NCBI GenBank assembly: GCA_030656555.1 | Contig: JAUSPN010000029.1 | Location: forward strand, 1 to 62,302 | Source: Candidatus Desulfaltia sp. | GTDB lineage: Bacteria > Desulfobacterota > Desulfobacteria > Desulfobacterales > ETH-SRB1 | Length of the DNA: 62,302 nucleotides | Direction of reading: 5' to 3' | Part shown: positions 1 to 62,302 of the stretch, one piece after another | Position numbering within the stretch: the stretch's first letter is position 1 | Layout of the letters: each line of letters opens with the position of its first letter | Made by a program: the position numbers and the translations under genes | The notes under the pieces: model-generated | The model's database searches: none | Told to the model about the DNA's origin: nothing | The model's input: the letters and a program-made list of their open reading frames with translations, nothing else

Positions 1-1
1 A

Positions 2-217
2 CAATCAGAAGAAAGATTGAAAGAAGTAGCATCGATATTTGAAGAAAAGGGTTGGGAATATACAATTGGATTAGAGCCGGATAAACCAGAGGATATTACC
101 GATTTGGAAATATTATTGAATCCACCAAAATCAAAGATAGCTGAAAATAAAGTTGGCCGTAATGAACCCTGCCCATGTGGAAGCGGGAATAAGTATAAAA
201 AATGCTGTGGCAAATAA
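2..217 (+). CDS. SEC-C motif metal-binding protein, 3' part
   Basis: The reading frame is open from the left edge, so this is the C-terminal part of a protein that begins outside the window; the TTG at 17 is not a convincing start. The last 20 residues form a SEC-C zinc-binding motif ([13 protein letters not shown], four cysteines), the small module found at the end of SecA and in many small proteins. The preceding part ([23 protein letters not shown]) resembles the small SWIM/SEC-C proteins of the PBPRA1643 type, whose function is unknown. It is the first of a row of small, unrelated, same-strand genes, a layout typical of integron cassettes. Confidence 0.75.
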
Positions 218-311
218 GGCTATTTTATATTCCAAAGGATTAGTCTGCTTATTAAAAAGCAAGATTCATCAGCGAACCTGTTGCTTCGCGTTATAAGGAA
301 AAAGATAAAAA

Positions 312-836
312 ATGGAAAAATATAATAACTTCGACTTAAAATCAAAACAACATTTTGGTGATTGTGTATATTGGGCAATGATGGCACTAATTCCTTTTAT
401 TATTGCTTGTGTGTCAGTTGCTAAAAGCTCTTTCCTTTTGTTAGGTGTTTACTTGGTTGCTTTTGTAACATTACAAATTTTAATATTCAGATTTTTATGC
501 ACACATTGCCCCCACTATTGTGAGGATTCAAAGCGACTACCTTGTTTATCCCTCTGGAATTTTAAAAAAATATTTAAACCCAGGCCTGGGCCATGGAGCT
601 TAACTGATAAAATGATGCTCTTGGTGCTTATGAGTATAATATGCGCATTCCCAATTTACTGGATTTTTCAAGACAAGTTGTTGCTGATTATATATATCCT
701 GTCCGTGATCAATTTTGTGGTTACATTAAAAAAATACGAATGCTCCAGATGTATATATTTCCATTGTCCAAATAACAGCGTACCTGAAGAAAACAGGAAA
801 CGTTTTCTAAATAAAGAAAACATTGAACCGCGATAG
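312..836 (+). CDS. Cysteine-rich integral membrane protein, unknown function
   Basis: The 174-residue product has about four hydrophobic segments (near residues 22-40, 43-63, 100-118 and 123-140). Two cysteine clusters sit just after membrane segments: CTHCPHYC followed by a further Cys near residue 78, and CSRCIYFHCP near residues 143-152. Such clusters could bind a metal or an Fe-S centre at the membrane face, but no family was recognised. The ATG follows GATAAAAA with only a weak ribosome-binding site. The short gene end and the spacer after it contain an imperfect inverted repeat (819-828 with 855-865), so this may be a gene cassette. Function unknown. Confidence 0.6.
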   Translation: MEKYNNFDLKSKQHFGDCVYWAMMALIPFIIACVSVAKSSFLLLGVYLVAFVTLQILIFRFLCTHCPHYCEDSKRLPCLSLWNFKKIFKPRPGPWSLTDKMMLLVLMSIICAFPIYWIFQDKLLLIIYILSVINFVVTLKKYECSRCIYFHCPNNSVPEENRKRFLNKENIEPR

Positions 837-893
837 CGAGCGAATCTAAAATGAGTTCAAATGTTATCCGGCTTTGCGGCGGAAGAAAAGGAA

Positions 894-1229
894 ATGAAAA
901 AAGAAGATTACCGAAATCAAGCGTTGAAGATCTTCCCACGGGTCTGCGCAAAATGCGGCCGGGAGTTTTCCGGCAAAAAACTGCGCGAGCTCACGGTCCA
1001 TCACAGAGACCATGATCACAGGAACAATCCGCCCGACGGCAGCAACTGGGAGCTGTTGTGCATCTACTGCCACGACAACGAGCACTCTCGCTTACTGGAT
1101 GCCGAATGGCAGGACACTCAAGATTCGGATACCGAAAAAAGACCGGCAGCCACCAACACCCCTTTTGCAGACCTCATAAAACTGTTGCGTGTGCCTGTCC
1201 ATCAAAGAGGGAAGGACGAAGCAGAATGA
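894..1229 (+). CDS. yajD: YajD family HNH endonuclease-like protein
   Basis: The 111-residue product closely matches the YajD family: a CxxC pair (VCAKCGREF), the central LTVHHRDHDHRNNP block with the HNH histidines, then NWELLCIYCHDNEH with the second CxxC pair. These residues build a zinc-stabilised beta-beta-alpha metal nuclease fold; the cellular role of YajD is not established. I chose the ATG at 894 because AAAGGA lies just upstream and because family members start shortly before YR(E/N)QALKI; an in-frame ATG at 861 gives 11 unlikely extra residues. The gene lies in a run of small same-strand genes that look like integron cassettes, although YajD homologues are also found as ordinary chromosomal genes. 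Confidence 0.85.
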   Translation: MKKEDYRNQALKIFPRVCAKCGREFSGKKLRELTVHHRDHDHRNNPPDGSNWELLCIYCHDNEHSRLLDAEWQDTQDSDTEKRPAATNTPFADLIKLLRVPVHQRGKDEAE

Positions 1230-1260
1230 TTTACAACCGCTGAACAAGAAAGGAAAAATC

Positions 1261-1312
1261 GCCCAACCAGGCGCACTTGACGTCGAGAAGTGCGGCGGTG
1301 CCGACGCGTAAG
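1261..1312 (+). other. attC-like hairpin (weak)
   Basis: The spacer before the methyltransferase gene begins with GCCCAAC (an RYYYAAC-type inverse core) and contains GCGCACTT (1271-1278) facing AAGTGCGG (1288-1295), a 7-of-8 stem. The right side lacks a clean GTTRRRY core, ending instead in GACGCGTAAGG. It could be a degraded integron attC site. The AAGGA at its end also serves as ribosome-binding site for the next gene. Confidence 0.3.
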
Positions 1313-1319
1313 GAAATTT

Positions 1320-1940
1320 ATGAAATCAAACAGCAAACATTGGGATGAAATATTTTCCAAAACAGAAGATGCAAAGTTGGGGTGGTATGAAAAGGACACT
1401 TCTCAGACATTTAAGTTGTTGAATGAAATTCCTGGTTGGGAAAGAGCCACAGTATTTCTTCCTGGTGCCGGCACGTCTATTCTCATAGAAAATCTTATTT
1501 CCAAGGGGATCAAACTGATTCTTAACGATATTAGCAATGAAGCGTTAAATCGGGTCAGGCAAAGATTGCAAGACGAATGTGAAAAAATTGATTGGCTTTG
1601 TCAAGACATCTCACAGCCAATCAAAGAACCCATGCCTGGAGTCGACATATGGATTGATAGGGCTGTTTTGCATTTTTTAACCAATAAACATGATATTAAA
1701 GGATATTTTGAAAATTTAAAATCAATTCTGAAAGCAGGGGGTCATGCAATATTTGCAGAATTCTCAATGATAGGTGCGCCCAAATGTGCAGGTTTGATGC
1801 TCTACAGGTACTCTATTGATGAATTGTCGAAAAATTTGGGTTCATCTTTTAAAATTGTGTCTCATTTTGACTATACGTACATAAATCCTTTTGGCGGTCA
1901 AAAACCATACATTTATGCTCTCTTCAAAAGAGAAAAGTAA
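1320..1940 (+). CDS. Class I SAM-dependent methyltransferase
   Basis: The 206-residue product has the Rossmann-fold layout of class I methyltransferases: a glycine-rich motif I (VFLPGAGTS, near residue 45), an acidic motif II (LILNDISNEAL), the ID(R)AVLHFL motif IV block typical of thiopurine/TehB-like methyltransferases, and a GHAIFAEFS strand. The N-terminus (HWDEIFSKTEDAKLGWYEKD) is characteristic of a family often seen in mobile cassettes; the substrate is unknown. The start at 1320 is preferred over 1290 because TAAGGAAATTT precedes it. The gene is flanked on both sides by attC-like hairpins, suggesting a mobile gene cassette. Confidence 0.8.
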   Translation: MKSNSKHWDEIFSKTEDAKLGWYEKDTSQTFKLLNEIPGWERATVFLPGAGTSILIENLISKGIKLILNDISNEALNRVRQRLQDECEKIDWLCQDISQPIKEPMPGVDIWIDRAVLHFLTNKHDIKGYFENLKSILKAGGHAIFAEFSMIGAPKCAGLMLYRYSIDELSKNLGSSFKIVSHFDYTYINPFGGQKPYIYALFKREK

Positions 1941-1947
1941 AAACATT

Positions 1948-2008
1948 TGCTAACAACGGTATTAAAGGCAAAAAGCCGCCGCGCCTTATGATAAGTGCTT
2001 GTTGGGCA
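1948..2008 (+). other. attC-like recombination site of an integron cassette
   Basis: Immediately after the methyltransferase stop there is a 60-bp dyad: GCTAACAA at the left pairs with TTGTTGGGC at the right (a good GTTRRRY core), and inside it TATTAAAGGC (1960-1969) pairs with GCCTTATGATA (1983-1993) around a short GC-rich loop. Length, core sequences and the unpaired positions between the two stems match the minimal attC architecture. No integrase gene is adjacent; one is found at 44796-45788 in this window. Confidence 0.5.
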
Positions 2009-2167
2009 CTATGCTTGCGGGTCCTCTGTTGAAGGGGTCGGCTCTTTTTCAGTTCCATCGGTTTCAACCGCATTGTTTTCCAGCTTGCGCTGCATTTTTT
2101 CCTCTTTCTTTTTTTTCTTGTCCATTTCTTTCTGACGTTTCTTGAACTGGTAATGAGATTTTGCCAT
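2009..2167 (-). CDS. Small highly charged conserved protein
   Basis: The 52-residue product starts MAKSHYQFKKRQKE and is followed by a run of lysines and glutamates and an acidic tail ending STEDPQA. Such lysine-rich small proteins recur in Desulfobacterota, without a known role; the charge suggests nucleic acid or ribosome contact, which is inference. The ATG at 2167 is chosen over longer frames because AAAGGAAATGCC precedes it; the longer upstream reading has no such site. It lies downstream of the cold-shock gene on the same strand but is separated from it by a strong terminator, so it probably has its own promoter. Confidence 0.65.
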   Translation of the reverse strand: MAKSHYQFKKRQKEMDKKKKKEEKMQRKLENNAVETDGTEKEPTPSTEDPQA

Positions 2168-2267
2168 GGCATTTCCTTTCTGGTCGGTTGCCGGATCGAC
2201 CGAGGCGATAAGATCGCTGACAAAAGGAAAAAGAATCCCAGCCGGCATAATGATGTAAGCGATCAAT

Positions 2268-2303
2268 AAAAAAGGCATCCCCAGTTCGACAGGAGATGCC
2301 TTT
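2268..2303 (-). terminator. Rho-independent terminator after the cold-shock gene
   Basis: Read on the minus strand, AGGCATC (2295-2301 side) and GATGCCT (2273-2279 side) form a stem around a loop of about 15 bases and are followed directly by six T residues. It lies about 25 bases after the cold-shock stop codon. Confidence 0.75.
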
Positions 2304-2325
2304 AATTGCTTTAATAAAAAGCAGG

Positions 2326-2526
2326 TTAGACAACCGTCACATTGGCAGCCGCCGGACCTTTTGGCCCTTGCTCGATTTCAAAGGTCACGTGAGCACCTTC
2401 ACTGAGGGATTTAAAACCGGTCGCATTGATTGCGTTATGATGTACAAATACATCCGGTCCGTTTTCCTGTTCGATAAATCCAAAACCTTTGCGGTCATTA
2501 AACCATTTAACAGTTCCATTTGTCAT
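2326..2526 (-). CDS. Cold-shock domain protein (CspA family)
   Basis: The 66-residue product is a complete single cold-shock domain with both RNA-binding motifs: RNP1 KGFGFIEQ near residues 13-20 and RNP2 VFVHHNAI near residues 26-33. Proteins of this family bind single-stranded RNA and DNA as chaperones that melt secondary structure. The gene has an AGGAGG ribosome-binding site (2534-2540 region) and a long AT-rich leader of about 240 bases before recJ, as usual for cold-shock genes with structured 5' untranslated regions. A second paralogue lies at 44477-44677, about 70% similar by eye. Confidence 0.93.
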
Positions 2527-2773
2527 AATATCATCCTCCTTTCAAAAAAATTTCAACGTTACAAACTGAAGGATGATAACGTTTAACAAACGGATAATTC
2601 CAACAGAAAGAAACCCTTCCGCCAATTTACAGCAGAACTTAATTGATGACACACACTAAGCTCCTTATATATGTAATAGCAAGCTAAATATTTATTTTTT
2701 TTTAAAAAAACCAACACATCAGTATCATCCACATCTTTTTGTCAGACCGCAAAAGTCAGCAACAATCCAAGCA

Positions 2774-4504
2774 TCATAGAATATGTTCGACAACAATTTG
2801 AGCTGTTTTTCCTCCGTTCCAGTGGTTCCAGCGCAGTTTGAATATGATCTGATTGAAATTTTCCTGCTGGTTTTTGTTTGTATCTACATTAAAACATATG
2901 GCATTAAAGGAATTACCCAACCTGGAATCAGGCTGCTTTAAAAGCATGCGTCTGTGGTTTTTACCAACGATTTTTGAATCTATTACACTGACATTTTTGG
3001 CTATAAAAAGAGGTTCATCGTTGCCTGTGCCAAACGGCTTTAAGGTTTCAAGTTCATTGATCAAGGCTTCTGAAATGTCGTCGAAATCGAGTTCATAATC
3101 AATGGAAATCGTCTGCACAAAATTATCCGGAGAGGTCATCTGTTGAACGGCGTTTTCAAAGTTTTTTTGAAATGCATCCATATCCTTGGCCTTTATTTTC
3201 AGACCCGCCGCCATTGAATGACCGCCAAAGGTTTCAAGAAGGTCAGAGCATGACATAAGCCCTTTATAGATATTAAACCCCGGTATGCTTCTGGCCGATC
3301 CTTTGCCGACTCCTTCTTTTATCGCGACAAGGACTACCGGCCGGAAGTATTTTTTTACCATCCTGGATGCAACTATACCCAGAACTCCTTCATGCCACAT
3401 GTTACCCAATTTATTATCTGATAAGACCAGAGAACTATTTTTGAGCAGGTATTGATTGTTTTTTAAATATTCGAAAATATCCTCCATTATCTCTTGTTCA
3501 ATATTATGCCTTTTAATGTTCATGCTGCTGAGTGATTGGGCAAGTTGTTTGGCGGTTTTAAGGTTGTTTGTAGTAAGGAGCTCAACAGCGGCTGAAGCAT
3601 GATCGATTCTGCCCGCAGCATTTAACCTGGGCGCCAGCCTGAAGGCGATATCTTCCGCATCCACGAAATTGTTTTTTGTTCCGCTGGATTCTATCAAGGT
3701 TTTTATGCCGCATCGATCGCCTGTATTTATTATTTCAAGCCCTGTTTTTACCAATATGCGATTTTCATCAATAAGGGGGACCATGTCGGCCACGGTTCCA
3801 AGAGCCACAAGATCGCAAACGTTTTTCAGATTAGGTTCCGGCCTGTTTTCCCAGAAATGATTGTCGCGCAGGTGTTTTCGGAGGCAGATCAGAAGATAAA
3901 AAGCTACTCCGACACCTGCAAGTATGTGAAAATCGGATGAGCAATCACGACGCTTTGGATTTAGAACGGCAACGGCATGGGGTGGTTTATCAGATATTTC
4001 GTGGTGATCTGTAACTATTACATCAATTCCGGAATATTGAGCTGTTTTTATAGCATTGTTACTGCTTGAGCCGCAGTCAACGGTGATTATCAGGTTTATT
4101 CTATTTGGTATTGCGTAATCTGTTATATGTTTTGTGTGAAGACCGTATCCTTCTTTGGTCCTGTGTGGGATGTAATATGAAACATCTGCTCCGGTATAAT
4201 GTAAAAACTCGAAAAGAATTGCTGTTGCAGTGATCCCATCAACATCGTAGTCGCCAAAGATTAATATTTTTTTATGATCTGTTATGGCCGAATAGATACG
4301 CTTTACAGCAGTATCCATATTTTTTATTGAGAATGGAGGCCTCATATTGTTAAGAGAAGGCTTCAGGAAGCGCAGGGCATCATCTTTTGAAATAATTTTA
4401 CGATTTACCAGAATAGTTGCTGTAACAGGATTGCATTGCAACTTCCCGCGGATGCTTTCGACTACATTGGTATCTGGTTGTAAAAGCTGCCAACATTTTT
4501 TCAT
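2774..4504 (-). CDS. recJ: Single-stranded-DNA-specific exonuclease RecJ
   Basis: The 576-residue product is a full-length RecJ of the DHH phosphoesterase superfamily. Visible motifs are FGDYDVDGI (residues 84-91), TVDCGSS (141-147), TDHHEI (165-170, the DHH motif) and the later GGHSMAAG of the DHHA1 domain, which binds the substrate. RecJ degrades single-stranded DNA 5' to 3' with Mn or Mg and works in RecF-pathway recombination, mismatch repair and base-excision repair. It is upstream of, and on the same strand as, the cold-shock gene. Nothing is missing from the catalytic set. Confidence 0.95.
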   Translation of the reverse strand: MKKCWQLLQPDTNVVESIRGKLQCNPVTATILVNRKIISKDDALRFLKPSLNNMRPPFSIKNMDTAVKRIYSAITDHKKILIFGDYDVDGITATAILFEFLHYTGADVSYYIPHRTKEGYGLHTKHITDYAIPNRINLIITVDCGSSSNNAIKTAQYSGIDVIVTDHHEISDKPPHAVAVLNPKRRDCSSDFHILAGVGVAFYLLICLRKHLRDNHFWENRPEPNLKNVCDLVALGTVADMVPLIDENRILVKTGLEIINTGDRCGIKTLIESSGTKNNFVDAEDIAFRLAPRLNAAGRIDHASAAVELLTTNNLKTAKQLAQSLSSMNIKRHNIEQEIMEDIFEYLKNNQYLLKNSSLVLSDNKLGNMWHEGVLGIVASRMVKKYFRPVVLVAIKEGVGKGSARSIPGFNIYKGLMSCSDLLETFGGHSMAAGLKIKAKDMDAFQKNFENAVQQMTSPDNFVQTISIDYELDFDDISEALINELETLKPFGTGNDEPLFIAKNVSVIDSKIVGKNHRRMLLKQPDSRLGNSFNAICFNVDTNKNQQENFNQIIFKLRWNHWNGGKTAQIVVEHIL

Positions 4505-4629
4505 GACAAGAATTATATATCCGATATCAATAATTTGAACAAGTCATTAAGACTTTTTTATTGATAAATTAATTAGTATGATGTTAATTAATTCTTAATT
4601 GCGCCCTTGATTTTTGTTAAAATCAAGGC

Positions 4630-4720
4630 GGTAAAGGAGCCAAATTTAATTTTTGAAGCTCCCCGCCCCAAGCAGCGGGGAATGCGCTCGCTTTTGCGGT
4701 TCAAGCGGAGCGAGAAATCT
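4630..4720. repeat. Composite palindromic repeat before DUF4911 gene
   Basis: This spacer joins several dispersed words. GGTAAAGGAGCCAAA (4630-4644) recurs inverted at 31884-31900. GAAGCTCCCCGCC..GCAGCGGGGAAT (4655-4682) recurs inverted at 35830-35858 and is itself a palindrome. GAGCGAGAAATCTT (4707-4720) resembles the inner arm of the element at 44291-44377. Just upstream, CTTGATTTT and AAAATCAAG (4605-4625) form a perfect stem. The repeat is translated only if the DUF4911 frame were started too far upstream. Confidence 0.6.
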
Positions 4721-4738
4721 TACAGCATTGGATTTGCC

Positions 4739-4978
4739 TTGCAAACAATACAGAAATATTATCGTGTTGATCGAAGAGAAATCTGTTTTTTAAGATTTAT
4801 TTTTGAGGCTTATGACGGCATAGCAGTATTAACAACAATTGATCCCGTATTGGGTTTTGTGGTTCTTCACATTTCTTCCGGGTGTCAAGAAGAGGTTGAG
4901 ATGGTTTTGCAGGATCTTAAAAAAGAGATTATGATCGAACCGGTTGCAAATTTCGAGAAATCAATGGAGGTGTCATGA
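4739..4978 (+). CDS. DUF4911 domain protein
   Basis: The product of about 79 residues matches the DUF4911 family: KKYYRVDRREICFLRFIFEAYDG followed by a mostly beta strand core and a LKKEI(M/L)IEP tail. Function is unknown; homologues are typical of Desulfobacterota and neighbour miaB. The reading frame is open back to 4607, but that extension is encoded by dispersed repeat sequence, so I start at the TTG at 4739; this start is uncertain because there is no clear ribosome-binding site. The stop codon overlaps the ATG of the next gene (ATGA), so the two are translationally coupled. Confidence 0.6.
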   Translation: MQTIQKYYRVDRREICFLRFIFEAYDGIAVLTTIDPVLGFVVLHISSGCQEEVEMVLQDLKKEIMIEPVANFEKSMEVS

Positions 4979-5403
4979 AAAAAGGATTCTATTTTGGCCT
5001 TGTGGTGATATTATCTTTTTGTACGCTTGGAATGGGAGGTATGGGAGGAGGGGACGCTATAACCGTGCCTGAGCCCGAAGAAAACTATGCGGTAACTCTT
5101 ATAGACCAGGCTGACGTGTCAATTGATCTTGAGAAATTTTCCTGTGACGGGCTGATCTGTCTTATAGGTAAAATGGGCAGGGTTGAAATATCTATCGGCT
5201 TTGACAAAATAAACTCTGTTTTTTTTCTATTACAGGATAAAGACGTTAAGGCAAAGGTAAATTTAAAAGACGGGAAAGCCATCGAGCTTATTGTAGACAA
5301 GAAAAAACCTTGCTATGGCGTATCTTCATTTGCAGATATCAGAATAGAAACGCAGGATATAAAAAGGCTTACTATTAACAGAAAGATACCGAAAAAAGAT
5401 TGA
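4975..5403 (+). CDS. Exported protein of unknown function
   Basis: The 142-residue product starts with a signal peptide (MKKGFYFGLVVILSFCTLGMG) followed by a glycine-rich stretch. The cysteine inside the hydrophobic segment is not in a good lipobox position, so a periplasmic protein is more likely than a lipoprotein. The mature part is predicted to be beta-rich with three cysteines and no recognised domain. It overlaps the DUF4911 gene by 4 bases and the miaB start by 1 base (TGATG), so the three genes form a coupled operon; a functional link to MiaB is not implied. Confidence 0.65.
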   Translation: MKKGFYFGLVVILSFCTLGMGGMGGGDAITVPEPEENYAVTLIDQADVSIDLEKFSCDGLICLIGKMGRVEISIGFDKINSVFFLLQDKDVKAKVNLKDGKAIELIVDKKKPCYGVSSFADIRIETQDIKRLTINRKIPKKD

Positions 5404-6770
5404 TGAGCACTAAATACTTATACATTAATACTATCGGATGTCAGATGAATGTTTATGACTCTGAAAAGATTTCAAAAGTATTAAAACCACTGCAATATAA
5501 CATGACCTCATCTCCTGAGAAGGCTGATTTGATTATTGCAAACACATGCGCTATAAGGGAAAAGGCGGAGCAGAAAGTATTCAGCTTTTTAGGGCGTGTT
5601 GCACATCTTAAAAGAAAAAAGCCGAATCTTATTTTAGGGGTTGGCGGATGTGTGGCACAACAGGAAGGGTTTAAGATACTGGAGCGTGTGCCGTATATTG
5701 ATCTTGTTTTTGGTACCCATGCTATCGGTCGTCTGCCGGGCATGATCGAGCGGATAGAGGCTAAAAAATGCCGTATTGTCGATGTTGAAATGTCGGAAGG
5801 AATAGACGAATCTGTTTTTAGCGCTTATACAGACGATAAGGGCAAGGTTGCGAGTTTTGTAACCATAATGCAAGGGTGTGATAATTATTGCACATACTGT
5901 GTGGTTCCTTTTGTGCGGGGCAGAGAGGCAAGCAGGAGTTCTGAAAAAATAATTAGTGAGATCCGCAGCCTTGTTGAGTCCGGTATAAGAGAGGTTACCC
6001 TTCTTGGCCAGAACGTAAACAGTTTTGGTAAAAAGGAAGGATTGTGTTCATTTTCAAAACTTCTTTCTCTTATTAATGAAGTTGACGGTCTTTTAAGAAT
6101 CAGATTTACTACTTCACACCCAAAGGATCTTTCAGATGATTTAATTTATAATTTTAAAAACCTTGGTAACTTATGCAGGCACATACATTTGCCTGTACAG
6201 TCAGGATCGGACAGAATATTAAGAATGATGAACCGGAAATATTCCAGAGATTATTATCTTGCAAAAGTAGATAAACTGCGAAATATTTGTCCTGATATAG
6301 CCATCACCTCTGATTTTATTGTAGGTTTTCCAGGGGAGACCAAGGATGATTTTAATGAAACGCTGGATCTTATCAAAACAGTGCAATATGATGATATATT
6401 TGCGTTTAAGTATTCCGACCGTACAAAGGCTCCTTCAGCTCTTTTTCACCACAAGATATCTGAACAGGATAAGAAAGACAGATTGATTGAATTGTTGAAA
6501 TTACAGGAATATTATACGAAAAAAAAGAACAAAGCTTTGGAGGGATCGACCCAATCAATACTTGTAGAAGGGTTAAGCAAACAGCAGCTTCAAGCCGACG
6601 CAAAAAACAGGCATGTCCAATGGACAGGAAGGACATCAACAAACAAAATCGTAAACTTTATTTCAAACAATGATATTCCTTTGCATGATGAAAATTTTTC
6701 AGGAACGATAATTAATGTAAGAATTGAAAAAGCATTATCCCATTCTCTTCAAGGGGTAAGAGTGAAATAA
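5403..6770 (+). CDS. miaB: tRNA-2-methylthio-N6-dimethylallyladenosine synthase MiaB
   Basis: MiaB adds a methylthio group to i6A37 in tRNAs reading UNN codons, using radical SAM chemistry and an auxiliary [4Fe-4S] cluster. The 455-residue product shows the UPF0004 domain with its three cysteines (IGCQMN near residue 13, NTCAIRE near 48, GGCVAQQ near 81), the radical SAM motif CDNYCTYC near residue 156, and a C-terminal TRAM domain (about residues 380-448). The ATG at 5403 is used rather than the adjacent TTG at 5400. It is the last gene of the coupled DUF4911-exported protein-miaB set. Confidence 0.95.
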   Translation: MSTKYLYINTIGCQMNVYDSEKISKVLKPLQYNMTSSPEKADLIIANTCAIREKAEQKVFSFLGRVAHLKRKKPNLILGVGGCVAQQEGFKILERVPYIDLVFGTHAIGRLPGMIERIEAKKCRIVDVEMSEGIDESVFSAYTDDKGKVASFVTIMQGCDNYCTYCVVPFVRGREASRSSEKIISEIRSLVESGIREVTLLGQNVNSFGKKEGLCSFSKLLSLINEVDGLLRIRFTTSHPKDLSDDLIYNFKNLGNLCRHIHLPVQSGSDRILRMMNRKYSRDYYLAKVDKLRNICPDIAITSDFIVGFPGETKDDFNETLDLIKTVQYDDIFAFKYSDRTKAPSALFHHKISEQDKKDRLIELLKLQEYYTKKKNKALEGSTQSILVEGLSKQQLQADAKNRHVQWTGRTSTNKIVNFISNNDIPLHDENFSGTIINVRIEKALSHSLQGVRVK

Positions 6771-6798
6771 TTACTGACTTGAAAGGAGAAAAACGCTT

Positions 6799-7296
6799 AT
6801 GCTACACAGGGTGAGCATAGCTGGACTGACTATGGATCCCACATCAAATACTCCGATTATTATTTTAAAATCAGAGGAAGATGGTCAGTCCATTCCAATA
6901 TGTATTGGATTACTTGAAGCAACATCCATAGCTTCGAGCATGCAGAATATAAAGTTAGATCGTCCCATGACACATGATCTTTTCAAGAATCTTACAAGTA
7001 TGCTTAATATTGATGTGTCAAAGGTTGAGGTATGTGATTTAAAGGATAATACCTTTTATGCCAGAATATATTTTATTTCCAAAGAGAAAAACTTCAGCAT
7101 GGATGCCCGTCCGAGCGATGCAATAGCCATTGCTTTGAGGTTTAGCGCTCCTATTTATATTGATGATGAGGTTATTGCTAAATCAAAGCATGGAGATCTC
7201 AAAGCAGAAGCTGTGGACAAAAGCGAAGAAGGAAAAAAATGGGCGGAATATCTTGAACAACTTTCTTCAGAAGATTTTGGCAAATATAAGATATAG
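6799..7296 (+). CDS. Bifunctional nuclease family (DUF151) protein
   Basis: The 165-residue product is a complete BFN/DUF151 domain, with the typical N-terminus (MLHRVSIAGLTMDP), the IPICIG.LEA block near residues 34-42, and the MDARPSDAIAIALR signature near residues 100-113. Plant and bacterial members have DNase and RNase activity reported, but the physiological role in bacteria is unclear. AAAGGAGAAAAACGCTT precedes the ATG. The C-terminal 30 residues are charged. The stop codon is followed at once by a short-word repeat spacer (GTAACAGGTGTTAAGTGTC). Confidence 0.85.
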   Translation: MLHRVSIAGLTMDPTSNTPIIILKSEEDGQSIPICIGLLEATSIASSMQNIKLDRPMTHDLFKNLTSMLNIDVSKVEVCDLKDNTFYARIYFISKEKNFSMDARPSDAIAIALRFSAPIYIDDEVIAKSKHGDLKAEAVDKSEEGKKWAEYLEQLSSEDFGKYKI

Positions 7297-7371
7297 GTAA
7301 CAGGTGTTAAGTGTCAGGGATAATTGAGCGAAAAGCTGAAAGTAACGAGCAACCAGTAACGAGTAACGAAT
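7297..7371. repeat. Short-word repeat spacer (GTAAC type)
   Basis: The spacer starts right after the TAG stop and is built from permuted words: GTAACAGGTGTTAAGTGTCAGG, then AGTAACGAGCAACCAGTAACGAGTAACGA. The word AACCAGTAACGAG recurs at 38294-38306 after atpR. It belongs to the same class of spacer as those described at 17232, 25027, 25966, 38981 and 40092. Confidence 0.5.
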
Positions 7372-7372
7372 T

Positions 7373-8008
7373 ATGATTGATCTTCATACACATTCGATTT
7401 TTAGCGACGGGGCTTTGATCCCATCCGAGCTTGTCAGGCGCGCTGAATTTGCGGGGCTAAAAGGAATTGCAATTACCGACCATGGTGATTTGTCCAATCT
7501 CGATCTTATAATTCCCAGGATAGTCGCAATAGCGGAAGAGCTAAATAGCGTCGTAAAGATAAAGGTTATTCCTGGCATAGAAATCACACATGTTCACCCC
7601 TCCTTGATAGCTAATAATGTCAGAAAAGCGCGTTCTCTGGGCGCTAAGATCATCATTGTCCATGGCGAAACAATTGTCGAACCGGTTGTTGCCGGCACCA
7701 ACAAGGCTGCCCTGGAAGCAGATATTGATATACTTGCGCATCCGGGAATGATTAGCGAAGAAGAGGTTTTAACAGCAAAAGAAAAAGGGATTTTTTTGGA
7801 GATATCGGCACGTAAAGGGCATTCTTTAACCAATGGACATGTTGCAAAGCTCGCCGGTAAAATTGGCGCAAAGCTTGTAATTAATTCCGATACGCATGAT
7901 CCTGGTGATTTGATCGATAAAAGCATGGCGCGACGCATTGTTTGCGGTGCTGGTTTGACTGAAAATGACTTTGAAATAATGCAAGAAAATGCATCATTTT
8001 TTCTATAA
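7373..8008 (+). CDS. PHP domain metal-dependent phosphoesterase
   Basis: The 211-residue product is a stand-alone PHP domain. Metal-ligand motifs are DLHTHSIFSDG (residues 3-13), ITDHGD (near 35-40), PGIEITH (near 67-73), a second half HPGM (near 124), and SDTHDPGD (near 180). The family comprises trinuclear-metal phosphoesterases such as histidinol phosphatase and the polymerase III PHP domain; the substrate of this member cannot be read from the sequence. The ATG follows the repeat spacer with no strong ribosome-binding site, so it may be coupled to the upstream gene. Confidence 0.85.
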   Translation: MIDLHTHSIFSDGALIPSELVRRAEFAGLKGIAITDHGDLSNLDLIIPRIVAIAEELNSVVKIKVIPGIEITHVHPSLIANNVRKARSLGAKIIIVHGETIVEPVVAGTNKAALEADIDILAHPGMISEEEVLTAKEKGIFLEISARKGHSLTNGHVAKLAGKIGAKLVINSDTHDPGDLIDKSMARRIVCGAGLTENDFEIMQENASFFL

Positions 8009-8172
8009 TTATCTATAGATAGTCTTGATAAAATCAAAACGCTCAATTTTGCGAATTAGTCTTATTTCAAGTTGCTTGCCTCATATAAATTCCGTTGACC
8101 ATGTCAAAAAAGTCCGCCTGTTTAAAGCAGAAAACCATACGAAACTGTCAAACTTGAGGAGAAATAATAGTT

Positions 8173-9930
8173 TTGGATCCAATTAAAAATAAGGACTTGG
8201 AGATTGCCCAGCATGCGGAAAAGAACATGAAAACCGTATATCAATTGGGCGAAAAACTCGGGCTGGGAAAAGAGGAGCTCCTTCCCCACGGCCATTATGT
8301 GGCAAAGGTTGATGCTCAAAATATTTTGAAACGCCTTAAAGACAAACCAGACGGTAAATATATTGATATAACCGCTATAACTCCTACACCGCTTGGAGAA
8401 GGCAAAACCACCTCAACCATAGGATTAATTCAAGGGTTGAGCAGACGAGGCAAAAGTGTTACCGGCGCAATCCGTCAACCTTCCAGCGGGCCGACAATGA
8501 ATATTAAGGGAAGCGCGGCAGGCGGCGGGCTGGCTCAGTGTATCCCGTTTACTCCGTTTTCGTTCGGGTTGACAGGAGATGTAAACGCCGTAATGAATGC
8601 GCATAATCTTGCTATGGTGGCATTAACCGCCAGGATGCAGCATGAAAATAACTATTCAGATGAGATACTGGCAAAAAAGAATCTAAAACGGCTCAATATC
8701 AATCCCAAAAATATTGAGATGGGATGGATTATTGATTTTTGCGCTCAGTCGTTGCGTAATATTATTGTCGGTCTTGGGGGGAAGATGGATGGTTTTCCCA
8801 TGCAATCCAGATTTGATATTGCTATGAGTTCTGAGATTATGGCTATTATGGCAGTTGCAAGCGATCTGAAAGACATGCGTGAACGGATTGGGAAAATAGT
8901 GGTCGCATATAACAAAAACGATGATCCAATTACTACGGCGGATCTTGAGGTTGACGGCGCTATGACGGCATGGATGGTTGAAGCCATTAATCCGAATCTT
9001 ATCCAGACCATGGAAGGACAGCCGATTTTTGTCCACGCAGGACCTTTTGCAAATATTTCAATAGGTCAGTCGTCAATCATTGCAGACAAGGTCGGGTTGA
9101 AACTTGCTGACTATCATGTTACCGAAAGCGGATTTGGGACAGACATAGGCTTTGAAAAATTTTGGAATTTAAAATGTCGTTATAGTGGATTAAAACCCGA
9201 CTGTGCTGTGATAGTCGCGACCATCAGAGCATTGAAATGCCATGGAGGAGGCCCTTCGTTGCCTCCGGGTAAACACGTGGATTCAGCCTATCTTGAAGAA
9301 AATGTTGAATGGGTGGAAAAGGGTTGCGAAAATCTTATTCACCATATTAAAATTGTTCAGGGTTCAGGAATAAATCCGGTTGTATGCATAAATGCTTTTC
9401 ATACAGACACCAACGACGAGATAGCTGTTGTGCGCAGACTGGCAGAGGCTGCTGGCGCCCGTGTCGCTGTTTCTGAGCACTGGCTAAGGGGCGGCGAAGG
9501 GGCCCTGGATTTTGCCGACGCAGTGATTGACGCATGTGAAGAGGAAAACGATTTTCATTTTCTTTATGATTTAACTGTCCCGCTACGCGAACGGATTGAG
9601 TTGATTGCAAAACAGGTTTACGGCGCAGATGGTGTAAGTTATTCTCCTGAAGCTGAGGCGAAGGCAAAGAGAATAGAAAACGATACGGAATCGGCAGGGA
9701 TGGGGACATGTATAGTCAAAACACATCTCAGCCTTTCTCATGACCCGGATATTAAAGGTGTGCCGACGGGGTGGATACTTCCTGTAAGGGATATCCTTAT
9801 TTATAAAGGGGCAGGGTTGATAGCGCCGGTGGCGGGAAGAATAAACCTTATGCCCGGCACTGCTTCTGATCCGGCTTACAGGCGTATTGATGTGGATGTA
9901 AAAACAGGAAAGGTAAAGGGCCTTTTTTAA
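8173..9930 (+). CDS. fhs: Formate-tetrahydrofolate ligase
   Basis: Fhs makes 10-formyl-THF from formate, THF and ATP, the entry step of the methyl branch of the Wood-Ljungdahl pathway. The 585-residue product carries the nucleotide-binding TPLGEGKTT loop (near residues 73-81), the [10 protein letters not shown] block and the family's RGGEGA segment. The start is TTG at 8173: GAGGAGA lies 10-17 bases before it and no ATG fits the family N-terminus. It is the first gene of the fhs-folD-acsD-acsB-acsC-acsE operon, preceded by a 160-base spacer that should hold its promoter. Confidence 0.96.
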
Positions 9931-9943
9931 GAGGTATTAAATA

Positions 9944-10822
9944 ATGTCTGCAAAAATTATCAGCGGGACCAAAATCGCAGGGCAGATCCGTGAAGATCTA
10001 AAGAAAGAGATATCTGAATTAAAGGAAAAACACGGCTTAATTCCCGGCCTGGTTACTATTCTTGTTGGTGATGACCCGGCTTCAAAGATATATGTTGGCC
10101 AAAAGGAAAAGGCCTGCGAAAAATTGGAGATTTATTCAAGGCGGATTGATTTGCCTCCGGAAACCACCGAGAGCGCTCTTTTGTCCTTAATAAAGGAGTT
10201 AAATAAGGACGCTAAGATTCACGGTATATTGGTACAGCTTCCGCTTCCGAAACAAATCGATCAACAACGTGTTATTTACGCAATCGATCCATCTAAGGAT
10301 GTAGATGGTTTTCACCCTGTAAATGTTGGGAAGATGGTTGTCGGAGAAAAAAGCTTTTTGCCATGTACACCTCATGGGATATTGGAGCTTTTGGTTCACT
10401 CCGGCATACAGACAGAAGGGGCGGAAGTTGTGATTGTGGGAAGGAGTAATATTGTCGGCAAGCCACTTCTCAATTTAATGATCCAAAAACGGCCTGCCGG
10501 CAATGCAACTGTAACTATATGTCATACAAAAACGAGAGATTTGTCTTTTCACACAAAGCGAGCTGATATTCTGATTGCAGCCATTGGCCAGCCAAAAGCA
10601 ATTACTCGGGATATGGTCAAGGATGGGGTCGTTGTTATTGATGTTGGGGTAAACAGGATAGGAAAGACTCCTGAAGGAAAGTTGATTTTGGCAGGTGATG
10701 TGGATTTTGAAGGGATAAAAGAAAAAGCTGCTGCGATAACGCCGGTGCCAGGCGGAGTAGGTCCAATGACGATTGTTATGCTCATGAAAAATACTGTGGA
10801 AGCAGCTAAAATGAGCTTATGA
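9944..10822 (+). CDS. folD: Methylene-THF dehydrogenase/methenyl-THF cyclohydrolase FolD
   Basis: The 292-residue product is a full bifunctional FolD: the catalytic YVGQKEKAC segment with its lysine (near residue 57), VQLPLP (near 97), the dinucleotide-binding VVIVGRSNIVGKPL segment (near 166) and the family end motif TPVPGGVGPMT. It interconverts 10-formyl-, methenyl- and methylene-THF. It follows fhs by 13 bases, so both steps of the methyl branch are co-transcribed. The usual next enzyme, methylene-THF reductase (MetF/MetV), is not in the window. Confidence 0.96.
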   Translation: MSAKIISGTKIAGQIREDLKKEISELKEKHGLIPGLVTILVGDDPASKIYVGQKEKACEKLEIYSRRIDLPPETTESALLSLIKELNKDAKIHGILVQLPLPKQIDQQRVIYAIDPSKDVDGFHPVNVGKMVVGEKSFLPCTPHGILELLVHSGIQTEGAEVVIVGRSNIVGKPLLNLMIQKRPAGNATVTICHTKTRDLSFHTKRADILIAAIGQPKAITRDMVKDGVVVIDVGVNRIGKTPEGKLILAGDVDFEGIKEKAAAITPVPGGVGPMTIVMLMKNTVEAAKMSL

Positions 10823-10848
10823 AAGATAGTTAAACAAGGGGGCATGAA

Positions 10849-11796
10849 TTGAGGATAGATATTCCAAGGGTTGCTTATACAGGAACGATAAAAGAGATTA
10901 CATTAGGAAGGAACAAAAATAAAATAACTATTGGCGGAGAGTCGTGTTATCCTTTTCATTTATTTGAAGGAACAATGCCGAATCCACCGAAAATAGCTAT
11001 GGAGGTGTATGACAGTGCGCCTGAAGATTGGCCTGACAGCGCTATGGAACCGTTTGCCGATGTTGTGGATGATCCTGTGGCATGGGCCAGAAAATGCATT
11101 GATGTGTATGGGGCTGAGATGATTGCGCTGCAGATGGCGAGTACAGATCCAAACGGTAAAAACATACCTGCTGATAAGGCGGCGGCTATTGCAAAAAAAG
11201 TATCAGATGAAATAGAAGTCCCACTGATCATTTGGGGGTGTGAAAATGTAGATAAGGATACCGAGGTATTAAGAAGTATTTGCGAAATCTGTGAAGGCAG
11301 AGACTTGATAATCGGCCCTGTAGTTGAGGGCAATTATCGTGCGATCGGGGCAACAGCGATTGCATATAATCATACTGTTATTGCTTCCACACCGATTGAT
11401 ATAAATCTGGCAAAACAGCTTAATATTCTTCTGGGGAACTTAAATGTTCCTGACGATAAGATTATTATTGATCCATCAATAGGTCCTATAGGATACGGGC
11501 TTGAATATACATATAGTGTGATGGAACGGATAAGGGTAGCAGCGCTTACACAGGAAGATGAAAGACTTCAGTACCCTATAATCCTCAATCTTGCAAAAGA
11601 GGTATGGAAGATAAAAGAGGTGAATGTGAGTGAAACGGAGGCGCCGCTATATGGCCACAAGAAGAGCAGAGGTGTTTTGTTTGAAGCATTGACCGCTCAG
11701 TGTATGCTCATGGCAGGGGCTAATATTTTGATAATGAGACATCCTGAGGCTATTGGATTAGTGAAAGAGTCAATAAAAGACCTGATGAATTCGTAA
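10849..11796 (+). CDS. acsD: Corrinoid iron-sulfur protein small subunit
   Basis: AcsD (CdhD) pairs with AcsC to form the corrinoid iron-sulfur protein that carries the methyl group to acetyl-CoA synthase. The 315-residue product has the TIM-barrel features of the family: GGESCYPFHLFEG near residue 28, PADKAAAIAKKVS near 104 and IDPSIGPIGYGLEYTYS near 205-221. The start is TTG at 10849; AAGGGGGC lies upstream and the neighbouring ATG at 10844 meets a stop after two codons. It lies in the middle of the acs operon. Confidence 0.94.
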   Translation: MRIDIPRVAYTGTIKEITLGRNKNKITIGGESCYPFHLFEGTMPNPPKIAMEVYDSAPEDWPDSAMEPFADVVDDPVAWARKCIDVYGAEMIALQMASTDPNGKNIPADKAAAIAKKVSDEIEVPLIIWGCENVDKDTEVLRSICEICEGRDLIIGPVVEGNYRAIGATAIAYNHTVIASTPIDINLAKQLNILLGNLNVPDDKIIIDPSIGPIGYGLEYTYSVMERIRVAALTQEDERLQYPIILNLAKEVWKIKEVNVSETEAPLYGHKKSRGVLFEALTAQCMLMAGANILIMRHPEAIGLVKESIKDLMNS

Positions 11797-11845
11797 AAAA
11801 ACGAGTTCATAAAGACTTAACAGACAACAAAAAAAGGATAAAACC

Positions 11846-14050
11846 GTGTCAAAAATTATTTGTTCTGCAGCTATTCAAGGAGCCCACAAAATTGTGAGCA
11901 TGGCAGAAGTAAAATGTGATGAGGCTCTGGAAAAGTGGGGACCAGATCAGAATATTGGATTTCCTAATACAACTTATTATCTTCCGGTTATCTATGCAAT
12001 GCTTGGGACCCCAGTAGAAACGCTGGGGAATGCTCGTGAGGTTCTGAATAAATGCAAAACACTTCTCCCTGCCATTGTTAAGGATGAATCATGGCTTCCT
12101 TCTCTGGACTCTGCGCTTGAAGCCGGTATGAGCACTCTTTTCGCAGAAGAGATTCTTGAGGCAATAAAATATCTTGAAAAGCCGGATTGTTATACAAAAA
12201 CAGAGGATCCGCTAATTGACAACATTTGGCTTGGAGCTGCCGACGATGTTATTATGCGAAAGCGCGGGGTGGAGTTTGTTGACGGTAGTGCCCCGGGTTT
12301 TGCCATAATATTAGGCGCGGCCCCTACTACCGAGATTGCGGTCAAGATTGCAATAGAGCTTCAGGAAAAGAACCTGTATGTTTTAATGTGCGCTGACCAC
12401 GACGGAAAGACAATGTCTGAGCAGCTTATAGAAGCTGGTGTTCAAATCGGGTGGTCTACAAGACTGGTTTCTTTTGGGCAAAGCTATACGGCAGGGGTCT
12501 TTGCAGTTGGATTTGCAGTTCGCGCGGCTATGTCTTTTGGCGGAATTAAGCCCGGAGATTTTGATGGGAATCTTCTTTTTTGTAGAGGGGGAATATTCGC
12601 TTTTATAATAACATTGGGGGCTATTACAGAGGAATGGGTTGCCAATGCAGCCGGTGCTATTAACTGGGGCGTTCCGATTATAGCTGATGCGCCGGCTCCC
12701 AAACTAGTTGTTCCCGAAATCTGTGATTATGAGCTCATTACAGGTGATATTTCTCATGATCAGATAGTCCAGAAGGCTATCGATGTCAGGGGATTGAAAA
12801 TAAAGATAAGTAAGATTGATATTCCCATGTCTTATGGGCCTGCCTTTGAAGGTGAACGTATCCGGAAAGAGGACCTTTACTTTGAATGTGGCGGCGGGAA
12901 AACGCTTGGCGTTGAGTTGACTGTTTCAAAAGATATGTCCGAAGTGGAGGACGGGAAGATAGAAATTATTGGCCCTGATATAGATGAAGTTAAAGAAGGG
13001 GGTAGCCTTCCTTTTGGCATATTGATTGAGGTTGCGGGCAGGCAGATGCAACCTGATTTTGAACCGATTTTAGAGCGCCAGATTCATCATCTGGTTAATT
13101 ATATTCAGGGAGTAATGCATATAGGACAAAGAAGTATTATGTGGCTCCGGATAGGCAAAGCAGCGGCTGAAAAAGGGTTTTTATTAAAACATTTAGGCAA
13201 AGTCATTCATGCCAAGTATCACCAGGAGTTTTCAAATATTGTTGATAAGGTCCAGGTTACTATTTATACCAAAGAAAAGAAGGTCAGAGAACTCCTTGAG
13301 TCGGCAAAAAATGTGTATGTACAGAGAGATAAGCGGGTTGAAGGGATGGTTGATGAAACCGAAGAGACATTCTATTCATGTACGCTCTGTCAGTCTTTTG
13401 CTCCGAGTCATGTTTGCATTATTACGCCGGAGCGTACAGGGATGTGCGGCGCTTACAACTGGCTGGACTGCAAGGCATCAAACGAGATTAACCCGACCGG
13501 CCCTAATCAGCCGATAGCAAAGGGAGAATGCTTTGATACGGTAAAGGGCCAGTGGAAGAAAATTAATGATTTTGTGTCAAGGGCTTCCGGCCGGAAGGTG
13601 GAGAAGGTAAACGCATACAGTCTTATGGAATTTCCAATGACAGCGTGCGGATGTTTTGAATGCGTGGCGACAATCCTTCCAATGTGCAATGGTGTTATGG
13701 TGGTGAATAGGGATTTTATGGGGATGACTCCGTCCGGGATGAAGTTTACCACTCTTGCAGGCCTGGCGGGCGGCGGTAACCAGACACCTGGTTTTTTAGG
13801 GATAAGCAAACATTATATCTGCAGCAGGAAATTCATTAAAGCAGAAGGAGGCTTAAAGAGGGTTGTTTGGCTTCCAAAGATGTTAAAAGAGGAAATTTCC
13901 GGGCTTATAAAGCCGATATGCGAAGATATCGGAATCCCCGATTTTCTTGATATGATAGCGGATGAAACAGTAGGATTTACCGAAGAAGAAATACTTCCGT
14001 TTCTTCAGGAAAAAGGACATCCTGCGCTTGCGATGGGAGCGTTGATATAG
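11846..14050 (+). CDS. acsB: CO-methylating acetyl-CoA synthase
   Basis: AcsB assembles acetyl-CoA from CO, the corrinoid-bound methyl group and CoA at the Ni-Ni-[4Fe-4S] cluster A. All cluster A ligands are present: Cys512, Cys515, Cys524 and Cys534 for the [4Fe-4S] part, and the Cys601-Gly602-Cys603 motif that binds the distal nickel; this is the Moorella arrangement shifted by six residues. At 734 residues it has the long bacterial N-terminal domain that contacts CODH, unlike the shorter archaeal form. The start is GTG. Unusually, no gene for the CODH partner (acsA/cooS) lies nearby. Confidence 0.97.
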   Translation: MSKIICSAAIQGAHKIVSMAEVKCDEALEKWGPDQNIGFPNTTYYLPVIYAMLGTPVETLGNAREVLNKCKTLLPAIVKDESWLPSLDSALEAGMSTLFAEEILEAIKYLEKPDCYTKTEDPLIDNIWLGAADDVIMRKRGVEFVDGSAPGFAIILGAAPTTEIAVKIAIELQEKNLYVLMCADHDGKTMSEQLIEAGVQIGWSTRLVSFGQSYTAGVFAVGFAVRAAMSFGGIKPGDFDGNLLFCRGGIFAFIITLGAITEEWVANAAGAINWGVPIIADAPAPKLVVPEICDYELITGDISHDQIVQKAIDVRGLKIKISKIDIPMSYGPAFEGERIRKEDLYFECGGGKTLGVELTVSKDMSEVEDGKIEIIGPDIDEVKEGGSLPFGILIEVAGRQMQPDFEPILERQIHHLVNYIQGVMHIGQRSIMWLRIGKAAAEKGFLLKHLGKVIHAKYHQEFSNIVDKVQVTIYTKEKKVRELLESAKNVYVQRDKRVEGMVDETEETFYSCTLCQSFAPSHVCIITPERTGMCGAYNWLDCKASNEINPTGPNQPIAKGECFDTVKGQWKKINDFVSRASGRKVEKVNAYSLMEFPMTACGCFECVATILPMCNGVMVVNRDFMGMTPSGMKFTTLAGLAGGGNQTPGFLGISKHYICSRKFIKAEGGLKRVVWLPKMLKEEISGLIKPICEDIGIPDFLDMIADETVGFTEEEILPFLQEKGHPALAMGALI

Positions 14051-14063
14051 GAGAAGAATACTT

Positions 14064-15401
14064 ATGGGGCTTTCTGGAATAGAGATTTTTAAAAAACTGC
14101 CAAAAACTAATTGCGGCAAGTGTGGCGTTCCAACATGCTTGGCGTTTGCGATGAAGCTGGCGACAGGTCAGGCCGAACTTGATGCATGTCCGGATATATC
14201 CGAAAATGTGAAAGAAGAGATAGGCTTGGCTTCAGCTCCTCCTGTAAGAACGGTAGTTATAGGCATTGGTGAACGGGCAACTAAGATAGGCGGTGAAACA
14301 GTGCTGTTTCGCCACGAAAAAAGGTTTGAAAATCCCCCTGCTTTTACTCTTCTTCTTTCGGATAATATGGATGACCTGGAGATTTCAAGCAGATTGAGCG
14401 GGTTTAATAATGCTGTTTACGAACGGGTCAGCGTTGTTATGAAACCCGAGCTGGTTGCTATACGTGGAGATTCCGCAGATCCTTTAAGGTTTAATACATT
14501 AGTTGAAAAGATTTGCAATGAGACTGATGCAGGGCTGATACTTATGAACGAAGATGTTGAGGCGCTTTCTCAGGCCGTCAGGAAATGTTCGGGCAGAAAG
14601 CCTCTTATTTATGCTGCTACAATGGAGAATTATGAGATATTAGGCAGTCTTGCCCTTGAGCTGTCATGTCCGTTAGCGGTTAAAGGTGACGGCTTGGAAG
14701 AGCTGGCGGATGTCTGTGATAAATTAATTGGAATGGGGCTAAAGGATCTGGTTCTTGATTCCGGAGCTCGAAATGCTCTGGAGGATCAGATTATTATACG
14801 AAGATGCGCATTGATGAAGAAAACAAAGGCCTTTGGATTTCCTACCATTGTTTTTCCGTGCCTGATGACCGGGAATCTGATGAAAGAAACAATAATTGCC
14901 TGCCAGATGATTGCAAAATACGGAGGAATTATAGTTTTGTCGGAAATTGAGGGTTACAGCATATTCCCGCTTCTTCTGGCAAGAATGAATATTTTTACCG
15001 ATCCGCAAAGACCGATGACTGTGGAAGAAAAGATCTATGAGATAGGGGCTGTTAATGAAAATTCGCCGGTTCTTATTACAGGGAATTTTTCCCTTACATA
15101 TTTTATTGTTTCCGGTGAAGTTGAGGCAAGCCATGTGCCGGCCTATCTGTTGATAAAGGATACAGAAGGGCTTTCCGTTCTAACAGCATGGGCGGCAGGT
15201 AAATTTGGAGCTGATACTATTGCTTTATTTGTTAAGAAATCCGGTATTGAGGAGAAAATTAAACACCGCAGGCTTGTAATCCCTGGATATCTCGCAGCTA
15301 TCAGCGGAGAGCTGGAAGAGGAACTTCCTGATTGGGAAATTCTTATCGGGCCGAGAGAAGCGAGCCACCTTCCTGCTTATTTAAAGCAGTTGAGTGCATG
15401 A
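14064..15401 (+). CDS. acsC: Corrinoid iron-sulfur protein large subunit
   Basis: AcsC (CdhE) carries the [4Fe-4S] cluster and the cobalamin-binding domain of the corrinoid iron-sulfur protein. The N-terminal cluster motif is complete: Cys17, Cys20, Cys25 and Cys42 (NCGKCGVPTC...ACPD). A TIM-barrel domain follows, and the C-terminal part (about residues 330-440, with GNFSLTYF and GPREASHLPAYL) is the flavodoxin-like corrinoid domain. It starts 13 bases after acsB with GGAGAAG as ribosome-binding site. Confidence 0.95.
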   Translation: MGLSGIEIFKKLPKTNCGKCGVPTCLAFAMKLATGQAELDACPDISENVKEEIGLASAPPVRTVVIGIGERATKIGGETVLFRHEKRFENPPAFTLLLSDNMDDLEISSRLSGFNNAVYERVSVVMKPELVAIRGDSADPLRFNTLVEKICNETDAGLILMNEDVEALSQAVRKCSGRKPLIYAATMENYEILGSLALELSCPLAVKGDGLEELADVCDKLIGMGLKDLVLDSGARNALEDQIIIRRCALMKKTKAFGFPTIVFPCLMTGNLMKETIIACQMIAKYGGIIVLSEIEGYSIFPLLLARMNIFTDPQRPMTVEEKIYEIGAVNENSPVLITGNFSLTYFIVSGEVEASHVPAYLLIKDTEGLSVLTAWAAGKFGADTIALFVKKSGIEEKIKHRRLVIPGYLAAISGELEEELPDWEILIGPREASHLPAYLKQLSA

Positions 15402-15472
15402 AAACAATTTTGAGTTTTTAATTCTTAATTTTAAATTAAAAATTCAACATTTAACATTGGAGCGAAGCGACT

Positions 15473-16357
15473 ATGGTCGTCTGCATTGCGGAAAACATTA
15501 ACATTATGTCGAAGAATATCGGACCTGCCATAAAGGAAAGAAAACAGGGTCCTGTTCAAGCTATGGCCACAGCCCTTGCAGATAATGGAGTTGATTGCCT
15601 TGATCTTAATATCGGGCCTGCCCGAAAGGGAGGGGAAGACTTAATGGACTGGCTTGTAAAGACGGTTCAGGAGGTGATTGATCTTCCTCTTTCACTTGAC
15701 ACAACAAATCCGGGTGCCGTGGAAGCTGGATTAAAAGCCGCTAAATATGGAAAGCCGCTAATCAACTCTGTTTCACTTCAGCCCGAACGGCTGGAAACAG
15801 GACTTTCAATAGCTGTCCGGTATAAAGCCCGCATAATAGGTCTTTTGTGGGGAAAAGACGGGATGCCGCGAGATGCCAATGAGCGGGCTGCAATGGCTGT
15901 CGATTTTGTATATCATGCAAATGAGGCTGGAATCCCAACGCAGGAAATCTTAATCGATCCTATTGTTACACCTATATGTGGAGATGTTAATCAGGTTTTG
16001 GCTGCATTGGAATTTATGGGAATGATTAAGGAAATTATGCCAGAAGCAAAATCGATTGTCGGGCTTTCCAATGTTTCAAACGGTGTCCCAAATGATCTTC
16101 GTCCTTATCTGAACCGCACATATCTGATGATGCTTATGAAGCATGGTATTTATTCAGCGATTGTGAACGGCTTTGATGCAGAACTATTGAAGATCGCCAG
16201 AGGAGAAAGAGCCAAACATATAAAATTAGTGCATGGCGTCATGGAAGGGGAAAAGCCCGATCCCGCATCTCTTGATCAGGTTGAACTGGAATACTATAAA
16301 ACCACACGGGTTTTAATGGGCGAGGTTTTGTATTCAGATTCCTGGCTTTTAGCATGA
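15473..16357 (+). CDS. acsE: Methyl-THF:corrinoid iron-sulfur protein methyltransferase
   Basis: AcsE moves the methyl group from methyl-THF to the Co(I) corrinoid of AcsCD. The 294-residue product is a pterin-binding TIM barrel with the family blocks IAENINIM, DCLDLNIGPAR, SLDTTNPGAVEAGL and IVGLSNVSNG. The 5' spacer contains ATTTTTAATTCTTAATTTTAAATTAAAAATTC, an AT-rich dyad. GGAGCGAAGCGACT precedes the ATG. It ends the operon and faces pilD with only 6 bases between the stop codons. Confidence 0.95.
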   Translation: MVVCIAENINIMSKNIGPAIKERKQGPVQAMATALADNGVDCLDLNIGPARKGGEDLMDWLVKTVQEVIDLPLSLDTTNPGAVEAGLKAAKYGKPLINSVSLQPERLETGLSIAVRYKARIIGLLWGKDGMPRDANERAAMAVDFVYHANEAGIPTQEILIDPIVTPICGDVNQVLAALEFMGMIKEIMPEAKSIVGLSNVSNGVPNDLRPYLNRTYLMMLMKHGIYSAIVNGFDAELLKIARGERAKHIKLVHGVMEGEKPDPASLDQVELEYYKTTRVLMGEVLYSDSWLLA

Positions 16358-16363
16358 TAGATG

Positions 16364-17140
16364 TTATGTGAGCAAATTAAGATACCAGGATATCAGATCA
16401 GGGCCAAAAAAGATATAGGCAACAGCGCTTATAGATAGAAACGGGCCGAACGGCAATGCGACTTTCATTCCATTTTTTGTACGTAGCATGATTGCGATTC
16501 CGACAAGAGTTCCGATAAGAGATGAAAAAAAGATTGTAAAGAGTATGCCTTTCCATCCAACAATTGTTCCAATCATAGCCATGAGCTTTATGTCTCCGCC
16601 TCCCATGCCTTCGGCTTTTTTAATTAGATAATAGACCCACCCAACCAACAGCAGACTTCCTCCTCCGACAAGCATCCCCAGCAGAGATTCCTTGTATGTT
16701 ATTGACGTGAGGACAAAGGATGCCAGGAAGCCCGCAGGTATGCCGGGAATAGTTATTATATCAGGTATGATCTTATGATTAATGTCGATAAAGGTTATTG
16801 CGAGCAGAGCTGTAATGAAAGCAAAGTAAACAAGTGCTTCAAGGGTAGGCCCAAACTTGAGAAATGTGCAGAGCGCAAAAGCGCCGCTCATAATTTCTAC
16901 AAGTGGATAACGGAAAGATATTGACTTATTACAATGGCGGCATCGTCTTTTAAGCAGGAGATAGCTTAAAACAGGAATATTGTCGTAGAATCGTATTATA
17001 CTACCGCAATTTGGACAGATTGAACGAAGTGGATCAATAATTGATTTTGAGGCCGGCAGTCTGTATATACATACATTTACAAAGCTTCCCATACACATGC
17101 CGAATATAAAAATTATTGTTTGAATCAGGTAAGAGAACAT
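16364..17140 (-). CDS. pilD: Type IV prepilin leader peptidase/N-methyltransferase
   Basis: PilD cleaves prepilin and pseudopilin leader peptides at the inner membrane and N-methylates the new terminus. The product of about 258 residues has the four-cysteine zinc motif in the cytoplasmic loop (CPNCG...CRHC), the two catalytic aspartates in DINHKIIPD and GGGDIKLMAMIG, and about eight membrane segments. I start at the ATG at 17140 because GAGGAA lies 7 bases before it; the TTG four codons upstream overlaps that site. It suggests type IV pili or type II secretion elsewhere in the genome. Confidence 0.93.
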   Translation of the reverse strand: MFSYLIQTIIFIFGMCMGSFVNVCIYRLPASKSIIDPLRSICPNCGSIIRFYDNIPVLSYLLLKRRCRHCNKSISFRYPLVEIMSGAFALCTFLKFGPTLEALVYFAFITALLAITFIDINHKIIPDIITIPGIPAGFLASFVLTSITYKESLLGMLVGGGSLLLVGWVYYLIKKAEGMGGGDIKLMAMIGTIVGWKGILFTIFFSSLIGTLVGIAIMLRTKNGMKVALPFGPFLSISAVAYIFFGPDLISWYLNLLT

Positions 17141-17159
17141 TTTATTCCTCAATCAAAAT

Positions 17160-17470
17160 TTTAAATATTATAAGTATGTTTAATTTAAAAAATCAAGATT
17201 GATATTGTCAAAGATAAATAATGTTTTATAATATGTAACCGTTCACGGGTTCAGAGGTTCAAGGTTCAAAGGTTCAGGATAAAGCTATTAGCCATTAGCT
17301 GTTAGCTCTTAGCTGAATGTGTTAACTGTTTGGTTTTTTATAAGCTAAAAGCTAATTGCTAACAATCTTCGACTTGAAAATATTGGTGCATAGCAGTAAG
17401 CCCGGCGCTTCAAGAAAAATAACCCTGAACCTCTGAACCGTGAACCTGTAAACGGTTACTATAAATTATA
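17160..17470. repeat. Gene-free spacer with long imperfect inverted repeat
   Basis: No gene is seen between pilD and lon. The left arm (17236-17280: GTAACCGTTCACGGGTTCAGAGGTTCAAGGTT...) is complementary to the right arm (17423-17461: AACCCTGAACCTCTGAACCGTGAACCTGTAAACGGTTAC). Between them are runs of permuted AGCTA-type words (17282-17360: GCTATTAGCCATTAGCTGTTAGCTCTTAGC, then AAGCTAAAAGCTAATTGC). The promoters for pilD (leftward) and lon (rightward) must lie in or beside this element. The ribosome-binding site of lon (AAGGAG) directly follows it. Confidence 0.7.
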
Positions 17471-17480
17471 AGGAGAAATT

Positions 17481-19883
17481 ATGGCTGAATCCGACAGAGA
17501 TGACCTTATCAGCATTATTGATGGGAATGCAAAAAATGCCGACATACCTACTGTTTTACCTCTAATGCCTGTTCGTGATGTAGTGATTTTTAACGACATG
17601 TTGCTTCCTCTTTTTGTTGGGCGTGAAAAATCGGTGCGTGCTGTAGAAGAGGCTGTAACAAAGGACAGTTTTTTAATGATAGTTACTCAGAAGGATCCAA
17701 GTGTTGAGAGCCCAAAGCCCAATGAAATTTACAGGATTGGAACCATCAGCCGTGTCCTTCGCATGTTAAAACTTCCTGACGGCAGTGTTAAGGCCCTTGT
17801 GCAGGGAGTTTCCAAGGCCCGGATTGTAAGATATGTAAAAACGAAGGATTTATATCTTGTAAAAATTGAAATTATTTCTGAAAAGCCTGTAAAAAAAATA
17901 AACCTTGAAACTGAGGCTATGATGAGAAATGTCCGGGGCTATTCCAAGAAAATCCTGGCGCTCCGCGGGGAATTAACAGGAGATGTGAGCAGTATTCTGG
18001 AAAGCATAGATGATCCAGGCAAGCTTGCAGATCTTGTTGCCTCGAATTTAAAGCTGAAAATAAAGGAGTCACAGGCACTGCTGGAACATATTGATCCTGT
18101 AAAGCGTCTCAACAAAATAAACGACCTGCTTTCCCGTGAAGTAGAGCTTTCATCCATCCAGGCAAAGATTCAGTCTGACGTCAGGGAAGAAATTTCTAAA
18201 AATCAGCGAGATTATTTTTTAAGGGAGCAGGTGAGAGCTATCCATAAGGAGTTGGGCGAACAGGATGAAAGGAAACAAGAAATAATCGAGTACAATAAAA
18301 ATATCAAGAAAGCAAGGATGTCAAAAGAGGCGGAAAAAGAGGCGAAAAATCAGCTAAAACGGCTGGAACAGATGCATCCTGACTCTGCGGAAGCTTCGGT
18401 AATACGAACTTACCTGGACTGGCTTATTGATATGCCATGGAGCATAACGACCAAAGATGTAATTAATATAAAGAATGCAAAAAAGATGCTTGATGCAGAT
18501 CATTATGCACTTGACAAGGTAAAAGATCGGGTGCTGGAATATTTAAGCGTTCGTAAGCTTAACCCTGAGAGCAAAGGACCAATTCTTTGCTTTGTCGGCC
18601 CCCCTGGCGTTGGAAAGACCTCGATGGGGCGTTCAATTGCCAATGCCATGAAACGAAAATTTGTTCGCATTTCTTTGGGCGGCATACGCGATGAAGCAGA
18701 AATAAGAGGTCACCGTCGTACATATATAGGGGCTTTGCCAGGGCGCATATTACAAGGTTTGAAACAGTGCGGCACAAAGAATCCTGTTTTTATGATGGAC
18801 GAGATCGACAAGATTGGAGCTGATTTTCGAGGTGATCCATCTTCTGCTCTTTTAGAGGCTTTTGACCCTGAGCAGAATTTTAGTTTTAGCGACCACTATC
18901 TTAACCTGCCTTTTGATCTGTCAAACGTTATATTTATACTTACAGCAAACTTGACGGATACTATTCCTTCAGCTCTTCTGGACAGGATGGAGATTATTTC
19001 AGTTTCCGGATATACGGAAGAGGAAAAAAGGATCATTGCCGAAAAGTACCTCTTGCTGCGGCAGATAAAGGAAAACGGCTTAAAGCCCAAAACCATGAAT
19101 ATCAGCACAGGGGCGTTGCAACAATTAATTAGAGAATACACAGCAGAGGCAGGATTAAGAAATCTTGAACGTGAGATAGGAAACATATGCCGGAAAGTGG
19201 CCCGCAAAATTGCCGAAGGGGGAAAAGGGTCTTTTAACATCACAAAAAACAACCTGCAAAAATATATGGGTGTGCCAAAATATCTTCCTGAGATGGATCA
19301 GGAAAACAGTCAGGTCGGCTTATCTACAGGCCTTGCATGGACACAGGCCGGCGGTGAGGTTCTGTATGTAGAAGCTTCTTTGATTAGGGGAAAAGGTGAT
19401 TTGATTGTAACCGGACAGCTTGGAGATGTAATGCAGGAGTCTGCTCGTGCGGCTGTTACTTATGCCAGGTCAAATCTTGGTTTGTATAAAATAAAAGAAA
19501 ACCTGTTTGAAAATCATGATGTGCATATCCATGTTCCAGCCGGCGCTATACCCAAAGATGGGCCGTCTGCAGGCATTGCAATGGCTACAGCCCTTATTTC
19601 CACCATGACCAATAAGCCGATTTGCAAAGATGTTGCCATGACGGGTGAAATTACCCTTCGAGGGAGGGTTCTTCCCATAGGTGGTTTAAAAGAAAAATCT
19701 CTTGGAGCTTTAAGGGCCGGGATACATACTATTATATTGCCTGAAAAGAACAAAAAGGATTTAGCCGAGATCCCGGCTAATGTAAAACGTAAGATAAAAT
19801 TCATTCCTGTAAGCAACATGGATGAAGTCCTTAATATAGCCTTTGAAAAGCAAAAGAAATCAAAGCACACGGCAAATAAATGA
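17481..19883 (+). CDS. lon: ATP-dependent protease Lon
   Basis: Lon degrades misfolded and regulatory proteins in the cytoplasm. The 800-residue product has the N-terminal substrate-binding domain (LPLMPVRDVVIFNDMLLPLFVGR), an AAA+ domain with Walker A GPPGVGKTS near residue 373 and Walker B VFMMDEIDK, and a serine-lysine protease domain with Ser696 (PKDGPSAG) and Lys739 (GGLKEK). It is full length. The stop overlaps the tsaB ATG, so the two genes are coupled. The upstream spacer is an inverted-repeat element rather than a recognisable heat-shock promoter. Confidence 0.97.
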   Translation: MAESDRDDLISIIDGNAKNADIPTVLPLMPVRDVVIFNDMLLPLFVGREKSVRAVEEAVTKDSFLMIVTQKDPSVESPKPNEIYRIGTISRVLRMLKLPDGSVKALVQGVSKARIVRYVKTKDLYLVKIEIISEKPVKKINLETEAMMRNVRGYSKKILALRGELTGDVSSILESIDDPGKLADLVASNLKLKIKESQALLEHIDPVKRLNKINDLLSREVELSSIQAKIQSDVREEISKNQRDYFLREQVRAIHKELGEQDERKQEIIEYNKNIKKARMSKEAEKEAKNQLKRLEQMHPDSAEASVIRTYLDWLIDMPWSITTKDVINIKNAKKMLDADHYALDKVKDRVLEYLSVRKLNPESKGPILCFVGPPGVGKTSMGRSIANAMKRKFVRISLGGIRDEAEIRGHRRTYIGALPGRILQGLKQCGTKNPVFMMDEIDKIGADFRGDPSSALLEAFDPEQNFSFSDHYLNLPFDLSNVIFILTANLTDTIPSALLDRMEIISVSGYTEEEKRIIAEKYLLLRQIKENGLKPKTMNISTGALQQLIREYTAEAGLRNLEREIGNICRKVARKIAEGGKGSFNITKNNLQKYMGVPKYLPEMDQENSQVGLSTGLAWTQAGGEVLYVEASLIRGKGDLIVTGQLGDVMQESARAAVTYARSNLGLYKIKENLFENHDVHIHVPAGAIPKDGPSAGIAMATALISTMTNKPICKDVAMTGEITLRGRVLPIGGLKEKSLGALRAGIHTIILPEKNKKDLAEIPANVKRKIKFIPVSNMDEVLNIAFEKQKKSKHTANK

Positions 19884-20569
19884 AAATACTCGCTGTTGAT
19901 ACTGCCGTAAAAAGTTGCAGTGTTGCGATAATTGATAAAGAATCCGTGCTGGCCGAGGTTGCTCTGGGCGTTGAGCAAACACATTCAAAGCACTTAATCG
20001 AGATGATAAATACCACGGTTAAATTATCGGGTATTATTATTTCCGAACTGGATGGATTTGCTGTAACCAGAGGCCCTGGAAGTTTTACCGGTCTTCGAAT
20101 AGGAATAAGTTCAATAAAGGGGCTGGCTGCGGCAACCAATAAACCTTTGGTGGGTGTTTCAAGCCTTGATGCGCTTGCCATGCAGTGTTTTTTTTCTCAA
20201 TATCTCATCTGTCCTCTTTTAGATGCCCGCAGGGGGGAGGTCTATTTTTCACATTACAGATTTAACGGCGGTATTTTGAAAAAAGAAATTGACGAGCAGG
20301 TTCTGCCTCCCGGCGAAGCTGTTTGTGATATTAATGAAGAGTGTATATTTGTTGGCGACGGTGCGTTTGTTTATCAAAAAGCTATCAGAGATAAGTTGGG
20401 AGATCTTGCACATTTTGCCTTGCCCCATCAAAGCACTATTCGGGCTTCGACGATAGCAAACATCAGCAGGGATAGATTTGAAAACAATGACACTGACGAT
20501 ATCAGCGGTTTTGTGCCTTTCTATATACGAAAATCATATGTAGAGCTAAACAGCAAAAGCTCTCATTGA
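19880..20569 (+). CDS. tsaB: tRNA threonylcarbamoyladenosine biosynthesis protein TsaB
   Basis: TsaB is the inactive-kinase-like partner of TsaD in making t6A37 on ANN-decoding tRNAs. The 229-residue product has the ASKHA-fold N-terminus (MKILAVDTAVKSCSVAI), the GPGSFTGLRIG block near residues 66-76 and the LDARRGEVYF block near residue 114. The ATG overlaps the lon stop codon. TsaC, TsaD and TsaE are not in the window. Confidence 0.92.
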   Translation: MKILAVDTAVKSCSVAIIDKESVLAEVALGVEQTHSKHLIEMINTTVKLSGIIISELDGFAVTRGPGSFTGLRIGISSIKGLAAATNKPLVGVSSLDALAMQCFFSQYLICPLLDARRGEVYFSHYRFNGGILKKEIDEQVLPPGEAVCDINEECIFVGDGAFVYQKAIRDKLGDLAHFALPHQSTIRASTIANISRDRFENNDTDDISGFVPFYIRKSYVELNSKSSH

Positions 20570-20599
20570 CATTGTTGTTTTATATGATAATATAATTAA

Positions 20600-21271
20600 A
20601 TGAACGGTTTTTCATTTTCCGATCCACCTGGGCAAACAGCATTTCCTGTGGCAAAAGCCGGGCATCTTTTTATTTTAGCTTCAGCATTTATAACTGCTGT
20701 GTTTGCTCTATTGGAACTGACTGTTTTGTCTTTGATAGGGCTTGCAGTTACCATTTTTATCTGCTATTTTTTTAGAGATCCGGATCGGGTTACCCCCAAC
20801 ATGAACGGCGCAGTTATTTCGCCTGCAGACGGAAAGGTTATTGAAGCGGGCATAAAGGATAGTAATCCATATTCTGAAGGTCGTTGCCTTAAGATAAGCA
20901 TCTTTATGTCGGTGTTTAATGTCCATGTAAATCGTATTCCACATGAAGGAAAGATTGAAAAAATTAATTATTACCCAGGAAAATTTATTTCCGCAAATTT
21001 CGACAAGGCATCAACAGATAATGAACGAAATGCGGTTTTTATTAAAACAGACCGGGGGAAAAAATATTGTGTTGTTCAGATTGCAGGGTTGATTGCCAGG
21101 CGAATTATCTGCAATGTTAACGAAGGGGACAGGATAAACCGTGGCCAGCGTTTTGGTATGATATGTTTTGGCTCACGACTCGATGTGTATTTACCTGCCG
21201 ATACAGATCTTGATGTCTATATTGGCGACAGGGTAAAAGCAGGAACATCAATATTGGGATATTTAAAATGA
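20600..21271 (+). CDS. psd: Phosphatidylserine decarboxylase, short type
   Basis: Psd makes phosphatidylethanolamine from phosphatidylserine. The 223-residue product is of the short archaeal-like type: two N-terminal membrane segments, then SPADGKVIEAG (near 73), SVFNVHVNRIPHEGKI (near 104) and the self-cleavage site FGSRLDVYLP near residue 193, whose serine becomes the pyruvoyl cofactor. Its stop overlaps the pssA ATG, pairing the two steps from CDP-diacylglycerol to phosphatidylethanolamine in one transcript. Confidence 0.93.
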   Translation: MNGFSFSDPPGQTAFPVAKAGHLFILASAFITAVFALLELTVLSLIGLAVTIFICYFFRDPDRVTPNMNGAVISPADGKVIEAGIKDSNPYSEGRCLKISIFMSVFNVHVNRIPHEGKIEKINYYPGKFISANFDKASTDNERNAVFIKTDRGKKYCVVQIAGLIARRIICNVNEGDRINRGQRFGMICFGSRLDVYLPADTDLDVYIGDRVKAGTSILGYLK

Positions 21272-22053
21272 AAAAAGATAAGATTCAAAAAAAAGGCTTT
21301 CGCCGCGGAATATATATTCTGCCGAACCTCTTTACATCTTTTAATATTCTTTGCGGTTTCTATGCAATTATAGCTTCTATAGACGGGGAATATGTTGCCG
21401 CAGCCACAGCTATAATAATTGCGGCGGTCTTTGATTTGTTAGATGGCAAGATCGCCAGGATTACAAACACTTCAAGCAGATTTGGTGTTGAATATGATTC
21501 TCTCGCAGATGTTATATCCTTTGGTCTTGCTCCAGGATTAATGTTTTACTTGTGGGCGCTTAAACCTCTTGGTAGGATCGGCTGGCTTGCAGCATTCCTT
21601 TTTATGGCTTGCGGAGCGCTCAGGCTGGCGCGTTTTAACACATATACGGGCACCATCAGCAGCGAGTATTTTATCGGCCTTCCAATACCGGCTGCAGGGG
21701 GAATGGTTGCAACTACCGTCCTGTTTTGTCACAAATTTGGCATTTCAGGGGGTGCGAATCCTGTGGTAATTCTTATAATGCTTTACACGCTTGCGTTTTT
21801 AATGGTTAGCACCTTTAAATACAGTAGTTTTAAAAAGAATCCCAAACTTTCTAAAAAGATGAATTTTAATGTTCTGGTTACTGTAATACTTATATTAATT
21901 TTTATTGCCGCTCAGCCGCCTGTTGCCCTGTTTCTTTTAGGGCTTGTCTATATCGTCTCAGGACCCATCACTACAATAAAATATCATAAACTTATAAAAC
22001 AAAAAGAGGCTGAGCCTCACAAAACAGAGAGACACGACACAAAGCCCGTTTAA
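21268..22053 (+). CDS. pssA: CDP-diacylglycerol-serine O-phosphatidyltransferase
   Basis: PssA makes phosphatidylserine from CDP-diacylglycerol and serine in the inner membrane. The 261-residue product has the CDP-alcohol phosphatidyltransferase motif (FDLLDGKIAR...FGVEYDSLADVISFG) near residues 56-90 and about seven membrane segments. It is coupled to psd by a 4-base overlap. The last 15 residues are hydrophilic and rich in His, Lys and Glu. Confidence 0.93.
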   Translation: MKKDKIQKKGFRRGIYILPNLFTSFNILCGFYAIIASIDGEYVAAATAIIIAAVFDLLDGKIARITNTSSRFGVEYDSLADVISFGLAPGLMFYLWALKPLGRIGWLAAFLFMACGALRLARFNTYTGTISSEYFIGLPIPAAGGMVATTVLFCHKFGISGGANPVVILIMLYTLAFLMVSTFKYSSFKKNPKLSKKMNFNVLVTVILILIFIAAQPPVALFLLGLVYIVSGPITTIKYHKLIKQKEAEPHKTERHDTKPV

Positions 22054-22125
22054 TAAGGATGTAAATATAAGTTAGGGATCGGCTGTCGGGTTTCAGGTTG
22101 TCGGCTATTTTGGGAGCATAGCATC

Positions 22126-23205
22126 ATGTCAAAAGAATATAGAATTTCAGTTATTCCGGGTGATGGAACAGGCCCGGAAGTTATAACAGAAGGTATTAAA
22201 ATAATTGAAACAGTGGCGGATAAATGCGGTTTTATCTGCAAATTTACCCATTACGATATCGGCGGTGAGCGTTATAAAGAAACCGGAGAGATCCTGCCGG
22301 ACAAGGTTCTTGAGTCGCTTGCGCTGTCGGATGCAATATACCTGGGTGCCATTGGTCATCCGGATATTAAACCAGGTATTCTTGAAAAGGGCATCCTTTT
22401 GAAACTCAGGTTCCATTTTGACCAGTATATCAACTTAAGGCCGATTAAGCTGTATGAAGGAGTTAATACTCCGTTAAAAGGCAAAGGACCTGAAGATATT
22501 GACTTTATTGTGGTGCGTGAGAATACGGAAGGCCTTTACGTTGGTGCGGGCGGCTGCTTAAAGCGCGGTACCGGTGATGAAGTGGCAATTCAGGAATCGA
22601 TAAATACACGCAAGGGAGTGGAAAGATGCATAAGATATGCCTTTGAATATTGCAGAAAACGCAACAAGACAAAAAGGTTAACTCTTTGCGGAAAAACCAA
22701 TGTGCTGACTTTTGCCTTTGATTTATGGGAACGCGCCTTTAATGAGGTTGCAAAAGAATACCCGGACATTGAAACAGATTATGCGCATGTTGATGCTATC
22801 TGCATGTGGATGGTAAAAAACCCCGAGTGGTTCGATGTTATTGTTACTGATAACATGTTTGGGGATATTATTACAGATCTGGCTGCAATCATACAGGGCG
22901 GAATGGGGATTGCGGCAGGAGGAAATATCAACCCTTATGGTGTTTCAATGTTCGAGCCGATCGGCGGGTCTGCCCCAAAATATACAGGCAAGCAGGTAAT
23001 CAATCCGATTGCCGCGATTTTAGCGGCCAAGCTTATGCTTGAAACATTAGGTGAGAATAAGGCGGCATCTTTAATAGAAGGTGCGGTAACAAAGGTTTTG
23101 CGAGACGATCTAAAGGATGTTGCAGCAGGGAAGATGGGATTTACGACAAAAGAGGTCGGCGACCTTGTGTCAGAATATATTAAAGGGGAGAGTAATCATG
23201 TCTGA
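22126..23205 (+). CDS. leuB: Isopropylmalate/isocitrate dehydrogenase family, probable LeuB
   Basis: The 359-residue product belongs to the NAD-dependent beta-decarboxylating dehydrogenases: [10 protein letters not shown] near residue 10, the [16 protein letters not shown] substrate block (near 98-113), [11 protein letters not shown] (near 133), [14 protein letters not shown] (near 240) and GSAPKYTGK (near 284). The set fits 3-isopropylmalate dehydrogenase of leucine synthesis, but a homoisocitrate, isocitrate or tartrate specificity cannot be excluded by eye. It overlaps asd by 8 bases, and leuB-asd adjacency supports an amino-acid role. Confidence 0.8.
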
Positions 23206-24220
23206 TAAGAAATTTAATGTTGCAGTGGCAGGCGCTACAGGCGCTGTCGGGAATCAGATGATAACCTGTCTGGAAGAGAGGAACTTTCCTGTAAAGTCCA
23301 TTAAGCTTTTGGCTTCCAGTCGATCGGTTGGCCGCAAGCTTCGTTTTAGAGGAGATTTGGTGGAAGTTGAAGAATTGAATGAAAATTCTTTCAGGGGCGT
23401 GGACATTGCCCTTTTTTCGGCCGGAGGGGATATAAGTAAAAAATTTGCGCCGATTGCCGCAAAGGACGGATGTGTTGTTGTTGATAATTCAAGCGCTTGG
23501 CGGATGGATCCTGAGGTTCCGCTTGTTGTTCCTGAAGTTAATCCTCATGCAGTTGCCGCATATGCGAACAAAGGTATTATTGCAAATCCGAATTGCTCTA
23601 CAATCCAGATGGTTGTTCCTCTTAATCCTATTTACAGAAAATGCGGAATAAAGAGGATTGTGGTTTCAACATATCAGGCTGTATCCGGTACGGGGAAGAA
23701 AGCAATTAATGAACTTTTTGATCAGACAAGATCCATGATCAATTTCATCGATTATAAGATAAATGTATATCCACACAGAATAGCCTTTAATTGTCTTCCA
23801 CACATAGATGTGTTTCTGGACAATGGATATACCAAAGAAGAAATGAAGATGGTAAACGAGACAAGAAAAATCCTGGAAGATGATAATATAGGGGTCACGG
23901 CGACAACGGTTCGTGTTCCGGTGTTTTTCGGCCATTCTGAATCAATTAATATTGAAACCAGAACGCATATCACAGCTGCTGAAGTAAAGGCTCTTCTTGA
24001 AAATGCGCCCGGTGTTAAGGTTGTGGATGATCCTGAAAAGAATATTTATCCGTTGGCTGTTGATGCCGCTGGTCAGGATTTGACACTTGTGGGCCGTATC
24101 AGGGAGGACGAATCGATCCCAAACGGGATAAACATGTGGGTTGTTGCAGATAATATCAGGAAGGGAGCTGCAACCAACACGGTTCAGATAGCGGAAATCC
24201 TTGCAGAAAACTATTTATAA
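23198..24220 (+). CDS. asd: Aspartate-semialdehyde dehydrogenase
   Basis: Asd reduces aspartyl phosphate to aspartate semialdehyde for lysine, threonine, methionine and diaminopimelate. The 340-residue product has the dinucleotide-binding VAGATGAVGNQM (residues 9-20), the catalytic cysteine in IANPNCSTIQM (near residue 134) and the VSTYQAVSGTGKKA block. The ATG at 23198 with GGGGAG upstream is used; an in-frame reading from 23117 lies entirely inside leuB and is not needed. Confidence 0.95.
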   Translation: MSDKKFNVAVAGATGAVGNQMITCLEERNFPVKSIKLLASSRSVGRKLRFRGDLVEVEELNENSFRGVDIALFSAGGDISKKFAPIAAKDGCVVVDNSSAWRMDPEVPLVVPEVNPHAVAAYANKGIIANPNCSTIQMVVPLNPIYRKCGIKRIVVSTYQAVSGTGKKAINELFDQTRSMINFIDYKINVYPHRIAFNCLPHIDVFLDNGYTKEEMKMVNETRKILEDDNIGVTATTVRVPVFFGHSESINIETRTHITAAEVKALLENAPGVKVVDDPEKNIYPLAVDAAGQDLTLVGRIREDESIPNGINMWVVADNIRKGAATNTVQIAEILAENYL

Positions 24221-24284
24221 AGATCGAAAGAGGAATTGCGAATTTATAACTGAAGTATTACTAAAGATCGAAAATGGAGCTTAA

Positions 24285-24752
24285 GTGGAGAGAGTACCAA
24301 TTACAAAAGATGGTTATGATAAACTAAAAAAAGAGCTGGAACATCTTCGACATGTTGAGCGACCCCAAAACATAAAAGCCATTGAAGAAGCTCGCTCACA
24401 TGGAGATATTAGCGAAAATGCGGAGTTTGAAGCGGCAAAAGACAGGCAGAGTTTTATTGAAGGCCGGATAGGTGAATTAGGGTACAAGCTGGCCAATACT
24501 GATATCATCGATCCTGATACACTCCCCAAGGATTGTGCTGTATTTGGCTGCACTGTTTTGCTTGAAAATATAGACAATGAAGAGAATGTAAAATATCAGC
24601 TTGTAGGACCGGACGAATCAAGTATCGAGGAAGGTCGAATATCAGTATCTTCACCACTTGGCAGAGCGATTGTGGGGAAAAAACCAGGAGACGATATCCA
24701 GCTTCAGGCTCCTGGTGGGAAAAGGTCTTATGAATTAATAGAGATATTGTAG
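24285..24752 (+). CDS. greA: Transcription elongation factor GreA
   Basis: GreA rescues backtracked RNA polymerase by promoting transcript cleavage. The 155-residue product shows the N-terminal coiled coil with the acidic tip (HGDISENAEFEAAKDRQ near residues 37-54) and the C-terminal FKBP-like domain (SPLGRAIVGKKPGD near 123). The start is GTG with GGAGC upstream. The stop codon is followed immediately by a GTCGAGTAGTTAAATAGTCGAG repeat spacer. Confidence 0.94.
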   Translation: MERVPITKDGYDKLKKELEHLRHVERPQNIKAIEEARSHGDISENAEFEAAKDRQSFIEGRIGELGYKLANTDIIDPDTLPKDCAVFGCTVLLENIDNEENVKYQLVGPDESSIEEGRISVSSPLGRAIVGKKPGDDIQLQAPGGKRSYELIEIL

Positions 24753-24791
24753 TGTTAGTCGAGTAGTTAAATAGTCGAGTCAACCACCTGA
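24753..24791. repeat. Short-word repeat spacer (GTCGAGTAG type)
   Basis: TTAGTCGAGTAGTTAAATAGTCGAGTCAACCACCTGACC starts at the greA stop codon. The same words (GTCGAGTAGT, CAACCAC) build the atpB-atpE hairpin at 38981-39019 and the spacer at 26902. Confidence 0.55.
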
Positions 24792-24822
24792 CCAAATTTA
24801 TTCAATAATGGAGGTTTTTATT

Positions 24823-25026
24823 TTGGCACGTATTACAATTGAAGATTGCCTGGAAAAGATACCAAACCGTTTTTTGCTGTGCAACGTTGCTTCAAAGCGC
24901 GTTAGACAGATTAGCGAAGGTTCCGATTATCTGGTAAGTTCGCCGAAAAACGAAGATATTGTTATTGCTCTTAGAGAAATTGCCGCAGGCAAGGTCATTA
25001 TAAGGCAAGATCAAGAAAAAAAGTGA
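24823..25026 (+). CDS. rpoZ: RNA polymerase omega subunit
   Basis: Omega helps assemble RNA polymerase and binds ppGpp. The 67-residue product starts MARITIEDCLEKIPNRF, the canonical omega N-terminus, and carries the VASKRVRQ block near residue 22. The start is TTG at 24823: the in-frame ATG at 24808 overlaps the GGAGG that serves as ribosome-binding site 8 bases before the TTG. The stop codon TGA is directly followed by CCGTTCACAGTTCAC repeat sequence. Confidence 0.9.
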   Translation: MARITIEDCLEKIPNRFLLCNVASKRVRQISEGSDYLVSSPKNEDIVIALREIAAGKVIIRQDQEKK

Positions 25027-25228
25027 CCGTTCACAGTTCACAGTTATCGGTTCACGGTTGAAAAAACTGTGAATTGTGAACCGACAACCGTGAATGGTTA
25101 TATATAGTTTCTGATTTAAATGCGAAAGAATTAATTCAAGAGTTAAAATCAATATCCAAAATGCTTCAATCGTTGCATAGTTCATTGAAAAAACCGTGAA
25201 CTGTGAACCGACAACCGTGAACGGTTAT
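25027..25228. repeat. Inverted short-word repeat pair around a unique segment
   Basis: A first dyad (25027-25102: ACCGTTCACAGTTCACAG...GTTCACGGTTG, then CTGTGAATTGTGAACCGACAACCGTGAATGGTTAT) is followed by about 80 bases of unique sequence and a second copy of its right arm (25189-25226: CCGTGAACTGTGAACCGACAACCGTGAACGGTTAT). The second copy encodes the first residues of the longest ttcA reading frame, which argues against that start. Confidence 0.7.
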
Positions 25229-25231
25229 CTT

Positions 25232-25963
25232 TTGTCAAAATCCAGCTATATATATAAGATGTTGAATAGGTTTGTTGGTAAAGCTCTGCATCAATATGAT
25301 ATGATATCTAATGGAGATAGAATATTGGTTGGGCTTTCCGGAGGAAAAGACAGCCTTACTCTTCTAACTATTTTAAAGGAACGTCAGCCTCGAATTCTCG
25401 TAAAATATGAGTTGTTTGCTGTTTGTATTGATCCTGGGTTTGAGGGAGGCCTTAGTGAAGCCCTTGCAGCTTATTGTGATGAAAATGGCTTCAATCTTAT
25501 CGTAGAGCATACAGATTATGGAATTTTGGCTCATAGCTCTACAAATCGAGAAAATCCCTGTTTTTTGTGTTCAAGGTTACGCAGGAAACGGCTTTTTGAA
25601 ATTGCTGATGAACTTAAATGCAACAAGCTGGCTCTCGGACACAACAAGGATGATATCATTGAGACACTGTTTTTGAATATGTGTTATTCAGGTGAGATTA
25701 GCACCATGGTTCCTTCCCAGTCTTTTTTTCGGGGAAAGTTCACGGTAATAAGGCCCCTTGCATTTGCGGATGAGGATATCATAAGCCGTTTTGCCGCCGA
25801 AAAAGGGTTTCCAGTCTTTGTCAATCCATGCCCTTCAGCAAACGAATCTAAACGACATGAAATAAAAACTCTTTTAAACCGATTATACACCACCAACAAA
25901 AAGATAAAAGGAAATATTTTCAGGGCCATGAGCCATGTGAATACAGACTATTTATTAAAATAG
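25232..25963 (+). CDS. ttcA: TtcA-type tRNA 2-thiocytidine synthetase family protein
   Basis: The product of about 243 residues is a PP-loop ATPase of the TtcA/TtuA family that thiolates tRNA. It has the SGGKDSL ATP-pyrophosphatase loop, a CFLCSRLRR CxxC motif and a later lone cysteine (NPCPSANESKR) that together would hold the Fe-S cluster, and the GHNKDDIIET signature. The start is unsure: the frame opens at 25196 inside repeat DNA, TTG at 25232 is a compromise and ATG at 25259 is possible. TtcA modifies C32 of tRNA; a close paralogue specificity cannot be excluded. Confidence 0.82.
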   Translation: MSKSSYIYKMLNRFVGKALHQYDMISNGDRILVGLSGGKDSLTLLTILKERQPRILVKYELFAVCIDPGFEGGLSEALAAYCDENGFNLIVEHTDYGILAHSSTNRENPCFLCSRLRRKRLFEIADELKCNKLALGHNKDDIIETLFLNMCYSGEISTMVPSQSFFRGKFTVIRPLAFADEDIISRFAAEKGFPVFVNPCPSANESKRHEIKTLLNRLYTTNKKIKGNIFRAMSHVNTDYLLK

Positions 25964-25965
25964 GA

Positions 25966-26103
25966 TAAAGGTTCACGGTTCAGAGGTTCAAGGTTAAACT
26001 GATCCGAGCCCAATGTGGATTTATTAGATTCTTATGATACGTCCCTGCCTGCCACTGCGAGGAAAGTAATTAACCTCTGAACCACCTTAAACCCTGAACT
26101 TTA
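25966..26103. repeat. Inverted short-word repeat spacer (GGTTCAGAGG type)
   Basis: Left arm GTTCACGGTTCAGAGGTTCAAGGTTAA (25972-25998) faces right arm TTAACCTCTGAACCACCTTAAACCCTGAAC (26070-26099). The words are the same as those in the pilD-lon spacer. The roughly 70 bases between the arms show no reading frame. Confidence 0.65.
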
Positions 26104-26110
26104 GAAGCTT

Positions 26111-26902
26111 ATGAAAGATATCCAGAACCAACGCGATTTTCGCAATATACCTGTTGACAAGGTGGGAATAAAAGATCTTCGGTATCCCATCACGGTTCTT
26201 GACCGGAAGAACGGTTTTCAGCATACTATTGCTTCAATAAACATGTATGTGGACCTGCCTGAGAGATACAAAGGGACACACATGAGCCGTTTTGTTGAGC
26301 TGCTCCATTTGTTTAGGCCTGAAGTTTCTTTGAAAAAAATTTCAGATATTCTTAAGCAGATGAAGAAGCATTTAAATGCGGCTTCAGCGCACATTGAGAT
26401 TACTTTTCCTTATTTTATTGAAAAAAAAGCCCCGATAAGTAATTCTATCGGACTTATGGACTATACATGCAGGATCGTCGGATCAAGCGGTCCTGACGGC
26501 AGGCTCGACCTTGTATTAGAAGTGATTGTTCCTGTTTCTTCCATTTGCCCCTGCTCAAAAGAAATCAGTGACAAAGGCGCTCATAATCAGCGGGGAGAAG
26601 TCAGGCTCAGCACAAGATTTAAGAAATTTATCTGGATAGAAGACATGATAGAACTGGTGGAAAAATCCGCGTCATGTGAAGTATATTCTGTATTAAAACG
26701 TGTTGATGAAAAGTATGTAACCGAACAAGGCTTTTCAAATCCCAAGTTTGTTGAGGATATTGTTCGGGGTGTTGCTGAAAGGCTGAAAAAAGACGAAAAT
26801 ATTACCTGGTTTTCTGTAAGCGCTGAAAATTTTGAGTCGATCCACAACCATAATGCCTATGCCTTTATTGCAAGCGGTCAGAAACCGGAAGCAGGGAATT
26901 AG
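26111..26902 (+). CDS. folE2: GTP cyclohydrolase FolE2
   Basis: FolE2 is the metal-flexible type IB GTP cyclohydrolase that makes dihydroneopterin triphosphate for folate. The 263-residue product has the family N-terminus (VDKVGIKDLRYPITVLDR), the THMSRFVELL block, the catalytic cysteine in ICPCSKEISD near residue 147 and HNQRGEV. In a THF-dependent carbon-fixing organism folate supply is central. An isolated gene between repeat spacers; its stop codon TAG begins the next repeat (TAGTCGAGCGGTCAAGTAG). Confidence 0.93.
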   Translation: MKDIQNQRDFRNIPVDKVGIKDLRYPITVLDRKNGFQHTIASINMYVDLPERYKGTHMSRFVELLHLFRPEVSLKKISDILKQMKKHLNAASAHIEITFPYFIEKKAPISNSIGLMDYTCRIVGSSGPDGRLDLVLEVIVPVSSICPCSKEISDKGAHNQRGEVRLSTRFKKFIWIEDMIELVEKSASCEVYSVLKRVDEKYVTEQGFSNPKFVEDIVRGVAERLKKDENITWFSVSAENFESIHNHNAYAFIASGQKPEAGN

Positions 26903-26990
26903 TCGAGCGGTCAAGTAGTCAAGTGGTCGAGTAGGAGCGGCTTTCAGCCGCGAAAATTGGTGCCAGAGGTCGGAAGTCACTGGTCGATAA
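26903..26990. repeat. Short-word repeat spacer with GGAGCGGCTTTCAGCCGCG hairpin
   Basis: The spacer begins at the folE2 stop with GTCGAGCGGTCAAGTAGTCAAGTGGTCGAG, continues with GCGGCTTTCAGCCGC (26938-26952, a perfect 6-bp stem) and ends with GGTCGGAAGTCACTGGTCG, which contains the dacB stop codon on the minus strand. Confidence 0.55.
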
Positions 26991-28269
26991 GTTGATGAAG
27001 AGCATCCATGATATTTTGCATTGATTTACCGGGCGAGTTAAGCATTACTACAAAGCGATACAATTCCCCTTTTTTATTTGCAATATAGCCTGTCCTTGTC
27101 GTTATGCCCTTTAATGTCCCTGTTTTATAATACTCTCCCTTTGAGTGGCGCATTAAATTGTAGTACGGCTCAAATTCTTTGATAATTTTAGCCATATTCT
27201 TTGCGGAAATCCTGTTTTTCTTAGATATTCCAGAGCCTTCAACAAAGCGGATGTCGTCTATATTAAGCATGTTTTTTGCGTAAGTTGATGCTGCGAGTAT
27301 TCCTTTGTCCAGCGTTCCCGGAGGACCGAAAACATTTGCTCCTGTCGCAATTAATATCTGGTTTGCCATAAAATTGTTTGAATGCTCAAGTAGTTTTGAT
27401 ATTATTTGTTTTAAGGTAAATTGTGAAGTGTGCCGATAAATCAGTTTATCTTTGTCTTTTTGAACCGTTCCTGATCTTATCGTTCCCTTTATTTTGATCC
27501 CTTCTTTATTCAGGAAATATTTAAAAAGATGTCCGGCATAGAGTGTAATTTCATTTTCAGCATGAGTAAGCACTATTCTTTCCTTCTTGAGACCGGACTT
27601 TTTAATCCTTTTAAAAGCAATCGGCAAAAGAGGTGTTTGAGGCTCAGCGCTGATAAAGGAGCCGTCTTTAAGTTGTTTAAAATAAATAGTGTTGAAATTG
27701 ACGCACAGGGCTCCATTTGGCGCATCGTAAGGCTCTAATGTTTCTGTTTTTCCGGGGATTACTATCTTTTTTGTAAAATATGAGTCGTCTAAAACAAGAT
27801 CGTTGATTTTTTGAGCCTTTATTGAAAGGTCGGCGCTTAAGGATTTTGATATTTCCGCTAAAACTTCTGATATCAAAAGTGGATCGCCGTAGCCCTTTAT
27901 TTTCAGATTTTCCTTTGCATCCATGTAGAATTCAGTCGTGAATCTGTAATCAGGGCCGAGATAATGAATCGCCACAAGAGATGTCAGTATTTTCAGTGTG
28001 GAAGCAGGAATCAGCGCCTTTTCGGCATTTTTGGAAAAAAGAATTTTGCCCTGCTGGTTTGCGACAAACACAGCATCATTGCTGCCGATGTCATGTTGCA
28101 GGGCTTGAAGCGCTTTGCTTAAAGAGCGCTTTGTCAAATGATTTGGGGGGGCGTATTGATTTTCCGCCAATAAATTTTCCGGTTGCCCGAAATGCAAAAA
28201 ACAGAGAGACAACAAGATACAGGCAGATGATAAGGAAGCTTTCAATATATTCCTTTCTATTTGACGCAA
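26977..28269 (-). CDS. dacB: D-alanyl-D-alanine carboxypeptidase/endopeptidase (PBP4-type)
   Basis: This S13-family penicillin-binding protein trims or opens peptidoglycan peptides in the periplasm. The 430-residue product has a signal peptide (residues 1-36), SxxK at Ser90-Lys93 (ASTLK), the SxN motif in [10 protein letters not shown] and KTG in YYKTGTLKG near residue 385. It overlaps the end of dtd by 13 bases, so the two genes are coupled on the minus strand. The last codons lie in repeat sequence. Confidence 0.92.
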
Positions 28270-28739
28270 AGATTATTATAGTTGCCCGCAGAGCAGCTTT
28301 TTATGCTTTCAAGAATCAGGGTAACCGGTCCGTCATTAATTAAAGATACATCCATCATTGCTAGGAATCGACCGGTCTTGACGGTTATGCCTCTTTGCTC
28401 AACCTTCTTTACAAATTGTTTATAAAGTTCGTTAGCCGCTTCCGGTTCGGCGGCATCCATAAATGACGGGCGCCTGCCTTTCAGGCAGTCACCAAGCAGG
28501 GTAAATTGCGATACTACAAGCATTTCGCCACCTGTTTCAATCAACGACCTGTTCATCTTGTTGTTTGCATCTTCAAAGATCCTTAAATTAGTTGTTTTAT
28601 CTGCGAGGTATTCAGCGTCACCAGTATTATCTCCTTTAGCTATGCCGAGAAGCACAAGAAGGCCTGGGCCGATTTCATTGATTATCTCATTGTTTACAGA
28701 TACAGAACTCTTTTTTACTCTTTGTATTACAGCGCGCAT
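28257..28739 (-). CDS. dtd: D-aminoacyl-tRNA deacylase
   Basis: Dtd removes D-amino acids (and glycine mischarged on tRNA-Ala) from tRNA. The 160-residue product shows [15 protein letters not shown] at the start, the catalytic SQFTLLGD block near residue 77 and the cross-subunit GPVT motif ([11 protein letters not shown]) near residue 138. A short extension follows GPVT ([16 protein letters not shown]), a little longer than usual. It is the first gene of the dtd-dacB pair. Confidence 0.94.
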
Positions 28740-28920
28740 GTTCCTGTCCGGTATTATGTTTTATTTGGATCAATATTTAGCATGATTATCAAAAATTGAC
28801 AACAAACTCAAACCAAGGTTCAAGAAATCTCTTGAATATAATTACATAACATGCGTAAATATTTTGTAAAAACAATATTTGTTTTATATTAACACTTAAA
28901 AAAACAGGAGGTTAAGACTA

Positions 28921-29142
28921 ATGAAAAAAATCGTTTTGATCTTTATTTTAGGCATGTTTATTTCAGGTTGCGGAACACTGGCAAAAGAGTCTGAATTTTT
29001 TGAGCATGACAGAATGTACAAAAACTGGGATCACCTGAAATTCAGCATATATGGGTTCGAACATCCTTCAGTAGAAAGCTCTAAGAAAACAGTTGAACAA
29101 GGCTGGTGGGGCTTGGGAATACCCGTAAAACCTGATAAATAA
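28921..29142 (+). CDS. Small lipoprotein of unknown function
   Basis: The 73-residue product has a type II signal peptide with lipobox FISGC (cysteine at residue 17). The mature part is hydrophilic and aromatic-rich (MYKNWDHLKFSIYGFEHP, WWGLGIPV). AGGAGG lies 9 bases before the ATG. It is separated from btuF by only 2 bases, so it is co-transcribed with the corrinoid uptake genes; whether it takes part in that uptake is unknown. Confidence 0.75.
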   Translation: MKKIVLIFILGMFISGCGTLAKESEFFEHDRMYKNWDHLKFSIYGFEHPSVESSKKTVEQGWWGLGIPVKPDK

Positions 29143-29144
29143 TT

Positions 29145-30050
29145 ATGAGATACAAATATCTGGTCATTGTTTTGCCGGTTTTAATATTTCTTTCCTTTTC
29201 TGCCGGGGCTCAAGCTGTTGTTAAAAAAACAACCGATCAACTGGGACGATCTGTTACCGTGCCTGATAACCCTCAGAGGATTGTATCGCTTGCACCGAGT
29301 ATCACCGAAATAATTTATGCTCTGGGTCAGGAACATCGTTTGGCAGGTGTAACCAGATTCAGCGATTTTCCTGCTGAAGCTTCAAAGCTTCCAAAGGTTG
29401 GTTCATTTGTGCGGCTCGATCTGGAAAGGATAGTGGCCTTAAAACCGGATCTTTGTATAGCTGTAAAGGACGGCAATCCCAAGGCGGTTGTTGAAAGGCT
29501 TGAGTCTCTTCAAGTGCCTGTATATGTCGTAAATCCCCGGGATCTTGATTCTGTGATGGAAGCAGTCATTGAGATCGGTGTTCTTCTGAATTCCGGTAAA
29601 AAGGCAAAAAGTTTGGTGCAAGACATGCGTTACCGGATTCAGAGAGTGGCGTTTCTGGTGGCAAAACTATCAAGCAGACCGCGTGTATTTTATCAGGTTG
29701 GAATTTCTCCCATTGTTTCAGCAGGATCGGATACATTTATCCATGAACTTATTTTGCTGGCCGGAGGGGAAAATCTTGCACAAGGACCCGCCAAATATCC
29801 TCGGTTTAGCCGTGAACAGGTTCTGGCTCTTTCCCCTGAGGTTTTTATCATCACCTCCATGGCAAGGGGCGAAGTATTTGAAGGTGTGAAGAAAGAGTGG
29901 AGCCGCTGGACGTCAATTCCTGCTGTTCGAGACCAGCGAATTTTCCTGGTGGATTCAAACCTTTTTGACCGCCAGACCCCACGTCTTTTAGACGGGCTTG
30001 AACTTCTTGTCAGGCTGATTCATCCGGAAATATTTGAGGAAGAACAGTGA
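29145..30050 (+). CDS. btuF: Corrinoid ABC transporter substrate-binding protein
   Basis: The 301-residue product has a signal peptide (to about residue 24) and the class III periplasmic binding protein layout: DQLGRSVTVPDNPQRIVSLAPSITEI, LPKVGSFVRLDLERIVALKPDL, a long backbone helix near residues 140-170 and LDGLELLVRLIHP at the end. Siderophore and corrinoid binders look alike, but the adjacent cobU, cobS and cbiR favour vitamin B12-type cargo. It overlaps btuC by 4 bases. Confidence 0.87.
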   Translation: MRYKYLVIVLPVLIFLSFSAGAQAVVKKTTDQLGRSVTVPDNPQRIVSLAPSITEIIYALGQEHRLAGVTRFSDFPAEASKLPKVGSFVRLDLERIVALKPDLCIAVKDGNPKAVVERLESLQVPVYVVNPRDLDSVMEAVIEIGVLLNSGKKAKSLVQDMRYRIQRVAFLVAKLSSRPRVFYQVGISPIVSAGSDTFIHELILLAGGENLAQGPAKYPRFSREQVLALSPEVFIITSMARGEVFEGVKKEWSRWTSIPAVRDQRIFLVDSNLFDRQTPRLLDGLELLVRLIHPEIFEEEQ

Positions 30051-31057
30051 AACATAAAACCCCATTTGTCCTAAAACGTATTATGGTGGTTTCTTTGCTG
30101 CTTTTGCTTCTTCTTTTAATAACCATGCTTATCGGAATTTCCATGGGGTCGACCGGAAACAGAGTAAAGGCGGTATTACAATCACTGTTTGGAGAAGGAG
30201 GGACGGACTCCATGCTGGATACCATTGTCTGGCAAATCCGTTTTCCCCGTGTACTGCTGGCAGCCCTGGTTGGAGCAACCCTTTCCCTGGGCGGTCTTGT
30301 TTTCCAGGCGCTCTTAAGAAACCCGCTTGCTGAACCATATATTCTTGGCATTTCAGGTGGCTCTGCTATTGGCGCTATTATCGGCATCTTGGCCGGATTA
30401 TCCCGTTTTCCGGGAGTCAGCTTTACCGCCTTTCTTGGAAGTATTGCCACGCTGGTTTTGCTTCTTATGATGTCATCCGGACAATCTATTCTTAAAAAAA
30501 ATACACTGCTTCTTTCCGGTGTAATGGTAAACGCATTCTGCAGCGCAATTATCATGTTCCTTGTTTCAATGACTCAGAACGCTAAGCTCCATAATATTAT
30601 TTTCTGGCTTATGGGAGATCTTTCCATGAGCGATATCGGACAAGTCGGAATACTTGCGGCAACACTTTTGCCCTGTTTTATTATTATTTTCCTATATTCA
30701 CATTCCATGAATCTTCTCCTTATGGGAAATGAAATGGCCCAGACTATGGGCGTAAACATCAGTAGCGTGACAACGATCCTTCTTGTAACAACGTCATTTA
30801 TGGTTAGTTCAACCGTATGTCATTGCGGCCTGCTGGGTTTTGTCGGTCTGGTTATGCCGCATTTGCTGAGGCTTATACTTGGCTCTGACCATCGTGTCCT
30901 TGTTCCTGCATGTATTTTAGGGGGCGGAGCGTATATGGTTCTATGTGATTTGCTGGCAAGACTTCTTCCTCAGCAGGGGGAAATGCCTGCCGGTGTAATT
31001 ACTGCCATGATAGGAGCACCGTTGTTTATATATCTTTTAAAAAGATCAAAGCGATGA
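30047..31057 (+). CDS. btuC: Corrinoid ABC transporter permease (FecCD family)
   Basis: The 336-residue product has about ten membrane segments and the FecCD/BtuC hallmarks: WQIRFPRVLLAALVGATLSLGG near residues 61-82, LRNPLAEPYILGISGGSAIGA near residues 90-110, and GFVGLVMPHLLRLILGSDHR near residues 264-283, which contacts the ATPase. It transports corrinoid across the inner membrane with BtuF and BtuD. It overlaps both neighbours by 4 bases. Confidence 0.9.
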   Translation: MKHKTPFVLKRIMVVSLLLLLLLLITMLIGISMGSTGNRVKAVLQSLFGEGGTDSMLDTIVWQIRFPRVLLAALVGATLSLGGLVFQALLRNPLAEPYILGISGGSAIGAIIGILAGLSRFPGVSFTAFLGSIATLVLLLMMSSGQSILKKNTLLLSGVMVNAFCSAIIMFLVSMTQNAKLHNIIFWLMGDLSMSDIGQVGILAATLLPCFIIIFLYSHSMNLLLMGNEMAQTMGVNISSVTTILLVTTSFMVSSTVCHCGLLGFVGLVMPHLLRLILGSDHRVLVPACILGGGAYMVLCDLLARLLPQQGEMPAGVITAMIGAPLFIYLLKRSKR

Positions 31058-31863
31058 AAAAAGCAGTTGAGATAAAAGGGTTAAGTTTTTCATACAGCGA
31101 CAATGAGATTTTGAAAAATCTTTCATTTTCGGTTCCTGAAGGCGAATTTTTTATCATAATCGGCCCAAACGGTTCCGGAAAAACAACCCTGATGAAAATA
31201 ATTGCCGGCATCTTGAATCCCCAAAAAGGCGGCATTCAAATTCTTGATCGCCCTTTAAAAGAGTATACCCGAAAGGATCTGGCAAAAACAATTGCCCTTG
31301 TTCCTCAAATGGCGGCACTTGATTTTCCGTTTACTGTCACCGAGCTTGTTCTAATGGGGCGTTCCCCACATCTGAGCATGCTTGGATTTGAGCAGGAAAA
31401 GGATATGGAAATTGCCAGAAATGCAATGGCTCTTACAGGTATTGACCAGCTTGCGCATAGAACATTAGACCAGTTGAGCGGGGGCGAATGCCAGCGCGTT
31501 TTTATTGCCAGGGCAATATGCCAGGAACCCAAAATCATACTTCTTGATGAACCGACCGCCTCGCTGGATCTTGCCCACCAGGTAAAAGTAATGGATTTGA
31601 TGGAGAAACTGAAAAAAGAAATCGGTTTTACCGTTATTGTGGTATCACACGATGTAAACCTTGCGGCTATGTACGGCAGCCATTTGCTACTGCTCAATGC
31701 AGGGATAATCGCAAGTCTGGGAAAACCAAAAGATGTACTTACATGCCATATGCTTGAGAAGACATATAACTGCAATTTGCTCGTTGATGAAAGCCCTGTT
31801 GGCAGCTTTCCGAGGGTTACTCTGGTGCCTCAATCATACAACCGAGCACTTAACAACTTATAA
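31054..31863 (+). CDS. btuD: Corrinoid ABC transporter ATP-binding protein
   Basis: The 269-residue product is an ABC ATPase with Walker A GPNGSGKTT near residues 37-45, the Q-loop (PQMAA), the signature LSGGECQR near residues 144-151, Walker B IILLDEPTASLD and the switch histidine in VVSHDVN. It energises BtuC. The 3' spacer to cobU contains a perfect GCCAAAAT-AA-ATTTTGGC stem. Confidence 0.92.
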   Translation: MKKAVEIKGLSFSYSDNEILKNLSFSVPEGEFFIIIGPNGSGKTTLMKIIAGILNPQKGGIQILDRPLKEYTRKDLAKTIALVPQMAALDFPFTVTELVLMGRSPHLSMLGFEQEKDMEIARNAMALTGIDQLAHRTLDQLSGGECQRVFIARAICQEPKIILLDEPTASLDLAHQVKVMDLMEKLKKEIGFTVIVVSHDVNLAAMYGSHLLLLNAGIIASLGKPKDVLTCHMLEKTYNCNLLVDESPVGSFPRVTLVPQSYNRALNNL

Positions 31864-31865
31864 AC

Positions 31866-31905
31866 GATAAGGGCCAAAATAAATTTTGGCTCCTTTACCG
31901 TCTGA
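31866..31905. repeat. Palindrome plus dispersed GGTAAAGGAGCCAAA word
   Basis: GCCAAAAT (31873-31880) and ATTTTGGC (31883-31890) form a perfect stem; TTTTGGCTCCTTTACCG (31884-31900) is the inverted copy of the sequence at 4630-4646. Neither side has a run of T, so it is not a standard terminator. Confidence 0.5.
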
Positions 31906-31949
31906 ACTTTGCTTAGAAATTAAGAGTGCGAAACTTTAGGATCAAACTT

Positions 31950-32471
31950 ATGAGAGAGATAATATTTATTTTTGGAGGATGCAGGAGCGGCAAAAGCAGG
32001 CATGCTCTTGAATTGTCGGACAGCATTCGCGGAGAAAACAGGATTTTTATTGCCACTTGTGTGCCGCTTGATGAAGAGATGAATCAAAGAGTTGAGCGCC
32101 ACCAGAAGGAAAGAGGCAAAAGCTGGATAACCATTGATGCCCCGGTCCACCTGCCGGAAGCGATAATTGAAAACCACCTGAAAGCCGATGTAATTGTTGT
32201 GGATTGCCTGACCTTCTGGATAAGCAACATTATTTTAAATACAGATGATCAGGAAATAATTTCCAGGCATATACACAGCCTCATACAGTCGATTGAGGCA
32301 GCTCAATGTACTGTTATCATGGTAGCAAACGAAGTCGGGGCAGGTATTGTTCCGGATAACGTTCTTGCAAGAAGGTTCAGGGATGTGGCCGGGCATGTCA
32401 ACCAGAATGTGGCGGCATGTTCCGATAAGGTTATATGGATGGGCGCCGGCATTCCGGTAAAGATAAAATAA
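31950..32471 (+). CDS. cobU: Adenosylcobinamide kinase/guanylyltransferase
   Basis: CobU phosphorylates adenosylcobinamide and transfers GMP to it during lower-ligand assembly of cobamides. The product of about 173 residues has the CobU P-loop FGGCRSGKS (residues 7-15), RIFIATCVPLDEEM, VERHQKERG with the histidine that accepts GMP, VVDCLTFWISN and VANEVGAGIVP. I chose the ATG at 31950; the GTG at 31926 would add eight non-family residues. It is followed by cobS after 3 bases. Confidence 0.93.
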   Translation: MREIIFIFGGCRSGKSRHALELSDSIRGENRIFIATCVPLDEEMNQRVERHQKERGKSWITIDAPVHLPEAIIENHLKADVIVVDCLTFWISNIILNTDDQEIISRHIHSLIQSIEAAQCTVIMVANEVGAGIVPDNVLARRFRDVAGHVNQNVAACSDKVIWMGAGIPVKIK

Positions 32472-32474
32472 ATA

Positions 32475-33206
32475 ATGAAAAGTCTTATTGCAGCAATACA
32501 GTTTATAACAATACTGCCTGTTGGAAAGCCCGGAGCGTTTGAGCCCAGAGGGATGATACAGCTTTTCCCGGTTGTGGGCATAATTATCGGCTTACTGGTT
32601 TCAGCCTTTGATACGGCTATTTTACAATTGTGGCCAAAGCATGTTGCTTCACTGCTCGATATGATATTTCTTGCGGTCATTACCGGCGCATTTCATCTGG
32701 ATGGTCTGGCAGACACAGCGGACGGTCTTTTAGGGCACAGGACCAAAGAAGATGCCCTTGTCATCATGAAAGACAGCAGAATCGGCGTTATGGGGCTTGT
32801 TGCCGTTGTCTGCGTGCTGGCGATTAAATGGGTCGGCATTGCAAGTTTAGATGTTCACAGGAGCCTGCTGCTTGTTATTATACCTGCCTACGCAAGGGGA
32901 AGTATTTTATTCGGCGTAAGGTTTCTTAAGTACGGCAGACCTGAAGGCGGAACCGGACATGCTTTTTTTGGCGATCCATTAAAAATCAGCGACTTTTGGG
33001 GATTACTGATACCTGTTGCCCTTTCCTTTTTTTTAGGATGGAGAGGAGCTCTGTTAAACCTGATTTTTATCATTATGACAGCGCTAATCCTGCTTTACTA
33101 CAAAAAGAGAATCGGATGCATTACAGGCGATATGTTAGGAGCGATGACAGAAGTTATTGAATCGATGCTTTTTTTAATGGTTTCGATAACTATCTCATTT
33201 TTATAA
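32475..33206 (+). CDS. cobS: Adenosylcobinamide-GDP ribazoletransferase
   Basis: CobS joins adenosylcobinamide-GDP with alpha-ribazole (or its phosphate) to give the finished cobamide at the inner membrane. The 243-residue product has FITILPVG near residue 10, the HLDGLADTADGLLG motif with its acidic cluster near residues 74-87, MKDSRIGVMG and GCITGDMLGAMTEV near 213, plus six or so membrane segments. It works directly after CobU and, here, beside the cobamide phosphodiesterase CbiR. Confidence 0.94.
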   Translation: MKSLIAAIQFITILPVGKPGAFEPRGMIQLFPVVGIIIGLLVSAFDTAILQLWPKHVASLLDMIFLAVITGAFHLDGLADTADGLLGHRTKEDALVIMKDSRIGVMGLVAVVCVLAIKWVGIASLDVHRSLLLVIIPAYARGSILFGVRFLKYGRPEGGTGHAFFGDPLKISDFWGLLIPVALSFFLGWRGALLNLIFIIMTALILLYYKKRIGCITGDMLGAMTEVIESMLFLMVSITISFL

Positions 33207-33207
33207 C

Positions 33208-33250
33208 TATTAAGCCACAGATTCACACAGATGAACGCAGATAGGTTTAA
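33208..33250. repeat. Dispersed CCACAGATTCACACAGATGAACGCAGAT element
   Basis: The cobS-cbiR spacer contains AGCCACAGATTCACACAGATGAACGCAGATAGG, made of three diverged CACAGAT(T/G) words. Very similar intergenic words recur in many environmental bacterial genomes; this is recalled knowledge, not something shown by a second copy in the window. Confidence 0.4.
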
Positions 33251-33309
33251 ATGTAAAGAAATCACAGAACATCTTTTTTAAACCACAAAATCGAGCAAAA
33301 GGGGATATT

Positions 33310-34116
33310 TTGCAAGGGTTTCTCCCTAAATCATACAAGAGAGCTTATCCGTTCAGGCTGGGGACCACGTCATTTATATATCCGGATCATTATATACCTA
33401 ATGTTAAAATGCTTGGCCCATATCTGGATGAAATCGAGCTTCTTTTGTTTGAAAGCAGTTATGACAGTCTTCTTTCAAAGCACGATATAAAAGAGCTCTC
33501 CATGCTTGCAGAGGAATTCGACATTACTTATGACATTCATCTGCCTATAGATATATCGTTGGGGGATGAAGATCGATCAATTCGGCGCCGCTCCATTGAG
33601 TCGGTCCAACGTGTAATAGACCTTACCCTGCCTTTAATACCTTCAGTTTATATACTTCATCTTTCATTCAATGAGGGTTTGAGCAAAACAGAAAACGTAA
33701 GCAGATGGCAGGAGCGTATTTATAAGAGCATGGAACTCTTGCTCTCAAGCGGAATAAACAGCAGATCAATAGCAATCGAAAACCTGATGTATCCATTTGA
33801 ATGGGCGGAAGATGTTATATCTTCTTTAAATCTATCTGTATGTATTGATATAGGGCATCTTATACGGATGAACGCGGATATAAAAAAGGTTTTTGACAAA
33901 CACCACGACAGGACATCAATCATCCATCTTCACGGAGTTAAAGACAACCTCGACCACTTATCGCTTGATAAATTAACAGATAATGAAACAGTAGATATTA
34001 TGAAAATATTAAAAACATATGCCGGTATAGCGATAATAGAGGTGTTTTCATATAACAACCTGCAAGCTTCACTAAAATATATGGAAAAATGCTGGAACCA
34101 GCGCCGCGACCCATGA
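33310..34116 (+). CDS. cbiR: Cobamide remodelling phosphodiesterase CbiR
   Basis: CbiR belongs to the AP endonuclease 2 (xylose isomerase-like TIM barrel) superfamily and opens cobamides at the nucleotide loop so that a new lower ligand can be attached by CobS. The 268-residue product has RLGTTSFIYPDHY near residue 18, DIHLPIDIS near 72-80, VYILHLSFNEG near 114, AIENLMYPF near 155, CIDIGHLI near 177, IHLHGV near 201 and IIEVFS near 238, which supply the metal ligands. The position directly after btuFCD-cobU-cobS strongly supports the assignment. The start is TTG at 33310. Confidence 0.82.
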   Translation: MQGFLPKSYKRAYPFRLGTTSFIYPDHYIPNVKMLGPYLDEIELLLFESSYDSLLSKHDIKELSMLAEEFDITYDIHLPIDISLGDEDRSIRRRSIESVQRVIDLTLPLIPSVYILHLSFNEGLSKTENVSRWQERIYKSMELLLSSGINSRSIAIENLMYPFEWAEDVISSLNLSVCIDIGHLIRMNADIKKVFDKHHDRTSIIHLHGVKDNLDHLSLDKLTDNETVDIMKILKTYAGIAIIEVFSYNNLQASLKYMEKCWNQRRDP

Positions 34117-34257
34117 ACCATATACTTTAACCTGATGTTTCCAAGCTATAAAACCTTTTGCAAAAATATAAGGATTACATTAATTATAATAAGCAAGCGT
34201 ATTTTTCGCCGGAAAGAACGCGCGGCTGAAGCGAAGCTTCAATAAGGATTCAGAAAT

Positions 34258-34494
34258 ATGAGCAGGATATCTAATGTAGTGGATAATTTTCTTGAAGAAT
34301 ATGCATGTTCTCAAGCAATTCTTTCAGAATATTGTGAGTTGTTTAATCTAAATCGTGATACGGCGATTAAAATAACCGCAGGATTTTCCGGAGGTATGCG
34401 GGCAGCTAAGCGACAGGATCTTTTAAGGACAATTTGCCCAAAACTTGTCAGAAGCTCAGCAGAATTGTCAGACATAATGCTTGAAGAAAGCTAA
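34258..34494 (+). CDS. C_GCAxxG_C_C family protein with internal deletion
   Basis: Family members are usually about 140 residues with an N-terminal NCAQAV-type motif, a central GGGMGRMGEVCGAVTGA block and a C-terminal VCPKFVRDAAE motif. This 78-residue product keeps the N-terminal part (EYACSQAILSEYCELFNL...ITAGFSGGMR, residues 14-48) and the C-terminal part (LLRTICPKLVRSSAELSDIML) but joins them directly, so the central cysteine block is missing in frame. It may be a decayed gene or a trimmed variant. It precedes a small [2Fe-2S] protein gene. Confidence 0.65.
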   Translation: MSRISNVVDNFLEEYACSQAILSEYCELFNLNRDTAIKITAGFSGGMRAAKRQDLLRTICPKLVRSSAELSDIMLEES

Positions 34495-34521
34495 TGATTG
34501 TCATTATCAAAAGGAAAGGCC

Positions 34522-34725
34522 ATGATTAAAATCGGGTCATATCCCCGGAAAAGAAATCAATTTAAAGATGACGAACTTGTTTGCTATTGCTTTGGATTTA
34601 CGAGGAAAGACATTGAAAAAGATTATGTTGATAACAACGGCCAATCAACAATCTTAGAAAGAATCGCATTCGAAAAGAAGGCTGGAAAATGTGATTGCGC
34701 TCAGAAAAACCCTAAAGGCCGTTGA
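34522..34725 (+). CDS. BFD-like [2Fe-2S] binding protein
   Basis: The 67-residue product has the four cysteines of a BFD/CopZ-type [2Fe-2S] domain in two pairs: VCYCFGFTRKDIEKD near residue 22 and GKCDCAQKNPKGR near the end. These small domains shuttle electrons or iron; the partner is unknown. The ATG at 34522 is used because AAAGGAAAGGCC precedes it; the TTG at 34498 would overlap that site. Confidence 0.75.
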   Translation: MIKIGSYPRKRNQFKDDELVCYCFGFTRKDIEKDYVDNNGQSTILERIAFEKKAGKCDCAQKNPKGR

Positions 34726-34778
34726 TGTTTGTCTGATGTCCGCCAGGTGGTGGATTTGGTGCGATAAGGGAGAATATT

Positions 34779-35720
34779 ATGGAGGATTTGAAAAAAAGCA
34801 TTGTCATACCGCTTGATGGTTCAAAAAATTCGTTGAACTCATTGGATTATCTTAATCTTATGTTTAGCCCGGAGCATGAAATGCATGTCCATCTTTTGTA
34901 TGTCATGCCGTCTTTGCCGCCGCTGTTAACAGACGATAAAACAATGGACAGGAAGCTCAGGTCGGCGCTGGCTTCAGTTAAAAGAAAGAATAAAGAAATA
35001 GCCGAGCGGATTTTAGCGGAAGCCGGGAAAATTCTTATTGATAAAGGTTTTAAGGAGGAAAATATTAAACCGCATTACCGTCAATGTGAAAATACTATTG
35101 CCAGAGATATTCACTTTTGGGCAAAAAATAAAAAGGCGGATACTATTCTAATTTCCAAGCGGGGACGAACCGATTTTAACCCGTTTGTCATGGGCGCTAT
35201 GTCAACAAGGCTTGTGGAGTACTGCAGGGATTGCCCCCTGTGGATAGTGGGGGGCGGTGTTCGTTCAAAAAAGGTGCTTATTGCCGTGGATAGTTCCAAA
35301 AATGCCTTCAGAGCTGTTGACCATGCCGGTTTTATGCTTTCCGGAACCGATTGCAAGGCAACCATTTTTTATGCCATGAGGAATCTGAGACACTTTGTTC
35401 CTCTGGAGGCCATTGAAGAGGCTCCTGCTCTTGAAGAGTTCTGGCGGAACAAGGCAGGCCAGCAGATTGCTCCATATATGATAAAGGCTAAAAAAATACT
35501 TCTTGATGCAGGGCTTTCAGAGGATCAGATTGCCACTAAAGTAATAGACGGCAGCCGGTCTGCTGCCGACGATATTCTCAAAGAGGCGCATGAAAACAGT
35601 TTTGGAACAATTGTATTGGGACGCAGGGGCCTTTCAAAAATAAAGGAGCTTTTCATGGGCAGTGTAACCAGAAAGATTTTAAACAGCTCTGTTGGGTTGA
35701 CTGTCTGGATCGTTCAATAA
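34779..35720 (+). CDS. Tandem universal stress protein
   Basis: The 313-residue product holds two Usp domains. The first (about residues 5-150) starts SIVIPLDGSKNSLNSLDYL and ends with ISKRGRTDFNPFVMGAMSTRLVEYC. The second (about 165-313) starts KVLIAVDSSKNAFRAVDHA and ends LGRRGLSKIKELFMGSVTRKIL, the ATP-binding G-2x-G-9x-G-S/T type motif. Universal stress proteins are cytoplasmic and bind nucleotides; the trigger is not evident. AAGGGAG precedes the ATG. The ATPase operon begins about 190 bases downstream. Confidence 0.88.
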   Translation: MEDLKKSIVIPLDGSKNSLNSLDYLNLMFSPEHEMHVHLLYVMPSLPPLLTDDKTMDRKLRSALASVKRKNKEIAERILAEAGKILIDKGFKEENIKPHYRQCENTIARDIHFWAKNKKADTILISKRGRTDFNPFVMGAMSTRLVEYCRDCPLWIVGGGVRSKKVLIAVDSSKNAFRAVDHAGFMLSGTDCKATIFYAMRNLRHFVPLEAIEEAPALEEFWRNKAGQQIAPYMIKAKKILLDAGLSEDQIATKVIDGSRSAADDILKEAHENSFGTIVLGRRGLSKIKELFMGSVTRKILNSSVGLTVWIVQ

Positions 35721-35785
35721 TGATTTTGACCATTAACCCCGCTGTACTTAGTCTCAACATTGACAATATTACCCGTTCATTGTAA

Positions 35786-37679
<1,894 letters not shown>

Positions 37680-37702
37680 AAACAGGGGTTGACACCAGGC
37701 GT

Positions 37703-38023
37703 GTGAATAAAAAGCATCAACAATCATTTAGCAAAACAGTGGGAGGCAAAGAGGTTCGCAAGATCAAAGCGCGCCATGAGAAGAAGAGTGTTGTCTGGTT
37801 TGGACTGGGCATGTTCGGTGTCCTTGGATGGTCTGTAGTCATCCCCACCTTGCTTGGGATTATACTGGGCGTCTGGATAGATATAACATGGCCGAGCCGC
37901 TATTCCTGGACATTGATGCTTCTTATCATCGGCATTATTTTAGGTTGTTTAAACGCATGGCGATGGATAACATCCGAGCGAAAGATGATTAAAGAGGATA
38001 AAGAGACAAAAAAGAATGAGTGA
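37703..38023 (+). CDS. atpQ: N-type ATPase AtpQ membrane protein
   Basis: The 106-residue product has a basic N-terminus (KKHQQSFSKTVGGKEVRKIKARHEKKS) and two membrane segments (about residues 37-57 and 66-85). It is related to AtpI/AtpZ assembly factors; in N-type operons this gene lies between atpC and atpR, as here. The start is GTG at 37703. It overlaps atpR by 8 bases. A role in c-ring assembly or cation transport has been proposed for the family but not read from this sequence. Confidence 0.85.
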   Translation: MNKKHQQSFSKTVGGKEVRKIKARHEKKSVVWFGLGMFGVLGWSVVIPTLLGIILGVWIDITWPSRYSWTLMLLIIGIILGCLNAWRWITSERKMIKEDKETKKNE

Positions 38024-38303
38024 AGTTGTAGTCCTCATAACTGCTTTTGCCGCAGGCATTGGTCTTGGTACCTTTTACTTCGGAGGTCTGTGGCTGACCG
38101 TGCAACGTCTTCCTAAGGTTAGAAGGCCGGCGCTTTTGAGTATGTGCAGCTTTTTGGGACGCCTTGGGATAGTTCTTTTTGGATTTTATCTAATTATGGA
38201 CGGTCATTGGGAGCGGATTATAGTATGTATGCTCGGTTTTTTAACAATGCGTGCGATTCTTACGCGTCTTTGGGGTCCTATTAGAGCAACCACCAACCAG
38301 TAA
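38016..38303 (+). CDS. atpR: N-type ATPase AtpR membrane protein
   Basis: The 95-residue product has three membrane segments with arginines in or next to them (SFLGRLGIVLFGF near residues 45-57, and LTMRAILTRLWGP near the end). AtpR is specific to N-ATPase operons, and its membrane arginines have been proposed to contact the c-subunit glutamates during assembly. The stop region (CCACCAACCAGTAACGAG) uses the same words as the spacer at 7297-7371. Confidence 0.87.
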   Translation: MSEVVVLITAFAAGIGLGTFYFGGLWLTVQRLPKVRRPALLSMCSFLGRLGIVLFGFYLIMDGHWERIIVCMLGFLTMRAILTRLWGPIRATTNQ

Positions 38304-38311
38304 CGAGAAAT

Positions 38312-38989
38312 ATGCATATAACTCCTGATTCAATAATTTTATTTCAACTGGGGCCTGTTCCTTTGAATGCAACCATACTGTTTACATGGTGCATAATGGC
38401 CTTGATGACTGTTGTATCCTGGCTTGTGACCAGAAAGCTTTCCTCAACAACACGGCTGTCTCGATGGCAGAACTTTATTGAAGTTCTGGTAATCAGCATA
38501 AGAGATGAGATTCGTGAGATCGGCGGACAGGATCCGGGCAGGTACCTGCCCCTTGTGGGCACACTCTTTTTATTTATTGCGCTTTCAAATCTTTTAAGTA
38601 TCATCCCGGGATATAAGGCGCCAACCGGTTCGCTTTCAACAACCACAGCGCTTGCTGTTTGTGTGTTTGTTGCGGTTCCCCTGTACGGCATTGCTCAAAA
38701 TGGTCTGTCCTATTTTAAACAATATACCAAACCTTCAATATTGATGCTGCCGTTCAATATTATAGGCGAGGTATCGCGCACCATTGCATTGGCTATGCGC
38801 CTTTTTGGAAATATAATGAGCGGCACGATAATTGCCGCCATCCTGCTTTCCATTGCGCCACTTATATTCCCAATTATAATGCAGGCTTTGGGATTGTTAA
38901 TCGGATTGATCCAGGCATACATATTTGCAATTTTGGCGATGGTATACATTGCGGCAGGCTCTCGTGTGCGGCAAAACAAAGTCGAGTAG
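38312..38989 (+). CDS. atpB: N-type ATPase Fo subunit a
   Basis: Subunit a forms the two ion half-channels. The 225-residue product has about five to six membrane segments and the essential arginine in AMRLFGNIMSG near residue 168, followed by the IQAYIFAILAMVYIAAG last helix. The stop codon TAG lies inside the left arm of a perfect 15-bp inverted repeat that separates this gene from the c-subunit gene. Confidence 0.93.
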   Translation: MHITPDSIILFQLGPVPLNATILFTWCIMALMTVVSWLVTRKLSSTTRLSRWQNFIEVLVISIRDEIREIGGQDPGRYLPLVGTLFLFIALSNLLSIIPGYKAPTGSLSTTTALAVCVFVAVPLYGIAQNGLSYFKQYTKPSILMLPFNIIGEVSRTIALAMRLFGNIMSGTIIAAILLSIAPLIFPIIMQALGLLIGLIQAYIFAILAMVYIAAGSRVRQNKVE

Positions 38990-39018
38990 TCGAGTAGTCA
39001 ACCACTCGACTACTCGAC
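38981..39018 (+). promoter_or_regulatory. Perfect 15-bp hairpin between atpB and atpE
   Basis: GTCGAGTAGTCGAGT (38981-38995) and ACTCGACTACTCGAC (39004-39018) are perfect inverse complements around an 8-base loop (AGTCAACC). The left arm contains the atpB stop codon. No T run follows, so it is unlikely to be a terminator; a stem at this point could block upstream translation from reading on, stabilise processed atpE messenger or be simply a mobile short-word repeat. The atpE ribosome-binding site AAAGGAGATGATAAT follows 20 bases later. Confidence 0.65.
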
Positions 39019-39051
39019 CAATACTAAGCTATTACGAAAGGAGATGATAAT

Positions 39052-39330
39052 ATGGATAACGTTGGTATTATCGGAGCTATATCCATTCTTGCGTCAGGAC
39101 TGACCATCGGCATCGGTTCGATCGGTCCTGCACTTGGAGAAGGGCGGGCATTGGCCCAGGCTTTGAGCTCTATTGCACAACAGCCTGATGAGGCCAATAC
39201 GATTACACGCACCCTTTTTGTGGGGTTGGCAATGGTGGAATCAACAGCTATTTACTGTTTTGTAGTATCCATGATTCTGATTTTTGCAAACCCGTTCTGG
39301 AATTATGTGGTATCTAAAGCTGGGGGATAA
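39052..39330 (+). CDS. atpE: N-type ATPase Fo subunit c
   Basis: The 92-residue product is a two-helix hairpin that forms the rotor ring. Helix 1 has Glu30 in GPALGEG and helix 2 has Glu63 in MVESTAIYCF, giving two carboxylates per ion site; the loop is AQQPD (residues 42-46). The EST..Y set (Glu63, Ser64, Thr65, Tyr68) was first read as sodium-binding, but work on the Burkholderia N-ATPase ring reported two-carboxylate sites that bind protons, so the coupling ion is open. AAAGGAG precedes the ATG. Confidence 0.93.
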   Translation: MDNVGIIGAISILASGLTIGIGSIGPALGEGRALAQALSSIAQQPDEANTITRTLFVGLAMVESTAIYCFVVSMILIFANPFWNYVVSKAGG

Positions 39331-39333
39331 ACT

Positions 39334-40101
39334 GTGCTCATCAATTGGTTTACAGTAATTACTCAGATAATAAATTTTCTGGTGCTTGTTTATCTTCTCA
39401 AGCGTTTTCTTTATGGCCCCATTATTAAGGCAATGGACAAGCGACAAGAGAAAATTGATCTTAATCTGGAAGAGGCGCGCAAAAAAAATGAGGAGGCCGA
39501 GCAGGAGTCAGAGCTGTTTCTTAAAAAAAACAGGGAATTTGATAGCAGGCATGAAGAAATGCTTTCTCAGATCAAAAAGGAGGCTGAAGCCCGCAAAGCA
39601 GAGCTTATAAAAGAGGCCCGCAGCCAGGTTGATGCTGATATGGCCGGATGGTATGGGGGTATCCAAAAGGAGAAAGAGAATTTTCTCCAGAACATTCGCA
39701 GACATGCGGTGAAGCACACCTGCGCCATTGCTCGCAGGGCAATAAAGGATTTATCGAATGCCGATCTTGAGGATCGCATTACTAGCATCTTTATCGAACG
39801 TCTCCGGAACATAGACGCTGATGAGAGAGAAGCGCTTGCCCGGACAGTTCAACATCCTGCGGAAGGAATTCGAGTAAACAGCGCCTTTCAAATTCCAGGG
39901 GAATCGGCAAAAAAAATTGTGCGACTTATACAAAATCTGACTACCGATTCTGTTGTCGTGCGGTTTGAGATTTTACCGGAGCTTATATGCGGCATTGAAT
40001 TAAAACTTCATGGTCGCAAAATTTCCTGGAATATAGCTGATTATCTGGAGCCGTTTGAAGAAAATATGCGCGCGACAATTGAGGCAAAAATTAGTCATTA
40101 G
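39334..40101 (+). CDS. atpF: N-type ATPase Fo subunit b with delta-like C-terminus
   Basis: The 255-residue product is much longer than an ordinary b subunit (about 160). It starts with a membrane segment (WFTVITQIINFLVLVYLLKRFL), continues with a long charged coiled coil (residues 30-120) and ends with a delta-like domain (ELICGIELKLHGRKISW...LEPFEENM), which explains the missing atpH gene in this operon. The start is GTG with GGGGGA upstream. The last codons and stop already belong to the following TAGTCATTAGTCATTGG repeat. Confidence 0.9.
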   Translation: MLINWFTVITQIINFLVLVYLLKRFLYGPIIKAMDKRQEKIDLNLEEARKKNEEAEQESELFLKKNREFDSRHEEMLSQIKKEAEARKAELIKEARSQVDADMAGWYGGIQKEKENFLQNIRRHAVKHTCAIARRAIKDLSNADLEDRITSIFIERLRNIDADEREALARTVQHPAEGIRVNSAFQIPGESAKKIVRLIQNLTTDSVVVRFEILPELICGIELKLHGRKISWNIADYLEPFEENMRATIEAKISH

Positions 40102-40207
40102 TCATTGGTCATTGGTGGAAAGTCAAACAAATGACTTAACCATTCACGATGACAAATGACCAGTGACAAACGACCAGTGACAAATGACCAGTGACAAATG
40201 ACTACTT
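40092..40207. repeat. Tandem and inverted short-word repeat between atpF and atpA
   Basis: From the atpF stop, TTAGTCATTAGTCATTGGTCATTGGTGG (7-bp words) faces a 14-bp tandem unit TGACAAATGACCAG repeated about four times (40150-40203). The two halves are partly complementary (GTCATTGGTCATT with AATGACCAGTGAC). At about 115 bases it is the longest spacer inside the ATPase operon. Confidence 0.75.
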
Positions 40208-40219
40208 TATAGGCACGTG

Positions 40220-41743
40220 ATGACCGAGAATAATACTACATCTAAACCCTTTCTTGACGACACATTCATGCTCTTTGATCAAGTTCTTGAAAAACACGCA
40301 TATGAGCTGAAAGGTCGGGAAGTTGGGATAGTGACCTATGTCGGCCGGGGGATTGCCCGTGTTGATGGTTTTTCCGGAGTTAAATCCGAGGAACTGCTCC
40401 GATTTCCAGGCAGCATCCCAGGCATGGTTTTTAATATCGATATTTCAGATGTGGGTGTTATTCTTTTTGGCGAAAGCGAGGAGATAGAAGCAGGTTCCGA
40501 GGTGCAGCGCACAGGACAGGTTCTGGATGTTCCGGTTGGTGATGCGCTGATAGGACGCTTTGTGGATCCCATGGGACGTCCTCTGGATAATCTTGGCCCT
40601 GTGAAGACGTCGGAACGACGTCCTGTTGAACGTGAGGCTCCTGAGATTATGGACAGAGCTCCTGTTTTCGTGCCGTTACAGACAGGCCTGAAGGTTGTGG
40701 ACGCCTTAATTCCGATAGGGCGTGGGCAACGAGAGCTTATTCTTGGCGACCGGCAAACAGGCAAGACAGCTATTGCCCTTGATACGATAATTAATCAGAA
40801 GGGAAAGGATGTTCTGTGCGTGTATTGCGCAATCGGGCAGCGAAGTTCATCAGTGGCAAAACTTATAGATGAGCTCAGGAAGCACAATGCCATGGATTAC
40901 TCCATCATCGTGGTGGCGGAAGGGGAAAGCACTCCGGGAATGCAGTTTGTTGCGCCATATGCTGCGACGACTATGGCTGAGTTTTTTATGGAACAGGGAA
41001 AGGATGTATTGATTATATATGATGACTTGACGCATCATGCCAGGGCTTATCGTGAGCTTTCACTTCTGCTTCGACGTCCTCCCGGCAGAGAGGCTTTTCC
41101 CGGCGATATTTTTTATATCCATTCACGGCTCCTTGAACGCGCTACCCATCTTTGCGAAGAGCTTGGAGGCGGCTCATTGAGCGCTATGCCTATTGTTGAA
41201 ACAGAGGCGCAAAACATATCCGCATATATTCCGACAAACATTATTTCAATTACCGACGGTCAGATATATCTTTCACCCGACCTTTTTCAAAAGGGGGTGC
41301 TTCCGGCAGTGGATGTTGGAAAATCAGTGTCAAGGGTGGGTGGAAAAACACAGCTTGCCGCATATCGTGCAGTTGCCGGTGATTTACGCCTTTCCTATTC
41401 GCAGTTTGAAGAGCTGGAGTCATTCTCCCGTTTTGGCACGCGTCTGGATGATGAAACACGTAAAAGGCTGGAGCGGGGGAAACGGGTTAGAGAAATTCTT
41501 AAACAGCCTCAATATGAAGCCATGCCGATTGCAGAGCAGATAGCTGTGTTTGTGGCAGTAAACGGAGGTGTGCTTGATGAGTTTTCCCTTGATCAGATTC
41601 CACAAATTGAGCGGCTTATACGCAAGGAGGTCGCAGTTCATCTGCCCCTTCTTTGCGAACAGATCGAAGCAGGTGGTCAATTAAAGGACGAGGATCAAGA
41701 GGCTATCTTGAGCATTGCCCGGAAAGCTGTCGAAAATGCTTGA
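40220..41743 (+). CDS. atpA: N-type ATPase F1 subunit alpha
   Basis: The 507-residue product is the regulatory alpha subunit with [18 protein letters not shown] near residue 34, Walker [10 protein letters not shown] near residue 175, and the [15 protein letters not shown] block just before it, plus the [27 protein letters not shown] segment. The GTG at 40217 and ATG at 40220 are both possible starts. It overlaps atpG by 8 bases. It follows a 115-base repeat spacer, so its translation is not coupled to atpF. Confidence 0.96.
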
Positions 41744-42605
41744 ATTGCTTAAACGTAAAATCAAGAGCGCTGAAGATTTGCTGTCTGTCGTAAAAACGAT
41801 GAAGGTTCTTGCGGCCGTCAGCATTCAGCAACATGAAAAGGCGGTTGAATCCCTTGGCGAATACAACCGGTCCGTTGAGTTTGGATTGCAGGCTGTTCTA
41901 AAACACAGACCCGGTGGAATTCCGATACTCAAACCTGTTTTAAAACAAAGACTGGGAGCCATTGTTTTTGGCTCTGATCAGGGCATGGTCGGTCAGTTTA
42001 ATGAAGTGATAGCTCATTATGCGGCCCAAGAAATAAATACACTCAAGGCAGGACAGGAAAACAGCGCAGTTATAGCTGTTGGGCTGCGAGTTGTGTCTCC
42101 ACTTGAAGATGCCGGCCGGCCTGTTGAAGACCGCCTTTCTCTGCCAGGCTCAACAACCGGTATTACGCCGCTGGTGCGGGATATTGTGCTGAAGATGGAG
42201 GCGTGGCGCTTTGAGCGGAAAATCGACCAGATCCTTATCTTTTATAACAGGACGGTCGGCGCATCTTATAAACCCCATGTACTCCGGTTGCTGCCGCTTG
42301 ATTATAAATGGTTTCAAGATTTGAAAAGCAGACCATGGCCATCGCACTCTTTGCCGCTTTTTACCATGGATTGGAACCGCCTGTTTTCATCATTGATCCG
42401 GCAACTTCTATTTGTATCGGTTTTTCAAGCCTTTGCTGAATCCATGTGCAGCGAAAATGCCGGCCGTCTTGCATCCATGCAGGTGGCTGAAAGGAATATT
42501 GAAGAGCGTATAGATGAGCTGAACTTTCAATTTCACCAGGAAAGACACAGCTCTATTACAGAAGAACTGTTAGACATTGTTGCAGGTTTTGAGGCGTTAA
42601 CTTGA
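41736..42605 (+). CDS. atpG: N-type ATPase F1 subunit gamma
   Basis: Gamma is the central rotor shaft. The product of about 289 residues has the N-terminal helix [27 protein letters not shown], a Rossmann-like middle with [15 protein letters not shown] near residue 75, and a C-terminal helix ([38 protein letters not shown]). It is diverged from standard gamma, as usual for N-type. The ATG at 41736 inside the end of atpA is chosen over the TTG at 41715. Its stop lies 5 bases from the end of the opposing pgk gene. Confidence 0.9.
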
Positions 42606-42610
42606 GACCT

Positions 42611-43924
42611 TTACTCCGCTGGATATTTCCCCTTGTTTTCCATAAGCGCTTTGACAGGTTCGAGGCCGTAGGGGGTGCTTTCTTCTATAGCTTTAAGAAC
42701 TGTGCCGCCTCCGGTAAAAAAGAAGTACTTGGCATTGTCCATGGCTGCAAGATAAAGGCCGGGGCTGAGGTTTTTGAATTCCTGGAGAGTATCTCCGCCG
42801 CCGTAAAGTTTTTGAGCTTGTGTATTCTTGTCAATTGTACGGTCAAGTTTTTCAGAACCTTCGAAAAAGTGCGGTGTAAATCCCATGACAGCATTGACAA
42901 AGATGGTTTTTGCAGAACTTATAATATCGGCGACTTTTGGAACGTCGAACGATTCAGGAGCAACATCAAGGAAATATCCATGTTTGTTTCCGGGCTTAAA
43001 ATCTGTGATGTTGAGTGTCCTGTATTTTCCTTCAACGCGCCCCTCAATAGTGTCTGACTCAACCACAAATGGCAGTTCTACAATCTTTCCGGCCTTTTCA
43101 TCCTGCTTGACAAGATTTTTGGCCGCATTAATATCCGATTCACTCACACCAGCCACCCGAATATCATATTTGGCGCATAAAAAGGTATTATAAATAATTC
43201 CGCCAAGCAGCAGGTGATCAACCTTCTTGTAAATCTCGTTTAGCGGCCCGATTTTGGTGTCGTATTTTGCTCCTGCTACAATAGCCACAAAAGGTCTTTT
43301 TGGTTCCAGAACCCTTCTCAGATGAGCTATTTCCCTTTGCATTAGAAATCCGGCAAAACTGGGCAAATATCTGGTTATATCACAGGTGGAAGCATGGGGC
43401 TGCCATGAACCAAAAGCATCGTTGATAAAGACATCGGCAAGTCCGGCAAGTTGCAGGGCAAAACGCTCTTTTATATCGCCCTGCGCCTCCTCTCCTTCAA
43501 ACCAGCGTGTGTTGGGAAGATAAATGCCTCCTGTTCTGCGGGTGCGTAGATCACGTATATGCCAGTTGATGGATGTGTCGATCTGTTTAATACCCGCATC
43601 AGGATCAACCGGAAACTCCGGCACCGAAAATTTTGTGTGCAGTTTCCGCTCAAGATATTCGACAACAGGCTGTACAGAGGTGTTGTCTTCAACTTTGATT
43701 TTACCTGTTTTTTTGTCCCGTGTTCGGCCCACGTGCGTCATAAGAATCGGCCGGCCGCCTCGTTCAACAATGCTGTACAGAGTTCCCAGTGTAGCGTCAA
43801 TCCGATACGGATCTCTGATTATACCATTTTTAACCACATTATGGTCTACTCTAACCAGAACGATTTTATCTTTCAGGTCAGCGTTCTGGATAAGCGGCAG
43901 ACGGGGGTCCAATTCTAAATTCAT
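42611..43924 (-). CDS. pgk: Phosphoglycerate kinase
   Basis: Pgk exchanges phosphate between 1,3-bisphosphoglycerate and ADP. The 437-residue product has KIVLVRVDHNVV near residue 20, LMTHVGR near residue 60, LPNTRWFEGE, FINDAFGSWQPHAS near 168, IVAGAKYDTKIGP near 214 and the closing FFFTGGGTVLKAIEE glycine-rich loop. It is somewhat diverged (DHNVV instead of DFNVP, GAKYDTK instead of GAKVSDK) and has insertions, so it is a distinct subgroup, but the active-site blocks are present. It is downstream of the dodecin gene on the minus strand. Confidence 0.88.
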   Translation of the reverse strand: MNLELDPRLPLIQNADLKDKIVLVRVDHNVVKNGIIRDPYRIDATLGTLYSIVERGGRPILMTHVGRTRDKKTGKIKVEDNTSVQPVVEYLERKLHTKFSVPEFPVDPDAGIKQIDTSINWHIRDLRTRRTGGIYLPNTRWFEGEEAQGDIKERFALQLAGLADVFINDAFGSWQPHASTCDITRYLPSFAGFLMQREIAHLRRVLEPKRPFVAIVAGAKYDTKIGPLNEIYKKVDHLLLGGIIYNTFLCAKYDIRVAGVSESDINAAKNLVKQDEKAGKIVELPFVVESDTIEGRVEGKYRTLNITDFKPGNKHGYFLDVAPESFDVPKVADIISSAKTIFVNAVMGFTPHFFEGSEKLDRTIDKNTQAQKLYGGGDTLQEFKNLSPGLYLAAMDNAKYFFFTGGGTVLKAIEESTPYGLEPVKALMENKGKYPAE

Positions 43925-43950
43925 TTTTTTACCATCAATTTGTTAGGTCA

Positions 43951-44169
43951 TCATTCTTCGTGAGGTTCATATTTAAAGGACAGGTTTACCCTTGCACGGT
44001 AGGCGGTTACTTTCCCCTCGTCAACCTTCATATCAAGTTTAACTATCTCCGCGACTCTCAAATTTTTAAGACTCTTTCCCGCGAGTTCAACTGCATTCTT
44101 AGCAGCTTCTTCCCATGAGATTTCGCTTGTTCCAACCAGTTCAATAATTTTATAAACACTTTTAGCCAT
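43951..44169 (-). CDS. Dodecin family flavin-binding protein
   Basis: Dodecins form hollow dodecamers that store or buffer flavins. The 72-residue product has the family pattern VYKIIELVGTSEISWEEAAKNAVELA with the conserved tryptophan near residue 19, then RVAEIVKLDMKVDEGKV and ARVNLSFKYE. AAGGGGGAAG is its ribosome-binding site. It lies 26 bases upstream of pgk and is probably co-transcribed with it. Confidence 0.93.
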   Translation of the reverse strand: MAKSVYKIIELVGTSEISWEEAAKNAVELAGKSLKNLRVAEIVKLDMKVDEGKVTAYRARVNLSFKYEPHEE

Positions 44170-44476
44170 AATCTTCCCCCTTTTTAAATCTGTTAATTAT
44201 CTGATTTTTATCGAGATTACTTCGGGAATAAATGGTAATTTTATAAAACAAGGAACAACCACGGCAATCTTATTTATTAAGAGCTTTGAATTTTGTCATT
44301 TCGAGGAGCATGAGCGACGAGAAATCTTAATAATTCAAAATCGTTAAGATTTCTCCCTTTGGTCGAAATGACAAAAAACAGCAGTTATGCAAAGGTCTCG
44401 GATTATCAACGGGTTATGAGATTGCTTCGTTTTGCTCACAACGACAATGCGGGCATTTTTAAAGGTCTTGATCTGT
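44170..44476. repeat. Gene-free spacer with MITE-like inverted repeat
   Basis: The spacer between the second cold-shock gene and dodecin has no gene. Its core is an 87-bp element (44291-44377): TTTTGTCATTTCGA at the left is the exact inverse complement of TCGAAATGACAAAA at the right, and inside GAGAAATCTTAA pairs with TTAAGATTTCTC. The adjacent segment (44398-44450: GGATTATCAACGGG...GAGATTGCTTCGTTTTGCTCACAACGACAATG) resembles the same class of element. It lacks any transposase frame. Confidence 0.75.
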
Positions 44477-44677
44477 TTACAGCTTGGTGACGTTTTTTGC
44501 CTCAGGGCCACGATCACTTTCTGCAACGTCAAAGCTAACCTTGTCGCCCTTTTCCAGGCTTTTGAATCCCGTCATATTAATAGCTGAGTGATGAACAAAA
44601 AGGTCCTTACCACCTTCCTGCTCAACGAAGCCATATCCTTTTTTATTGCTAAACCACTTTATTGTTCCTTCTGCCAA
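44477..44677 (-). CDS. Cold-shock domain protein, second copy
   Basis: The 66-residue product is a complete cold-shock domain with RNP1 KGYGFVEQ (residues 13-20) and RNP2 LFVHHSAI (26-33). It is a paralogue of the product at 2326-2526; GFKSL and VKWF/IKWF anchor the alignment. AAGGGGG lies before the ATG. The gene lies next to the integron integrase, whereas its paralogue lies next to the cassette-like cluster at the left edge of the window. Confidence 0.93.
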   Translation of the reverse strand: MAEGTIKWFSNKKGYGFVEQEGGKDLFVHHSAINMTGFKSLEKGDKVSFDVAESDRGPEAKNVTKL

Positions 44678-44795
44678 AATGCTTACCCCCTTAAATTAAA
44701 CTGTTTGGCATTTTTAAAATATATCGATTTATCAAGTCAAGCAAAAAAGTAAAAACAGCCTCTAATCTTCTGTGAGATCAAGACTTTTACAGGGT

Positions 44796-45788
44796 TTATA
44801 AGGTGTCCAGAGGGCTTTTAACAGAATCGATATCTTTTTTCATGACATGGGTATATATTTCAGTAGTTTTCACATCAGCATGACCCATAAGTTCTTGAAC
44901 CACACGGATATTAGTGCCTGCTTCAAGCAAATGTGTTGCAAAGCTGTGACGAAAAGCATGGCATCCGGCCTTTTTATGAATTTTTGCCTGGCTCAAAGCT
45001 TGTTTTACCGCCTTTTGCAATCCCGATTCCATAACATGATGACGCATGATTTTTCCGGATCTGGGATCTTTTGACATTTCTTTTGCAGGAAAAACATACT
45101 GCCATCCGGTCTCTTTGGACGCATTAGGATATTTGCGAGAAAGCGCCCCAGGGATGTAAACTTCCCCGAATCCTTCCCGTATATCCTCCTCATGTAATGC
45201 AGCGACATAATCAATTTGTTCTTGTAATTCCTGCTGGATGGAGTCAGGCAGAATTGCTTTGCGGTCTTTGCCCCCTTTTGAGTTACGTATAAAAATCCTG
45301 CCCTGGCCAAAGTCCACATCCTTGATGCGCAAACGAATACATTCCATAAGCCTAAGTCCACAACCATATAACAATTTCGCCATCAAAGCGTGCTTTCCTT
45401 TCATATTTCCAAGCAACTTTGCAACTTCTTCTTGCGTCAACACTGTTGGCAGATTCATTCTACGTTTTGACCGAGTTGGCGCTATACCATCTTCCAAATC
45501 AATATCAAGAACCCTTTTATATAAAAATATCAATGCATTCAGCGCCTGTTTCTGGGTCGCGGCAGCAACATTCTTCTTTTCTGTAAGGTAGCTCAAAAAC
45601 CGCTCAACTTCATTTTTACCCATATCTTTAGGATGTGTCTTGCCACCATAAAACTTTACATACTGCAATATCCAGGAAGAGTAAGACTGCTCGGTCCTGT
45701 AGGCATAATGATAATATCGTAAAACTTCACGAACTTGATCCATTAAACGATATTCTGGATTAGGTTTAAATTTTATGTTGATTTCCAT
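44796..45788 (-). CDS. intI: Integron integrase (tyrosine recombinase)
   Basis: The 330-residue product is a tyrosine recombinase with Arg146 (YGCGLRLME), His277-Arg280 (HAFRHSF), His303 (MGHADV) and the nucleophile Tyr312 (EIYTHV). Between the catalytic boxes it has the extra segment found only in integron integrases (residues about 208-250, ALSRKYPNASKE, WQYVFPA and an RHH motif), which contacts the flipped-out base of single-stranded attC. ACAGGAAA precedes the ATG. The minus-strand orientation points away from the GC-rich attC-like hairpin and the cassette-like gene on its right, as expected for an integron platform. Confidence 0.93.
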   Translation of the reverse strand: MEINIKFKPNPEYRLMDQVREVLRYYHYAYRTEQSYSSWILQYVKFYGGKTHPKDMGKNEVERFLSYLTEKKNVAAATQKQALNALIFLYKRVLDIDLEDGIAPTRSKRRMNLPTVLTQEEVAKLLGNMKGKHALMAKLLYGCGLRLMECIRLRIKDVDFGQGRIFIRNSKGGKDRKAILPDSIQQELQEQIDYVAALHEEDIREGFGEVYIPGALSRKYPNASKETGWQYVFPAKEMSKDPRSGKIMRHHVMESGLQKAVKQALSQAKIHKKAGCHAFRHSFATHLLEAGTNIRVVQELMGHADVKTTEIYTHVMKKDIDSVKSPLDTL

Positions 45789-45957
45789 ATATTTCCTGTA
45801 TTATATTATTAAATCGAAAGTTTGATAATATATAAAAGGGTTGAAAAATTCAAGCGAAATATTTATCGTAATTTAAATTAATATATAAATACATGGAAAT
45901 ATTTTCCAGATATATAGTCCGATATCATGGAAAAATTTTACATTTATCAACACTGAT
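45789..45957. promoter_or_regulatory. AT-rich intI upstream region, presumed attI and promoters
   Basis: This segment is very AT-rich (runs such as TAATTTAAATTAATATATAAAT) between the integrase start and the GC-rich hairpins. By position it should hold the intI promoter, the cassette promoter and attI. It contains GGAAATATTTTCC (45895-45907), a perfect palindrome. No LexA box was identified with confidence. Confidence 0.35.
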
Positions 45958-46144
45958 AAGCTGACCGCTCGCGATGCTCGCGATCAGCTTATCGCCGGCG
46001 GATGCTTCGCCATCCCCCTTGAAAGTCTCCGCTCGCGCTCCGCCTATCAAGTGCAATGGAGCTGACTGCGCTTCTCAGTCTGAGAGACCGCTACCGCGTC
46101 CTCTCAGACTTGCGATGCTCGCAGCTCATCCGCCGGCGTTATGT
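45958..46144 (+). other. Large GC-rich attC-like hairpin
   Basis: TATCGCCGGCGGATG (45990-46004) pairs with CATCCGCCGGCGTTAT (46127-46142), ending in GGCGTTATG, a frequent right end of chromosomal attC sites. Inside are further arms (TCTCAGTCTGAGAGA; CTCTCAGAC; GCGATGCTCGC). Directly to the left, AAGCTGA.CGCTCGCGATGCTCGCG.TCAGCTT (45958-45990) forms another hairpin. The composition contrasts strongly with the AT-rich DNA before it. It may be the attC of a geneless cassette or an attI/attC junction. Confidence 0.5.
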
Positions 46145-46203
46145 TTCTTGGGGCCGTGTATCAACCATGAATACGCAATCAATTTCTGAATCTGGAGCTT
46201 CAA

Positions 46204-48162
46204 ATGCGAGTATGCATCCATAGGGGTACTCATGAGATTGGCGGGACTTGCATTGAGATTGAATCCCAGAGTAGGCGTATAGTTTTAGATATCGGGTTAC
46301 CTTTGGAATCCGAATTATCTGATACTCCTCTTCCACCAGTTTCAGGCTTTAGAGGGTTTGATTCTTCTTTGCTGGGGGTATTCATTTCCCATCCACATCT
46401 TGACCACTATGGGCTTGCACCAAAATTGCTCCAAGAAATACCGGTGCTAATCGGTTCAGCTGCCCTACGAATTTTAGAGGCGGCCAGCCAGTTTATCCCT
46501 TCTGAAGTCAATTTTAAAAACATCATTGAAATTAAAGATAAGACACCAATTACTATTGGTCCATTCACGTTAACTCCGTACCTAGTTGATCATTCAGCCT
46601 ATGATGCATACGGCCTTCTGGTCGAAGCAGATGGACAGCGTCTTTTCTATTCCGGGGATTTTCGCGGGCATGGACGCAAAGGTAAACTCCTTGATCGTTT
46701 TGTCGTTCAACCACCCAAGGACATTGATGTATTGTTAATGGAGGGATCAACCCTGGGCCGATTCGGTGTGGACGACAAATATCCCTCTGAATCGGAGTTG
46801 GAAAGCAAGTTCCTTGAGACGTTCGATAGCACGAAAGGGATGCCATTGGTTTGGTGCTCAGGGCAAAATATAGATCGACTGGTCACTATCTACCGGGCAT
46901 GCAGGCATTCTGGAAGACAGTTCATTACAGACATGTATACGGCTTGTGTACTGCAATCCATTGGAAATAAACGACTTCCACAACCCGGATGGACAGGCTT
47001 TCGCGTATATTTGCCATGGCTTCAGAAACAGATAATTATCAGGAAGGAACTATTCGCTCTGGCAAAATCTTTCGCGCCGTGGAGAATTTACCCTGAGCAA
47101 ATTAAGAAAGAAGCAAACAAGTCGGTGATGTTGTTTCGTCCTTCGATGAGAACAGACCTTGAAAAAGCCGATTGTATTGAAGATGCAACCCTCATTTATT
47201 CCATGTGGTCAGGTTATCTTGAGCGTCATCAGTACCGTCCTCTCAGGGACTGGCTGGATGAGAAATCAATTCCTTTAGTACACTGTCACACATCTGGTCA
47301 CGCCCCAATATCAGATTTGAAGCGTTTTGCCAATGCCCTTGCCCCAAAGATGCTTGTCCCAATTCATTCTTTTGAGCCTGCGCAATTTCCAGATCACTTT
47401 GCGAATGTCGTATTGAAAAATGATGGCCAGTGGTGGGAGCCAATAGCTGCTTTTCACATGGCCAACCCTGATAATAGAGAGGCAACTATGAATGACGATA
47501 TCAATTCATCAATCCGTGAACTGAACAAGGACATAAATTCTAAAACAGGGGGCGGTGGCAAATGGCCATCATCCTTTGATTACATAATTGAAGCGGATCG
47601 TATTACTTTGCAGGCGAATAAAAGAATAGACAAATCGGGTTACCGTTGCTTAGATTCTTGGGGAATCGCTCTTTTTCATGAGATAAAATCAAATGGCAAA
47701 CTGGATATTAAAGAAATACAGTTCATTATAAATAGCAACGGAGATGTGTGGTCGCCAAATGATGAGGCATTCAAGAGGAGAGTTTCTTATCTTCAGATTA
47801 ATAACGAAGATATTGTTTTCAAGGTCGTACATAACAATCAGGTGATAAACCTTTACAGCCAGAAAGAACTATTTGAGCGACCTAAAACCGAAATAATACG
47901 CGATTTCTTGAATTCACGGGGGGACGATGACAAGGGACACCTGCTTGAAAAAGCCTTTCAGGCGTTTTTGTTTGGAAAAGGCCTGAAAACTGAAACCAGA
48001 ACAAATGATAGGCTTGCAATATTAGGCGAGCATTTCTTTCAATTGAAGAAGAAACAATATGGGGTCTTAAGAGAATTTCCAACTGGTGCATTCTTGAATA
48101 ATATTTCCAGAAGCGATATAGGGGTCAAGTCTACGCTTGACTCATGTTTTGTAATGCTGTAA
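46204..48162 (+). CDS. Metallo-beta-lactamase-fold protein with unknown C-terminal domain
   Basis: The N-terminal about 420 residues form a metallo-hydrolase related to RNase J/beta-CASP enzymes: THEIGGTCIEIE near residue 9, the HxHxDH zinc motif in ISHPHLDHYG (His63, His65, Asp67, His68), LVDHSAYDAYG, YSGDFRGHGR, LLMEGSTLGR and HTSGHAPISDL with a following PIHSF. A linker leads to a roughly 220-residue domain of unknown type. The last 20 residues (from GVKSTLDS) are encoded by the terminal repeat of the transposase unit that follows, so the natural C-terminus has been replaced. It sits where a first integron cassette is expected and may be a defence gene (inference). Confidence 0.75.
   Translation: MRVCIHRGTHEIGGTCIEIESQSRRIVLDIGLPLESELSDTPLPPVSGFRGFDSSLLGVFISHPHLDHYGLAPKLLQEIPVLIGSAALRILEAASQFIPSEVNFKNIIEIKDKTPITIGPFTLTPYLVDHSAYDAYGLLVEADGQRLFYSGDFRGHGRKGKLLDRFVVQPPKDIDVLLMEGSTLGRFGVDDKYPSESELESKFLETFDSTKGMPLVWCSGQNIDRLVTIYRACRHSGRQFITDMYTACVLQSIGNKRLPQPGWTGFRVYLPWLQKQIIIRKELFALAKSFAPWRIYPEQIKKEANKSVMLFRPSMRTDLEKADCIEDATLIYSMWSGYLERHQYRPLRDWLDEKSIPLVHCHTSGHAPISDLKRFANALAPKMLVPIHSFEPAQFPDHFANVVLKNDGQWWEPIAAFHMANPDNREATMNDDINSSIRELNKDINSKTGGGGKWPSSFDYIIEADRITLQANKRIDKSGYRCLDSWGIALFHEIKSNGKLDIKEIQFIINSNGDVWSPNDEAFKRRVSYLQINNEDIVFKVVHNNQVINLYSQKELFERPKTEIIRDFLNSRGDDDKGHLLEKAFQAFLFGKGLKTETRTNDRLAILGEHFFQLKKKQYGVLREFPTGAFLNNISRSDIGVKSTLDSCFVML
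48121..48146 (+). repeat. REP-like terminal repeat, left copy
   Basis: The 26 bases starting GGGGTCAAGTCTACGCTTGA are the exact inverse complement of 49133-49158. The core GTCAAG-TCTACG-CTTGAC is itself a 6-bp stem with a 6-base loop, the usual REP form. It lies inside the 3' end of the metallo-hydrolase gene. Diverged copies occur at 49769-49790 and 49807-49829. Confidence 0.9.
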
Positions 48163-48172
48163 AAAAAAGCTT

Positions 48173-49148
48173 ATGTCCAGACCGTTGAGAATAGAATATC
48201 CCGATGCATGGTATCATGTAATGAACAGGGGGAGGCGGGGAGAATCTGTTTTCCGAAAGAAGGAGGATTATCTTGCCTTTATTGAACTATTAAGAGAAAC
48301 TGTGGACATGTGGAATTTGAGAGTGGGGGCCTATTGTCTGATGCCCAGTCATTACCATCTTCTGATTCAAACCCCGGATGCAAACCTTTCCCGCTGTATG
48401 CGGCATGTTAATGGAGTCTATACCCAGCGGTTTAATCGGAGCCATGTCCTTGAAGGTCAACTATTTAGAGGACGGTACAAGGCGATTCTGGTGGAGGGGG
48501 GACAGTTACCTGCTGGAGCTGTTGAGATATGTTCATAGAAATCCTTTGGAAGCCGGTTTGGTGAAAGTGTTGGACAAGTACCCATGGGTCAGTCATCAGG
48601 GGTATTTATCTGATGCAAAGAAATGGAACTGGCTGTACAAGGACTTTATCCTATCTCTTTTTTCCGATGAAAAGGCAGTTAGCCGTAAAACGTATAAGGA
48701 TTTTGTTTCCAAAGGGACTCCGGAAGAGATTAACCGGATATTTGGCAGAAAGAATCTGCCGTCGGCACTGGGAAACAAAGATTTTTTGGACTGGGTGAAG
48801 GGTTCGTTTTTTTTCGGAAAGCGGCACAAAGAGGTGCCCGATTCCAAGAATTTATCGCCGGATGCAGAAAGGATAAAGGAGGAGGTGTGCAGAAAGTACG
48901 GGGTGGCAATGGATGAACTGCACAGATCAAGAAGGGGAATTTCAAATGAGCCGAGGAATGTGGCGATTTATCTGTTGAGGTCTCTGCGTGGAGACAATTT
49001 GGAGGAGATTGGCAGGGAATTCAACATCACCCGATTCAGTTCGGTCAGCAGTGTCGTAGAAAGAATGAGGGGGAAAATATCCGGGGATCGACAATTGAGA
49101 AGACGTGTCGAGGAAATCAAAACTGCCATTTACATGAGTCAAGCGTAG
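48173..49148 (+). pseudogene. REP-associated tyrosine transposase (RAYT), frameshifted, with DnaA-like domain
   Basis: The first frame (48173-48538) has the Y1 transposase start MSRPLRIEYPDAWYHVMNRG and the metal-binding HYHLLIQTP motif; the second (in frame to 49148) resumes with SYLLELLRYVHRNPLEAG, which contains the usual continuation. The break falls in a run of six G at about 48491-48500; five G would restore one protein of roughly 325 residues. The C-terminus (about 85 residues, AERIKEEVCRKYGV...SVSSVVERM) resembles the DnaA DNA-binding domain IV, as in one RAYT subgroup. Perfect inverted REPs flank it. The frameshift may be real, programmed or a sequencing error. Confidence 0.85.
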
Positions 49149-49158
49149 ACTTGACCCC
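49133..49158 (-). repeat. REP-like terminal repeat, right copy
   Basis: Exact 26-base inverse complement of 48121-48146. It overlaps the last codons and the stop of the transposase gene (MSQA followed by TAG), so the coding region and the terminal repeat share sequence. Confidence 0.9.
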
Positions 49159-49859
49159 TTTATATAGAGGTTTATGCCTCATAATTTTTTTACACACTTG
49201 AGGGTTCGATGTACAGGTATGCCCGAATTCCGCCTAATTTCCGCCTAATTTCGCTAAATAGCAACTCGTTAAAGCCTGCCTGCAAGCCACCTCCCATTCC
49301 CTGAAAAAGCGTTTGACGTTTTCCGATCCGATGTCATAGATGTTGTGGTCTCTTTTTCCTTGACACCCAAGTCCATTTTCGCTATTCTCACTCCCCAAAA
49401 AAGCAAGTTCTTATCACCAACTCCACACAAATTCATTTGACAGGGAGCAGTTAATTTAAACAAATTATTCTGTATTTTTGTAATTTTATATTGACATATT
49501 GACTATATTACGTACAACAAATTCTTATTTTTGGAGAACTTACGATAAAAAAGAAATCGATCTGGTGGAAGAACGGAGCGGGAACCTGTACGGTTACGGG
49601 ATAAAATGAAAAGATGTTCCTGTGAAAATTCCAAGAGACTGACTAAAAAACTATCCGAACGCAAGTTTCGAGGTGATACATCGAAAAAATTATCTGAATT
49701 TCATAAATTCAGCTTTGCCAATGAAGGATAGATCGAAGAATATAAGATGAAGGCGATTAAAACATAAGTGTCAAGGTCTACGTTTGACTCTTTCGTGTAT
49801 TATTAAGAGTCAGACGTAGACTTAACCCCAAAAATTGACCTGACCCCAAGAATAAATTT
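49159..49859. other. Gene-poor remnant region with REP pair
   Basis: No convincing gene is seen in these 700 bases. 49233-49252 repeats CCGCCTAATTT twice. A TTGACATATTGACTATATTACGTAC segment (49491-49513) looks like a promoter/operator of a toxin-antitoxin type, followed by TTGGAGAACTTACG and short broken frames (49554-49608 and 49606-49731), possibly a decayed small gene pair. A REP pair in opposite orientation (49769-49790 and 49807-49829) follows, and GACCTGACCCC lies beside the chaperone gene end. It reads as decayed mobile DNA. Confidence 0.5.
49769..49829. repeat. Inverted REP pair (BIME-like)
   Basis: GTCAAGGTCTACGTTTGACTC (49770-49790) and GAGTCAGACGTAGACTTAACCCC (49807-49829) are diverged copies of the transposase-unit ends, facing each other across 16 bases. 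The pair lies just past the 3' end of the minus-strand respiratory operon and could form a long stem in its messenger. Confidence 0.8.
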
Positions 49860-50501
49860 TCAGGTTAAAGTTCTCTGTTTTAGAAACTGATAATCTTTGC
49901 GGACAAAATTATCCGTCATCCCAATCAAACATACATAGCCAATAAGTTTGCACCTGTCTTTTACCTGTTGATAAAGATTATTCAACCATGAAAGGTGGTT
50001 TTCAATAAAATCGAGTTGAGCTTTCTGATACTTTTCAGGTGCGCCCTCCTCTTCTCCTCTGGTAATAAGAAAAGAGACGAATTCCAATTCAACAGGAAGG
50101 AAATCAGCAGTTTCGTTTTCAATATCAGCTCCGTATTGAAAATAAAATTGAGTTATCTCATTTAACGTTTCAAGATCTTTTTCTGCCCCTGCCTGTCGGG
50201 AATATTCACGCTCATAAAGTGGGCAGGGAGCTTTTGGATGACCCAACTCAAAGGTTGATACATATTCCGCCTGAAAATGATCAACACCCAGTCTCTCAAT
50301 ATCTTTCAGGATCTTTCTGGAATTTCCGGCTGTCCTGGAAATATCCTTATAAATTTCAGATTTTTCCTCCAATTGCTCAGCAGATTGAATCATATAAGAC
50401 AAATAGTCATCCATCTTCCTGACATCATCATCATAGGGATAATCAACAAGCTTGGATATATATTTATAAAGCATAGCTCTTAGTTCAGCCATTTCATTCA
50501 T
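49860..50501 (-). CDS. TorD/DmsD-type molybdoenzyme chaperone
   Basis: The 213-residue product belongs to the TorD/DmsD/NarJ-like all-helical chaperones that bind the Tat signal of a molybdenum enzyme until the cofactor is loaded. Family features are RAMLYKYISKLVDYPYD at the start, the LGHPKAPCPLYEREYSRQ block (the EYxxxF/PCPLYE motif of this family) near residue 88 and the ADFLPVELEFVSFL segment. The ATG at 50501 is chosen because AAGGGAATTAGT precedes it; a frame opening at 50606 adds unrelated residues. It is the last gene of the operon and should serve the molybdenum subunit encoded four genes upstream. Confidence 0.87.
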   Translation of the reverse strand: MNEMAELRAMLYKYISKLVDYPYDDDVRKMDDYLSYMIQSAEQLEEKSEIYKDISRTAGNSRKILKDIERLGVDHFQAEYVSTFELGHPKAPCPLYEREYSRQAGAEKDLETLNEITQFYFQYGADIENETADFLPVELEFVSFLITRGEEEGAPEKYQKAQLDFIENHLSWLNNLYQQVKDRCKLIGYVCLIGMTDNFVRKDYQFLKQRTLT

Positions 50502-50651
50502 ACTAATTCCCTTCAGCTTTTTATTAGAAAGTCGAATCCGGTTTCGGAATGCAGATTTCGGATTTAAGGTAATGGAGTCGCTTTGCTCCATCAGTTTAAA
50601 TTCCATTGCGCCGACTTTCTATGTTCGTTGTGAGTATCACGCTCATGCATT

Positions 50652-51128
50652 TTATGTTATACCCAGAGCATGAAGCAGAGGTTCCATAACAGTATATCCT
50701 TTTGCCAGATGTCCGCCTGTACCTCCAAGCAGAGAGACACATAATCCCCCGCCAATGGATAATAAAACTGCATAACAAAGACTTAGGTTCTCTTTCCATA
50801 TTTTTTCTTTTTTAAGAGAAACCAGATAGTACAGCCCCATATAAATGAAAAAAACAGCTATTACCAGGCTTATTTTAGCACTGAATACAGGTGATGCTGC
50901 AAAGGATGCTGTGGGAAAATCAATCATGGCTCCTGTAAATGCCAGAACAATTGTGATGATTGCCAGCAGCAAAAATATCTGTATGGGATATGTCAGTTTA
51001 ACAGCAAAATCTTCTTTATCACTTATCTTGGCAATCAACCCGATAATCACAAGCAGGCTTGCCCATAAAGGAAGAGCAACTGCTGAATGGGCAAGGATAA
51101 TATGCCATGTTGAATGCAGAGTAACCAT
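50652..51128 (-). CDS. Membrane protein, possible haem b anchor of the Mo enzyme
   Basis: The 158-residue product has four membrane segments (about residues 13-34, 46-67, 82-102 and 115-134). Histidines at residues 5, 9 and 14 before and within the first segment and at residue 140 (GTGGHLAKG) could bind haem b, which would make it a quinone-facing or electron-transfer subunit, but no family was recognised. AGGAGGTAACC precedes the ATG. It lies between the Fe-S subunit genes and the chaperone gene in the operon. Confidence 0.7.
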   Translation of the reverse strand: MVTLHSTWHIILAHSAVALPLWASLLVIIGLIAKISDKEDFAVKLTYPIQIFLLLAIITIVLAFTGAMIDFPTASFAASPVFSAKISLVIAVFFIYMGLYYLVSLKKEKIWKENLSLCYAVLLSIGGGLCVSLLGGTGGHLAKGYTVMEPLLHALGIT

Positions 51129-51163
51129 TGGTTACCTCCTTTTGTTTTTTGTATAGCGTTAAT

Positions 51164-51391
51164 TTATTCCAATCTGTTTTTGCTAAGAAAAATACCAATT
51201 CCCGCAAAAACTAGAGCAGATATTATGAAAATTACAAATTTACCAACAACCCATCCAGATGCAAAATTTGCCACTGCGCCGGGAGCTGTAACCAAGACAG
51301 CTATAAACATGTATATTATCAAGCAGATAAAAGGAATTAATGCCAGATAAGTACCCCAAAGACTGAATGCTTTTTTTACGGTTGTTTTCAT
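51164..51391 (-). CDS. Small two-helix membrane protein of the Mo enzyme operon
   Basis: The 75-residue product has a short basic N-terminus and two hydrophobic segments (about residues 14-36 and 46-68). Its ATG overlaps the stop of the Fe-S subunit gene by 4 bases, so the two are translated together and the protein probably anchors or stabilises the complex. No family was recognised. Confidence 0.75.
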   Translation of the reverse strand: MKTTVKKAFSLWGTYLALIPFICLIIYMFIAVLVTAPGAVANFASGWVVGKFVIFIISALVFAGIGIFLSKNRLE

Positions 51392-52293
51392 GAATAATTA
51401 CCTCCCAGATATCTGATGAGTTTAGAATTCCTCTTTTTCCTCTCTTTTTCCAGAATATCTTTTACTCTCCATACATCTTTCCCGAAAAATTCTTCCAGAT
51501 AGGGTTTGTCATATCTTTCTTTGCCGTTTACAGGAGGATTCAGTACCGGAGGAATATATAATACTCTTGGATTGGTCTTGTATTGCGGGAACAGTGGAAG
51601 AGCCACATTATATTCCTCTGCAAATACATGCACAGCGCTATTCGGATCTTCCAGATCTCCAAAAAATCTCACGTTCCCACCACATACACGTACACATAGA
51701 GGTGCTTCACCTTTTTCCACCAACGGCTCACACATTATACATTTCGCGGGCTGATTCAATTCATTGTTCCAGAAAATCCGCCTGTAGGGACATGAATGAA
51801 AACAGGATTTGCATCCTATGCAGACAGTTGGATCATGAATAACCATTCCCTTGTCAGTTTTATACATGGCATGGGCAGGACATACTTCCACGCATGGGGC
51901 ATCATCACATTGCATGCACTGGATTGGAAGATAAAAATACCATGCGTTTTCAGGGGTTTGACCCACACCTTTGTCAAAATCCCAGTTTGGCCCATACTTG
52001 GGCATGGGGTCAGGAAATATCCTGGGAAGGTCATTCCCTGAATGATCAGTAAGATTATATCTGAATTCAAATTTCGGCTCATAATCATTCATATCCGGCA
52101 ACAGCCCCTTTTTTACATTCTCAACCCATTTTTTAGGATAACCTGTCCCGGGACGCGTTTCAGTGATAATCCACCAGGCATGATGCAGTCCCTGCTGTTT
52201 AGATGCCCACCAGATTTTACATTCAACAGCACATGCCTGGCACCCCAGACATTTATTTAAATCCGCCACAATGGCATAGCCTTTTCTACTCAT
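51388..52293 (-). CDS. Four-cluster Fe-S subunit of a NarG/NXR-like molybdoenzyme
   Basis: The 301-residue product is a NarH/DmsB-type electron-transfer subunit with four cysteine groups: CLGCQACAVEC (residues 15-25), CMQCDDAPCVEVCP (about 126-139), CIGCKSCFHSCPYRR (about 158-172) and CIMCEPLVEKGEAPLCVRVC (about 184-203). This would hold three or four cubane-type clusters. WWASKQQGLHHAWWIITETRPG between the first groups resembles the type II (nitrate reductase, nitrite oxidoreductase, ethylbenzene dehydrogenase) beta subunits. It lacks a signal peptide and should be exported as a complex with the Tat-bearing Mo subunit. Confidence 0.9.
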   Translation of the reverse strand: MSRKGYAIVADLNKCLGCQACAVECKIWWASKQQGLHHAWWIITETRPGTGYPKKWVENVKKGLLPDMNDYEPKFEFRYNLTDHSGNDLPRIFPDPMPKYGPNWDFDKGVGQTPENAWYFYLPIQCMQCDDAPCVEVCPAHAMYKTDKGMVIHDPTVCIGCKSCFHSCPYRRIFWNNELNQPAKCIMCEPLVEKGEAPLCVRVCGGNVRFFGDLEDPNSAVHVFAEEYNVALPLFPQYKTNPRVLYIPPVLNPPVNGKERYDKPYLEEFFGKDVWRVKDILEKERKKRNSKLIRYLGGNYS

Positions 52294-52297
52294 TGTT

Positions 52298-55200
52298 TTA
52301 CTCCTTTTCTATTTCAACACTTGTATCACATTCGTTGCCGGTTACGCCCCAGAGATTCCATCCATATTTCAAATGATAAAATGGGGGGTTCTCTTCTTCG
52401 GGATAAATAACCGATTGTGTTGGTTTTGGCCGGACAGGAGTTACTGCATTATACCAGCCTTTAAAAAAGTTTATCATCTCAGCTCCGTTCTGTATCCAGA
52501 CTTCTCCCGGCTTTACTGATGGAGCGACCTTGGCCATGGTCTTGCACTCGCCGTAAATGTTGTAAACCCTTACGGTATCTCCATCTTTTATTCCTCTTTT
52601 TGCAGCATCAGCGCTGTTTACAGCAACAAATGCAGAGTATCTCTGCAACCTTAAAAGCAGATCCATATCCCTGAAAGTTGAATGGGTTCCCCATCTTTCG
52701 TGTGGTGTATTCAGCTTAAGAGGAGCAGGTTTCCCATTTGGCAGAAGATCGGTTTCCGGCTCTTTATACATCGGGAATTCTTCTCCCAGAGTAAGAAACG
52801 TTGAGTGATCAATGTAAAACTGCTGTCTTCCAGTAAGGGTTTTACCTCCATTGGGAACAACTCCCAAGTATCTGGAAATAAAAAGTTCATTGATCTCGTA
52901 ACCATTTTTATTCTTTTTCTGATAATGCATTTTTCCGCCAGCAGGAAAGGGAATTTTTTGTTCTATATTCTCCCTCCAGGGGTTCAAGGGTCTTTTCATG
53001 GTCTGGGCAGAGGGAAATGGAACCGGATGCTTTTTTATCAGATCGGTCAAGCCTTTGATATATCCGTCAGTATCTCCTTTAAACAGCATATTTTCAATAA
53101 TCATCCTCAATTCAGGGGCCATCTGATCTTTATATTTCATGTAACCGTCAGGATCAGGATAAAGAACAGGACTGTGTTTCAGGGTAAAGTGCACAGCCAT
53201 TTCTGCGGTTTCAAGGCAACCTTCTCTGCAGACACTTTTAAAATAAGGGTTTTCATTCCCATCCGCATCAATAAATTCTCTGTAAATCTTTGTATAATCC
53301 CTGTTTTTTTCATATTTGGCATCAAACCATTTAAGCCCGCCTCTTTTTTCTGCCTCATTGTTTACAGCCCTTGCAAGATCCTTGAATATTGTAAAATCAG
53401 TTTTTGTGTCATTTACAGGTTTTATTACCTCATTTTGTGCCTGCAGATAGGGATGCATGGGAGTTGTGGTAACATCAAATTTTTCATACCAGCCGGCAGT
53501 CGGCAAAACATAATCAGCAAATACTGCCGTACTGTTCATCCTGAAATCTATTACTGTAACAAGCTCCAGTTTTTCAGGATCATCAAACCATTTTTTAACC
53601 TGTGAACCACCTTTGGCCTGATTTAGAAAATTACCGCGCCATATGAACATAGCCTTCGGCCTTTTGGGCGGTTTAGGATATACCGGCATCCAGCCCTTTG
53701 CCAGAGATTTCAGTAAAAGGTAATTTTTATACCCCTCATGATCCTTGAGATCGAAACTGACAGGAGCATTCATTCCATCAGCATGCCCGCCTGGCAGCTC
53801 TTTAAGAAACCCACTTTCAACATCTTCTACAATTTCATTGAAATCCTTGCCCAGCTTCCACAGATTCATTATATAATGGGTCCAGACAAAAAGAGTTCCG
53901 TTTTCAGGTCTGGTCTTTAATATCCTGCCATACTTACCAAGCCCTTTTAACCATACCTTGTACTGTCCGGTATATTGATGAAAACCTGTTCCGTTTTTAC
54001 CGACATTTCCTGTCAGAGCAAGCATCAGAATCATTGTTCTGTTGTTCACGTCATTATTGTACCAGTGGTTGACACCTCCGCCTCCGATAATGGTTGTTTT
54101 TTTGGCTGCAATATTTTCTGCTAAATTGCACATTGCTTTTGCAGAAACACCTGTTATTTTTTCCGCCCATTCCGGGGTCTTATCCTTCATTCTCTCTTTA
54201 AGCAGAGAAAATACAGTCTTTACTTTTACTTTCTTCCCATCTTTAAGTTCAACGCTCCATTCTCCTTCCAGAGCAGGCTCAATGCCAAATTTTTGCAAAT
54301 CGAGCGATTCACGTTCATCACCACAGCAACCGGGAGCTATCTGCGGATTTCCTGTATTTTCATCCATGATATAAAGCTTGAATGGACTCCCGTCTTGTAT
54401 GATATCATTTTCTCTTAAAAATTTTCCGTTATCCATTCGCACAAGAAAGGGCATATCCGTAAAAAGTTTTACATACTCTTTATCATATAGTTCTTTTTTA
54501 ATAATATGGCTTATAACAGCATTTGCCAGAGCAGCGTCAGTTCCTGGCGTTACACTGATAAATTCATCTGCAATTCTTGCAGTTGCCGTAAAGTCAGTCC
54601 CTATATAAACTAAATTTGTGCCTCTGTATTTTGACTCGGTTACAAAATGAGCGGCTGCGATTCTTGTTTCGGCAACATTTGATCCCCACAAAATTAACTG
54701 CTCAGCATTTGTCCAGTCCCATTCTTCAGACTCTTCAGTCTGAGTGCCCCATGTAATCGGGTCTCCGGGAGGGAGATCACAATACCAGTCATAAAAGCTT
54801 AATGGGCCTGACGCTCCAAGGAGATTTGCAAGCCTGTAGCCCGCACCGGCAGATACGTAATTATAAGCGGGTATTGGAGAAAAGAAAACCAGAGAATCAG
54901 CTCCATCTTTTTCAATTATGTCTCCCATCTGTTTCGCAATGCCGCTCATGGCTTCATCCCATGAAACCCTCTTGAATTTCCCTTCCCCTCTTTTACCAAC
55001 TCGTTTGTACGGATGCCTGATACGTCCCGGACCGTGTATATACCTGACATATGAGGCGCCACGCATACAGCCTCTTGGATTATACGCGTTTTTTGCGACC
55101 GGATCGTAAACATCATAGTCTGAAGCCTGAATGAGCCCAGTTATCATATTCCCATTAACACAGGCATTCCAGCCGCATGCCTGGGTACAGTTTCCGGCGC

Positions 55201-55372
55201 ATGTCGATCTCACTGATCTGTCATATGCAACCATGCCTGCATACATGTCCTTTGTCCTTTTTCTTACATATCTGAATTCACCATGTAAGAGAGGAATCGC
55301 GCCCAGGATTGAAGCAGATGCCGCACCCGCGCCCAATAATTTAAGAAAATCTCTCCTCTTCATTTCACCCAT
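52298..55372 (-). CDS. Tat-exported type II DMSO-reductase family Mo subunit (NarG/NXR-like)
   Basis: The 1024-residue product starts with a twin-arginine signal (KRRDFLKLLGAG, residues 5-16). The N-terminal cluster motif is Cys58, Cys62, Cys66 and Cys102 (TCAGNCTQACGW...NPRGC); classic NarG has histidine at the first position. YDWYCDLPP (residues 194-202) holds the Asp that binds Mo in type II enzymes and is followed by TWGTQTEESEEWDW, very close to NarG. Later blocks are FTDMPFLVR and VNHWYNND. The family includes nitrate reductase, nitrite oxidoreductase, (per)chlorate and selenate reductases and hydrocarbon hydroxylases; the neighbours favour a nitrogen-oxide role. AGGAGG precedes the ATG. 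Confidence 0.9.
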   Translation of the reverse strand: MGEMKRRDFLKLLGAGAASASILGAIPLLHGEFRYVRKRTKDMYAGMVAYDRSVRSTCAGNCTQACGWNACVNGNMITGLIQASDYDVYDPVAKNAYNPRGCMRGASYVRYIHGPGRIRHPYKRVGKRGEGKFKRVSWDEAMSGIAKQMGDIIEKDGADSLVFFSPIPAYNYVSAGAGYRLANLLGASGPLSFYDWYCDLPPGDPITWGTQTEESEEWDWTNAEQLILWGSNVAETRIAAAHFVTESKYRGTNLVYIGTDFTATARIADEFISVTPGTDAALANAVISHIIKKELYDKEYVKLFTDMPFLVRMDNGKFLRENDIIQDGSPFKLYIMDENTGNPQIAPGCCGDERESLDLQKFGIEPALEGEWSVELKDGKKVKVKTVFSLLKERMKDKTPEWAEKITGVSAKAMCNLAENIAAKKTTIIGGGGVNHWYNNDVNNRTMILMLALTGNVGKNGTGFHQYTGQYKVWLKGLGKYGRILKTRPENGTLFVWTHYIMNLWKLGKDFNEIVEDVESGFLKELPGGHADGMNAPVSFDLKDHEGYKNYLLLKSLAKGWMPVYPKPPKRPKAMFIWRGNFLNQAKGGSQVKKWFDDPEKLELVTVIDFRMNSTAVFADYVLPTAGWYEKFDVTTTPMHPYLQAQNEVIKPVNDTKTDFTIFKDLARAVNNEAEKRGGLKWFDAKYEKNRDYTKIYREFIDADGNENPYFKSVCREGCLETAEMAVHFTLKHSPVLYPDPDGYMKYKDQMAPELRMIIENMLFKGDTDGYIKGLTDLIKKHPVPFPSAQTMKRPLNPWRENIEQKIPFPAGGKMHYQKKNKNGYEINELFISRYLGVVPNGGKTLTGRQQFYIDHSTFLTLGEEFPMYKEPETDLLPNGKPAPLKLNTPHERWGTHSTFRDMDLLLRLQRYSAFVAVNSADAAKRGIKDGDTVRVYNIYGECKTMAKVAPSVKPGEVWIQNGAEMINFFKGWYNAVTPVRPKPTQSVIYPEEENPPFYHLKYGWNLWGVTGNECDTSVEIEKE

Positions 55373-55473
55373 AATACTTCCTCCTGATTAAATAAGGACT
55401 GTTCGCAACACCGGCTTGTAAAACAGCCCGAAAAGATTGCTATATATAGCCTGGAATTCCATACTCCAGAGTT

Positions 55474-56868
55474 TTAATACGGCGCTGAACTCATAACCGT
55501 GCTTAATTCTTCAATCTTGTTGTTTTTCATCCGGTAGTCATAGATATCTTCCATATCTTTGTAAACCTGGAACATCTGGAAAGTGCCGTGCCAGTGGGCA
55601 TAGTCGGGTGCATTCATGGCGGCGCCCTGACGCGCTCGGCGGCCGGTATGATGCCACAGGTAGTACATGAGTTCCTGAAATCCATCCTTCCATGGATCCT
55701 TTTTCAGCAAGCCTTTGTCTGCCAGCTCTTTCTTCATCTTAATCGCGCCGGCCCATTGCTTGTTGTACAGCTCATTCACATTGTCCAAGGTTATTCTCTG
55801 AACACCTGTATGCGTCTTGCCGTGGCAGTTGGCACAAACCTTCCTCATTTCCTTGTCACCCTTTTCGCCATCGCCACGATCTCCGCTGCGAATGACACTT
55901 TTCTCATGCATCAAGTCCCATTTCAGCCTTTCCTGAACATTATGGGTAGTAGCCAACTCACCAATACCGCTCATGTGACAGGTAGCGCATGTGGGAGCAG
56001 TATAATCACCCGGTTCCCAAGTGTCCGGCGCGCTGTCAAATTTCCACTTGTCGCCGTGGGCCTGGAATTGCTGGCCGTGCTTGCTCTCGAGGTAAATTTC
56101 GATATTTGGATGATCCGGCCCAAGGTGGCAGGAGGCACAGGCCTCTGGTTTTCTGGCCTCGGCAATGGAAAAGGTATGCCGGGTATGGCATACCGTGCAG
56201 GTGCCAATGGAACCGTCCGGATACCGTGTTCCTACACCGCCCGGCCATGTTTCATTTATAGGCTTATTGTCAGGTCCCAATTCCACCTGAGTGCCGTGGC
56301 ACATCTGGCAGCCGGAGGCACGGGCGGCCCGGTTGTAAGGCGGTTGTCCCTTAGGAGTTAATCCTGTAGAAAGGTCAAGTTTGGCATTGTCCATAAATCC
56401 GCAGCCTTCATGCAAATATACCAATTTCAGTAAACCTTCCCTTTTCGGGTCACAAACTGCCGAACTGGACAGGGCTGCGTGTCCGCTCTTGAGAAACTGC
56501 TCCACTTCCTGGGGATGACACCTGGAGCAGGTTTTTGAGGATACCATTGGAGAGATATAAGTGCTTGTTCCTTTCAGGCCTTCACACTGAGCCGCCATGG
56601 GTGAACTTTTCTCTACAACATGGCAGTCGTAACAGGAAACACCAGCATGACTCATCTTGCTGGTCTTCCATGCCTCAACTTTACCGGGAATCTTTTTGGC
56701 ATGACATTCGATACAGCTTAATGCCTCCTTTGTGAACCCTCTTTTTATAATGAGTTCCTTTTTGTTCGCCAGATTGGGATATTCCGTTTGCGCCGAGGTG
56801 ATAACAGGAATCCCAACCATGAGCAAGCCGAAGCAGACTATTAATATTTTTCCGGTTGAATACTTCAT
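55474..56868 (-). CDS. Octahaem cytochrome c of the hydroxylamine oxidoreductase (HAO) family
   Basis: The 464-residue product has a signal peptide (to about residue 26) and eight CxxCH haem sites: CIECH, CYDCH, CSRCH, CQMCH, CTVCH, CASCH, CATCH and CANCH. The C-terminal block [24 protein letters not shown] is the family signature of HAO-like cytochromes. True HAO oxidises hydroxylamine with a tyrosine-crosslinked haem; the epsilonproteobacterial type paired with an NapC/NrfH protein reduces nitrite or hydroxylamine to ammonium. The gene pairing here (tetrahaem gene immediately upstream) favours the reducing direction. AGGGAGGAAAAT precedes the ATG. Confidence 0.92.
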
Positions 56869-56917
56869 ATTTTCCTCCCTACAGTAAAAAAGGTTTATTT
56901 CTGATGCGCTAAAGAAA

Positions 56918-57484
56918 TTAAGTTGCTTTCTTAAAATATTTATCGGATGCTTCTATCATATTCTTGTGGCCGACATGAGGATGACATTCAACGCATTTCT
57001 TATTTGTATCTCCCCGCAAGTAAGCACGATGAGCAATGAATCCGCCTGGTTTCATTCCGGGCGGTGTTAAAACATGGTGGCAATGCCGGCAGGCGCTGTC
57101 AAATGTGAATTTCAGCCGATTTTTTTCAGTAGCATCAGCCCAGTTGTAAGTTTGTGGATTAATATACAGATTGTGTACTAAATCGCTTATACCAGTAGTG
57201 GCTTTAACAGTGAAAAACTCGAAAAAATTACCATGAGGCAAATGACAATCGACACATTGAGCCGCAAACCCTTGAGGATTCTGACCGCCGTGTACCTCTG
57301 CCTGCCATGCAGTCCTGAATGGTGTCATGATATGACAGGAGACACAAAATGTATCGGTATTAGTAGTTTCAATCATAAAACCGGATGCCAGCACCATCAT
57401 TATAGTCAAAACAATGCCGATACCTGCTCCGAACCACCAGCCCTTTTTGCCGCTTATTTTCTTTAGATTAAACATTGAGACCAT
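56918..57484 (-). CDS. NapC/NrfH-type tetrahaem quinol dehydrogenase
   Basis: The 188-residue product has one N-terminal membrane anchor ([22 protein letters not shown], residues 16-37) and four CxxCH sites: CVSCH, CVDCH, CRHCH and CVECH. Such proteins take electrons from menaquinol and pass them to periplasmic multihaem enzymes. It is the first gene of the operon, 49 bases before the octahaem gene, and should feed that cytochrome. AAGGAGC lies 8 bases before the ATG. Confidence 0.93.
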
Positions 57485-57560
57485 TTATTTAGCTCCTTTT
57501 TTGATATAAAAAAGCTCTGGTTTATGAAACAGCAAATTGGTTATTTCATAGCAGAATATC

Positions 57561-57600
57561 ATGTAAAAAGGCAGTAAATTGCTGTAAAGAAATTGTAAAA
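57561..57600. promoter_or_regulatory. Candidate OmpR-type regulator site: four GTAAA direct repeats
   Basis: In the 232-bp spacer between the divergent respiratory operon and the two-component genes, GTAAA occurs at 57563, 57574, 57584 and 57595, spacings of 11, 10 and 11 bp, so all copies lie on one DNA face; a fifth copy is at 57658, 63 bp (six turns) further. Phased direct repeats are the usual binding form of OmpR-family regulators such as the one encoded at 59372. No clear -35/-10 pair was fixed for either gene. Confidence 0.45.
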
Positions 57601-57716
57601 ATATATGATATCTTGATAAGAAGGAAGAAGTTTGATAGTCAAATAATTAGGAAATTGTAAATTGGATAGATGCAGGATTTAATTTTGCAAAAAACTTGTT
57701 TAGGGAATAAAGACTT

Positions 57717-59369
57717 ATGCTTTCCTATATTAGGCGGAGAATTTCATTAAAGTATTTTATTATTACGTCGGCGACTATTGTATTTGTTTTCGCGGTTCTC
57801 TTTTTCTGGCTATCCCGTCAGCAAAAACAGTTTATTCTGGAACAGGTTAAGAAACAGGCCATCATTCTCCACAAACAGATTGTTCTGACCAGAGCATGGG
57901 TTTCAGACCACAACTATATCTTGGTTGAGAAGAAAAAAGGGGAGCATTTTGAATCATTTCTCAGAAATCCCGAAATAAAAGATGTTAACGGTAGAGTCTA
58001 TACAAAGATCACGCCGGCAATATTAACCAGACAGCTTTCAGGCTATGCAATGGAAAGCAATTTATATTTTTTTAATCTGACAAATATTAACTGCCTAAAC
58101 CCGAAAAACAAGCCTGATGATTTTGAAACCGACGCTATACGCATGTTTATATCAAGGGGAGAAAAAGGAGCAAGCCGTATCGAAATTCATGATGGAGCAC
58201 ACGTATTCAGGTATGCGGCCCCCCTTATCCTCAGAGAAAGCTGCCTTTCCTGCCACACCGAAAAACATTACAGGGCAGGAGGTGTCGGAGGCTGCATAAG
58301 TGTTTTCATTCCTTTTGAAGAGGCGCAGAACGCAATCCGCAGGAACAATTTATTTCTCTTTTTCAGCATGATTGGTCTTACAGGTTCAGTCGTTATGATC
58401 CTGTTTTTTTTCACAAGGAAACTCATATTTAAGCCGATTAAAGAGATCAGAATGTTTACCAGGCGGATGAGGACTGAAGAATTAGGAGATGAAGAAATCG
58501 AGATAAAAGGGGATGAACTGAAAGAATTCGCCGGTCTTTGTTATATGATGGATAAAAAGCTTAAAAGCCAGCACGATGAACTGGAGAAAAGAATTAAAGA
58601 AGCCACTAAAGATCTTTATAATACCAATTTGAAGCTTAAACAGGCCAATAAGGAACTGACGACACTCAACACCACTAAAACTGAATTTTTTTCAGACATT
58701 TCCCATGAACTAAGAACCCCTGTCACTTCCATAAAAGGGGCTGCTGATATCCTTTCAAGAAAGGGTTCCTGCAGCGATCCTACCTATGTTGATATTATAA
58801 AAAAGAATGTCGATCATCTTACACGAACAATTGTCGATTTTCTCGATTATTCAAAGATAGAGGCAGGCCGTCTCGACCTTGACATTAATGAAGCGTCACT
58901 TAAAAAGATTGCTGAAGATGTTATAGAATCTCAAAAAGCCATTGCATTGAAAAAGGAGCTAAGAATAGAGCTTGATGCGCCGGAAGATTTTATGCTGCCC
59001 CTTGACACATACAGAATTTATCAGGTTATATCGAATCTTATGTCCAATGCCATCAAGTTTTCTCCGGATAGTGGCATAGTATATATTCGTGTTTCCCGGA
59101 TGAAAAATGATATCGAATTTTCCATAAAAGATGAGGGGCCTGGAATTGAGGCTGAATATCACGAGTCTATCTTCAAGAAATTCTACCAGGTTCCGCAGAG
59201 AAATGGCACAGTGAACATCCAAAAAGGTTCATCCGGTATTGGGCTGGCTATTTGTAAAGGGCTTGTGGAAGCACATGGCGGAAAGATTCGTGTGGAAAGC
59301 AAAACAGGGAGTGGAAGCAAGTTTATTTTTACGCTGCCGCTGTATCATTTTCAATGCGAAACGGAGTGA
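57717..59369 (+). CDS. Histidine kinase with haem-c (Tll0287/DUF3365-like) sensor domain
   Basis: The 550-residue product has a first membrane segment (about residues 11-33), a periplasmic sensor domain of about 180 residues with CLSCH at residues 176-180, a second segment (about 216-236), a HAMP-like linker and coiled coil, the phosphoacceptor His330 (SDISHELRTP) and an ATPase domain with NLMSNAIKFS, DEGPGI and GSSGIGLAICKG. A CxxCH in such DUF3365-like domains binds covalent haem, suited to sensing redox state or a gas such as NO. It lies divergently next to the multihaem/Mo operon and is followed by its response regulator. Confidence 0.9.
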   Translation: MLSYIRRRISLKYFIITSATIVFVFAVLFFWLSRQQKQFILEQVKKQAIILHKQIVLTRAWVSDHNYILVEKKKGEHFESFLRNPEIKDVNGRVYTKITPAILTRQLSGYAMESNLYFFNLTNINCLNPKNKPDDFETDAIRMFISRGEKGASRIEIHDGAHVFRYAAPLILRESCLSCHTEKHYRAGGVGGCISVFIPFEEAQNAIRRNNLFLFFSMIGLTGSVVMILFFFTRKLIFKPIKEIRMFTRRMRTEELGDEEIEIKGDELKEFAGLCYMMDKKLKSQHDELEKRIKEATKDLYNTNLKLKQANKELTTLNTTKTEFFSDISHELRTPVTSIKGAADILSRKGSCSDPTYVDIIKKNVDHLTRTIVDFLDYSKIEAGRLDLDINEASLKKIAEDVIESQKAIALKKELRIELDAPEDFMLPLDTYRIYQVISNLMSNAIKFSPDSGIVYIRVSRMKNDIEFSIKDEGPGIEAEYHESIFKKFYQVPQRNGTVNIQKGSSGIGLAICKGLVEAHGGKIRVESKTGSGSKFIFTLPLYHFQCETE

Positions 59370-59371
59370 AC

Positions 59372-60070
59372 ATGGGACAAAATAAAATACTTGTTGTTGA
59401 CGATGACCATGATATCCTTACCATTTTAAAGGACAACCTGGAACTGGATGGATATAAGGCGTTCACAGCAACACTCGGCAAGAATGCCATCTCTATTTTT
59501 GAAAAAGAATCTATCGATCTGATTGTGCTGGATCTCATGCTGCCGGATATAAATGGTGTCCAGGTCTGCCGCGCTGTCAGAGCTAAATCTCATGTGCCCA
59601 TCATTATGCTTACCGCAAAGGACGGCGTGTCTGACAAGGTGCTTGGCCTGGAAAGCGGAGCTGATGATTATCTCGTCAAACCCTTTGATTACCTGGAACT
59701 GGCTGCACGTATCAAAGCCCAACTAAGGAGGAGCGGCTCTTATTTATCTGGAGATGAGATTTTTAAGGTCGGCGACTTGCGGCTTAACCCCGAACAACGT
59801 GAAGTGGAAGCTAACGAAGAAAAAGTCATTTTAACCAAAAAGGAGTTCGATATCCTTTTCCTGCTCTTTAAGCACGCCGGAAAAGTGATAGATAGAGATA
59901 CTATTAAACAAGAGATCTGGCCGGGTGAGAAACTGTATAAATGGAGCAGAACTCTTGATGTCCATATCCAGCATCTAAGAGCCAAGCTGGAAAAAAACCC
60001 TGAGCAGCCCCAATATATTCTTACCGTTCCGGGTGTTGGTTATATGCTGAGCAACCCGGATTCCGCCTGA
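59372..60070 (+). CDS. OmpR-family response regulator
   Basis: The 232-residue product has a receiver domain with the acidic pair near residues 10-12 (VDDDHD), phosphoacceptor Asp54 (VLDLMLPD), Thr (MLTAKD) and Lys (LVKPFDY), then a winged-helix DNA-binding domain (LTKKEFDILFLLFKHAGKVIDRD...RTLDVHIQHLRAKLE...VPGVGYML). The ATG at 59372 is preferred: GGAG lies 6-9 bases before it, and an ATG at 59354 lies inside the kinase gene. It most likely acts at the GTAAA repeats upstream of its own operon. Confidence 0.93.
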   Translation: MGQNKILVVDDDHDILTILKDNLELDGYKAFTATLGKNAISIFEKESIDLIVLDLMLPDINGVQVCRAVRAKSHVPIIMLTAKDGVSDKVLGLESGADDYLVKPFDYLELAARIKAQLRRSGSYLSGDEIFKVGDLRLNPEQREVEANEEKVILTKKEFDILFLLFKHAGKVIDRDTIKQEIWPGEKLYKWSRTLDVHIQHLRAKLEKNPEQPQYILTVPGVGYMLSNPDSA

Positions 60071-60103
60071 GCCTGCTATATACAGCTTTCTCATGGGCCT
60101 GCC

Positions 60104-60134
60104 TTTCGATAGCGATTTCGATAGCGATTTCGAT
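60104..60134. repeat. 12-bp tandem repeat (TTTCGATAGCGA)
   Basis: TTTCGATAGCGA occurs twice, followed by TTTCGAT, in the spacer after the response regulator gene. Six-base words TTTCGA and TAGCGA alternate, giving a codon-like periodicity, but no frame uses it. Confidence 0.7.
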
Positions 60135-60196
60135 TTGGACAAATGAAGTTTCACACGAGGAACTTGTGACCATGTTACGTGTTAAAGGAGGCATAT

Positions 60197-60799
60197 ATGT
60201 ATTGCAGGCGCATTAGGTTCACCCCGATTTTCTTTTTTATCCTGATCCTGTGCAGCCCGGTTGCAACCTACGGCGGTACGCCAATGGAGGGCGTGAGGGA
60301 TACAACCAACAAGATCATCGCCATTGTCAGCGATCCTGCCCTGAAGACTCCTGATAAGAAAAAGGAAAAGGCCGGATTGATCAGGGCTGCTGTTGATGAG
60401 CGGTTTAATTGGGAAGAGATGTCAAAAAGGGCATTGGCCAGGCACTGGTCGGCAAGAACGGGGGAGGAAAAAAAGGAATTTATCGCCCTGTTCGGAAAAT
60501 TGCTTGAACGCACGTATTTGGATAAAGTGGAAGACTATTCCGGTGAGAAGGTCCTTTATGTTGATGAGGTTGTGGATGGAAAATATGCAACGGTTTCCGT
60601 CAAGATTGTGACAAAGAAAGATACGGAAATCTCAGTCCTGTACAGGGTCAAAAAGGATGGAGATAACTGGCTGGTTTATGACATCTCCATTGAAGGGGTG
60701 AGCCTCATCAATAATTACCGAAAACAGTTCAACAGCATTATCGTCCAAAACTCTTACAAAGAGCTTGTGGATAAACTCAGAGAGAAGGTGGAGAAATGA
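60197..60799 (+). CDS. mlaC: MlaC family phospholipid-binding periplasmic protein
   Basis: MlaC shuttles phospholipid between the outer-membrane MlaA complex and the inner-membrane MlaFEDB transporter. The 200-residue product has a signal peptide (to about residue 24), the VDERFNWEEMSKRALARHW block near residues 66-84 and the VYDISIEGVSLINNYRKQF signature near residues 157-175. AAAGGAGG 7 bases before the ATG at 60197 decides the start. It overlaps the mlaA start by 4 bases; the transporter genes are not seen. Confidence 0.92.
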   Translation: MYCRRIRFTPIFFFILILCSPVATYGGTPMEGVRDTTNKIIAIVSDPALKTPDKKKEKAGLIRAAVDERFNWEEMSKRALARHWSARTGEEKKEFIALFGKLLERTYLDKVEDYSGEKVLYVDEVVDGKYATVSVKIVTKKDTEISVLYRVKKDGDNWLVYDISIEGVSLINNYRKQFNSIIVQNSYKELVDKLREKVEK

Positions 60800-61524
60800 G
60801 GGCTTTGTTGCATTTTTCGGGAGATGCTGTTGAGAAGAGAAATACAGCGCTGAGGGAAGGCCGCAGCCTTTTGGCTCCCCTCTTTGGTGTGCCGGCTCTT
60901 TTTTTCTCCTGCATCCTGTTTTTGTTATTCTGCAGATCTCTTGCCTGGGGCATTTCAGAAATTCCTACCTCTTCTCAGGGTGAAAACCCTTTCTATACAG
61001 AGACGGAGGCCCACGAGATTACCGGTTCGCATTCCCCGGGGGATAGCTTTTCGGCGGGAGTTCGTTTAGACGGCGAGCAGGGTTTGAAAGTGGCCGGCCT
61101 CCAGGATTCCCAAAAAGAACCGCCGCCGGAGGCAGGGCCGAAAAAGCAGGTGCAGGAGGAGGATAACTGGATGGAGGAAGGAGAATCTCAATCGCCTCTT
61201 CCTGACCCGCTGGAACCTGTGAACCGTGCCTTTTTCCATTTTAACGACAAACTCTATTTCTGGTTCCTTAAGCCGATTGGCCAGGGATATGAAATAGCGC
61301 TGCCCCTTCTTGCAAGGGTATCCATCCGCAACTTTTTTTCCAACCTGATGATGCCTGTCCGGGCAGTCAGTTGCCTCCTGCAGGGTAAATTCAAAGGGTT
61401 TGGCATTGAGTTGACCCGCTTTATGGTCAATACCTCCGCCGGTTTCTTAGGTTTTCAGGATGGGGACGGACAAAGGGGGACGGGGTTGAATTTAGGCGTT
61501 TCTTTTTTCATTTGCTTGTGGTAA
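60796..61524 (+). pseudogene. mlaA: MlaA (VacJ) lipoprotein gene, 3' truncated by mobile DNA
   Basis: The frame encodes an extended N-terminus with a hydrophobic segment (about residues 30-52) and an acidic, Pro-rich linker, then the MlaA domain: DPLEPVNRAFFHFND near residue 137, LPLLARVSIRNFFSNL near 170, LLQGKFKGFGIELTRFMVNTSAGFLGFQD. The family then continues for some 90 residues with an EDFGQTLG segment; here it stops after about 20 residues of foreign sequence (from 61470 on, GACAAAGGGGGACGGGGTTG), just before a transposase gene. The remainder of the gene is not found in the window, so function is probably lost unless a second copy exists. Confidence 0.8.
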
Positions 61525-61533
61525 TGAAGTCAC

Positions 61534-62160
61534 ATGCCACGTCAAGCCAGAATAGATGCGCCGGGTACCCTGCATCATATTATATGCAGGGGTATCGAGC
61601 GACGAAACATTTTTAAAGACAATACCGATCGAAACCGGTTTTTGGAAAGACTCGGTTCTGTTTTGCAAAAGACCTCCACACCCTGCTACGGCTGGGCGTT
61701 GATCCCGAATCATTTCCATCTTCTTTTAAAAACCGGCAAAGAACCGATTGCTCAAATTATGCGACGACTTCTGACCGGCTATGCGGTTACTTTTAACCGG
61801 CGGCATCGCCGTTACGGCCGTTTATTTCAAAATCGCTACAAATCGATTTTGTGCCAGGAAAACACTTACCTTCTGGAACTGGTGCGCTATATCCATTTAA
61901 ATCCGATTCGGGCCGGGATTATAAAAGATTTAAAGTCGCTTGACAGTTATGCCTACACCGGTCACAGCATTATTATGGGAAAACGCAAAAATCCTTGGCA
62001 AGATATTGATTCAGTGTTGCAACTCTTTGGTAAAAGCCAATATGCGGCACGAAAAAAGTACCGGGACTTTGTGGAGAAGGGCATCGGCCAGGGACGAAAT
62101 CCGGAGATAACCGGAGGAGGACTATTAAGGAGTATCGGTGGTTGGGGTGTATTAAAATAA
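61534..62160 (+). CDS. REP-associated tyrosine transposase (RAYT), short form
   Basis: The 208-residue product has the Y1 transposase N-terminus MPRQARIDAPGTLHHIICRG, the metal-binding NHFHLLLKT motif near residue 63, the YGRLFQNRYKSILCQ block and YLLELVRYIHLNPIRAG. Family members of this subgroup usually continue for 60-100 residues after GGGLLRS.GGW; here a stop follows seven residues later, so the C-terminus appears cut. It lies between the truncated mlaA and the start of an ISL3-type transposase gene. GGACGGGGTTGAATTTA at 61477-61493 may be its REP-like end. Confidence 0.88.
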   Translation: MPRQARIDAPGTLHHIICRGIERRNIFKDNTDRNRFLERLGSVLQKTSTPCYGWALIPNHFHLLLKTGKEPIAQIMRRLLTGYAVTFNRRHRRYGRLFQNRYKSILCQENTYLLELVRYIHLNPIRAGIIKDLKSLDSYAYTGHSIIMGKRKNPWQDIDSVLQLFGKSQYAARKKYRDFVEKGIGQGRNPEITGGGLLRSIGGWGVLK

Positions 62161-62231
62161 AATGGTTCCTCGCTGTTTCGTGTGGGTAACCTTGTTGAAT
62201 TGCTATCTGGATCGTGTTAGGTTAAGTCATT

Positions 62232-62302
62232 ATGAAAGATACCGAACTTTTACAAATTGCGTTAATGTTGACACCCCCGTGGCAGGTTGTGGGGTGCGGA
62301 AT
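62232..62302 (+). CDS. ISL3-type transposase, 5' fragment
   Basis: The frame starts MKDTELLQIALMLTPPWQVV and runs off the right edge. The pattern (MxDTELxxxxLxLxxPWxV) is that of ISL3-family transposase N-termini. It suggests that a second mobile element follows the RAYT gene. The call rests on about 23 residues only. Confidence 0.6.
   Translation, partial: MKDTELLQIALMLTPPWQVVGCG

Follow-up and report, generated by a model that had tools for sequence, protein, structure and literature searches.

What is the role of an operon in which a molybdenum enzyme resembling nitrate reductase stands next to an octahaem cytochrome c? An operon of this kind was predicted at positions 49860-60070 of the window, by which we mean the whole analysed stretch of 62,302 nucleotides from Candidatus Desulfaltia sp. 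All nine genes of the predicted layout are present: seven genes on the minus strand, with spacing from a 4-bp overlap up to 101 bp, are divergent from a kinase gene and a regulator gene. Gene content and domain search revealed neither a NarI-like gene nor NapA in the operon, confirming another element of the prediction. With modest confidence, we favour the reading that the locus encodes a periplasmic respiratory module leading from nitrate via nitrite to ammonium, the substrates, the electron route and the signal being deduced from sequence. The respiration of nitrogen oxides proposed in the original prediction is supported. The reverse, oxidative option that it kept is disfavoured by the octahaem protein, which has no cross-link tyrosine.

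The Mo catalytic subunit (52298-55372, minus strand, 1024 aa) contains the domains PF00384 and PF01568 and a Tat-like motif KRRDFLK. In trees it belongs to a clade of its own (support 100/100) within the type II DMSO reductases, of which it is an uncharacterised, separate deep lineage. The best subfamily model is TIGR03479 (5e-224, 746 bits, with a curated cut-off of 985), and the narG equivalog TIGR01580 scores 408 bits with a cut-off of 1084; these scores, both under their cut-offs, count against the nitrate reading. The motif YDWYCDLPP, taken originally as a mark of the NarG/NXR branch, is indeed shared, but placement in this branch by motif is contradicted by the tree and the AU tests. Union with NarG is rejected (p 0.009 for the E. 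coli type, 0.026 with the haloarchaeal sequences included). Grouping with PcrA (p 0.003) and with EbdA and other hydroxylases (p 0.004) is rejected as well, and the subunit has Asn61 where EbdA has isoleucine. Union with NXR, represented by a single partial sequence, is rejected just marginally (p 0.061), and in the tree the subunit falls outside NXR. Neither of the outcomes named beforehand as fatal to the prediction occurred; the two enzyme genes co-occur in related genomes, as described below.

At the active site and the FS0 cluster, 11 of 12 positions are identical to E. coli NarG, which supports the nitrate reading. The equivalents of NarG Asn52, Asp222, His546 and Arg94 and of the tryptophan on the FS0 side are all retained. 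The Mo ligand Asp199, within FYDWYCDLPP, aligns with NarG Asp222, and His436 is also present. The sole mismatch is FS0 His49, replaced by cysteine, which yields a four-cysteine cluster (C58, C62, C66, C102). The pattern CxxxCxxxC(x)nC is found in all eight clade members with this region covered. The ligand pattern HxxxCxxxC(x)nC, described as common to type II enzymes in general (PMC8301774), does not apply to this subunit. The replacement of the FS0 histidine by cysteine is reported to abolish the activity of E. coli NarGHI (PMC8301774), and thus the all-cysteine FS0 counts against a nitrate reductase. Cysteine at the position of the NarG histidine is also known in KsNXR (PMC8387239). However, the position of KsNXR Asp71 is occupied by Cys62, so that the FS0 is not of the Asp-ligated, anammox type.

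One possibility, which we consider unlikely, is that the Mo enzyme reduces selenate, tellurate, chlorate/perchlorate or arsenate, and that the octahaem cytochrome is a carrier or handles a toxic product such as selenite. Type II enzymes are substrate-promiscuous, and the top-scoring solved relative of the Mo subunit is the perchlorate reductase PcrA (507 bits). Moreover, cytochrome b in the sister operons described below resembles ExtP of selenite/tellurite operons, with a score below the cut-off. However, besides the rejected grouping with PcrA, the residues Arg104, Tyr197-Cys198-Asp199 and Trp68 are as in E. coli NarG and not as in PcrA. The loci have no chlorite dismutase, unlike the ClrA/PcrA clusters, and the Hcp and NrfH/octahaem partners point to nitrogen substrates.

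The NarH-like Fe-S electron-transfer subunit (51388-52293, minus strand) has TIGR03478 as its best NCBIfam model (260 bits, below the cut-off) and PcrB (4ydd_B, 6e-67) as its PDB match. Overlapping the end of its gene by 4 bp is the gene of a 75-aa small membrane protein (51164-51391, minus strand), whose homologue lies at the same location in the archaeal locus L006. The next gene (50652-51128, minus strand) encodes a membrane protein of 158 aa from no known family, with four long predicted helices and invariant W8, H9 and H14. Its counterparts, 45-48% identical, have the same location in L005 and L006. No Pfam match over the cut-off was observed, and kinship with DUF2231 was discarded, with E-values of 0.6-1.5 in homologues. 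The AlphaFold model (pLDDT 67) matched no solved PDB fold at E<0.001. This protein is a candidate membrane anchor or electron inlet for the Mo-FeS dimer. The last gene (49860-50606, minus strand) encodes a chaperone of the TorD/NarJ type, 248 aa long, that would serve the Mo subunit, with PF02613 over the cut-off and TIGR03482 (DMSO_red_II_cha, 7e-21) below it. An alternative internal start is possible at about Met36.

The octahaem cytochrome c (OCC; 55474-56868, minus strand) contains eight CxxCH motifs and the HAO-family domain PF13447. Its best PDB match is IhOCC (4qo5, 1e-35), and it forms a sub-clade of its own with the OCC of Thermodesulfatator; the AlphaFold model, with a mean pLDDT of 40, was useless. 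In alignments, the cross-link (P460) tyrosine of the oxidative HAOs is absent: Tyr467 of NeHAO corresponds to Trp426 or His425, depending on the alignment, and Tyr423 is two to three residues off. The absence of this tyrosine marks the reductive members of the HAO type (PMC12758564), and makes the oxidative direction unlikely. The HAO haem-4/5 motif with Asp-His (CxxCHxRH...GPDH) is conserved. OCC is predicted to be a reductive-type nitrite/hydroxylamine reductase.

The adjacent gene (56918-57484, minus strand) encodes a tetrahaem membrane quinol dehydrogenase of the NapC/NrfH type, as seen from an N-terminal hydrophobic anchor, four CxxCH motifs and PF03264 (5e-30). The cytochr_NrfH equivalog gives 2e-22, below the cut-off, and the PDB match is NrfH 2j7a. 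NrfH is a quinol-oxidising electron donor. The suggestion that the two proteins form a nitrite/hydroxylamine reductase pair stands as likely. A related NapC-OCC pair in Desulfosarcina adjoins NorR/NO reductase.

Genes of the Mo lineage were found in nine genomes, and in seven of them they lie beside an OCC gene (the window, L005, L027, L028, L030, L031 and L032). Besides the window, the neighbourhood is present in Thermodesulfatator (L005), and L027, L028 and L030-L032 add two further families of the phylum; the pairing is not a matter of chance. NrfH is found in the window and L005; the other five, the sister operons, contain a Rieske protein, cytochrome b and subunit IV. The quinol side of the module is exchangeable between the operon forms, which have a single constant in common: beside the Mo gene stands OCC, preceded by some quinol dehydrogenase. 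In the tree the OCCs from the two forms do not group as sisters, but the test fails to reject one common origin (p 0.21), and we do not claim independent pairing. A gene of the hydroxylamine reductase Hcp lies just downstream in L030, and the start of another is seen at the contig end in G139. Two members count against the favoured reading. The Mo gene of G103 lies apart from the OCC locus, and the archaeal member (L006/G448) retains the two membrane proteins and has neither OCC nor Hcp, which indicates that there the Mo enzyme works without OCC.

These data bear on another explanation, namely that OCC is an electron conduit from the quinol dehydrogenase (NrfH or Rieske/cytochrome b) to the Mo enzyme, and that the module yields just nitrite or just detoxifies NO. 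Electron transfer from a Rieske protein to a multihaem cytochrome has been proposed earlier (PMC5317091). The constant gene order agrees with the conduit explanation, as does the archaeal locus, where the two membrane proteins look like alternative inlets in place of OCC. On the other hand, the Asp-His of the haem-4/5 motif is conserved in OCC, and neither NrfA nor any other nitrite reductase is evident in the window's genome. We consider this explanation quite improbable. The same genome has no evident NapA or NarG, which agrees with the favoured reading, and lacks Hcp, which counts against it.

Regulation is suggested by the divergent genes. The sensor histidine kinase (57717-59369, plus strand) contains PF11845 (8e-19) with a CxxCH motif, followed by HisKA and HATPase_c, the composition of Tll0287-type sensors; the CxxCH motif suggests a covalent haem in the sensor domain. 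Just two such sensors score above the Pfam cut-off in the window's genome, and one of them is at this locus. The OmpR/PhoB-type response regulator (59354-60070, plus strand) has PF00072 and PF00486. Similar sensor pairs are divergent from the sister operons in L027, L028 and L030, with regulators 48-50% identical to that of the window. The control region of 232 bp (57485-57716) contains two copies of an 11-bp direct repeat, GAAATTGTAAA, a candidate regulator site. No 8-mer of this region recurred in two or more of the three corresponding regions of the sister operons.

In the favoured reading, nitrate ammonification at this locus would proceed as follows. The TorD-type chaperone would load the Mo subunit, which would be exported folded, together with the Fe-S subunit, via Tat. 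On the periplasmic side of the inner membrane the Mo subunit would reduce nitrate to nitrite. Electrons would reach it by way of the Fe-S subunit, with the small membrane proteins as probable further carriers. The NrfH-like protein would oxidise menaquinol and pass electrons to OCC, which would convert nitrite, and likewise hydroxylamine or NO, to ammonium. The haem kinase and the regulator would turn the operon on in response to the periplasmic redox state or nitrogen oxides. The opposite scheme, with an NXR-like nitrite oxidase or a hydroxylase as the Mo subunit and OCC as a hydroxylamine oxidase, could appeal to the marginal test against NXR and to the cysteine shared with KsNXR, but is highly improbable given Cys62 in FS0, the lower identity to KsNXR (33% in 496 aligned columns) than to PcrA and haloarchaeal NarG (44%), the rejected hydroxylase grouping, the OCC alignment, and a quinol-oxidising NrfH.

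A broader reading can be offered only tentatively: a deep, independent nitrate reductase lineage with an all-cysteine FS0 may be joined to an octahaem nitrite reductase and a haem-sensing two-component switch within one ammonifying operon. Equally tentatively, this lineage may be common to several Desulfobacterota families and a Desulfurococcales archaeon. If so, nitrate ammonification without Nap, Nar and NrfA would be invisible to current gene surveys, because the Mo subunit scores under the cut-offs of the narG and type II models. A clade with the NarG active site but cysteine in FS0 would be a natural test of the role of the FS0 histidine. Occurrence in both Bacteria and Archaea, with two quinol inlets, would make the enzyme a movable respiratory part.

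Several known systems resemble parts of this locus. PcrAB and ClrAB are also type II enzymes, and among solved structures PcrAB matches both subunits best; however, union with PcrA is rejected, the FS0 and active-site residues differ, and chlorite dismutase is absent here. The periplasmic NXR-A of Kuenenia and Nitrospira is a type II enzyme sharing the Asp Mo ligand, the asparagine and the cysteine at the NarG-His position. However, FS0 is Asp-ligated in KsNXR, the EbdC-like subunit has no counterpart here, and the two do not group in the tree, though their union is rejected just marginally. The haloarchaeal outward-facing pNarGH (Haloferax, Halomicrobium) likewise combines a Tat-exported catalytic subunit, a NarH-like subunit and a TorD-type protein without NarI, and its operon order Rieske-cytochrome b-NarG-NarH-TorD is that of the sister operons, with Rieske/cytochrome b upstream. 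It belongs to another clade, has histidine in FS0 with lysine beside it (cysteine and arginine here), and has an EbdC-like gamma subunit and no octahaem protein. IhOCC of Ignicoccus hospitalis and the HAOr type share with OCC the eight haems and the lack of tyrosine at the cross-link position, but the active-site loop has Asp-Val in IhOCC and Asp-His in OCC.

The closest parallel is provided by the Nap and epsilon-Hao loci of Caldithrix abyssi, Denitrovibrio and Epsilonproteobacteria (reverse-HURM type). These also combine a periplasmic Mo enzyme, an octahaem HAO-type protein without the cross-link tyrosine and a quinol dehydrogenase, and have no NrfA. In Caldithrix the quinol dehydrogenase is Rieske/cytochrome b, as in the sister operons. 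The window's locus differs in its type II Mo enzyme with a NarH-like Fe-S subunit in place of NapA and in the additional Tll0287 haem sensor pair. The module is best read as a Nap and epsilon-Hao system in which an uncharacterised type II Mo enzyme takes the place of Nap. The union of the two enzymes, originally thought unusual, is less so, as Nap, epsilon-Hao and Rieske/cytochrome b have been described in one locus of Caldithrix (PMC5317091); what is new is the Mo enzyme that fills the slot.

All nine genes of the original prediction were found where it had placed them, on the same strands. The minus-strand genes encode, in the order of transcription, an NrfH-like tetrahaem protein (57484-56918, PF03264), an octahaem cytochrome (56868-55474, PF13447), the Mo subunit (55372-52298, PF00384/PF01568), an Fe-S subunit (52293-51388, Fer4_11), membrane proteins of 75 aa (51391-51164) and 158 aa (51128-50652) with no family match, and a TorD-type chaperone (50606-49860, PF02613). 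Adjacent genes overlap by at most 4 bp or lie no more than 101 bp apart, the spacing of a single operon. The divergent plus-strand pair, 232 bp away, consists of a histidine kinase (57717-59369, PF11845 (Tll0287), HisKA and HATPase domains) and an OmpR-type regulator (59354-60070, Response_reg and Trans_reg_C). The AT-rich divergent control region contains an 11-bp direct repeat, two copies of GAAATTGTAAA at 57589-57661, possibly a regulator site. Probable MlaC- and MlaA-like genes (outer-membrane lipid transport) lie directly downstream of the regulator (60179-61524). The module is flanked by REP-associated (Y1) transposase-like genes (48173-49148, frameshifted, and 61534-62160); its G+C content, 42.0%, is the same as in the remainder of the window.

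Among NCBIfam models, the Mo subunit scores best with that of the type II DMSO reductase subfamily (746 bits, against a cut-off of 985); the narG model yields 408 bits (cut-off 1084), and the PDB score ranking is PcrA, NarG, EbdA, KsNXR. Reference sequences in the first tree were NarG of E. coli, Thermus and Rhodococcus, two haloarchaeal NarG, PcrA, a chlorite-dismutase-linked reductase, ClrA, EbdA and environmental relatives; the second tree also included KsNXR-A pieces taken from HMMER alignments. In both trees the Mo proteins of the window, a Thermodesulfatator MAG (L005), a Desulfurococcales archaeon MAG (L006) and families f56 and f89 of the window's phylum form one clade (support 100/100), which in the second tree is sister to a group containing NarG, haloarchaeal NarG, PcrA and hydroxylases (96/98). 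Rejection of a union with NXR, represented by one partial sequence, was marginal (p 0.061). Joining with all Nar (p 0.026), E. coli-type NarG (p 0.009) or PcrA (p 0.003) was rejected, as was grouping with EbdA-like enzymes (p 0.004), the hydrocarbon hydroxylase placement that would have spoken against the original reading. The Mo subunit thus appears to be a lineage of its own. The motif YDWYCDLPP, previously taken as a mark of the NarG/NXR branch, is indeed present, but it is not diagnostic, as the protein falls into its own clade and union with NarG is rejected. In L033 and L034 (genomes G184 and G121), from a further family of the phylum, bacterial proteins related to the outward-facing NarG carry histidine, the usual FS0 ligand, and their genes have other neighbours.

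Full-length clade members were compared with E. coli NarG at twelve positions near the Mo site and FS0. Eleven (Asn61, Cys62, Cys66, Trp68, Cys102, Arg104, Tyr197, Cys198, Asp199, His436, Trp437) are identical in every member; the only difference is Cys58 in place of the NarG FS0 ligand His49. Hence the predicted FS0 is a four-cysteine cluster in an otherwise NarG-like pocket. A lower potential is expected of an all-cysteine cluster. Since two long-branch sequences close to the base (Halobaculum L058 and L002) have the same cysteine in place of histidine, it may be ancestral. Type II enzymes all seem to share the HxxxCxxxC(x)nC pattern, and E. coli NarGHI lost its activity on the His-to-Cys change (PMC8301774); the FS0 ligands of KsNXR are C67/D71/C75/C115 (PMC8387239).

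The Mo subunit contains KRRDFLK, close to the Tat motif [ST]RRxFLK of haloarchaeal NarG (PMC8301774), and its relatives have TRRSFLK (L005) and SRREFLK (L006). These motifs suggest that the Mo-FeS dimer is periplasmic.

In a scan of named genomes the Mo subunit had two close relatives, those in L005 (72% identity) and L006 (69%). In Thermodesulfatator, octahaem (57% identity) and NrfH-like genes are divergent from genes for Mo, FeS, membrane protein and TorD, with no adjacent kinase. The archaeal contig carries the Mo-FeS-75aa-158aa-TorD set near complex-I-like genes (L006, 9974-15533), with no octahaem gene at the locus and no octahaem relative in the whole genome; this set represents a transfer between domains. 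The clade was observed in six of the 395 sampled genomes of the window's phylum (about 54% identity), all from f56 or f89, and in one of 398 Thermoproteota, the genome of L006 itself; within the window's own family it was absent from the six further species of its genus and from ten sampled in other genera. In the f56/f89 loci L027, L028 and L030 a [CRP]-regulator-Tll0287 kinase group is divergent from Rieske-cytochrome b-subunit IV-octahaem-SurA-like-Mo-FeS-TorD; L031 and L032 are fragments of such loci. The SurA-like periplasmic chaperone gene is kept between the octahaem and Mo genes (L030, 8015-8632; L027, 6916-7431). An hcp gene lies downstream of the L030 operon, and another starts at the end of a G139 contig. 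In G103 the Mo gene is on a short contig (L029, contig C66) immediately behind a transposase-like gene, apart from L105, where a NarX/PilJ-like sensor gene comes after the Rieske-cytochrome b-octahaem genes. Given these counts and the shared gene orders, the lineage is rare and patchily distributed, its gene context is strongly conserved, and the proposed pairing of Mo and octahaem genes recurs in L005 and in the Rieske-type operons.

Among solved structures, the octahaem protein, with its eight CxxCH motifs, best matches IhOCC of Ignicoccus. The cross-link tyrosine is present in oxidative HAOs and absent from reductive ones (PMC12758564). Aligned by way of Ruegeria HAO, NeHAO Tyr467 (GGWTY467TEGW) falls on Trp426 in one alignment and His425 in another, with Tyr423 two to three residues away; none of the Mo-paired octahaem proteins has tyrosine at this position. 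The Asp-His of the haem-4/5 loop is kept. The proteins of the window and Thermodesulfatator form a pair in the tree (100/99), placed closer than the f56 form to IhOCC and to NapC-linked proteins of Desulfobacterota; a single origin for every Mo-paired octahaem is not rejected (p 0.21). On a Desulfosarcina plasmid the NapC-octahaem pair adjoins norR and an NO reductase gene, and Desulfobaculum also has a plasmid-borne pair (L098, 3768-10128, and L097, 3801-5798, are the Desulfosarcina and Desulfobaculum loci). The window's genome encodes a second, different octahaem HAO-family protein (contig C40, L107, 6649-7962) beside rubrerythrin/desulfoferrodoxin-like genes; unlike the operon protein, its C-terminal DYAYWYGW places tyrosine on the Tyr467 column.

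This genome (2.73 Mb, completeness 100) contains neither NrfA nor Hcp. Besides the Mo subunit, its molybdopterin enzymes comprise two formate-dehydrogenase-like proteins, assigned from sequence features alone, a QrcB and a PhsA-like protein, with no NapA or NarG. As NrfA, NapA and NarG are absent, the Mo enzyme and the octahaem would be the only enzymes for nitrate and nitrite reduction evident in the genome. Both operon forms keep the haem kinase, which is one of only two Tll0287-type sensors in this genome and thus may be taken as the dedicated switch of the operon.

Most likely, menaquinol would feed NrfH and then the octahaem, reducing nitrite to ammonium, and, through the Fe-S subunit and FS0, the Mo site, reducing nitrate to nitrite. 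The electron inlet to the Fe-S subunit would perhaps be the 158-aa protein, with its invariant His9 and His14, or perhaps the NrfH/octahaem pair; in the sister operons a Rieske/cytochrome b complex takes the place of NrfH.

Of published systems, Caldithrix comes closest: its Nap cluster includes Rieske/cytochrome b and adjoins an epsilon-Hao lacking the tyrosine (PMC5317091); here the Nap slot is taken by the new Mo lineage. This position is the main argument that nitrate is most likely the substrate of the Mo enzyme, together with the active-site residues and the linkage to Hcp. A HaoA homologue is found near Nap in T. dismutans (PMC5276818), and in Desulfurivibrio dismutans Nap works together with other octahaem reductases (PMC12142623).
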